Shown piece after piece: positions 1 through 33,020 of a stretch of DNA of 33,020 nucleotides. Source of the stretch: Phycisphaerae bacterium (GTDB lineage Bacteria; Planctomycetota; Phycisphaerae; Sedimentisphaerales; Anaerohalosphaeraceae); assembly GCA_012517095.1 (NCBI GenBank), contig JAAYVQ010000477.1, positions 1 through 33,020 on the forward strand, written 5' to 3'. The translations under genes and the position numbers were made by a program. The notes below the pieces were generated by a model. That model was not told the DNA's origin. It was given only the letters and a program-made list of their open reading frames with translations, and made no database searches. Numbering within the stretch: position 1 is the stretch's first letter; every line of letters begins with the position of its first letter.

Positions 1-342
1 AACAGTGGAGGCGGAATGGGACCGTTTGGAGGTCCCGGGCCTCAGGGACAGCAGGCCAATGCGGACCTGCCTTCGGATATGCCGGAAGATCTGGTGATGC
101 TGGTTTCTGCGGCCAGGTCCACTGGGGGCGAAAACCGGCGGATGGGATTCGGACGCGGCGGGCCGGGCGGTGGAGGCGGACCTCCGGGGATGACCGGGCC
201 GGGATTAAAATCCTTTATCAGCAAACGACGAGTCTCCGTACGGGCGCAATTGGACGGCACAAAGCCATCGAAGCTGACAGACGAGCAGCGACAACAGCAA
301 AATCAAGGGTGGCCAATGATGGGATTCGGAGGGATGCGATGA
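1..342 (+). CDS. CotH-like protein, C-terminal fragment (5' end outside window)
   Basis: The frame is open from base 1, so this is the 3' end of a larger gene. The visible ~113 residues are Gly/Pro-rich at both ends and contain a short helical segment (LKSFISKRRVSVRAQLDG) that resembles the usual C-terminus of CotH-kinase-family proteins, where a final helix reads roughly FIxxRRxxVxxQL. The CotH call also rests on context: the next two genes are a VTC-domain protein and a DUF4956 protein, a trio I know as recurrent in bacteria. CotH proteins are atypical secreted kinases, but no catalytic residue lies in this fragment. The stop codon overlaps the next start by 4 nt (ATGA at 339-342), so translation is probably coupled. 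The long Gly-rich insertions are unusual and may be a flexible surface tail. Confidence 0.6.
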   Translation, partial: NSGGGMGPFGGPGPQGQQANADLPSDMPEDLVMLVSAARSTGGENRRMGFGRGGPGGGGGPPGMTGPGLKSFISKRRVSVRAQLDGTKPSKLTDEQRQQQNQGWPMMGFGGMR

Positions 343-1124
343 TCGGGTGGTTAAAGCGACAGGTCGGAACTTCCGGAACCCCCCTGCCGCAAACGGGATC
401 AGAACGATTCGAACGGAAATTTTTCCTGCCGGGATCGATGGTCCCCTTTGCAGCCCATCTACTGGCTCATTGTTGTCCCGCGGATCGACAGTATCCGCAG
501 GGAACGGTTCATTCGGTGTATTATGACACGCCGGAGATGGACTTTTTCTGCGATTCCCAGGAAGGCAATTATGGCCGGGTCAAGATTCGAATTCGCTGGT
601 ACGACTTTCCGGCCGCGGGAACCACAGCAAGTGCGTTTCTGGAATTGAAATCCAAAGGGGGATATGCCGGTTCCAAGCAAAGAAAGTCGTTCGTCGTTCC
701 CGCTGAACGGTTGTGCGGTTCCGGCTCAGATCAGAGTGTCCTGCCCTTTCCGGTGGTTATGCAAGGACTGGCCGAGTTTGGGTATTGTCCGCCGAATCTG
801 TTGAAACCGCTGATTCGAATTTCATATCGGCGACTGCGATTTGTCGATCGATTGACCAACAGCCGGATCTCGCTGGATTGGGATATTCATTCCAATTTGG
901 TCAGACCCGAAGCCGGCCGGAGGGAAGGATCGATCCGGATGGAAGGCGGTGTCATCGAGATCAAAGGCCGGTCAATGGACATCCCCGAAACGCTTCAATC
1001 GATCCGGGACCTCGGAACGGACTGGAGCCGATATTCGAAATACGCATCGTGCCTTGAAGCCCATCTGGAAGAACCCGGATCGGTCGGTCGTCACTGGCCA
1101 TCCGGACGAACAGGTCTATTATAG
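339..1124 (+). CDS. VTC-domain (polyphosphate polymerase-like) protein
   Basis: This 261-residue protein has the layout of the VTC catalytic domain, a triphosphate tunnel metalloenzyme that in yeast makes polyphosphate from ATP. The basic and acidic tunnel residues are visible: ERFERKFFL near 22-30, YYDTP near 61-65, alternating R/K in GRVKIRIRWY (79-88), LELKSKGG (101-108), IRISYRRLRF (159-168), LDWD (179-182), IEIKGR (206-211) and the closing SKYASCLE (233-240). A GTG at 309 in the same frame is possible. I prefer ATG 339 because it forms an ATGA overlap with the upstream stop and has GGAGGG six bases before it. There is no membrane segment; the adjacent DUF4956 protein may supply the membrane anchor. 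Polymerase activity is inferred from the fold family, not shown. Confidence 0.87.
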   Translation: MIGWLKRQVGTSGTPLPQTGSERFERKFFLPGSMVPFAAHLLAHCCPADRQYPQGTVHSVYYDTPEMDFFCDSQEGNYGRVKIRIRWYDFPAAGTTASAFLELKSKGGYAGSKQRKSFVVPAERLCGSGSDQSVLPFPVVMQGLAEFGYCPPNLLKPLIRISYRRLRFVDRLTNSRISLDWDIHSNLVRPEAGRREGSIRMEGGVIEIKGRSMDIPETLQSIRDLGTDWSRYSKYASCLEAHLEEPGSVGRHWPSGRTGLL

Positions 1125-1156
1125 AAATCCGATCCACAATACCAGGAGATCACGAA

Positions 1157-1828
1157 ATGTTGTTGGCACAATTGAAAATCGAGAGTCTAAATTTGAATCT
1201 GACTGACACCGGAATCGCCATTGGGATATCCTTGATTGCCTCAATTATCGTGTATTTGATGTACCACTTGTTCTACGGAAGGCAAAACATCGGCGCCGGC
1301 GTGGATCGTGCGTTTATCCTCGGCGGTCCTGCTATCACGGCCTTGTTCTTGGGGATCCAGTGTTCGATTCCGCTCTCGCTGGGATTGTTGGGTGCATTGT
1401 CCTTTGTGCGGTTTCGTACCCCCGTCAAGGATTCGGCCGAGATCGGTTTTCTGTTGCTGCTGATCGCAAGTTCAATCGGGATCGCAACAGGGACTTACGC
1501 GATCGTAGTCTTTCTGTTCCTCGCGGCACTGATCGCTTTGACAATCCAGCACCTGATTCGAAACCGGTTTTCTCTGCGACGATACGCAAACTTAGTGATC
1601 TCGATCGATCGGGATTTCTATGGAACAATAGAAGAGGGACTGAACAAGTTTCTGGGCGAGCGACTGGACAATGTCAACATGAAAACCCTGTCGGTCATGG
1701 ATGGACGGGTTTCAATGCATTACCAGTTCCGCAAACGCCCCAGCTTCAGTCGGACGGAGTTTGTCCAAGGACTCAATAATCTGACCGGAACAGGCAAGGC
1801 CGAAATCTTCCTGGGTTTGCCTGATTGA
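1157..1828 (+). CDS. DUF4956 family membrane protein
   Basis: This 223-residue protein has an N-terminal membrane half and a soluble C-terminal half. Hydrophobic segments run about 18-40, 53-83 and 96-133, the last long enough for two passes. Between them lies the DUF4956 hallmark LSFVRFRTPVKD (81-92). The tail (about 140-223) has alternating strands and helices and is probably cytoplasmic. An AGGAG box lies ten bases before the ATG, and the gene starts 32 bases after the VTC-domain stop, so the two are very likely co-transcribed. The family's biochemical role is unknown to me. Because it recurs beside VTC-type polymerases, a role as a membrane partner or exit channel for the polymer is a reasonable but unproved inference. 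Confidence 0.87.
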   Translation: MLLAQLKIESLNLNLTDTGIAIGISLIASIIVYLMYHLFYGRQNIGAGVDRAFILGGPAITALFLGIQCSIPLSLGLLGALSFVRFRTPVKDSAEIGFLLLLIASSIGIATGTYAIVVFLFLAALIALTIQHLIRNRFSLRRYANLVISIDRDFYGTIEEGLNKFLGERLDNVNMKTLSVMDGRVSMHYQFRKRPSFSRTEFVQGLNNLTGTGKAEIFLGLPD

Positions 1829-2071
1829 TGAATCCGGTCGATCATCTACCCATGAAGGTCGATATTTTGCGCAAAAACGAGGTTTTTGAGGCGTCAACGC
1901 CATCGCCGAAACGAAGAAAAAATATTTCATTTTTTGAAAATATCCGTTACCCCGATCGGCGTCTGAACACAACAGAATGACAGTTTGTTCAGACATCGGA
2001 GATCTGGACAGATTAGCCATAGAATCGGGCGGCCGATCGGCGGCCCAACACTTTTTGAATCGGGAGGTTTT
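1829..2071. other. Intergenic region with small AT-rich inverted repeats
   Basis: No gene is seen in these 243 bases. They hold a perfect 7-bp inverted repeat with a GAG loop (1872-1888) and a 4-bp GGCG/CGCC stem (1890-1901), then an A/T-rich tract (1916-1945). None is followed by a clean T-run, so I do not call a terminator. No convincing sigma70 promoter precedes the gene at 2072. Confidence 0.4.
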
Positions 2072-2620
2072 ATGAAGAAAGCTATTTGGTTGACGCTGGT
2101 CGGAGTGGTCTTGGTTTGTACCGTGGCGGTCGTGGCTCAGCAGGAACAGGCACGGCAGGGCTTTACTCGGATGCGGGAGATGCAGCAACAGGCCATGACG
2201 GCATTGCAGGAAGATCTGGACAAGATGAAAGCCAGCCAGGAAGAAGCGGCCAAAGCCATGCAGGGTGGAATGCAGTCCTTCCAGAACATGTCTGAGGAAG
2301 AACGAACGAAGATGAGAGAGGACTTCACCAAACGCCGTGAAACTACCCAAGCTCTTCTGGCTGATATGGAAGCCCAGATCGCCAAGCTCAAAGGCCGTCG
2401 GCAATTACAAACCGCGTTCGACGAGGGACAAAACGAGCTGAAGGCCATTCGTGATCTGGCCAACGAGGAAAAGGCCACCAAGACCGCCGAACGGCTGGGA
2501 CAATACATCGACAAGAACCAGGCCAAGTACGATGAGATGATTAAAAAGCTCGGCCTGCCGGAATTCCCGGGTAGAATGGGCGGCGGACAAGGTGGGCCAC
2601 GGCCTGCCGGCCAGCAGTAA
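2072..2620 (+). CDS. Secreted coiled-coil protein of unknown function
   Basis: I do not recognise a named family. The 182-residue product begins with a clear Sec signal peptide (KK, then a hydrophobic core to about residue 22, likely cleaved at AVVA-QQ), so the mature protein is periplasmic or exported. Residues about 28-160 are rich in E, K, Q, M and A with heptad-like spacing, indicating long helices or a coiled coil. The last 16 residues are a Gly/Pro/Gln-rich tail reminiscent of the tail of the CotH-like protein at the window start. ATG 2072 is chosen over upstream in-frame codons because GGGAGG lies five bases before it and the signal peptide starts there. A strong terminator follows at 2669. 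Overall composition recalls small periplasmic chaperones such as Spy/CpxP, but no LTxxQ motif is seen. Confidence 0.8.
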   Translation: MKKAIWLTLVGVVLVCTVAVVAQQEQARQGFTRMREMQQQAMTALQEDLDKMKASQEEAAKAMQGGMQSFQNMSEEERTKMREDFTKRRETTQALLADMEAQIAKLKGRRQLQTAFDEGQNELKAIRDLANEEKATKTAERLGQYIDKNQAKYDEMIKKLGLPEFPGRMGGGQGGPRPAGQQ

Positions 2621-2668
2621 AACAGAATCGATCCGGCCGGATTGCGGCCGACTCATACAAACATCCAC

Positions 2669-2703
2669 AAGACCGGTGACCCGTTGGGTTACCGGTCTTT
2701 TTT
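2669..2703 (+). terminator. Rho-independent terminator after the secreted coiled-coil gene
   Basis: A 14-bp stem (2669-2682 with 2686-2699, one G-U pair) closes a 3-base GTT loop and runs into TTTTTT at 2698-2703. It lies 48 bases after the stop at 2620. The convergent CDF gene ends at 2706, so the hairpin may also slow transcription from the other side, although no good T-run exists in that direction. Confidence 0.92.
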
Positions 2704-2705
2704 AA

Positions 2706-3599
2706 TCATACTGGAGGCGGAGGAATGAATTTGTTCGGTTCCAGATGGACGAGAACGTCAGAGACCTCGGGAAAGGTGGTGATAATGTCGGCCTGAATAC
2801 GATGGCTGAGAGTATGGGATTGATTCAAAGTCATATCCCCATCCACCTGAACATGGAGGTCGAGGTGAATATCGTCAAGGCGTCCGCGGGTCCGCAATTT
2901 ATGACAGCCACGAACCCCATCGATACGAAGAACCATCTCGATGATCTTCCGGGGATCCGCAATGGCTACCGCATCACACAGGATGCCGGATTCCTGTTTG
3001 ATAATAATCCAAGCGGACCATGCGATAAAGCCGGAAATCACCAGAGTAATGAGAGGGTCGAGGATGGGGAAACCGAGCTTGACGGCAATCAGGGCCACGA
3101 TGACCGACAATGAGGTAAAGATATCGGCCCGAGTATGCATCGAGTCGGCCACGAGGATATCACTATGCAAAGCGATACCACGACGATATTCATAGGTCAT
3201 GACGATGACATTGACAATCAGGGTCGCGATCATGACGGTAAAACTGACCGGATCAACTGAGGGGATGACCGGATGAATCAGACGATGAATACCTTGGCGC
3301 CCGAGATTGAATGCGACAAAAAGAAGCATGGCGGCAATTCCGAGGGCAAAAAGCGTCTCGTATTTTTTGTGGCCGTATGGATGATCTTCATCCCGGGGCT
3401 GCGAACAGAAATAGATACCGACAAGACCGATGAGGTTTGAGATCCCGTCGGCAAGAGAATGAAATCCGTCGGCGGTCATACTGGAGGATTGGCTGATGAG
3501 ACCATAGACGATCTTGGCACTGGCAACAAGTCCATTCAGAATCAGGACGATCCAAAGAACTCGCTGTACCAATCGATAATGCTGGCCGTGATCCACCAT
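2706..3599 (-). CDS. Cation diffusion facilitator (CDF) family metal transporter
   Basis: This 297-residue inner-membrane protein exports divalent metal ions by proton antiport in the family generally. It shows about six hydrophobic segments, then a soluble C-terminal domain from about residue 207 (IDGVRGCHKLRTRGR, then HLDLHVQVDG) typical of the CDF ferredoxin-like dimerisation domain. The transport-site pattern is H47xxxD51 in segment 2 (DGFHSLAD) and H155xxxD159 in segment 5 (DSMHTRAD). An HD/HD site is commonly linked to zinc preference, so zinc is the best guess, but iron, cobalt or manganese cannot be excluded. The loop signature DEDHPYGHKKYE (70-81) is also typical. The gene is separated from the upstream homocysteine methyltransferase by 21 bases on the same strand and may be the last gene of that operon. 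Confidence 0.93.
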   Translation of the reverse strand: MVDHGQHYRLVQRVLWIVLILNGLVASAKIVYGLISQSSSMTADGFHSLADGISNLIGLVGIYFCSQPRDEDHPYGHKKYETLFALGIAAMLLFVAFNLGRQGIHRLIHPVIPSVDPVSFTVMIATLIVNVIVMTYEYRRGIALHSDILVADSMHTRADIFTSLSVIVALIAVKLGFPILDPLITLVISGFIAWSAWIIIKQESGILCDAVAIADPRKIIEMVLRIDGVRGCHKLRTRGRLDDIHLDLHVQVDGDMTLNQSHTLSHRIQADIITTFPEVSDVLVHLEPNKFIPPPPV

Positions 3600-3620
3600 G
3601 TCAAATCCCTTGTGAAAAAT

Positions 3621-4523
3621 TTATCGCAATCCTCTGATAGCGCTGACCATGGCGGCAATATGCCGGGGAGAAGTCCCGCAGCATCCTCCAAGAATGCTGG
3701 CGCCGGCTTTGTAGATGTCAACGACAGCCGACGCGTATTCTTCTGGTGTCAACCGATAAGTGGCCTTTCCATCAATCAATTCGGGCCGTCCGGCGTTGGG
3801 TTCGGCCAATAAGGCAATCCCGGTTCGTTTGAGCAATCCGGCCAGCCGTTCGGTCAGGGCCACATAACCCTCCATGCTTAGGGTTCCACAATTGAAACCC
3901 AGAGCCGAAATGCCCGATCCGGACATTTTTGCCACAATCGTTTCCGGCGTCACCCCCATCATCGTCCGGAAACCCTCAGGCGACGGATCATAAGCAAAGG
4001 AACAGAGAATCGGCAGTCGGCAGACCGATTGAACGGCCTCAATCGCCAAGAGCATTTCATCCAAAGCGGTCATGGTTTCAATTATGATACCGTCAACCCC
4101 ACCCGAGACCAGACCTTGAGTTTGTTCGACAAATGCCGCTCGAAGAATGTCGGGTTTCAGAGAACCCACAGGTTCAAGAAAATCTCCACTGGGTCCGATA
4201 TCCCCGAGCACATATCGATTTGTGCCTGCAGCGGTCCGCGCGATCTGGGCGGCCGTCCGGTTGATTTCGGCGGCCTGGTCCGCCAATGCATGTCGTGCCA
4301 GAGTCACCGCATTGGCGCCAAAGGTATTCGTCAAGACGGCGTCGCAGCCGGCCTCAAAATACCGTCGATGAATTCGCTCAACAATCTGCGGCGACTGGAG
4401 ATTAACCGCATCAAAACAGCTTCCGACCTTTATCCCCTCAGCCATCAACTGGGTCCCCATCGCGCCGTCGATGAAAAAAAACACGCCGGATTTCACTCGT
4501 TCAGATAAGTTGATCCGGGTCAT
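3621..4523 (-). CDS. Homocysteine S-methyltransferase family protein
   Basis: The 300 residues cover one homocysteine-binding TIM barrel, like the N-terminal module of cobalamin-dependent MetH or the stand-alone enzymes that use S-methylmethionine or betaine. Visible marks are IDGAMGTQLM (18-27), TNTFGAN (65-71), IIIET (146-150), LGFNCG (208-213) and GGCCGTSPRHI (279-289). The expected zinc ligands are C212, C281 and C282. No folate, cobalamin or activation domain follows, so the methyl donor cannot be read from this gene; the other MetH domains could be encoded elsewhere. AGGAGGT lies just before the ATG, and the start overlaps the upstream lipoprotein stop by 4 nt (ATGA), indicating translational coupling. 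Confidence 0.9.
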   Translation of the reverse strand: MTRINLSERVKSGVFFFIDGAMGTQLMAEGIKVGSCFDAVNLQSPQIVERIHRRYFEAGCDAVLTNTFGANAVTLARHALADQAAEINRTAAQIARTAAGTNRYVLGDIGPSGDFLEPVGSLKPDILRAAFVEQTQGLVSGGVDGIIIETMTALDEMLLAIEAVQSVCRLPILCSFAYDPSPEGFRTMMGVTPETIVAKMSGSGISALGFNCGTLSMEGYVALTERLAGLLKRTGIALLAEPNAGRPELIDGKATYRLTPEEYASAVVDIYKAGASILGGCCGTSPRHIAAMVSAIRGLR

Positions 4524-5401
4524 GGTACCTCCTTCGCGGATCCGGTTTCAAGAAACTCACAAGACTCGGATAATTTGTACACATGGTCATAACCCTGGGG
4601 TTGGGGACGAGCAAAAAGTTTCCCCTTGAGCTGGGCTTCCGTGGGTTCAAAGACGGCGACATTCTGCAAACTGAGGATGGTCGAGGCCTGAGTGTCGGGA
4701 TGGATCCCCTCGATGGTAATGGTCGCCGGAACCAAGGGCCCTTTTCCCGGCTCAGGATAATCTCCAAGCAGAATAGTGATAACAACCAGGCCCTTGTCGA
4801 GGTATTCGATACGACCAATCCGACGATCGCAGGTCCCGACATAGAATCGTTTTTCCGGACGGTCCTCGGCGTCGTTTCGAGTCAGGACATCCCAACCCCG
4901 CTGACGGGATAGAGACCACGATCCGGTAAGGTCATACAGACCGCATATTTCCAAAAACAAGTCCGGATTGAGCCACAATCGGGTCTGACAGGATCGCAGA
5001 TGATCCCGCTGCCCCCACCAATACGCGCTGATCTCTTTCGGAGGCGCCGCAAGCCAGAATTCATCGGCATTGGATCCCAAACGGATTGTTTCACTGCCGA
5101 GAATATTGCCTCGAAGAAAAAAACGGTCCGGAGGAACAAACCGGATATCAATGGATGGGTTTTCCTCGTGAAGTTTATGATCGGAACCGATCCAGCGGAT
5201 ACGGCAACTGCCTCCGCTGCGAAGCGGTTGGACTTGATCACGGATCGATTTGAGATGGGTCAAAATTTCGTCTGCCGAAGCCACCCCCGGACAGGTTTGA
5301 ACGGGCGGAGGTTGAATCGGCGGTGTACAGCCGATTCCACACACCAGCCCCCCTGCCACCGCAGCCAGCCAGAACCAACGGCTTGGATGTGGCTGGATCA
5401 T
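4520..5401 (-). CDS. Putative lipoprotein, possibly LolA-like fold
   Basis: The 293-residue product starts with a lipoprotein signal: basic N-terminus, hydrophobic core at about 10-22 and a GIGC lipobox giving lipidated C25. A proline-rich linker follows (PPIQPPPVQ). The body alternates short beta strands with polar turns (for example IDIRFVPPDRFFLRG, then NADEFWLAAPPKEISAYWWG), which resembles the half-barrel LolA/LolB or outer-membrane-sorting type fold found in many planctomycete lipoproteins. I could not identify a specific family, so the LolA link is a guess from texture. Both ends overlap neighbours by 4 nt (ATGA at 5398-5401 and 4520-4523), tying it tightly into the operon. It probably sits in the periplasm, anchored to a membrane. 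Confidence 0.78.
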   Translation of the reverse strand: MIQPHPSRWFWLAAVAGGLVCGIGCTPPIQPPPVQTCPGVASADEILTHLKSIRDQVQPLRSGGSCRIRWIGSDHKLHEENPSIDIRFVPPDRFFLRGNILGSETIRLGSNADEFWLAAPPKEISAYWWGQRDHLRSCQTRLWLNPDLFLEICGLYDLTGSWSLSRQRGWDVLTRNDAEDRPEKRFYVGTCDRRIGRIEYLDKGLVVITILLGDYPEPGKGPLVPATITIEGIHPDTQASTILSLQNVAVFEPTEAQLKGKLFARPQPQGYDHVYKLSESCEFLETGSAKEVP

Positions 5402-5889
5402 AGTTCCACCTGAAGAATCTGGCCCATCTGGGAGGAAAGCTGCTCAATTTGGTCTTCCGCAAGGTGAGGATTAACCACCTGCACGCTGCGATCCTCGCCG
5501 GTGACGCGGAGGGTCCAGATCTCGCGACCCTCTTCCGTTCGGCTGGATTCGTATTTGAGTTTTCGTTTCCGCATCAAGATCAGCGTGAGAACAAATCGGA
5601 AGTTGACCTTTTCCACATCCGTTTCTTCCGAAAGACGCTCGAAGAAAGACACCAGCATCTCGTCGCTGACAAACAGGCGTTTTTTTTCGCGACCCTCCGG
5701 AATACGGCTTCTCCAAAAACAGTAAGTTGAGGGTTTTTCCGATTCCCAGAAAGAGATGGAATAATCCCTTCGTTCGAGTCCTTGTTCGGTCTGGACGAGA
5801 GCGGCGAAATAATCGGTCCCCGGTGAAAAGACAGTTCCGGTGCCGCTGCATTGTCCGAGGGGTTTCTTGATTTCCCAATCCGTTGCCAT
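5398..5889 (-). CDS. Conserved hypothetical protein (planctomycete-type)
   Basis: The 163-residue protein begins MATDWEIKKPLGQCSGTG and is probably cytoplasmic (no signal, no membrane segment). It has an N-terminal strand-rich part (residues 1-60, with one C-x-G-x-G and aromatic-rich strands) and a middle helical part with the striking stretch FRFVLTLILMRKRKLKYE (about 96-113), then NPHLAEDQIEQLSSQMGQIL at the end. I recall similar proteins in planctomycete genomes but know of no function. ATG 5889 is chosen because GGGAGA lies 12-17 bases upstream, just past the preceding gene's stop at 5894, and the sequence upstream in the same frame looks like shadow of that gene. Its stop overlaps the lipoprotein start by 4 nt. 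Confidence 0.8.
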   Translation of the reverse strand: MATDWEIKKPLGQCSGTGTVFSPGTDYFAALVQTEQGLERRDYSISFWESEKPSTYCFWRSRIPEGREKKRLFVSDEMLVSFFERLSEETDVEKVNFRFVLTLILMRKRKLKYESSRTEEGREIWTLRVTGEDRSVQVVNPHLAEDQIEQLSSQMGQILQVEL

Positions 5890-5893
5890 GGCG

Positions 5894-6280
5894 TCAATCG
5901 TCTCCCGCACCAGACCATGCCTGAAATTCCGTCCATGGCCGTAAATCCTCGGAAATCTTGGGGCCAATCCCCGGAACGGCCTGCAAGTCTTCAACACAGC
6001 GAAAACCCCCTCTTTCGGAGCTGTGCTGCCGTCGATACTCGACAATGGCTGCCGCACGATTCGGTCCGATGTTGGGGAGAGTCATCAGTGTAGAGAGGTC
6101 GGCGATATTGGGATTGACCCGAGAAATCAGAAATGGATGGCCTGAAGAATGATCGGCTGATAAGACATTCAAGAACAATCCGCTTATCGTGAGGACCGAG
6201 ATCAAGACAGCCAGAATCATTGCCCTATCCGGGATCCTGTATTGCGTTGGATTCAAATCACGCGGCATCGAAATCTCCAT
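5894..6280 (-). CDS. ComEA-like helix-hairpin-helix protein
   Basis: The 128-residue protein has one membrane segment (about 20-40) followed by a ComEA-type double helix-hairpin-helix domain. Its two hairpins read LPNIGPNRAAAI (68-79) and VPGIGPKISEDL (102-113). In competent bacteria ComEA is membrane-anchored and binds incoming double-stranded DNA in the periplasm; short HhH proteins of other function also match, so uptake is not certain. The start is ambiguous. ATG 6280 has GGAGG only two bases before it, while the in-frame ATG at 6268 has GGAG at good spacing. It follows the GH10-like gene by 12 bases and precedes the conserved protein by 4 bases. No other competence gene is in this window. 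Confidence 0.88.
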   Translation of the reverse strand: MEISMPRDLNPTQYRIPDRAMILAVLISVLTISGLFLNVLSADHSSGHPFLISRVNPNIADLSTLMTLPNIGPNRAAAIVEYRRQHSSERGGFRCVEDLQAVPGIGPKISEDLRPWTEFQAWSGAGDD

Positions 6281-6292
6281 GTCCTCCGAGGA

Positions 6293-7771
6293 TCAGGATT
6301 TTCGGTTCATAATGGCCTTCTGGAGCCGGGCAAGAACCAAGAGGGCCTTTTTGGGATCCAGTTTGGAACTGAGAAGACCCGCCGAAGGGATCTCCATCGA
6401 GGGACAGTCGGCAAGATAGGACCATGTTATCGACTGAATAAAGGGCTTCCCCAGAGCGATCCGGTACATTTGATCGACCCAATCGGCCTGGACATCCTGG
6501 TTCCAGGGTTGGTGCCATGTTCCGCCGGACGACCCTGCGTCTTCGGATACGGTTTCGGGAACCGCCAGACCCGAAATGTGAACGGGCTTGGCTACCTGGG
6601 CAAAACAATCCAAGCGGGAAGATATTTGCATCATGTCCCGGATATGCATACCCGGTCGATCCTTGCCGAAATGCATCATCAGCGAGAAAGCGTCAAAACT
6701 GATGCCGCTCTGGATTAACATGTCCATATAGACCAGCGGTGGGATGGTATTCCGGTTGAACGCGTAGTACTCTCCCCAGGGATAGAGCAGTTCGACCATT
6801 TTTTTCGAATTGGTATCGGCGGCTCGGGCCGCAAGACATGCGGTCCGGGTCATCTCGATGATTTGTTCGAAACTGAAATCGAACTCATTTTCCGCATGTA
6901 ATCCGCTGACCAATCGCCAGCTATGAATATACTTGGCATAACGGGAGACCATACGAGAGACAAATCCGTATGCGATTTCGCGGATTCGTCCGAACTCGAA
7001 TTGCCCATCAATCAGCCAGGCGGGCAAATCCTCGCGCGTGAAACGCAGGATCGGGCCGGCACAAACGGCCAGCCGACGGCCGGAGAGATGTTCAATGCAT
7101 CGATCAACGACCGAAAAATCGTATTGACCCTGATGGGGCTCAATTTGGGACCAGCGAATGGGAATGGTAACATGTCCGAATAACTCCAGCAGGAGTCGCC
7201 GATACCCGTCATCATCCAGCCAGACGGGATCAATTGCGATACCGAGACTATGGCGCCCCAGCCCTTTATTGTTGAGGCGGGCGGCCAGGCCCAAATCCGC
7301 GTTTCGAAGAGCCAGTTTTTCGGAATATTCGAAGGCCTTTCCGAGCGATTGATCCGCCAGATGCGCCGCGCGGTTTGGATCGTTAATATGCTGAAGTGCT
7401 TCGACAAACAGGGCCTGGGCCTCTCGGCCAAGGGCGGTCGATGCGTTCCCTTCCTCGAATAAAGACCAGTCTTCTTGTTTGAGGGTGATTTGCATCAAGC
7501 GGGCACGGGCCAACTCCACATTGAGGATGTAGGGTTCTTTCCGTTCGGGAAGACGAGTGGTCGGCAGAAAAATCCGACCGCTTCCTTCGACTTTCCACAA
7601 CAGGGATAATCCGGCCGAATCGCTGCTTTTCCGTTTACATTCAATCTCGCCGTCCCGAGTACGGATCGATTGCGTGGATTGGAGGGGAATCGTGTCCGCT
7701 CCAAATAAATAGGCGCCATTCAGGTCGACACCATCAGGACGCAAATCATTTGAAAAAACCTGGAATCTCAC
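6293..7771 (-). CDS. GH10-like (endo-xylanase family) protein with degenerate active site
   Basis: The 492-residue product has an N-terminal beta-rich region (1-165, including FLPTTRLPERKEPYILNVEL-like text) and a C-terminal TIM barrel (about 175-490) resembling family 10 glycoside hydrolases. Barrel cues are IPIRWSQIEPHQGQYDFSVV (203-222), AGPILRFTREDLPAWL (238-253) and SWRLVSGLHAENEF (284-297). In canonical GH10 enzymes the acid/base Glu lies in WDVVNE and the nucleophile in ITELD. Here the matching places read WRLVSG (G290) and VHISGL (G401), so both glutamates appear absent. PWGEYYA (331-337) is a conspicuous alternative acidic site. No signal peptide is seen. The start is GTG 7771 with AAGGA upstream; the nearby ATG hits a stop at once. 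It is probably the first gene of the 6-gene minus-strand run. Confidence 0.75.
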   Translation of the reverse strand: MRFQVFSNDLRPDGVDLNGAYLFGADTIPLQSTQSIRTRDGEIECKRKSSDSAGLSLLWKVEGSGRIFLPTTRLPERKEPYILNVELARARLMQITLKQEDWSLFEEGNASTALGREAQALFVEALQHINDPNRAAHLADQSLGKAFEYSEKLALRNADLGLAARLNNKGLGRHSLGIAIDPVWLDDDGYRRLLLELFGHVTIPIRWSQIEPHQGQYDFSVVDRCIEHLSGRRLAVCAGPILRFTREDLPAWLIDGQFEFGRIREIAYGFVSRMVSRYAKYIHSWRLVSGLHAENEFDFSFEQIIEMTRTACLAARAADTNSKKMVELLYPWGEYYAFNRNTIPPLVYMDMLIQSGISFDAFSLMMHFGKDRPGMHIRDMMQISSRLDCFAQVAKPVHISGLAVPETVSEDAGSSGGTWHQPWNQDVQADWVDQMYRIALGKPFIQSITWSYLADCPSMEIPSAGLLSSKLDPKKALLVLARLQKAIMNRKS

Positions 7772-7820
7772 ATGAATCCTTATCGAGTCACGACAATCAT
7801 GAATTGATTATCGAGTCGAT

Positions 7821-7848
7821 ATTATATCGTCGTGGATGCCAAACACAA
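7821..7848 (-). promoter_or_regulatory. Candidate promoter of the GH10-like gene with overlapping palindrome
   Basis: On the minus strand a perfect -10 TATAAT (7821-7826) lies 16 bases from a weak -35 TTGTGT (7843-7848). The -10 sits inside a perfect 13-base palindrome CGATAT-T-ATATCG (7817-7829). The 10-mer TTATCGAGTC occurs twice on the plus strand (7780-7789 and 7808-7817), one copy near the ribosome-binding site. The -35 is poor, so the promoter is tentative. Confidence 0.4.
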
Positions 7849-7892
7849 CGAAAATTCCCCGGAGAGGATTTCCATTCGGAGCGAATCACTGA

Positions 7893-8189
7893 TCAGCGGA
7901 AAGCGAACTGAAGGTAGCATACATAGATAATATATTGCATGCCGACATACCCGAATGCGATGGCGATGCCCAGACCCGCCAGCTTGGCCAATCGAATCGG
8001 ATCCAATCGTTGCAGGAATCCTGAAGACGGAATCATTCCATTGCTGGTCACAACGGCGGGGACTTCCTGAGTACGATGTGACTCTGCCAGAACTTCGATT
8101 GCGTCGCTCAGAATTCGATGTCTGGTGTCCGCGTCCGTGGCGAGACGAAATCGTTTAACAAGTCGTTCTACATTCACTGCAAACCTCAT
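7893..8189 (-). CDS. Small single-pass membrane protein overlapping the ECF sigma gene
   Basis: I do not recognise a family. The 98-residue product has a basic helical N-terminus (MRFAVNVERLVKRFRL, then about 45 mostly polar residues), a linker, and one hydrophobic segment close to the C-terminus (KLAGLGIAIAFGYVGMQYII, about 70-90). The start is taken as ATG 8189 (AGG/GAGG just upstream); a TTG at 8201 in the same frame is less likely. The coding region overlaps the 3' end of the sigma factor gene by 35 nt in a different frame, which implies co-expression. Its placement directly after an ECF sigma factor is where an anti-sigma factor is often found, and the cytoplasmic-helix-plus-one-TM layout would fit, but no zinc HxxxCxxC motif is present. 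The role is inference only. Confidence 0.68.
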   Translation of the reverse strand: MRFAVNVERLVKRFRLATDADTRHRILSDAIEVLAESHRTQEVPAVVTSNGMIPSSGFLQRLDPIRLAKLAGLGIAIAFGYVGMQYIIYVCYLQFAFR

Positions 8190-8727
8190 GTCCTGCCTCA
8201 ATTTTGAACCGGTTTCGCAACCTCTGAATCCCGTATCGATAACGCCCCTGGACCGTATTGATGGACACCCCTTGCTGGACTCCGATTTCGCGAAAAGTCA
8301 TGCCTCCCAAAAGGTGCAAAAGAACAACTTCCCGCTGTTCGACCGGCAATTGATCCAATGCATCGTTGATTAAAGATGAACTTTCATCGGCGATTGCCGT
8401 CTGGTCCGGAGTTCGGCACGCAGACCGAAATGAATCCATCTCCAGAGAATGTTTCGGATGCCGATTCGACGATCGGAGCCAGTCTTTCGCCCGATTGGCC
8501 ACACAACAAGCCAAAAATGCCTTCAGCGATCCGGTCAGGCGAAACCCCTGAATCCCTTCGACGAAATCCAAAAACACATCGTGTAAAAGATCTTCCGCAA
8601 CGGCGTAGTTGTGGACCAATTTATAGGCCAACGAGATCAGAGCTCCCGCATATTTGTCGTAAATACGGACCAAGGCCCCGCTATCACCGTGCTTGACGCG
8701 AAAAATCAACAGCCGATCTTCGATCAT
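8155..8727 (-). CDS. ECF-type RNA polymerase sigma factor
   Basis: The 190-residue protein has sigma region 2 at about 15-85 (IYDKYAGALISLAYKLV, then EDLLHDVFLDFVE and a tryptophan-bearing DWLRS) and region 4 at about 125-178 (LDQLPVEQREVVLLHLLGGM, then TFREIGVQQGVSINTVQGRYRYGIQRLR), with the helix-turn-helix in the latter. Regions 1.1 and 3 are absent, so it belongs to the extracytoplasmic-function group. It would direct RNA polymerase to a small set of promoters. A GAGGG box precedes the ATG. The next gene overlaps its 3' end and may regulate it. No ECF-type -35 GGAAC autoregulatory promoter was found upstream. The C-terminus carries two Cys close together (CSECRTTC), unusual but of unknown meaning. 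Confidence 0.92.
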   Translation of the reverse strand: MIEDRLLIFRVKHGDSGALVRIYDKYAGALISLAYKLVHNYAVAEDLLHDVFLDFVEGIQGFRLTGSLKAFLACCVANRAKDWLRSSNRHPKHSLEMDSFRSACRTPDQTAIADESSSLINDALDQLPVEQREVVLLHLLGGMTFREIGVQQGVSINTVQGRYRYGIQRLRNRFKIEAGHEVCSECRTTC

Positions 8728-8964
8728 TGATCCCTCAATCGACCTAATATTGAATTGTCTATAACATAACGACCCGAACCCGAATTTTAGTATAACATTC
8801 TGGAAGCTGAATACATACGAAAATCCGGGTTCTTTTGAATTATACTCCCAATCAGGACCCTCTGTTCGTGCCGATCCGCTTTCGGCACAGGTTGATTCTT
8901 GACAGCGAACCGATGTTTGGGATAATACTTTCGGTTATTTGCGTGTCACCCATGGGAAAAGAAC
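8728..8964. other. Divergent intergenic region between sigma factor and amidohydrolase
   Basis: These 237 bases separate the two divergently read genes. The sequence is A/T-rich with several TATA-like hexamers (for example TATACT at 8842-8847 on plus), but no -35 at proper spacing was convincing on either strand. No gene was seen. Confidence 0.4.
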
Positions 8965-9750
8965 ATGATTGTGGATTGCCATACGCATATTGGTTTTGCC
9001 TCCAGCGATGAATCCGTCGCTGGATTTGTGAACTCCTGTCAGGGCGTCGATACGACATTGGTATTGGCGACCCCTGAAAATAACGCCAAAAATGCGAATA
9101 AAGACCTTCGAAATTTCCTTGATAGTCGGCCGAATTTGATCGGTTTCGGGCTGGTTCATCCCCTCGCGGACAACATCGGTTCCCGTTCGCTGGGGGGCCT
9201 GCGGGAAATGGGGTTTCAGGGGCTTGTGGTTTATTGCTCCAGCGGTGCATTTCATCCGACACATACCCGCGCGATGCGGTTGTACGAGGGGGCTGTGGAA
9301 TTGAATCTTCCGATATTCTTCCACAATTGCACGCCCATGGCTCCCGGTGACATTCTCGAATTTGCCCAGCCCATGCTGTTGGATGAGGTTGCCCGATCGT
9401 TTCCGGATCTGAAAATGATCGTCGGGAACATGGGACTTCCGTTTTTATCTCAAACGCTGTGTATGCTTTCCAAACATCCGAATGTGTTCGCGGATCTGTC
9501 AATCGTGCCAAGCCGGACCTGGGAAGTGTATAACTTGATTGTTCAATCTTTCGAATGGGGGGTGATGGACAAGTTGTTATTCGGCAGCGGATACCCGACG
9601 GCCATGCCCGGCAACTGCATCGAGACTCTGTTGGGATTTAACCGAATGATGTCGGGAACCAATCTCCCCATCGTTCCGCGGGAAAAAATCCGGGCGATCA
9701 TTGAACGCAACACCCTGGCTCTCTTGGGCCTGAATTCTCCCTCGGCTTAA
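8965..9750 (+). CDS. Amidohydrolase (amidohydrolase_2-like) family protein with altered metal site
   Basis: The 261-residue TIM-barrel protein starts MIVDCHTHIG, giving the HxH metal motif (H6, H8), and keeps the strand-5 His (H120 in IFFHNC). This layout matches the ACMSD/amidohydrolase_2 family of metal-dependent hydrolases and decarboxylases. The strand-6 His expected in an IAHLG-like motif appears as N155 (MIVGNMG), and the strand-8 Asp expected in GSDYP appears as G209 (LLFGSGYPT). If the alignment is right, the binuclear/mononuclear centre is incomplete. The protein may use other ligands, or bind rather than turn over a substrate. It is cytoplasmic by sequence. It stands alone on the plus strand; the hairpin after it terminates mainly the opposite gene. 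No substrate can be named. Confidence 0.82.
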   Translation: MIVDCHTHIGFASSDESVAGFVNSCQGVDTTLVLATPENNAKNANKDLRNFLDSRPNLIGFGLVHPLADNIGSRSLGGLREMGFQGLVVYCSSGAFHPTHTRAMRLYEGAVELNLPIFFHNCTPMAPGDILEFAQPMLLDEVARSFPDLKMIVGNMGLPFLSQTLCMLSKHPNVFADLSIVPSRTWEVYNLIVQSFEWGVMDKLLFGSGYPTAMPGNCIETLLGFNRMMSGTNLPIVPREKIRAIIERNTLALLGLNSPSA

Positions 9751-9765
9751 ACAAGCCAATTCCAT

Positions 9766-9794
9766 AAAAAGAACAGGCCTCCAACGGAGGCCTG
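9766..9794 (-). terminator. Terminator of the Rrf2-MazG transcript
   Basis: A perfect 9-bp stem (9774-9782 with 9786-9794, loop of three) is followed on the minus strand by TTCTTTTTA. It lies just beyond the MazG-like stop. In the plus direction it has no T-run, but the convergent amidohydrolase gene could use it weakly. Confidence 0.85.
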
Positions 9795-9810
9795 GATACT
9801 CGATTCAATG

Positions 9811-10074
9811 TTACTTGAATCCATCCGGGATGTTTTCGGTGTATTTACAGAGCGCATCCTCGAGGTCCACTTGATTTATATTGGCCAGGGTGCACAACCA
9901 TGCAAAGACATCCGCGAACTCTTCTTTTTTGTTCGCGATATCTTCTCCCGCCAATGCGGTCGCCAACTCGCCCACTTCCTCGATAAACCAAAGAAAAGTG
10001 GCCGCCGATCCTCGTTGGCGATCCCGCCGGCCATAGCGGGCCTCGATGCGTTGCTGAAACTCTCGTATTTCCAT
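9811..10074 (-). CDS. MazG-like nucleotide pyrophosphohydrolase
   Basis: The 87-residue protein is a single MazG-type all-alpha domain. These enzymes hydrolyse (d)NTPs to monophosphates and pyrophosphate and help clear abnormal or excess nucleotides. The metal-binding pattern EExxE (E32, E33, E36 in IEEVGEL) and ExxD (E52, D55 in EFADV) is intact. Length fits the short single-domain class, as in phage-type and iMazG proteins, not the two-domain E. coli MazG. It starts 24 bases after the Rrf2 regulator's stop on the same strand, so the two form a probable operon, which suggests the nucleotide-cleaning activity is under that regulator or simply co-expressed. Substrate preference cannot be read from sequence. 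Confidence 0.9.
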   Translation of the reverse strand: MEIREFQQRIEARYGRRDRQRGSAATFLWFIEEVGELATALAGEDIANKKEEFADVFAWLCTLANINQVDLEDALCKYTENIPDGFK

Positions 10075-10098
10075 TCCCAGAGTCAGAAAATCGGCGAA

Positions 10099-10494
10099 TT
10101 AATCAAGCAACTTGCTGAGACGGGCTTTGTCATAAATCGCGCGAATTTCTTTGGTTGCCTTGTTGCAGACATCTTCCATTTTAAGGGCAAAGGATTGCTT
10201 GCCGGTTTGCTCTGCCAGGTGAAGATGCCCCATGAGCGGGCCATCGACCGCTTCGATGATTTCCAGCATGGTCACGTTTTCCGCAGGACGGGCCAGGAAG
10301 AATCCGCCCCGAGGTCCTCGCTTACTGCGAAGAACATTCGCCCGGACGAGCTGTTGAAGAATCTTCAGCAGGTACTCAAGGGGAATGTTGTACTCTTTCG
10401 AAATTCTGGCCGCGAGAACCGCGCCTTCCTTGTAATTCTGGGCAATAAAGCCCACGGCAATCAAGGCATAACCGGTTGATCTACTGATCTTCAT
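10099..10494 (-). CDS. Rrf2 family transcriptional regulator
   Basis: The 131-residue protein starts MKISRSTGYALIAV and has the Rrf2 winged helix-turn-helix in residues 1-70 (IPLEYLLKILQQLVRANVLRSKRG, then GGFFLARP). Rrf2 proteins such as IscR and NsrR often hold an iron-sulphur cluster through three clustered Cys residues near position 90-110. Here only C110 is present (EDVCNKA), so a classical three-Cys cluster is unlikely; a cysteine-redox or ligand mechanism as in CymR/Rrf2-like proteins would fit better. GGAGG precedes the ATG at good spacing. It is the first gene of a two-gene unit with MazG. An inverted repeat in the leuS intergenic region is a possible operator. Confidence 0.92.
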   Translation of the reverse strand: MKISRSTGYALIAVGFIAQNYKEGAVLAARISKEYNIPLEYLLKILQQLVRANVLRSKRGPRGGFFLARPAENVTMLEIIEAVDGPLMGHLHLAEQTGKQSFALKMEDVCNKATKEIRAIYDKARLSKLLD

Positions 10495-10622
10495 GTTTGT
10501 ACCTCCACTTCATTAAATGTCCTGAATTCCACTCTCTTACGACACAATCCTTGATCAATCCATTTCTTCTCGCGTCTTCCCCAATCTTGGATGTACTAAT
10601 AACTCTAAATCCGTTAAGTATA

Positions 10623-10651
10623 ATTATCAAGGGAAAATTTCCGACTTGCAA
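10623..10651 (-). promoter_or_regulatory. Candidate sigma70 promoter of rrf2-mazG
   Basis: On the minus strand the -35 TTGCAA (10646-10651) and -10 GATAAT (10623-10628) are separated by 17 bases. Both hexamers are close to consensus. The leader to the Rrf2 start would be about 120 bases, long enough for further control but without an obvious structure. Confidence 0.6.
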
Positions 10652-10697
10652 GAGAAAATTATGACAAAATCAGTATTTTTCCTGCCAAGCAAAAGGA

Positions 10698-10729
10698 ATA
10701 TCCTAATCTCCTACTATATGATAGGATAT
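10698..10729. repeat. Inverted repeat between rrf2 and leuS, candidate operator
   Basis: ATATCCTA at 10698-10705 and its exact reverse complement TAGGATAT at 10722-10729 flank 16 bases. It lies between the two opposed promoters, 28 bases upstream of the leuS -35. A dimeric regulator such as the Rrf2 protein could bind here, but nothing shows this directly. Confidence 0.45.
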
Positions 10730-10757
10730 ATCATTCATTTGATGCGATAAAGGGATG

Positions 10758-10785
10758 TTGCAGGGGCTGAGAATCTCTGTATAAT
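10758..10785 (+). promoter_or_regulatory. Sigma70 promoter of leuS
   Basis: A -35 TTGCAG (10758-10763) and a perfect -10 TATAAT (10780-10785) are 16 bases apart. Transcription would begin about 65-70 bases before the leuS ATG. Confidence 0.8.
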
Positions 10786-10860
10786 GCGTTTCACCAGCTC
10801 TTTTGATTCCGAACGGAATCGGCGGATTGAAATCATACAGTTGTTGGAAACGGAAAAAGA

Positions 10861-13494
10861 ATGGAAAAAGGCGGGTACCCGTTCACCGAGATCGAGGCCC
10901 AGTGGCAAAAGTATTGGGAAACCCACAAGACCTTCAGTGCCACTGACGGCACGAGACCGAAGGGACAATTGACAGGCGGGAAACCCAAATTTTATGTCCT
11001 GGATATGTTTCCCTATCCATCCGGACAAGGCCTGCATGTTGGTCACCCGGAAGGATACACCGCCAGCGATATCATCGCTCGATACAAACGAATGAAGGGA
11101 TTCAACGTATTGCACCCGTTTGGATGGGATGCTTTCGGCCTTCCGGCCGAACAGTATGCGATCCAGACCGGAACCCACCCTGCCGTCACGACGCAAAAAA
11201 ATATCGACAATATGCGGCGGCAGGTTAAATCCCTCGGATTCAGCTATGACTGGGATCGTCAGGTTGACACGACTGATTTGGGTTATTACAAGTGGACTCA
11301 ATGGATTTTTCTGAAATTGTATAATTCTTGGTTTGACGAAGATCGGCAGAAGGCCCGACCGATTGAGGAATTGCCGATTCCGGCGGAACTTTCAGATGCC
11401 CAACGGGAACAGTATATCAACGACCAACGGTTGGCGTACGAGGCCTTTGCTCCGGTGAACTGGTGTCCGGAACTGGGGACTGTTCTGGCCAACGAGGAAG
11501 TTGTCGGCGGGGTCAGCGAGCGGGGAGGTTTTCCCGTCATCCGGAAACCCATGCGTCAATGGATGCTCCGGATCACTCGGTATGCCGAGCGGCTCATGAA
11601 AGGCCTTGATTTGGTCGATTGGCCCGAATCCATTCGAAAATTGCAGACCGATTGGATCGGCCGAAGTGTCGGGGCTTCAGTGGATTTTCAGGTCGATGGG
11701 CATGAGGCCGTGATTCGGGTTTTTACGACACGGCCGGACACCCTTTTCGGAGCCACCTACATGGTGTTGGCGCCGGAACATCCTCTGGTGGATGCGATTA
11801 CGACGGATGTCTATCGACCAGATGTAAATCAATATCGCCAACAAGCCGCTCGAAAGAGCGACCTGGACAGGACCGATCTGGCCAAAGATAAAACCGGCCA
11901 ATTCACCGGGGCTTATGCCATCAATCCGGTGAATGACGGCCTGATTCCCATCTGGATCAGCGATTATGTTCTGATCAGTTATGGAACCGGCGCGATCATG
12001 GCGGTCCCGGCCCATGATGAACGGGACTGGGAGTTCGCGAAAAAATTTGAGCTTCCGATTATTCCGGTGGTACAACCGACCCCGGAGGCGGCTTTGCAGA
12101 CGGATCTGGCCGCGAAGCTTCGGACCGAAGGGGTCAAGGATGTCGTCGCGGCGGTACTCTCCGCCGTCAAGCGATGCGAAATCTGTTTTGTCGGTGATGG
12201 TGTCGCCATCAATAGCGGTTCGTTTAACGATTTGCCCACGGCGGAGTTTAAAATCCGGATTACCGACTGGCTTTCCAGTCGCAATCTGGGGAAGCAAGCG
12301 GTCTGTTATAAATTGCGGGATTGGCTGTTCAGCCGTCAACGGTATTGGGGCGAACCGTTCCCGATCATTCATACGGATGACGGCCGGACGGTGGCCCTCT
12401 CCGAGCAGGATCTCCCTCTTGGATTGCCCGAAGTGGCTGACTACAAGCCCACGGGAACAGGCGAACCCCCCTTGGCCAAAGCGACCGATTGGGTGAATGT
12501 CACATTGCCCGATGGCCGCACGGGAAAACGCGAAACCAACACCATGCCGCAATGGGCGGGGAGTTGCTGGTATTACCTGCGATATCTGGACCCGCACAAC
12601 GAACGGGAACCCTTCGCGGCGGATAAAGAACGATATTGGATGCCGGTGGATCTGTATATCGGAGGCGCCGAACATGCCGTCCTGCATTTGCTTTATTCGC
12701 GATTCTGGCATCATTTGTTGTACGATCTGGGATATGTCAGCACTCCGGAACCCTTCAAGAAGTTGATTAACCAGGGGATGATCCTCGGCGAAGACAACCA
12801 GAAAATGAGTAAATCGCGAGGAAATGTCATCAATCCAGATAAGGTGATTGAGGAGTATGGGGCCGATTCGATGCGATTGTACGAGATGTTTATGGGCCCT
12901 TTGGAGGCGACCAAGCCCTGGAGCATGCAGGGTGTCGAGGGAGTTCACCGCTTTTTGAATCGACTGTGGCGAACGGTCATCGACGAGAATACCGGCAAGA
13001 TCAGCGAGAATGTTCAAGAGAGCGAACAAGACGAAGAGACTCAGCGGTTGCTTCATCAGACCATTCAAAAGGTCGGTGAGGACATCGAATCGTTTGGTTT
13101 CAATACGGCGATCAGTCAAATGATGATCTTTGTCAACCACCTGTCGAAACTCAAGATCCGGCCCAAAGACGCGATAGAATCGCTGGTGTTGATCCTGTCT
13201 CCGTTCGCCCCGCATATTTGCGAAGAATTGTGGAGACGATTGGGCCATCCCAATACACTGGCCTACGAAACCTGGCCAGCCCACGATCCGTCGCGAACCC
13301 GGGCGCAGAGAGTCGAATTGGCCGTCCAAGTGTTGGGAAAAATCAAGGATCGGATTGTCGTGCCGGCCGACTCGGACACTGCGACGATCGAAGCGGCCGC
13401 ATTGGCCAGCGAAAAAGTCCGCGCGGCGCTGGCGGGAAAGCCGGTCAAGAAAACGATTGTGGTACAGGGACGATTGGTGAATCTGGTCATTTAG
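10861..13494 (+). CDS. leuS: Leucyl-tRNA synthetase
   Basis: The 877-residue class I enzyme charges tRNA-Leu with leucine in the cytoplasm. The HIGH-type motif is HVGH (59-62, within [16 protein letters not shown]) and the KMSKS loop is at 648-652 ([14 protein letters not shown]). The CP1 editing domain is visible between them, with [14 protein letters not shown] and [19 protein letters not shown], the threonine-rich and conserved Asp-bearing segments that clear mischarged isoleucine or norvaline. The C-terminal anticodon-binding and small appended domains are present, ending [15 protein letters not shown], so the length is normal for bacterial LeuRS. The start [16 protein letters not shown] matches the family. 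It leads a likely long transcript with CYTH, dagK-like, kdsA and radical SAM genes. Confidence 0.98.
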
Positions 13495-13573
13495 CCGATT
13501 GCGGAACGCTCGGCGGGATTCCGATTAGCGCCGGAGCCCTGAATGACCTATTCCAGAAGGGACAAGAAGATTC

Positions 13574-14242
13574 ATGAAGATCGAAATCGAAGCCAAGGTC
13601 GTGGTCGGCGACTTGAATCCGATTGCCGAGGCGGTTCGCCAGGCCGGGGCCGAGTCGCGAGGAACGATTGCGCAACACGATATCTACTACAGCGATCCGT
13701 TCGGCAAATTGCTCAAGACCGGATGCGGACTTCGAATTCGTCAGCAGAGCGGCGATATCAGTCGAACGATCCTGACATTCAAGGGGCCGGTTACCAAAGG
13801 CCCGTACAAAACCCGCCCCGAAATCGAGGTCGAAATCGGTAATCGCGAATCCATGCAACATCTGATGGAGGGACTTGGATACAAAGTTGTTATTGAGATT
13901 CGCAAACACCGTCAGAGCTGGTTTCTCGGGGATTGCGAAGTGTGTCTGGACGAAGTCGAGGGGTTGGGTAGATTCGTCGAAGTCGAAGGTCCCAATGACG
14001 AAGCGATAACCCAGACGCTTCGGCGAATCGGGTTGGGGGACTATGTTCATATCAATCGCGGTTATGCCAGCATGATGATGGAGAAAATGGGCATCCGCAA
14101 GGATACCTGGGGCAAGACCTTCGGCAAGGCCAAACCCCGTTTCCATCGCAAGCCCCGTCCGAAAGACGGACACAACAAGGGAAAACACCACCATCCCCGG
14201 CGGGACGATCGAAGGGATCACGGCCCGCGGGACCGTCATTAA
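13574..14242 (+). CDS. CYTH-domain protein (class IV adenylate cyclase/thiamine triphosphatase-like)
   Basis: The 222-residue protein is a CYTH triphosphate tunnel enzyme. The N-terminal ExExK motif is E4-x-E6-x-K8 (MKIEIEAKV), followed by TGCGLRIRQQ and the acidic EIEVEIG. These tunnel enzymes use metal ions to act on triphosphates; members make cAMP (CyaB), cleave thiamine triphosphate or inorganic tripolyphosphate, and activity cannot be told from sequence. About 170 residues cover the domain. The last ~45 residues form a very basic His/Arg/Lys-rich tail (for example KHHHPRRDDRRDHG), which is not part of the core fold and may bind nucleic acid, polyphosphate or metal. It follows leuS by 79 bases and precedes the lipid kinase by 15. 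Confidence 0.9.
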   Translation: MKIEIEAKVVVGDLNPIAEAVRQAGAESRGTIAQHDIYYSDPFGKLLKTGCGLRIRQQSGDISRTILTFKGPVTKGPYKTRPEIEVEIGNRESMQHLMEGLGYKVVIEIRKHRQSWFLGDCEVCLDEVEGLGRFVEVEGPNDEAITQTLRRIGLGDYVHINRGYASMMMEKMGIRKDTWGKTFGKAKPRFHRKPRPKDGHNKGKHHHPRRDDRRDHGPRDRH

Positions 14243-14257
14243 TCGGAGGCCTGCCGC

Positions 14258-15205
14258 GTGATTCAGCCGGGCGACGGATATATTCAATATATTGTCAATC
14301 CCAAGAGCGGTTCCAGCAGTAACAAGCTGCTCGTGGCCGAGTTCAAAGACTACCTGCTTCGGGCAGGTTACGAGGTCCGAACGCACTTTACGGAATCTCT
14401 GATTCACGCATGCGAACTGGCCACAACGGGGTGTCGGGATCGAGATTGCGCCCTGGTTGCTGCGGCGGGTGGCGACGGGACGATTCGCGAGGCGGTTCAT
14501 GGTTTGGCCGGAAGCGCGAAACCCCTGTTGATCATTCCCAGCGGCACCGAAAACCTGTTGGCCAATGAACTCGGATTCGGTCTGAAAACTGACAGTCTGA
14601 TTCGGGCCTTTGAGGGCGATTGTATCCACCCCCTGGACCTGGGCCGGATCAATGGCCGGCATTTCACTTCGATCGCGGGATTCGGATTTGACGGAACCGT
14701 CGTGCGGATCGTAACGGAAAATCGAAAAGGTCATATCAGCCACCTGGATTATTTCTGGCCGATTTGGCAAACTTTCTGGGGACATCGATTCCCGAGATTT
14801 CAGGTTTCCATCGACGGGAAGGAAGAGTTTGACGGGCACGGAATGGTTTTTGTCGGGAACATCTCGCGGTATGCCATCGGCCTGCAGATCCTTCACGATG
14901 CTCAATACGGCGACGGCCTGCTGGATGTTTGCATCTATCGTTGCCGGGGAAAGGTTCACTTGATGAAACACACCGTGATGACCCTTCTGAAGCGGCATTC
15001 CAAACGCACGGATGTTCTCTACCGGCAGTGTCGGAAGGTGTCGATAGCGTCCAATTCTCCGGTTGTCAACACGGAAATCGACGGAGATCCCGGACCCCGA
15101 TTGCCGGTGCAGATCGATGTGATTCCCCATGCCGTCAATGTTCTGGTTCCTCCGGGTGCAAAACCCGCGGGAATACGCACGCGAATGATGCGAATTCTGG
15201 ATTGA
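14258..15205 (+). CDS. Diacylglycerol kinase-like lipid kinase
   Basis: The 315-residue protein has the DAGK catalytic fold. It shows IVNPKSGSSSNK (12-23), the nucleotide motif AAAGGDGTIREAV (68-80), IIPSGTENLLANELGF (about 95-110), then IAGFGFDGTVVR and GDGLLDVCIYRC in the C-terminal beta-sandwich. Such soluble kinases (DgkB/YegS type) phosphorylate diacylglycerol or related lipids with ATP, recycling DAG at the membrane. The usual PLGTxND motif reads PSGTEN here, a mild variant. The start is a GTG with GGAGG eight bases upstream; it follows the CYTH stop by 15 bases, so co-transcription is very likely. The exact lipid cannot be named; sphingosine-kinase-like activity is possible. Confidence 0.88.
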   Translation: MIQPGDGYIQYIVNPKSGSSSNKLLVAEFKDYLLRAGYEVRTHFTESLIHACELATTGCRDRDCALVAAAGGDGTIREAVHGLAGSAKPLLIIPSGTENLLANELGFGLKTDSLIRAFEGDCIHPLDLGRINGRHFTSIAGFGFDGTVVRIVTENRKGHISHLDYFWPIWQTFWGHRFPRFQVSIDGKEEFDGHGMVFVGNISRYAIGLQILHDAQYGDGLLDVCIYRCRGKVHLMKHTVMTLLKRHSKRTDVLYRQCRKVSIASNSPVVNTEIDGDPGPRLPVQIDVIPHAVNVLVPPGAKPAGIRTRMMRILD

Positions 15206-15247
15206 TCCCAGTCGTCGTATCGCTGATTATCAGGAAGGTACAAGAAC

Positions 15248-16081
15248 ATGGGTTCGTCGTTTATCATCGGAAATATGAACATCGGATCGCCCTCGAAATT
15301 CTTTGTCATCGCCGGTCCCTGCGTTATCGAAGACGAAGAAATGACCCATCGGATCGCACGACGACTGGCGGAGATTCGTGACCGGACGGAAATCGGGATT
15401 CTTTTCAAAGCCAGTTTTGACAAGGCCAATCGCACAAGCATCACCGGTTTTCGTGGCCCGGGAATGAAGGAAGGGTTGCGGATTCTGGCTGACATTCGTT
15501 CCGAGACGGGACTTGCGCTTGTGACCGATGTACACGAGCCCGACCAGGCCGGACCCGTCGGGGAAGTGGTGGATTGTGTTCAGGTCCCCGCCTTCCTGTG
15601 TCGTCAAACCGATTTACTGATTGCCTGTGCCCGGACGGGAAAAGCGGTGAATGTCAAAAAAGGCCAGTTTGTCTCGCCGGCCGAGATGAAAAATGCCGTG
15701 CAGAAAATCCGGGATTCGGGGAACGACCGGATTCTGTTGACCGAACGAGGAACCTTCTTCGGATACAATCGACTGGTTAATGATATGACGGCGATCCCGG
15801 CCATGCAGGCATTGGGTTGTCCGGTGGTAATGGATGCTACCCACAGTACGCAGCAACCCGGGGGTCTTGGTCAGGCCAGCGCGGGAAACCGCCAACTGAC
15901 CCCCGTCCTGGCCAGAGCTGCCGTCGCCGCCGGTGCCGATGGCCTGTTCATGGAAGTTCATCCGATGCCGGACAAGGCCCTGTGCGATGCGGCCTGTATG
16001 ATTCCATTGGATTGGGTGGAAAACCTGATTCGAATGTGCGCTTCACTCCACACACTGATCCGTGAGAATCAATCATGTTAG
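15248..16081 (+). CDS. kdsA: 3-deoxy-D-manno-octulosonate 8-phosphate synthase
   Basis: The 277-residue TIM-barrel enzyme condenses phosphoenolpyruvate with arabinose 5-phosphate to give KDO-8-phosphate, the first committed step to the KDO of lipopolysaccharide. Family marks include VIAGPCVIE (20-28), FKASFDKANR (53-62), FRGPGM, VTDVHEP (92-98) and NVKKGQFVSP (135-144). The metal-dependent class is indicated: C25 sits where E. coli has Asn, and H199, E236 and D247 complete the expected metal site. Its presence implies an outer membrane with KDO-containing LPS or a related glycolipid. It lies 42 bases after the lipid kinase gene and overlaps the radical SAM start by 7 bases. Confidence 0.97.
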   Translation: MGSSFIIGNMNIGSPSKFFVIAGPCVIEDEEMTHRIARRLAEIRDRTEIGILFKASFDKANRTSITGFRGPGMKEGLRILADIRSETGLALVTDVHEPDQAGPVGEVVDCVQVPAFLCRQTDLLIACARTGKAVNVKKGQFVSPAEMKNAVQKIRDSGNDRILLTERGTFFGYNRLVNDMTAIPAMQALGCPVVMDATHSTQQPGGLGQASAGNRQLTPVLARAAVAAGADGLFMEVHPMPDKALCDAACMIPLDWVENLIRMCASLHTLIRENQSC

Positions 16082-17025
16082 ACCGGAAATCGATCGAGAA
16101 TCGTCGATGGAAATATTTGTTCGGACCTGTCCCTTCCAGGCGTCTCGGGGCAAGTTTGGGGGTTGACATTGTTCCATTGAAGACCTGTAGTCAGAATTGT
16201 GTTTATTGCCAGCTCGGCATACATGGGAAAGCGACGCTTGAGCGTCGTGAATATGTTCCGTTCGCGGAGGTCATCGACGAACTGCGAGCATGGTTGGCCG
16301 AAGGAGGCACGGCCGACTACATCACCATCAGTGGATCCGGCGAACCGACGCTGTACAGTCGGTTGGACGAGTTGGTGAGGGGAATCCGGTCATTGACGAA
16401 ACTGCCCATTGCCATTATTACCAATGGAACCCTGTTACAGGATCCGGAGGTTCGCCGTGCCTGTTGCCTTGCCGATGTCGTGATGCCGTCGCTGGATGCC
16501 GGAGATGCCGAGACCTTTCGGCTCGTCAATCGTCCCCATTCGAAACTGGACTTTGATTCGTTTGTCCGCGGATTGATCGAGTTTCGTGGGGAATATTCCG
16601 GACAGTATTGGCTGGAAGTTTTTCTTGTCGATGGTATCAATACCAATTCCGATCAACTGGCGAACATCCGCGCGATCCTCGAACGGATTCGACCGGACAA
16701 AATCCAGGTCAACACCGCCGTCCGACCGACCGCGGAAGCCGGCGTCGTCCGCGTCGAACCGGGACGGCTTGAAGAGCTGGCCCGACGATTGAGTCCCCGC
16801 GCCGAAGTGATCGCCGACTTCGATCGAACAAGTCGTCGTGCCAGTGATATCCCCGACGCCCAGGTCCTGGTTGAAATTCTTCGTCGCCGTCCCTGCTCAC
16901 TTTCGGATCTTTCCGCCGCATTGGGATATTCCGCCGATCTTCTCCAACCCATTCTCGACGAACTTCTGAAACGAAATTCCATCCGTCGCGAGCTCCGCGG
17001 CGACACTTGTTATTTCAAGATCTGA
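16075..17025 (+). CDS. Radical SAM protein (COG0731-like) with C-terminal winged-helix domain
   Basis: The 316-residue protein has the CX3CX2C cluster motif C38, C42, C45 (TCSQNCVYCQLG), which binds the [4Fe-4S] that cleaves S-adenosylmethionine. It begins with FGPVPSRRLGASLGVD, typical of the bacterial branch of COG0731 that is often misannotated as wyosine synthase-like. The core barrel includes ISGSGEPTLYS and ITNGTLL. Residues about 255-316 form a separate helix-turn-helix (LRRRPCSLSDLSAALGYSADLLQPILDELL). The substrate is unknown. The ATG lies inside the kdsA stop region (7-base overlap), so the genes are translationally linked. A connection to LPS is not supported by the family and may be only positional. 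Confidence 0.9.
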   Translation: MLDRKSIENRRWKYLFGPVPSRRLGASLGVDIVPLKTCSQNCVYCQLGIHGKATLERREYVPFAEVIDELRAWLAEGGTADYITISGSGEPTLYSRLDELVRGIRSLTKLPIAIITNGTLLQDPEVRRACCLADVVMPSLDAGDAETFRLVNRPHSKLDFDSFVRGLIEFRGEYSGQYWLEVFLVDGINTNSDQLANIRAILERIRPDKIQVNTAVRPTAEAGVVRVEPGRLEELARRLSPRAEVIADFDRTSRRASDIPDAQVLVEILRRRPCSLSDLSAALGYSADLLQPILDELLKRNSIRRELRGDTCYFKI

Positions 17026-17251
17026 ACCTCTTTCCCATCCGGATTTGATCGCCCGGTTGATCCGGGAAAATACCGAATCCTCACTCCATCCGTCCGCGAT
17101 TATGGGGCTGAAAATCCGATTTGTTGCGCGATCGTTACGCAAGGTCCGAAATTTATGCGGATTTTTTTCAAAATCCCCTTTAGAGAACCAATTTTAGACC
17201 GATAAATGCTGTAGCGAAGATGGATCCCGATCTGCAACCGAGGTCTATGGA

Positions 17252-17515
17252 ATGCAAAGAAATCACAAGCAATTGATCCTGAACAAAGGCGTCGAGAAAT
17301 ATATCTTCCGATACGAAGAAGGACAGGAAGGCGAATTGCTCGAAGCTCTGGTCGCTCAGGCCAACGACAGTCGAACCGATTTTGACTGGTTTGATGCGGC
17401 CGTTTTGAGCTTCAAATTGACGCAATCCTTGATCGGGGAAGCGGATCGGATCCTGTATGACGATGTGCCGGATATCTTTACGCCTCCGGTGGTGGAATCG
17501 GAAGACGAAGAATAG
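17252..17515 (+). CDS. Small acidic conserved hypothetical protein
   Basis: I do not know a function. The 87-residue product is soluble, strongly acidic at the C-terminus (ESEDEE), and carries a compact helical centre (GVEKYIFRYEEGQEGELLEALVAQA, positions 13-37, then DFDWFDAAVLSFKLTQSL). No Cys and no membrane segment are present. I recall short proteins of this look in planctomycetes, but that is memory, not a search. It lies 65 bases before the recombinase gene on the same strand with GAGG before its ATG, so the two may share a transcript. The 226 bases upstream carry no convincing promoter; only short inverted repeats (17052-17066 and 17124-17142) were seen. Confidence 0.75.
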   Translation: MQRNHKQLILNKGVEKYIFRYEEGQEGELLEALVAQANDSRTDFDWFDAAVLSFKLTQSLIGEADRILYDDVPDIFTPPVVESEDEE

Positions 17516-17580
17516 CCGTTCCGGCGACGGGGAGTCATGATCGCCGAAAATAACGAACTGTTTGGATCAAGGGAATAACT

Positions 17581-18594
17581 ATGGCAGAGTGCGCGATTAC
17601 CCAGGAATTTCTGAACTATCTGAAATTCGAAAAGCACTTTTCGGATTATACCGCTCGTTGTTATGGCGCGGATTTGGAACAGTATGTGGAATTTCTGCAC
17701 GGATCGGGATCCGAGGACCATTCGACATCCGGCGGCGAATCGTATGGTTCATGGAATGCCGATTCGGGAGGCGTGGCGACCGCCACAAAGACGGAAACCA
17801 AGCTGGAAGAGCAGATCCTCACGGCCGATGTGAATCTCGTCCGTCGTTTCATGACAGCGTTGTCTGACAAACAATACTGCAAATCGACGACGGCCCGGAA
17901 ACTGGCCACTTTGCGAAGTTTCTACAAGTTTCTCGTGAAGCGGAACTATGTTACCGCCAATCCGGTCACAACCATCAAGACTCCAAAACAGGATAAGCGT
18001 CTCCCCCGCTTTCTGGAATTCGAAGAGGTTCAGAAACTGCTGAATACCCCCCAGGCGGATAACTGGCTCGGGGTGCGGGATCGCGCGATTCTGGAGACTC
18101 TGTATAGTACGGGAATGCGTGTCAGTGAGCTGGTTGGATTAAACCTTGAAGATGTGGATTTCCTCGGCGAAGTCATTCACATTCGAGGCAAGGGCAAGAA
18201 GGAAAGAATCGCCCCCATCGGGTCCAAAGCCCTTCAATCGATCCAGCAGTATATCGAATACCGAAACAAACGGATGCAGAATGACGGCGGATTCGACAGC
18301 AAGGTTCTGTTTGCCAACAAACACGGGAAACGGCTCAGCACCCGCAGCGTCCGACGAAAGATGGACAAATATCTCCGGCAGGCCGGATTGGACCCGACCA
18401 TCAGTCCTCATACCCTGCGTCACAGTTTCGCCACGCACATGCTGAACAATGGAGCCGATCTCCGCAGCGTTCAGGAACTCCTCGGACATCAATCGTTATC
18501 GACTACGCAGATCTATACCCATGTAACCACCGGAAAGATGAAACAAGTGTATGACGGCGCCCATCCGAGAGATGGGATGGATGGTAAGAGTTAA
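17581..18594 (+). CDS. xerC: Tyrosine recombinase XerC-like, with N-domain insertion
   Basis: The 337-residue protein is a tyrosine recombinase of the XerC/XerD type, which resolves chromosome dimers at dif with FtsK. All catalytic residues are present: R180 (STGMRVSEL), K204 (RGKGKKER), H277 and R280 (SPHTLRHSF), H303 (LLGHQSLST) and Y312 (QIYTHV). The C-terminal end (KMKQVYDGAHPR) is typical. It is about 35-40 residues longer than a normal Xer because of a low-complexity Ser/Gly/Thr-rich insertion (about 44-80) in the core-binding domain, after YVEFLHGSG. No phage genes, cassette array or attachment site lie nearby, so a housekeeping role is more likely than an integrase one. XerC versus XerD is not settled. 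Confidence 0.9.
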   Translation: MAECAITQEFLNYLKFEKHFSDYTARCYGADLEQYVEFLHGSGSEDHSTSGGESYGSWNADSGGVATATKTETKLEEQILTADVNLVRRFMTALSDKQYCKSTTARKLATLRSFYKFLVKRNYVTANPVTTIKTPKQDKRLPRFLEFEEVQKLLNTPQADNWLGVRDRAILETLYSTGMRVSELVGLNLEDVDFLGEVIHIRGKGKKERIAPIGSKALQSIQQYIEYRNKRMQNDGGFDSKVLFANKHGKRLSTRSVRRKMDKYLRQAGLDPTISPHTLRHSFATHMLNNGADLRSVQELLGHQSLSTTQIYTHVTTGKMKQVYDGAHPRDGMDGKS

Positions 18595-18626
18595 GGTATC
18601 CCCGCGGGATACGGTGGTTCGGGAAG

Positions 18627-18656
18627 AAAGCCCGTCTGAAACGACGGGCTTTTTTT
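18627..18656 (+). terminator. Rho-independent terminator after xerC
   Basis: A 10-bp stem (18627-18636 with 18643-18652, six-base TGAAAC loop) ends in a run of seven T (18650-18656). It lies 33 bases beyond the recombinase stop, between convergent genes; the reverse direction has only an interrupted T-run. Confidence 0.93.
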
Positions 18657-18668
18657 ATTGGCAGGATA

Positions 18669-19964
18669 TCAGATCATCGGGAGTCGGACTGTAAATGTGC
18701 TACCCACGCCGGGCGTGCTGCGAACGCCGAGAGATCCGTTGAGCATCTCCACAAACCGTTTGGTAATCGTCAGTCCCAGTCCCGTCCCCCCATACGATCT
18801 TGTGCTGCTGTTGTCGGCCTGCATGAAGGCCTCAAAGATCAGGGTCAACTGATCCGGAGCGATTCCGATCCCGGTGTCTTCAACATCGAAGAAAATCCAC
18901 TCTTGGTCTTCCTGTCGTTCGGTCCCGATCCGAAGAAGAACGCGCCCTTTCGCGGTGAATTTGACCGCATTTCCCAATAGATTGATCAGACATTGCTTCA
19001 GTCGGGCGGCGTCGGTCTGAAAGGTTTCGGGGACTCCCGGGAGAATCGAAATTTCGAAGGATAATTTTTTATGGATCGCCAGCGGTTGAATCACGGTTTG
19101 TATGGAATTCAGGATGTCCCGAAGGGAACTGTCGTTGATTCGCATTTCGATTTTTCCGGCCTCGATCTTCGAGAAATCCAGAATGTCGTTAATCACCGAC
19201 AACAAATTATTTCCGGCCGTCGATATGGCCTGAACATATTGTCGATGAGAGTCTGTCAGCTTCTCTTCCAGAAGAATCCCCGTAAAACCGAGAATGGCGT
19301 TCATGGGTGTACGAATTTCGTGACTCATATTGGCCAGAAATTGGCTTTTGGCCACGCTGGCGGCCTTGGCCTCGGCCAGAGCCGACTCCAGTTCGCGCGT
19401 TCGCTGGCGGATCAGTTTCTCAAGATTTTGCTGGTGTTGCCGAAGAGCCGAATCCGCCAGCCATTTGGTCCCCAACGCGACGGCGAATTGATGCAATTCG
19501 TGATGATGAAACGGCTTTTGAATGTAAAACAGCTTATCCGCGGGTGGCACGCGATGTCGTATCTGCGCGGGGGTCGCTTCCGAATATCCCGTCACAACGA
19601 CGATTTGAACGGCCGGATCCAGACGGCGGATATTCTCAGCCAGCCAGACTCCGTCGTTTCCGGGAGGCATCCGAATGTCCAGAAAAACCAGGGCAAATGG
19701 ATCTTCCTCTTCCTGGGCCTGACGAATGGCATCCAATGCCGATTCACTTTGATTTTGACAGACCAGATCGATCTCGAAAGATTCGGTGGCCTCTTCACGG
19801 GTTGAAGATCCGAACAGTTCGGCTGCCAGTTGATGGAGACATTCCGCGGACTCATTCGGCTTGTCCGATGGGGCGAGAATCTGCCGGTATGATTGAAGAA
19901 TCGCCTCCTCATCGTCCACGGCAAGAATTCGTATGGGTTTGGAGCATTGCTTGGTGATGGTCAT
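18669..19964 (-). CDS. Receiver-histidine kinase protein
   Basis: The 431-residue cytoplasmic protein carries, in order, a receiver domain (about 10-165), a short coiled coil (175-205), a HisKA domain (205-275) and an HATPase domain (315-431). The receiver has the acidic pair D17/D18, phosphoacceptor D96 (FLDIRMPPG), T125 and K150. The kinase H box is H215 (MSHEIRTP), N box N332 (LLGNAVKF), G1 DTGIGI (363-368) and G2 GGTGLGL (392-398). A ~35-residue extra segment between the first helix and second strand of the receiver (about 31-65) is a variant I associate with some receiver-kinase proteins. Its start overlaps the sensor kinase stop by 4 nt, so the pair is translationally coupled. No DNA-binding output is present. 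Confidence 0.93.
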   Translation of the reverse strand: MTITKQCSKPIRILAVDDEEAILQSYRQILAPSDKPNESAECLHQLAAELFGSSTREEATESFEIDLVCQNQSESALDAIRQAQEEEDPFALVFLDIRMPPGNDGVWLAENIRRLDPAVQIVVVTGYSEATPAQIRHRVPPADKLFYIQKPFHHHELHQFAVALGTKWLADSALRQHQQNLEKLIRQRTRELESALAEAKAASVAKSQFLANMSHEIRTPMNAILGFTGILLEEKLTDSHRQYVQAISTAGNNLLSVINDILDFSKIEAGKIEMRINDSSLRDILNSIQTVIQPLAIHKKLSFEISILPGVPETFQTDAARLKQCLINLLGNAVKFTAKGRVLLRIGTERQEDQEWIFFDVEDTGIGIAPDQLTLIFEAFMQADNSSTRSYGGTGLGLTITKRFVEMLNGSLGVRSTPGVGSTFTVRLPMI

Positions 19965-21853
19965 ATCATTCTCCCATTTTCAGGAACTTCCACCGGCCAT
20001 TCCACATGAAATGTCGCTCCTTTCCCGGGCCCGTCACTTTCGGCATAGATGCGTCCGTGCATCCCGTTCAGTACGGTTGAACACCAATGGAGGCCGAGTC
20101 CCCAGTTGGATTTCCCTTTGGTCGAAAATCCCCGTTCAAACAACCGGTTTTGAACTTCCGGCGAAAAACCGTTTCCGTCATCTCGGACTCTCAGGTGACA
20201 AACCGAAACCGAATCCTTGGTCTCAAGGATTGCGTCCAGAACGATATGTCCTTGTGAACGACGGGTCATCCGGATCGATTCGCCGGCATTGATCAGAAGA
20301 TTGGAGAGGACCTGAACCATTTGGATACGAGCCATCGGAATGGGTCCAATAGTGTCCAGGGATGGATTCAGGATGACCTCTGCCGGCCCAAGCCGTTCCG
20401 TTCCGATCAGTGTCAGGGCATCCTGAATCAATTCGGCCGGTTTAACGTGGTCCATCGTTGACGGATTCGAACAGAATTGTTGTTGATCCGCCAAGATCTG
20501 GTCCACTTGTGCCATCGGCTGGCTAATCCCTTCAAGATGTCCGTGAATCTGCGCGATCAGGTCGATCATCGCATCGCGTCCGGAATCGACAAATCGAGTC
20601 AGTTTCTCTTTGCGATCCGGTTCCGTTGCTGGCGATGCCAGTTCGTTGATCGCCTGGCGAAGGCGCTGGACTGGAACCTGCTCTACTTGTTGGCAAAGAC
20701 TTTCGATTTCCGTCGTGATCGGCGTCAGGGCATTGCGAAGATTGTGCAGGACGCCGGATGCCATCTCCGACATCCCCGACCAGAATGCCTGGTCGTTGAG
20801 TTGCTTGCGGGCCTGATACAACTGACTTGTTAATTCATTAAATTCCCGAGTCAGGGTGCCCATTTCATCACTCGACGATACGGCGATTTGTGAAGTCAGG
20901 TCTTGCGTTTGTCGAAGAGTCGAAAGGTGATCGGCCAGTCGGTGCAGGGGATTGAGAACCAGTATCTGGAGAAGAAACCATAAGATAACACACACCAGAA
21001 AACCGACCCACCCCAACGAGACCAAAAAAAATCGCACGCTGGCCATTCCCTGATTGACGATATCACGCGGCATATGGACCTGAAGGACCAGATTATTGCG
21101 CTCCGCCAAATCGCAAATGACATGGTATCCAATCAGTTGTTCAGAATCTTCGATCACAATGGCCTTGGGATTGGATTCGGTCAGTTCCCGGAGGGCCTTC
21201 TCGGTGCCTGCCTCCCGGATTGCTGTTCGATCCGCAATACAAAGATCCAGTTGGGTCTGTCTGGCCAGTTTTGAGAGAAGGGCTTCCTCGAGAAACCGAC
21301 CGACGACCAAAGTTCCGTAGATCGGCGGTTCGACGGCGCTACTGGTAATTGGACGCGAAGCGATCAACAGGGGTCCTTCCGATGTGTGGATGACGCCGGT
21401 TTTCAAATCCGATACCTCGTGCAAATCAAACAGTTGACGCTGATTGACAATCGCCTGGTTTACTGTGGCGGGAATCGGCCAATCGGTTTTATCTTTCAGA
21501 TTCACTCCTTTGGCCGACACGAGTGTTCCGGCGACATTCCAGTACATCAGCAGGTTCGCTTGAATGGTGGCCAGCGCTGAATCCGTCAGGTTGGAGGCCG
21601 TGTATTCGGGTTTCTTGCCGAGGACAAAATCCCGGGTATCGTCCCACTGGGCCCAGTCTCCGGCCACCATCGCTATTCGCGCAATCTCGTCTTCCAGCGC
21701 CGCCCATGCCCGATTGACATTCGTGGTGGCGTATTGTTTTTCCAGTTGTTGATAATCGGTGATCACAATGCTTCTGGTCAATTCTATATTTCCGATCATG
21801 GCCAGTGCAAAAGTAACCCCCAACACCCAGAGAACTTTCTTTCGAAGCGACAT
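19961..21853 (-). CDS. Membrane sensor histidine kinase with CHASE4-like sensor and HAMP
   Basis: The 630-residue protein has an N-terminal membrane segment (about 8-32), a periplasmic sensor (50-260) with AGDWAQWDDTRDFV (64-77) typical of CHASE4, a second membrane segment (272-298), a HAMP linker (298-350) and a kinase core. The predicted phospho-acceptor is H370 in ASGVLHNLRNAL, a variant H box unlike the common SHELRTP form. The ATP-binding domain has N516-type SNLLINAGES, DDGNGF (558-563) and GLGLHWC (585-591). The ligand is unknown. It would autophosphorylate and pass phosphate to a receiver, most simply that of the next gene, with which it overlaps by 4 nt. AAGGAT lies before the ATG. 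Confidence 0.92.
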   Translation of the reverse strand: MSLRKKVLWVLGVTFALAMIGNIELTRSIVITDYQQLEKQYATTNVNRAWAALEDEIARIAMVAGDWAQWDDTRDFVLGKKPEYTASNLTDSALATIQANLLMYWNVAGTLVSAKGVNLKDKTDWPIPATVNQAIVNQRQLFDLHEVSDLKTGVIHTSEGPLLIASRPITSSAVEPPIYGTLVVGRFLEEALLSKLARQTQLDLCIADRTAIREAGTEKALRELTESNPKAIVIEDSEQLIGYHVICDLAERNNLVLQVHMPRDIVNQGMASVRFFLVSLGWVGFLVCVILWFLLQILVLNPLHRLADHLSTLRQTQDLTSQIAVSSSDEMGTLTREFNELTSQLYQARKQLNDQAFWSGMSEMASGVLHNLRNALTPITTEIESLCQQVEQVPVQRLRQAINELASPATEPDRKEKLTRFVDSGRDAMIDLIAQIHGHLEGISQPMAQVDQILADQQQFCSNPSTMDHVKPAELIQDALTLIGTERLGPAEVILNPSLDTIGPIPMARIQMVQVLSNLLINAGESIRMTRRSQGHIVLDAILETKDSVSVCHLRVRDDGNGFSPEVQNRLFERGFSTKGKSNWGLGLHWCSTVLNGMHGRIYAESDGPGKGATFHVEWPVEVPENGRMI

Positions 21854-21990
21854 GGAATCATATCCTTCCTACCGTAAAATCCATGGACATTATGTTATCG
21901 GCAAGATTCCTCCTTGACTTTTCGATGAAAAGCGGCATGATGAGGGTTGGATACGATATCAGGACAGTGATGTTGAACCGGGCAAATCGA

Positions 21991-22695
21991 TCAGAACAAT
22001 CCCCGAATCGCGTAACCGATGTGATGGTGAGCCGTCCGGACAGGTAAGAATGGAAGGGGAAAAGAAATCGGCCGAACAATCTGAGAAGTTTGTTGTGGAT
22101 CCGTTCCGGTCGCGGTTGACTCTTCGCTGAATGTGATAACCGTATCTGGATGGGATTCAGTCGATAGATCCGGCTGTTCCGTTTCCGAGACAATCGAATC
22201 CGTCGTTATGGACGAAACCGTGGATTCCGATTCACAGGCCCCTGCCGCCTCGATGGATTTGGTTTCAACCGGCTTTGCCGGATTGGTTTCAGTTATGACG
22301 GTCTCCGTATGGGACTCTGTATCCGATCCGATTTTCTCCTCACTCGAAGGTTCAATCGGAATGGCTGCGTCCTGGGAATTCTCCGTATCAAGGTGTACCT
22401 CTGCGTTGACTTCCTCCGGTTTGGGTACCTGCTCAACAACCTCGGCCAAAGTCGGATCCGGAGGTGTGTCAATCGGCTCGGTTTCCTGATCACTCAAGGT
22501 TGGCGAAGCTTCGTTGGGGATCGGAGGCGGTTCCTCCGTCGCCACGGAAGACTCTGCAACTGCATGAATTAACGGAGGTTCTGTGACCGTGGCGGTTGTC
22601 GCCGGTTGTTCCGGACACACCTCCGCATGGACAGGATCTGTCGATTGATCCTGTGCCGTTATTTCGTTCATAGTTAATGATTCTGATTCTGCCAC
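21991..22695 (-). CDS. Acidic, low-complexity (Glu/Thr/Ser/Pro-rich) hypothetical protein
   Basis: I do not recognise this 234-residue product. Nearly all of it is disordered-looking sequence rich in E, T, S, P and D with almost no K or R. Imperfect repeats such as ESHTETVIT and ESHPDTVIT suggest internal duplication. Only the last ~25 residues differ, with a Pro/Phe-rich and His-bearing end (FPLPFLPVRTAHHHIG). There is no signal peptide. The start is taken as GTG 22695 with AGGGA upstream; ATG 22671 lacks a ribosome-binding site. It lies 137 bases before the sensor kinase on the same strand. The frame is intact over 700 bases, but with such biased composition an artefactual ORF is possible. 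Confidence 0.55.
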   Translation of the reverse strand: MAESESLTMNEITAQDQSTDPVHAEVCPEQPATTATVTEPPLIHAVAESSVATEEPPPIPNEASPTLSDQETEPIDTPPDPTLAEVVEQVPKPEEVNAEVHLDTENSQDAAIPIEPSSEEKIGSDTESHTETVITETNPAKPVETKSIEAAGACESESTVSSITTDSIVSETEQPDLSTESHPDTVITFSEESTATGTDPQQTSQIVRPISFPLPFLPVRTAHHHIGYAIRGLF

Positions 22696-22996
22696 GGCTT
22701 CCCTATGGAATTGGCGATAAGATTGAACCTCGGAGAATGTATCGGCTTTGTTCGGATCTTACTTCAGAATCGTATTGGAAGTTCACGGGAATGTTGACGA
22801 TCCGAATTTCCACTGTTATCCGGTTTCAAAGTCCGAGAATCCGGGGCAAATCATGTCCGCCAAGCACGGATAGAGAGTAACAAGAGATCCAATATCACGG
22901 AGTTTTGAGGGGTAAATCGTCTCAATTCGGTTGACTTCCAGGTCATTTTCCCGTATAGTGAATAGGGACTTGGGCTTCTGATTATTCCGAGTGGAA
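22696..22996. other. Divergent intergenic region with a strong promoter
   Basis: These 301 bases contain no gene. The right end carries the near-consensus promoter listed separately. The left 200 bases show no clear promoter toward the acidic protein and no repeat worth naming. Confidence 0.6.
22931..22959 (+). promoter_or_regulatory. Near-consensus sigma70 promoter of the haem/PD40/TPR gene
   Basis: TTGACT (22931-22936) and TATAGT (22954-22959) are separated by exactly 17 bases. Each hexamer has five of six consensus bases. The leader to the ATG would be about 30 bases. Confidence 0.85.
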
Positions 22997-25465
22997 ATGC
23001 GGAAATTGATTCAAAAACTGGCGATCGGCCTGACGGCAGCACTTGTCGTTGCGGCCGGGGTCCTGTTGGATTTCTCCCGTCATGATCCAATCATCGATGA
23101 AATTCTGTCGGCGGTTGCCGGGAAAAAACAATTCGAGGGGGTGTCCTTCGAAACCCCGCAGGATGACTCCCTTTTCCCCCCGGATCTGGCTGCCCCGACA
23201 TTTCGCTGGAAGGATTCCCACGCCGACGCAGATCTGTGGCTGATTGTCCTGGAGTTTCAGGATCGGGAGAAATCCATCTCGGTTTTGGTCAAAGAAACGA
23301 CATGGAGACCGAAACCTTCCCTGTGGGAAACCATCAAGAAACGCTCGATTGATCAACCGGCGACCGTGACGGTTGTGGGAGTCAACTCTCAATCGCCTCG
23401 GATCATCCTGTCCTCCCAACGGATCCGAATCCAGACTTCCGTTGATCCCGTCGGAGCGCCGCTTTTTTATCGGGAAGTGAACCTGCCGTTTGTTGAGGCC
23501 GTCAAAGATCCGTCGAATATCCGTTGGCGTTTCGGATCGGTTTCGTCGGCAACCCAGCCGCCGATTGTCCTGGAAAAGATGCCGGTCTGCGGAAACTGTC
23601 ACTCCTTTTCCGCCGACGGTTCCCTCCTCGGTATGGACATCGATTACGCCAACGACAAGGGTTCCTACGCGATTGTCCCCATTCAGAGACAAATTACGCT
23701 CGACCGACAAAACATCATCACCTGGAGCGAATTCAAACGAAACGAAGGCGATCCGACATTTGGCCTTCTTTCGCAGGTTTCGCCCGACGGTCGTTATGTC
23801 GTCAGTACCGTCAAAGACGAATCCGTATTTGTCCCCAAACCGGGTCTGGATTTCTCGCAGTTGTTTTTCCCGATCAAAGGGATTTTGTGCATTTACGACC
23901 GACAGACGGCCTCATTCCGGTCGCTGCCCGGGGCCGACAATCCCGCTCAGGTGCAAAGCAATCCGGTCTGGAGTCCGGACGGGAAATATCTTTTGTTCGC
24001 CGCGGCCGAGTCGTATCAATTGAAGAATGTCGCAGGACCCAGAAAAGTTCTCTTAAGTCCCGAGGATTGTCGGGAATTTCTGCAGGATGGGAAACCTTTC
24101 CGCTTTGATATTTATCGAATTCCCTTCAATGAAGGCAATGGAGGCGTAGCCGAACCACTCAAAGGTGCGTCAGGGAACGGAATGAGCAATTTCTTTCCCC
24201 GTTATTCCCCGGATGGGAAATGGATCGTGTTTTGCAAGGCCAAAAACTATATGCTCCTTCAGCCCGACAGCGAGCTGTACATCATTCCCGCCGAGGGAGG
24301 CGACGCCCGACGGCTTCGGGCAAATACGCCGCGGATGAACTCCTGGCACAGTTTCTCGCCCAATGGCAAGTGGCTTGTTTTTTCCGGCAAACCGCAATCT
24401 CCCTATACCCGCCTGTTTCTCACCCACATCGACGAACAGGGAGACTCCACTCCCCCCATCGTGTTGGAGCATCTGACCTCTCCCGATCGCGCCGCCAATA
24501 TCCCCGAATTCGTTAATGCGAATGCCACCGCGATCGGGCAAATACGGCAGCGGTTTATCGATGATGTCTCCTTTGTCCGAGCGGCGCGGGAGTTTCTCAA
24601 GGGAAACGATTACGATGGCGCCCAGCGGCAGGCGCAAAAAGCGATTGAATTCAATCCGAAGAATTCCGACGCTTATGATTGTCTTGGCCTGGCCATGTTC
24701 GGCCGAAAGGACTATGATCAGGCCATTGTGGCGCTGACCGAAGCGATCCGCCTGGAGCCCTCCAATAGCGTGTTCCTGACCCATTTGGGATCCGCTTTGA
24801 TTGCCAAGAACCTGCTCAACGAAGCGATTGTTCACCTGAACCGATCGGTACAAATCGATCCTGACAATATCGACGCCTATTATAATTTGGGTACCGCTCT
24901 CTATCGTCAGGGAGACAAACCGGGGGCGATCCTGAATTGGACCCATGCCGTTCGCTGCAAACCCCAGGACACGGAAGTTCGGTACAACCTGGCTCGCACC
25001 TTCGAAGAAACGGGGCAGATCGATTCGGCCATTGTTCACTACCGACAAATCGTGGAACAGAATCCCGGACACATACAGGCCCAGGCCAAGCTTGGGATGG
25101 CGTTGTGTTCGAAAGCGGCCTTTCAGGAAGGCGCCGTTCATCTATCCAACGCTCTCAATCTCGATCCGGATAACAAGGCGCTTCGGTTTAATCTGGCGAT
25201 CACCCTGGCACGAATGAAACAACATGAACAGGCGATGGGTCACTGGCTCCAACTCCTGCAGAACGACCCCCGCAATGCCTCCGTCAGATTGAATCTGGCG
25301 ATGAGCTATGTCGAATTGGGACGACGCGAGGACGCCCTGGACGCATTGACGATCGCTCTTCGAGATGCTCAATCTGCTCGAGATGAAAAACTCATCGGTC
25401 AGATCGACAATGTGATCCAGCGCATCCAACGCTCCCCCCCTCCGTCAAATCCGAAGCCGCAATAA
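22997..25465 (+). CDS. PD40 beta-propeller / TPR protein with c-type haem motif
   Basis: The 822-residue product has an N-terminal membrane anchor or signal (about 5-24). A beta-rich domain (45-185) is followed by CGNCH (198-202), a CxxCH motif that can covalently attach haem c after export. A TolB/PD40-like propeller follows, with blades marked by VSPDGRYVVS, WSPDGKYLLF, YSPDGKWIVF and FSPNGKWLVF. The C-terminal ~270 residues (about 535-805) are at least seven TPR repeats such as DAYYNLGTALYRQGDKPGAI. The layout suggests an exported scaffold that binds partners through the TPRs, with a redox or haem-sensing element. No electron-transfer partner is nearby. GTG 22991 is an alternative start, but ATG 22997 better fits the weak GAGTGG box. 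Confidence 0.85.
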   Translation: MRKLIQKLAIGLTAALVVAAGVLLDFSRHDPIIDEILSAVAGKKQFEGVSFETPQDDSLFPPDLAAPTFRWKDSHADADLWLIVLEFQDREKSISVLVKETTWRPKPSLWETIKKRSIDQPATVTVVGVNSQSPRIILSSQRIRIQTSVDPVGAPLFYREVNLPFVEAVKDPSNIRWRFGSVSSATQPPIVLEKMPVCGNCHSFSADGSLLGMDIDYANDKGSYAIVPIQRQITLDRQNIITWSEFKRNEGDPTFGLLSQVSPDGRYVVSTVKDESVFVPKPGLDFSQLFFPIKGILCIYDRQTASFRSLPGADNPAQVQSNPVWSPDGKYLLFAAAESYQLKNVAGPRKVLLSPEDCREFLQDGKPFRFDIYRIPFNEGNGGVAEPLKGASGNGMSNFFPRYSPDGKWIVFCKAKNYMLLQPDSELYIIPAEGGDARRLRANTPRMNSWHSFSPNGKWLVFSGKPQSPYTRLFLTHIDEQGDSTPPIVLEHLTSPDRAANIPEFVNANATAIGQIRQRFIDDVSFVRAAREFLKGNDYDGAQRQAQKAIEFNPKNSDAYDCLGLAMFGRKDYDQAIVALTEAIRLEPSNSVFLTHLGSALIAKNLLNEAIVHLNRSVQIDPDNIDAYYNLGTALYRQGDKPGAILNWTHAVRCKPQDTEVRYNLARTFEETGQIDSAIVHYRQIVEQNPGHIQAQAKLGMALCSKAAFQEGAVHLSNALNLDPDNKALRFNLAITLARMKQHEQAMGHWLQLLQNDPRNASVRLNLAMSYVELGRREDALDALTIALRDAQSARDEKLIGQIDNVIQRIQRSPPPSNPKPQ

Positions 25466-25558
25466 ATTGAGGATCGATGATGAATTTTCCAAATGTATCG
25501 ACCGATATAAGGAATATCACGGCTCAATATTCAAATGGAATTATAGGATAACGCCATA

Positions 25559-26962
25559 ATGGAAAGTCGTTTAACCTTTTTAGGCGCGGCGGAAAATGTG
25601 ACCGGATCTCGTCATCTGCTGGAAACCGACGGGACTCGAATCCTGGTGGACTGCGGCTTGTATCAGGAACGCGACCTGCGAAGCCGCAACTGGGACCCGT
25701 TGCCGGAGGGAGCCGATAAGCTCGACGCGATTTGCCTGACCCACGCCCATCTGGACCACTGTGGTCTGTTGCCCAAACTGGTAAAGGATGGATTCCGGGG
25801 AAAGGTGTTCTGTACCCACGCCACGGCGGAAATTGCGCAAATCGTTCTCCTTGACAGCGCCAATCTGCAGGAAGAAGACGCCGCCTACAAACGCAAACGC
25901 CACAAAAAGGAAGGCCGTACCGGCCCCTTCCCTGACGAACCCTTATACACCGTTGAAGATGCCAAAGCTTGTTTTGCCTTATTTCACCCCGTCCATTTTC
26001 AGGAACCGGTTGTGGTAAAGGGTTGTGTCGAATTGTCTTTCCACAACGCCGGGCATATTCTCGGATCCTCGATTATTCGTCTCCGTTCGATGTGCGACGG
26101 AAAACGAATCATCCTTTTCACCGGAGATCTTGGCCGGAACAACCTGCCCATTCTGCAGGATCCCGTCGCTTGTAAGGAAGCGGACTATGTCCTCGTCGAA
26201 TCCACCTACGGGGATCGAGTTCATGATTCGGTCGAAGACATCAAGGAGGTGTTGTGTAAAGTCATTAATTCGACGGTAGCCGCCGGCGGCAATATTGTGA
26301 TCCCGAGTTTCTCCATCGAACGAAGCCAGGAATTATTGTATTATCTCAATGACCTTCTGCGAAAAAAACGCATCCCGTATCTCATGACGATCCTGGATAG
26401 CCCTATGGCGATTCATGTTACGGATGTCTTCAAGCGGCATCCCGAACTCTATGATGAAAAGATGACCGAGTTGATGAAACGGGGCCAGTCCCCCTTCTCG
26501 TTCTCCGGCCTGAAGATGACCCCGACGACACGCGAGTCCAAGGCCATCAATACGATTAAGGGGACGGTGATCATTGTCGCAGGGTCGGGAATGTGCACGG
26601 GCGGCCGAATTAAACATCATCTGGCCGCCAACATCAGTCGTCCGGAAAGCGTCATTCTCTTTGTCGGGTATCAGGCCAAGGGAACCCTCGGTCGCGAAAT
26701 TCTCGATGGAAAACCGGAGGTCAGAATTTTCGGCCGCCAATTCCCTGTCCGGGCGAAAGTCGTCCAGGCCCACGGATTCAGCGCCCACGCCGACCGGGAA
26801 GAACTCTATACATGGCTGACACATTTGGAACGACCTCCGCGGGGAATCTTCGTCGTGCATGGCGAAAAGGAAAGCGCTCACAACTTCGCGGAATTTCTCC
26901 GCGAAAAAACCGGATGGAAGGTTGTCGTTCCTTCCTTCGGCCAACAGATTGTCCTGGAATAA
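25559..26962 (+). CDS. Beta-CASP metallo-beta-lactamase-fold ribonuclease
   Basis: The 467-residue protein is a metallo-beta-lactamase with a beta-CASP insert, the family of CPSF73 and bacterial/archaeal mRNA-processing nucleases. The HxHxDH zinc motif is at 62-67 (THAHLDHCG); further marks are FTGDLGR, VESTYGDR (motif A-like beta-CASP side), SFSIERSQELLYYL, AGSGMCTGGRIKHHL and FSAHADREEL. Two zinc ions would cut RNA. It is complete and cytoplasmic. No KH domain is present, unlike archaeal CPSF homologues. The enzyme is annotated in many bacteria as an MBL-fold exonuclease; whether it is endo- or exo- is not clear from sequence. It is followed 28 bases later by a DUF4186 gene on the same strand. 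Confidence 0.93.
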   Translation: MESRLTFLGAAENVTGSRHLLETDGTRILVDCGLYQERDLRSRNWDPLPEGADKLDAICLTHAHLDHCGLLPKLVKDGFRGKVFCTHATAEIAQIVLLDSANLQEEDAAYKRKRHKKEGRTGPFPDEPLYTVEDAKACFALFHPVHFQEPVVVKGCVELSFHNAGHILGSSIIRLRSMCDGKRIILFTGDLGRNNLPILQDPVACKEADYVLVESTYGDRVHDSVEDIKEVLCKVINSTVAAGGNIVIPSFSIERSQELLYYLNDLLRKKRIPYLMTILDSPMAIHVTDVFKRHPELYDEKMTELMKRGQSPFSFSGLKMTPTTRESKAINTIKGTVIIVAGSGMCTGGRIKHHLAANISRPESVILFVGYQAKGTLGREILDGKPEVRIFGRQFPVRAKVVQAHGFSAHADREELYTWLTHLERPPRGIFVVHGEKESAHNFAEFLREKTGWKVVVPSFGQQIVLE

Positions 26963-26990
26963 TCTGCCCTTCAGATCGGGGATTGTCGGT

Positions 26991-27356
26991 ATGAGAGAAA
27001 TACCCGAATTGTTTGAGGCGCTGAAACGATCGTCTTTTCGAAGCCGATTTCAACTTCGCCGGCGGGAACAGGCCTACCTGAACGAAAAGGGATTGGAAGT
27101 GATCCTCGACCATGCCCGCGAATTTATCCGTACTCGTTTGGCCCCCGCCCGTCCCGACAAGGATGGCAAGCAGACTCCGATGCGCAATCACCCTGTCTTT
27201 GTCGCACAGCATGCCACCGGAACCTGTTGTCGCAAATGCCTGGAAAAATGGCATCGTATTCCAGAGAACACGCCCTTGAATGCCGAACAAATTGAATATA
27301 TCGTCTGTGTCCTTCGTCACTGGCTCAAAGGCCACTCCATATCCGCAGGCGTTTGA
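26991..27356 (+). CDS. DUF4186 family protein
   Basis: The 121-residue protein matches my memory of DUF4186 closely: an N-terminal FRSRFQLRRREQAYLNEKG, then DGKQTPMRNHPVFVAQHATGTCCRKCLEKWH. The second part carries H (HPVF), H (QHAT), the pair CC and a further C plus H (CLEKWH), a plausible metal-binding cluster of the CxxC/H kind. No function is known to me. ATG 26991 is chosen over an upstream codon at 26859 because the earlier reading is antisense-like shadow of the nuclease gene and DUF4186 proteins begin near this point. It follows the nuclease by 28 bases, so co-transcription is likely. It ends 75 bases before the threonine aldolase promoter region. Confidence 0.85.
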   Translation: MREIPELFEALKRSSFRSRFQLRRREQAYLNEKGLEVILDHAREFIRTRLAPARPDKDGKQTPMRNHPVFVAQHATGTCCRKCLEKWHRIPENTPLNAEQIEYIVCVLRHWLKGHSISAGV

Positions 27357-27393
27357 CGGACTCTCCATTCCACAGATAGCCGGTTTTCCATTC

Positions 27394-27422
27394 TGTACCA
27401 CGACAAAGGCAACCGGTATAAT
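27394..27422 (+). promoter_or_regulatory. Candidate promoter of the threonine aldolase gene
   Basis: A perfect -10 TATAAT (27417-27422) has a weak -35 TGTACC (27394-27399) at 17 bases. A 6-bp inverted repeat (CCGGTT at 27380-27385, AACCGG at 27411-27416) overlaps it and may be an operator. Transcription starting near 27429 supports the later ATG at 27459. Confidence 0.5.
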
Positions 27423-27458
27423 CATGGCCGAATGAAGCTTATGATTCCGGAGCTTGCG

Positions 27459-28511
27459 ATGAAAATCATTGATCTGCGAAGTGACACAGTGACGCTTCCC
27501 ACCGAGGCCATGCGAAAAGCGATGGCGGAAGCGGAGTTGGGCGATGATGTCTTTGGAGAGGATCCCTCCGTTAACCGTCTTCAGGAGGTGGCGGCCGAAC
27601 GAATGGGCATGGAAGCGGCTCTGTTTGTTCCCAGCGGGACGATGGCCAATCTGGTCTGCGCGTTGACGCATTGCGGTCGCGGCGAAGAGGCGATTGTCGG
27701 CAATCAGGCCCACATGTTTATCTATGAGGCCGGCGGGATGGCCGCCGTGGGAGGTATCCATCCGCACGCCATCGCCAATCAATCGGATGGCACCCTCGCA
27801 ATCGACGACATCCGCAACGCCGTTCGTACCGATAATGTTCACTTTCCCCGGTCGCGATTAATCTGTCTGGAGAATACCCATAATCGTTGTGAAGGGGCCG
27901 TGCTGGGACCGGATTACCTGCAGTCCGTTGTCGCTCTGGCCCGCGAAAAATCCCTTCGCATTCACTTGGACGGAGCCCGCATCTTCAACGCCTCCATCGC
28001 TCTGGGATGCCAAGTGCGAAATCTGACGCACGGAATGGATTCCGTAAGCTTTTGTCTGAGCAAAGGTCTCAGCGCCCCCGTCGGCTCGCTGGTCTGCGGA
28101 TCAAAGGATTTTGTTCGTGAAGCTCGTCGCCGCCGAAAGCTTCTCGGCGGCGGAATGCGACAAGCGGGCGTATTGGCCGCCGCCGGGATAGTCGCTCTTC
28201 AACAAATGGTCGATCGCCTTGCGGAAGATCACGAAAACGCCCGTCGTCTGGCCGCCGGGATCCAATCCATGTCGGCTTTTCGTTTGGCAAATCCACCGCA
28301 AACCAATATGGTCTATGCCGAATGGCTCGACGGGAATGTATCCGCGGATCAGTTCTTGGCTGAAACCAACCACCGGGGTCTTCGATTTCTCGTAACCGGT
28401 CATCGGCGGTTTCGGATGGTGACTCACTACGGGATCAATGCCTCCGACATTGATCGTGCCTTGGCGATTCTCGCGGATGTTTCGCGGCAATTAGGGAGGA
28501 TTTCCCACTGA
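27459..28511 (+). CDS. ltaE: Low-specificity L-threonine aldolase
   Basis: The 350-residue PLP enzyme cleaves L-threonine and L-allo-threonine to glycine and acetaldehyde. It starts MKIIDLRSDTVTLPT, the hallmark N-terminus, with LGDDVFGEDPSVNRLQ (27-42), FVPSGTMANL (56-65) and the PLP lysine K202 in SFCLSKGLSAPVGS (197-210). An upstream in-frame ATG at 27432 would add nine residues but would be almost leaderless if the TATAAT at 27417 is the -10. ATG 27459 has GGAG at proper spacing. The enzyme is cytoplasmic and supplies glycine. Its 3' end overlaps the convergent lipoprotein gene by 21 bases, so transcripts may interfere. Confidence 0.94.
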   Translation: MKIIDLRSDTVTLPTEAMRKAMAEAELGDDVFGEDPSVNRLQEVAAERMGMEAALFVPSGTMANLVCALTHCGRGEEAIVGNQAHMFIYEAGGMAAVGGIHPHAIANQSDGTLAIDDIRNAVRTDNVHFPRSRLICLENTHNRCEGAVLGPDYLQSVVALAREKSLRIHLDGARIFNASIALGCQVRNLTHGMDSVSFCLSKGLSAPVGSLVCGSKDFVREARRRRKLLGGGMRQAGVLAAAGIVALQQMVDRLAEDHENARRLAAGIQSMSAFRLANPPQTNMVYAEWLDGNVSADQFLAETNHRGLRFLVTGHRRFRMVTHYGINASDIDRALAILADVSRQLGRISH

Positions 28512-29279
28512 TGACTCCTGAATCGTCGGTGTAATAACAACCAGGGTGCGGCCTTTTTGTCCGTTCAAATCGCAGGTTAGAAAAGCCGATGCAATGTCCT
28601 GCCGCCCGGTATTAGATCCGCCGAAGAACAAAGATTGAGCTGCATCCAGAACGATCTTTACGCTCAGATCGGATAAAAAGGTGCTGCCCCCATCGTTGCG
28701 AACGTTGACCAGAACGGGTGTCAACTCCAATTCCATCCGATTGTCGGACAGGATCCGCGGTACAATCCGCAATCGCCGATCAATCCGGTCGAAAGCGTAA
28801 TCCATTCGACTGAACAGATCGTTTTTATAATAAAACAATGGAATCAGAATCTTGCTTCCGATTTCCGCGACACCGGCTGACCCATCTCGAACCGTTACTA
28901 CCAAATCTTTCGACCGGGCCGTGGTCATCCGGGACTCCAGCATCTTCAGCTGGGATCGAAGCGATGCAGCCGCTCTGCCGACTCGAAATCCGGATTCGGT
29001 AAACAGTTCCGCTCGGACCGGCGTGATCCGTTCTTCTTCCGCCAATCGCCAAAGCGTATTGAGCGTTGTCAAATCCTCGCCGCATGCGTCAATCAAACGA
29101 ATCAATAACGAAACCGTCCGCCCGCTATCCGCCGGTTCGGATGGACTGGGCTGGACGGCCTGTCGCTGGCGATAGGCCTCGATGGCCTGATCGTACGGGG
29201 TTAATCGTGAACGAACCGGTTGGTCACACCCGCTCGACAGACCCAAAATTACCGTTAGGATAATAGTCCACAGCCGCAT
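28491..29279 (-). CDS. Putative lipoprotein of unknown function
   Basis: The 262-residue product starts with a hydrophobic signal and a lipobox (LSSGC, lipidated Cys at about 18), so it is probably anchored in a membrane on the periplasmic side. The middle (about 75-125) is helical; the C-terminal ~130 residues alternate strands (SKILIPLFYYKNDLFSRMDY, then LELTPVLVNVRN) in a way that suggests a beta-sandwich or secretin-like domain, ending GRTLVVITPTIQES. The ending recalls the GspD/pilus secretin tail (LVVxITPxI), which is a texture observation, not a family call. It is monocistronic on the minus strand and overlaps the threonine aldolase gene at its end. Confidence 0.75.
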   Translation of the reverse strand: MRLWTIILTVILGLSSGCDQPVRSRLTPYDQAIEAYRQRQAVQPSPSEPADSGRTVSLLIRLIDACGEDLTTLNTLWRLAEEERITPVRAELFTESGFRVGRAAASLRSQLKMLESRMTTARSKDLVVTVRDGSAGVAEIGSKILIPLFYYKNDLFSRMDYAFDRIDRRLRIVPRILSDNRMELELTPVLVNVRNDGGSTFLSDLSVKIVLDAAQSLFFGGSNTGRQDIASAFLTCDLNGQKGRTLVVITPTIQESSVGNPP

Positions 29280-29423
29280 TCGATTATTGTAGGTTCAGAT
29301 TCCGATTCTGGCAAGCCAATTACCGAACCCTTCCGCTTTCGCTATCCTCCGTGATCGGTTTGACCGTTTTTAATAAAATCTTCGGAAGGAATTGCCGATG
29401 TATATGTCGTTCGGGGTGAAGAG

Positions 29424-29448
29424 CCGATACGAGTGGTCGTATTATCGG
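29424..29448 (+). promoter_or_regulatory. Hairpin in the leader of the RRM gene
   Basis: ATACGA (29427-29432) pairs with TCGTAT (29437-29442) across a four-base GTGG loop; CCG (29424-29426) and CGG (29446-29448) extend it with a small bulge. It ends 51 bases before the RRM ATG. RRM proteins in some bacteria are controlled through their leader, but no T-run marks this as an attenuator. Confidence 0.4.
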
Positions 29449-29499
29449 ACTCAATGGTGACGCAGCAAGCGATCAGGAACCAGTCGGGAGATTTGTGTT

Positions 29500-29793
29500 A
29501 TGCACATTTATGTCGGAAACTTTCCGGAAAATGTGACCGAATCGGACCTCCGGACGGTCTTTGAGCCGTTCGGTTCGGTCCATTCCGTCAAAATCATCAC
29601 CGACCCGATCAGCCGGCGAGTCTTGGGATTCGCGTTTGTGGAAATGCCGGACAACGACGAGGGACTTCGGGCTGTGGCCGCCTTGCACCTGACCAAGATC
29701 AAGGGTCGGACGGTCATGGTCGCACGGACCAAGGATCGCGTCGAACGACGGATTCCGATCCCCCAACCGGTCGAAAACCATTCCGACATCTGA
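29500..29793 (+). CDS. RRM-type RNA-binding protein
   Basis: The 97-residue protein is a single RNA-recognition motif. RNP2 is IYVGNF (3-8) and RNP1 is RRVLGFAFVEM (39-49), with the two aromatic residues of RNP1 that stack on bases. The rest is a short tail (KDRVERRIPIPQP). Bacterial single-RRM proteins like this are cold-inducible in cyanobacteria and act as RNA chaperones or translation modulators; the same role is a guess here. GGGAG lies before the ATG. It precedes a CBS-domain gene by 32 bases on the same strand. The 220-base region upstream, shared with the divergent lipoprotein, has no clear promoter but holds the hairpin above. Confidence 0.95.
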   Translation: MHIYVGNFPENVTESDLRTVFEPFGSVHSVKIITDPISRRVLGFAFVEMPDNDEGLRAVAALHLTKIKGRTVMVARTKDRVERRIPIPQPVENHSDI

Positions 29794-29825
29794 CTCGGTT
29801 ACAACCCAAAGACGAGGAATACGCC

Positions 29826-30224
29826 ATGTTCAAAACCAGGGATTTTATGACGCAAGCCGTCATCTGTACGCGGGAAGATATGCCGATCTACGATGCCATC
29901 CGCATCCTGGCCAACCGCAACATTACCGCCCTTCCGGTTGTGGATGAGGACTTGCGCTTGGTGGGACTGGTTTCGGAAAAGGATGTTCTCCGTCTCTTGT
30001 ACGATAAAGAAGATCGTGTCGAAAAAACCGTCGCCGACTACATGAATCGAAAGATCATCAGTTTTGATGTCAACGCCAATCTGATTGATATCTGTGATTG
30101 CCTGATGCAATACCCCTTCCGACGAATCCCCATCACGGAACGGGGTCGGTTGGCCGGGATCGCCAGTACCAGCGATGTGATCCGGGCGATCCTTAAACTG
30201 AAACATCAGGAATTACCGGATTAG
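29826..30224 (+). CDS. Two-CBS-domain protein
   Basis: The 132-residue protein consists of two CBS motifs in tandem (about 5-65 and 75-128), forming one Bateman module. The repeats show DFMTQAVICTREDMPIYDAI with ITALPVVDEDLRLVGLVSEKDVL, then DYMNRKIISFDVNANLIDIC with RRIPITERGRLAGIASTSDVI. Such modules bind adenine nucleotides, usually AMP or ATP, and gate partner proteins. No enzyme domain is attached, so it would act in trans. It lies 32 bases after the RRM gene and 83 bases before a receiver gene. A role in sensing energy state alongside the RRM and receiver proteins is inference from position. Confidence 0.93.
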   Translation: MFKTRDFMTQAVICTREDMPIYDAIRILANRNITALPVVDEDLRLVGLVSEKDVLRLLYDKEDRVEKTVADYMNRKIISFDVNANLIDICDCLMQYPFRRIPITERGRLAGIASTSDVIRAILKLKHQELPD

Positions 30225-30307
30225 ACGCCGTTATCCCGCGCCAGAGAGAGGAATGAGGATTGCGAGGATCGATAATCGTAAGAATATCAGGTCGGTAGAC
30301 TCGGACT

Positions 30308-30718
30308 ATGAAATGCCTGATCGTTGAAGATGATGCAACTTCCTGTAAGCTGCTGCGAGTCTGCATGTCCAGATACGGACGATGTTTTGAATCCCCCAAC
30401 GGATTATTGGCCGTGGAAGCCGTCCGCCAATCTCTGGAAGAGAACAAGCCATTTGATCTGATCCTACTGGACATTATGATGCCTGATATGGACGGCCATC
30501 AGACCCTCAAAGAAATTCGTCAACTCGAAAGCGAATTCCATCTCGACCCCGACAAAGCGGCCAAAGTGGTCATGGTCACGGCCCTCGGAGACGCCGACAA
30601 CATTATGCAGGCGTTTCGGAATGGGGCCAATGGTTTCATCATCAAACCCGTCCGCGACGAGTTTCTCCAGAAAGAGTTGGCCAAGCTCGGCGTGACTCCG
30701 ATTGAATCATTACAATAA
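30308..30718 (+). CDS. Single-domain response regulator (CheY-like)
   Basis: The 136-residue protein is one receiver domain with no output domain. Acidic residues D8/D9 (VEDDATS), phosphoacceptor D55 (LLDIMMPDMDG), T91 (MVTALG) and K113 (IIKPV) are all present, so it should be phosphorylated by a histidine kinase. It may pass a signal by protein contact, as CheY or Spo0F do. No kinase is adjacent on this strand; the nearest kinases are at 18669-21853, over 8 kb away. The gene lies 83 bases after the CBS-domain gene, and may be its own unit. Confidence 0.94.
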   Translation: MKCLIVEDDATSCKLLRVCMSRYGRCFESPNGLLAVEAVRQSLEENKPFDLILLDIMMPDMDGHQTLKEIRQLESEFHLDPDKAAKVVMVTALGDADNIMQAFRNGANGFIIKPVRDEFLQKELAKLGVTPIESLQ

Positions 30719-30789
30719 CCGAATATCCTCTTCTTCCCCTTCAGGATCCGCGATCATTCCCGCTCCGCGTCCAACGGAAATATTTCGAC

Positions 30790-30817
30790 TGGACCTGGCG
30801 TACAATCCTCTTATAAT
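30790..30817 (+). promoter_or_regulatory. Candidate promoter of the small lipoprotein gene
   Basis: A perfect -10 TATAAT (30812-30817) lies 16 bases from TGGACC (30790-30795), which keeps four of six -35 bases. Transcription would begin about 25-30 bases before the ATG at 30850. Confidence 0.55.
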
Positions 30818-30849
30818 AAGTCCGTATTCATTGCTTGGAAAGGATTCGT

Positions 30850-31317
30850 ATGAAACGGATGTTCTCGGCTGTATTGGTTTTCACATGGATTGGATTGGTC
30901 GGTTGCGACAACGGAACGGGACTTTCCGGCGATCCTGTGGCGGGATTGTTCGGCGGCAAGAAAGACTTGAAGACGGAATCAACGATCCTGGAGATTGATG
31001 CGGTTGGAAATCTCAAGAGCGACTCGGCCAAACACGACGGTTTTGTAACCCTGTCAAAGCGAGACAACCTCTCGGCCGATGAACAGGTCTATCTGGTCCG
31101 CAAGGCCCTGAAGGGTCTGTATCTGGACGAAGACAAAGAGGAAGTCGTTTGGAACCTGATCGACAGCGACCGGTTTTCCTGCGCCGTCAAAAAAGAAATC
31201 CTGCTCCTCTTGAACCAGTTCAAGTCCGACGAATCCCGCCTGGCGATCCTTCAGAAACTCAACGATACCGACAGTTGTCTTGACGCCTCCGACTTGGCGG
31301 AATCTGCCAATCTCTGA
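30850..31317 (+). CDS. Small putative lipoprotein of unknown function
   Basis: The 155-residue product starts MKRMFSAVLVF with a lipobox ending GLVGC (Cys at about 19), so it is a likely lipoprotein. After a Gly/Asp-rich linker, residues about 60-145 form helices of the HEAT-like type (SADEQVYLVRKALKGLYL, then CAVKKEILLLLNQF and ESRLAILQKLND). Nothing names its role. ATG 30850 is chosen over the in-frame TTG at 30835 because AAAGGA precedes it and the signal starts there. It is preceded by its own promoter candidate and is not visibly linked to a neighbour. Confidence 0.78.
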   Translation: MKRMFSAVLVFTWIGLVGCDNGTGLSGDPVAGLFGGKKDLKTESTILEIDAVGNLKSDSAKHDGFVTLSKRDNLSADEQVYLVRKALKGLYLDEDKEEVVWNLIDSDRFSCAVKKEILLLLNQFKSDESRLAILQKLNDTDSCLDASDLAESANL

Positions 31318-31365
31318 TCCGGCGTTCAGACTCCATAGGATCATCCCCCGATATGTCTTGCGAAA

Positions 31366-32043
31366 TCATGGCCGTCCCTCCGGAGGATATCCGGGTTCAT
31401 TGTCCGGATGGGTAATCCACTGTTCGGTGCGGATTTTCCACGCCGGCGCCCCTTGACGGATGTAATAGTCCAAAGACTCATCGGAAACCAGCCGCCCCAT
31501 CATGGTCTTTCGACGATCGGCGTCCGGCTCAATCTGGATCAGCCGACGACGAGTAACTTCCAGATCCTCGACAAATCGGCCGTGTGCCTCCGTGAATAAG
31601 TCTTCCAGCTTCCTGCGTACATGGCCAGCATACGCCGGGCAATTTCCATCGGTACTGATGGCGATCTGCAGCGGCCCCCGATGAACCACCGCCGGCACAA
31701 AGAAATCACAGAGCTCCGGCACATCGACGACATTGCACAAGACCTCCAGTTGCTGGCAGTCGGAATAAATCTGCTTGTTAAGGTCCGGATCATTCGTAGC
31801 CGCAACGGCCAACAGAGCCCCCGCCAGATATTCTTTGGAGTATCGGGCTTGAATCATCTCAACATTCGGCCGATTCGCGATGGTTGAAAAAGCGGGATCA
31901 ATATGCAGAGCAACCACAACAACGCGGGCCCCCGTCTCCGCTAAAGTCTGCGCCTTTCGCGCTCCAACCGTCCCGGCCCCGATCACCACGGCCTTGCGGC
32001 CGGCCAGGTTCAGAAAGATCGGATACTTGAACTTACCCCCCAT
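31366..32043 (-). CDS. Precorrin-2 dehydrogenase / siroheme synthase N-terminal domain protein
   Basis: The 225-residue protein matches the Met8/CysG N-terminal module that oxidises precorrin-2 to sirohydrochlorin with NAD and may insert iron to give siroheme. The NAD-binding loop is GAGTVGARK (22-30). The active-site region shows ATNDPDLN (82-89), LCNVVDVPELCDFFVP (102-117; D107 is the usual catalytic Asp) and RGPLQIAISTDGNCPAYAGHVRRKLE. In many relatives a Ser precedes Pro in this last motif (GxSPxxA); here it is C135-P136. The methyltransferase half of CysG is absent. GGAGG precedes the ATG. It follows the ychF stop by 20 bases, so the two are probably co-transcribed. Confidence 0.9.
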   Translation of the reverse strand: MGGKFKYPIFLNLAGRKAVVIGAGTVGARKAQTLAETGARVVVVALHIDPAFSTIANRPNVEMIQARYSKEYLAGALLAVAATNDPDLNKQIYSDCQQLEVLCNVVDVPELCDFFVPAVVHRGPLQIAISTDGNCPAYAGHVRRKLEDLFTEAHGRFVEDLEVTRRRLIQIEPDADRRKTMMGRLVSDESLDYYIRQGAPAWKIRTEQWITHPDNEPGYPPEGRP

Positions 32044-32063
32044 GATACCTCCGTTGCCTGACT

Positions 32064-33020
32064 CTATACGTTAAATCGGTAACAAATGATGTCGCCATCC
32101 TGCACGATGTACCCTTTGCCCTCCAGCCGCATCTTGCCGGCGGCTTTACAGCCCTTCTCGTCGCCGTACTGCTGCATATCGGCATACGCAATCGTTTCGG
32201 CCCGTATAAAACCCCGCTTGATATCGCTGTGCACTTTACCTGCCGCATCGTGGGCAGTAGTCCCCTTCGGGATCGGCCATGCCCGTACCTCGTCTTTGCC
32301 CACCGTCAGAAAACTGATCAACCCCAGCGTTGCGTAACAGCTTTGCATAAACTGTACCGCCGCCGGCCGAGTGATCCCCAGATCCGTCATAAATTCCTTG
32401 CGACTGGTCGGGTCTAATTGCGAAAGCTCGTACTCCAGTGGCGCGCACAGCGTAACCACCTGCGTCTGGGGATCGATCGTCCGCGATAAATCGAATTTCC
32501 GGTCCCGCTGGTTCTCGGCTACATTGATCGCTACCACCATCGGTTTAACCGTGAAAAATCCCAGCGACCGGATCACGGCCAGATCCTGTTCGTTGTGGAT
32601 GGCCGACCGAATTGGTTTCTCCGATTCGATCGCTTCCTGAAGCCGTTTCTGCAACTCCAGCTCCGCTTTATCCTGGGCCTGTGTTTTCGATGGTTTGTTG
32701 ACTTGCTTTTCCAGCCGCTCGATCCGCGTACACACCAGTTCCAGATCCGCCAGCAACAACTCGGTACGGAGGTTATTGAGATCGCGTGCCGGATCGGCAT
32801 CAGCCGCATACGCCCCCACGACCAGTACAAACAGATCGACCGTCCGTACCTGCGACAATAGCCGTCGTGCCGCCGTCCGCCCGTGGTCATCGGCGAACGA
32901 CAGTCCCGGCAAATCTAAGCAATCCACCGTCGCATGGACCGTTTTGTGCGGTTGGTATAACTTCGTCAGCCAATCTAACCGTTCGTCGGGAACCGGAACA
33001 ATCAGCTCCTCGATATTCAC
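32064..33020 (-). CDS. ychF: YchF/OLA1-like P-loop ATPase, C-terminal part (start beyond window)
   Basis: The frame is open to the window edge, so the P-loop and true start lie outside. The visible 318 residues align with E. coli YchF from about DPRLDQLAEIVKP onward: PDERLDWLTKLYQPHKTVHATVDCLDLPGL, a helical hairpin insert, PMVVAINVAE (nucleotide specificity loop) and a full TGS end (FLTVGKDEVRAWPIPKG, GKMRLEGKGYIVQDGD, RFNV). YchF-type proteins hydrolyse ATP, bind the ribosome and respond to oxidative stress. After DLPGL the usual KGASKGEGLGNxFL is replaced by SFADDHGRTAARRLL, so the switch II region is markedly divergent. The first codon shown in the window (GTG) should not be taken as the start. 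Confidence 0.9.
   Translation of the reverse strand: MNIEELIVPVPDERLDWLTKLYQPHKTVHATVDCLDLPGLSFADDHGRTAARRLLSQVRTVDLFVLVVGAYAADADPARDLNNLRTELLLADLELVCTRIERLEKQVNKPSKTQAQDKAELELQKRLQEAIESEKPIRSAIHNEQDLAVIRSLGFFTVKPMVVAINVAENQRDRKFDLSRTIDPQTQVVTLCAPLEYELSQLDPTSRKEFMTDLGITRPAAVQFMQSCYATLGLISFLTVGKDEVRAWPIPKGTTAHDAAGKVHSDIKRGFIRAETIAYADMQQYGDEKGCKAAGKMRLEGKGYIVQDGDIICYRFNV

Follow-up and report, generated by a model that had tools for sequence, protein, structure and literature searches.

Enzymes of the GH10 family (PF00331), among them the intracellular xylanase IXT6 and Thermotoga Xyn10B, share an (alpha/beta)8 fold, and their retaining double-displacement mechanism requires both an acid/base and a nucleophile glutamate. 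The cell biology of planctomycetes is unusual, and they carry many lineage-specific genes without an assigned role. Outside GH10, pseudoglycosidases have been described in other families; YKL-39 (GH18) and klotho keep a glycosidase fold without catalysis and act by binding (PMC7828330). A study of Planctopirus limnophila counts 108 phylum-specific proteins of unknown function that are essential (PMC10632474), and its main text does not name the gene treated here. Xylanase and glycosidase are likewise unmentioned in the PVC signature-protein paper, and a search of open-licence papers returned no report on this family, nor of any GH10 pseudoenzyme that is a bacterial core gene.

In this study, we analyzed a GH10-like protein, here called pseudo-GH10, which is encoded in a planctomycete stretch of 33,020 nucleotides (the window). 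Like the GH10 enzymes it has the (alpha/beta)8 fold and retains W207, P250, W252, W285, D455 and K474. It differs from them in the loss of both catalytic glutamates, the beta-3 His and Trp, the beta-4 Asn, the beta-5 Asn and the beta-8 Trp, in an extra N-terminal domain, and in being a near-universal single-copy core gene. Its putative action by binding would resemble that of YKL-39 and klotho, although these belong to other GH families, are mostly animal proteins and are not near-universal bacterial core genes.

The coordinates of the gene, its domains, the residues discussed below and the adjacent downstream gene were listed in Table 1. The gene is a single open frame of 492 codons and is genuine. 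No signal-like hydrophobic N-terminus was found in the protein, which is probably cytosolic, and promoter and terminator scans gave scores not above those of shuffles. Open reading frames of 907-1390 aa at two related loci (L123 and L114) were considered as domain fusions that might give a clue to function, and were set aside as apparent high-GC frame extensions upstream of the usual start.

Table 1. Features of the pseudo-GH10 locus, in positions of the window.
Feature	Position	Strand	Remarks
Pseudo-GH10 gene, 492 aa	6293..7771	(-)	GTG start 7771-7769, stop 6293-6295
Ribosome-binding site AAGGA	7777..7781	(-)	5 nt before GTG
N-terminal domain, residues 1-170	7262..7771	(-)	Beta strands then three helices; AlphaFold2 pLDDT 83, Foldseek best E 0.23
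PYILNVELAR (80-89)	7505..7534	(-)	Start of helix 83-102
GH10-type (alpha/beta)8 barrel, residues 175-490	6302..7249	(-)	Pfam, AlphaFold2, Foldseek, hhalign
GPILR (239-243)	7043..7057	(-)	His 239 and Trp 243 in GH10, kept in 0/55
S289-G290	6902..6907	(-)	End of beta-4; replaces GH10 Asn-Glu acid/base
PWGEYYA (331-337)	6761..6781	(-)	After beta-5; E/D334 in 102/109; motif also in catalytic-type relatives
R378-D379	6635..6640	(-)	Conserved after beta-6; also in catalytic-type near relatives
S400-G401	6569..6574	(-)	Beta-7; replaces GH10 Thr-Glu nucleophile
S451	6419..6421	(-)	Replaces GH10 beta-8 Trp, kept in 0/55
Short ComEA-like helix-hairpin-helix protein	5894..6280	(-)	Downstream neighbour, 12 nt from pseudo-GH10 gene; N-terminal hydrophobic segment

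The original prediction of a GH10 fold is borne out by several programs, since GH10 profile similarity or an (alpha/beta)8 barrel was found by Pfam, hhalign and Foldseek and in the AlphaFold2 model. The Pfam GH10 profile matches residues 175-449 (E 1.3e-8, 34.9 bits against a cut-off of 22.1 bits), and phmmer against the PDB retrieves GH10 xylanases. The AlphaFold2 model (mean pLDDT 87.7, pTM 0.88) places the TIM-barrel strands after residue 175, and Foldseek against the PDB ranks GH10 xylanases at the top (E 3.8e-16, TM-score by target length about 0.6-0.8). Because the protein passes the Pfam cut-off, it would be annotated as an enzyme automatically and may be overlooked. Membership of the GH35/GH42 beta-galactosidases was also considered and rejected, the matches being local and short (residues 206-256 to PF02449; residues 201-229 to NF051902, 24.8 of 500 bits).

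The register of the two sites was tested by profile-profile alignment (hhalign) against true GH10 enzymes of the same and related genomes, which gave a probability of 99.8% and an E of 4e-30 over 311 columns. 'SWRLVSGL' was paired with 'AWDVVNEA' and 'VHISGLAV' with 'VMITELDV', so that S289-G290 falls on the GH10 acid/base Asn-Glu and G401 on the nucleophile Glu. In the model, beta-4 spans residues 284-289 and beta-7 residues 397-403, and both sites thus lie at the C-terminal ends of the expected strands. The residue numbers first given for G290 in WRLVSG (W285-R-L-V-S289-G290) and G401 in HISGL (H398-I-S400-G401) are exact, and the proposed absence of both catalytic glutamates holds by alignment register as well as by strand position. 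Lacking both, the protein cannot run the GH10 retaining mechanism. True GH10 enzymes are present elsewhere in the window's own genome, so xylan cutting is covered by other proteins.

Alignment of homologues at the sites pointed the same way. Glu was found at position 290 in none of 109 orthologues and at position 401 in seven, some of them in an 'ITEVEVP' context, and chance can therefore be excluded for the lost glutamates. The seven sequences are what a reading of residual GH10 activity in such lineages, or of substrate-assisted catalysis, would build on. All of them, however, are without the acid/base Glu, the preceding Asn and the beta-3 His and Trp, and in the window's own protein both sites are Gly, so that this reading is very improbable. 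An alignment error is scarcely credible, for the missing glutamates are all that would suggest it, while HMM, hhalign and predicted secondary structure all give the same register.

The loss goes well beyond the two glutamates. When 55 members of the pseudo-GH10 clade were aligned with 19 catalytic relatives, six columns that 17 or more of these relatives conserve turned out to be kept in no clade member: H239, W243, N289, E290, N327 and W451, which correspond to the beta-3 His/Trp, beta-4 Asn-Glu, beta-5 Asn and beta-8 Trp of GH10. Other GH10 columns are partly kept (Q365 in 10/55, E401 in 7/55 and H367 in 3/55), and the fold columns are retained almost throughout: W207 and P250 in 55/55, W252, W285 and D455 in 54/55, and K474 in 46/55. 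The set that marks a GH10 enzyme, namely the acid/base Glu, the nucleophile Glu and the other -1 subsite residues, is thus absent from the protein and wholly or largely absent from its clade. Almost the whole -1 subsite is gone in these alignments, and the pattern is that of a specific site dismantled within a preserved fold, not that of general drift.

An initial search of the order sample identified the gene in all 57 good genomes. A family profile then gave a match at E<=1e-3 in each of the 296 genomes sampled from the window's class; four of these matches fall short of 1e-30 and could be paralogues or fragments, and the class was for that reason counted as 292/296. The second class gave 118/119 genomes and 72/72 genera at E<=1e-30, bringing the two classes together to 410 of 415 genomes. 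Copy number at E<=1e-30 is essentially one per genome; the double matches in two second-class genomes (G364 and G736) cover separate stretches of the profile, lie on two contigs and probably represent one split gene in each. Of 247 genomes sampled across the phylum, 113 were without a match at this threshold, and those listed belong to other families. Among close pairs with unsaturated dS, dN/dS ranges from 0.03 to 0.26 and is mostly below 0.1. The gene is under strong purifying selection, and it is a core gene present once in nearly every genome of two planctomycete classes, not an odd paralogue. The conserved planctomycete subfamily with a VSG pattern, described earlier as possibly misannotated xylanases, thus exists and passes the GH10 cut-off, but was drawn too narrowly. 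That the gene is a decaying pseudogene, an idea for which the missing glutamates again offer the sole argument, is hardly tenable with a frame that is open in nearly all genomes and with this distribution and selection. Since nearly every genome in the two classes keeps exactly one copy, the protein probably has an important job other than cutting. Counts of GH10 genes in planctomycetes would overstate the capacity for xylan degradation, and at least one gene per genome should be excluded in these two classes.

Phylogenetic trees were reconstructed without the active-site columns. All non-catalytic members group together (support 100/99), and the closest branches are four glutamate-keeping relatives from other lineages of the same phylum: L143 (NE, TE), L176 (NE, SE), L174 (NE, TE) and L175 (NE, TK). 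These catalytic-type relatives share PWGEY-like and RD motifs with pseudo-GH10, and L143 and L176 also have a related N-terminal helical region. They differ in keeping the beta-4 Asn-Glu and, in three of four (Lys in L175), the beta-7 Glu. A single change explains the acid/base position on the tree, with which the quick tree agrees, whereas the nucleophile position needs six changes and varies within the clade among gap, G, S, A, D and E, with a gap in part of it and Glu in a few lineages. On these trees the acid/base Glu was lost a single time, in the ancestor of the whole clade. Both losses first reported are real; they are unequally fixed, the acid/base loss being shared by the whole clade and the nucleophile position variable. 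Descent from catalytic relatives, loss of catalytic residues and purifying selection, by which a pseudoenzyme is recognised, were all found. In this family an enzyme became a core pseudoenzyme in a single event, and catalytic relatives still exist with which it can be compared. As a separate observation, L174 and L175 keep Asn-Glu and have Phe in place of the beta-3 His, with the nucleophile changed to Lys in L175; they are a possible second, independent case of altered GH10 chemistry, judging from these residues.

We favour the reading that pseudo-GH10 is an ancient neofunctionalised pseudoenzyme with a putative cytosolic binding or scaffold role and without catalysis, to which we assign a probability of roughly 0.65. 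The starting point would have been a planctomycete ancestor whose GH10-like glycosidase carried a helical domain at its N-terminus. Its active site would have been dismantled once at the base of the clade now present in two classes, after which the gene would have become a single-copy core gene under strong purifying selection. The barrel and a conserved set of residues at the strand ends (W207, G239-P240, W285, P331-Y335, R378-D379 and D455) are kept, and the protein would most likely bind rather than catalyse, serving in the cytosol as a scaffold, sensor or regulatory subunit. The open barrel mouth, the newly invariant N-terminal segment T71-W102 or both may contact a glycan, a sugar nucleotide or a partner protein. 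The points that weigh against this reading are the conserved E/D334, R378, D379, D455 and Q428 at the strand ends, which a new chemistry could use, the Glu found at the nucleophile position in a few lineages, and the want of a downstream partner common to both classes.

The conserved polar residues raise the alternative of a rebuilt barrel in which E/D334, R378-D379 and D455 carry out a new chemistry on a different, possibly cytosolic substrate. E/D334 is kept in 102 of 109 sequences, and R378, D455 and Q428 in 52, 54 and 53 of the 55 clade members; E334, R378 and D455 lie at or just past the C-terminal strand ends of the model, and strong conservation in single copy is what an enzyme gene would typically show as well. 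However, E/D334, R378, D388, Q428 and D455 are common to the relatives that keep NE and TE/SE and therefore predate the loss, and 7/109 sequences have W, L, S, T or V at site 334. The PWGEYYA motif had been offered as the source of a substitute acid. Relatives with intact NE and TE/SE carry PWGDY, TWSEY or TWCDY at this place, and the relative with NE but Lys at the nucleophile carries PWGEY, so that the motif is older than the loss and is no compensation for it; this suggestion was dropped.

The residues that did become fixed in the clade lie mostly outside the barrel. T71, L74, Y81, R89, W102, G239 and G369 are at least 93% fixed in the clade and absent from the four nearest catalytic-type relatives; five of these seven clade-specific invariants fall within the N-terminal domain and the remaining two are glycines, which also speaks against a rebuilt catalytic barrel. 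L83, E86 and R89 are invariant across the non-catalytic clade, Y81 and R89 being specific to it, while E86 is shared with three of the four catalytic-type relatives, which are without R89, T71, Y81 and G239. A Foldseek search of the N-terminal domain against solved structures gave no convincing match. With five of the seven new invariants there, this domain is the place to which the data point as the seat of the new function. Of the two outcomes originally proposed, new chemistry or a binding role, binding or scaffolding seems the better fit to these sequence patterns; new chemistry, neither shown nor excluded, is in our view unlikely.

A lectin-like pseudoglycosidase, in which the groove binds beta-1,4-xylan or a related glycan uncut, would be a special case of the favoured binding role. 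Known pseudoglycosidases such as YKL-39 bind glycans (PMC7828330), and the barrel, W207, W285 and D455 are retained. Yet the residues that hold the -1 sugar (H239, W243, N327 and W451) are kept in none of 55 clade members, and the missing signal peptide-like N-terminus makes contact with external xylan unlikely; we consider this variant possible but doubtful. Equally tentative is an extension of the binding reading, by which a glycosidase fold would have been turned once into a cytosolic scaffold or sensor that defines the lineage, may be essential and serves cell biology specific to planctomycetes, such as envelope assembly or FtsZ-independent division. A new fold of the N-terminal domain would supply the binding.

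The neighbourhood of the gene was compared among related loci. The gene of a short ComEA/HHH_3 protein, hydrophobic in an N-terminal segment, is the next same-strand gene in 38 other loci, less than 100 nt away or overlapping, and in the window's class pseudo-GH10 is probably co-transcribed with this helix-hairpin-helix protein. According to the favoured reading, the two would probably be made together there, the partner being membrane-anchored. No downstream partner conserved in both classes was found among the compared loci. The upstream divergent gene in the second class and part of the first is, as we read its sequence, presumably purC (SAICAR synthase), and a large protein two genes downstream in some members of the first class is one that we take to be probably Mfd. 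Shared gene order supports orthology across both classes and yields no pathway.

Further genes around the locus were recorded. A conserved protein of ~162 residues (5398-6057, minus strand), with no Pfam family above its cut-off, lies two genes downstream and occupies the same place in many relatives. A lipoprotein-like protein of 293 aa (4520-5401, minus strand), without a Pfam match, has its gene order conserved in 33 loci. Just upstream of pseudo-GH10, an ECF-type sigma factor gene (8155-8727, minus strand) is overlapped by a small gene (7893-8201, minus strand) that was assigned to no family. At L002, L008, L012, L018 and other loci, a recurrent upstream run includes a conserved protein of ~156 aa without a Pfam match, a possible N-acetylmuramoyl-L-alanine amidase, so read from its sequence and below the cut-off in Pfam, and genes which, from their sequences, we take to encode an anti-sigma-factor antagonist and an anti-sigma kinase.
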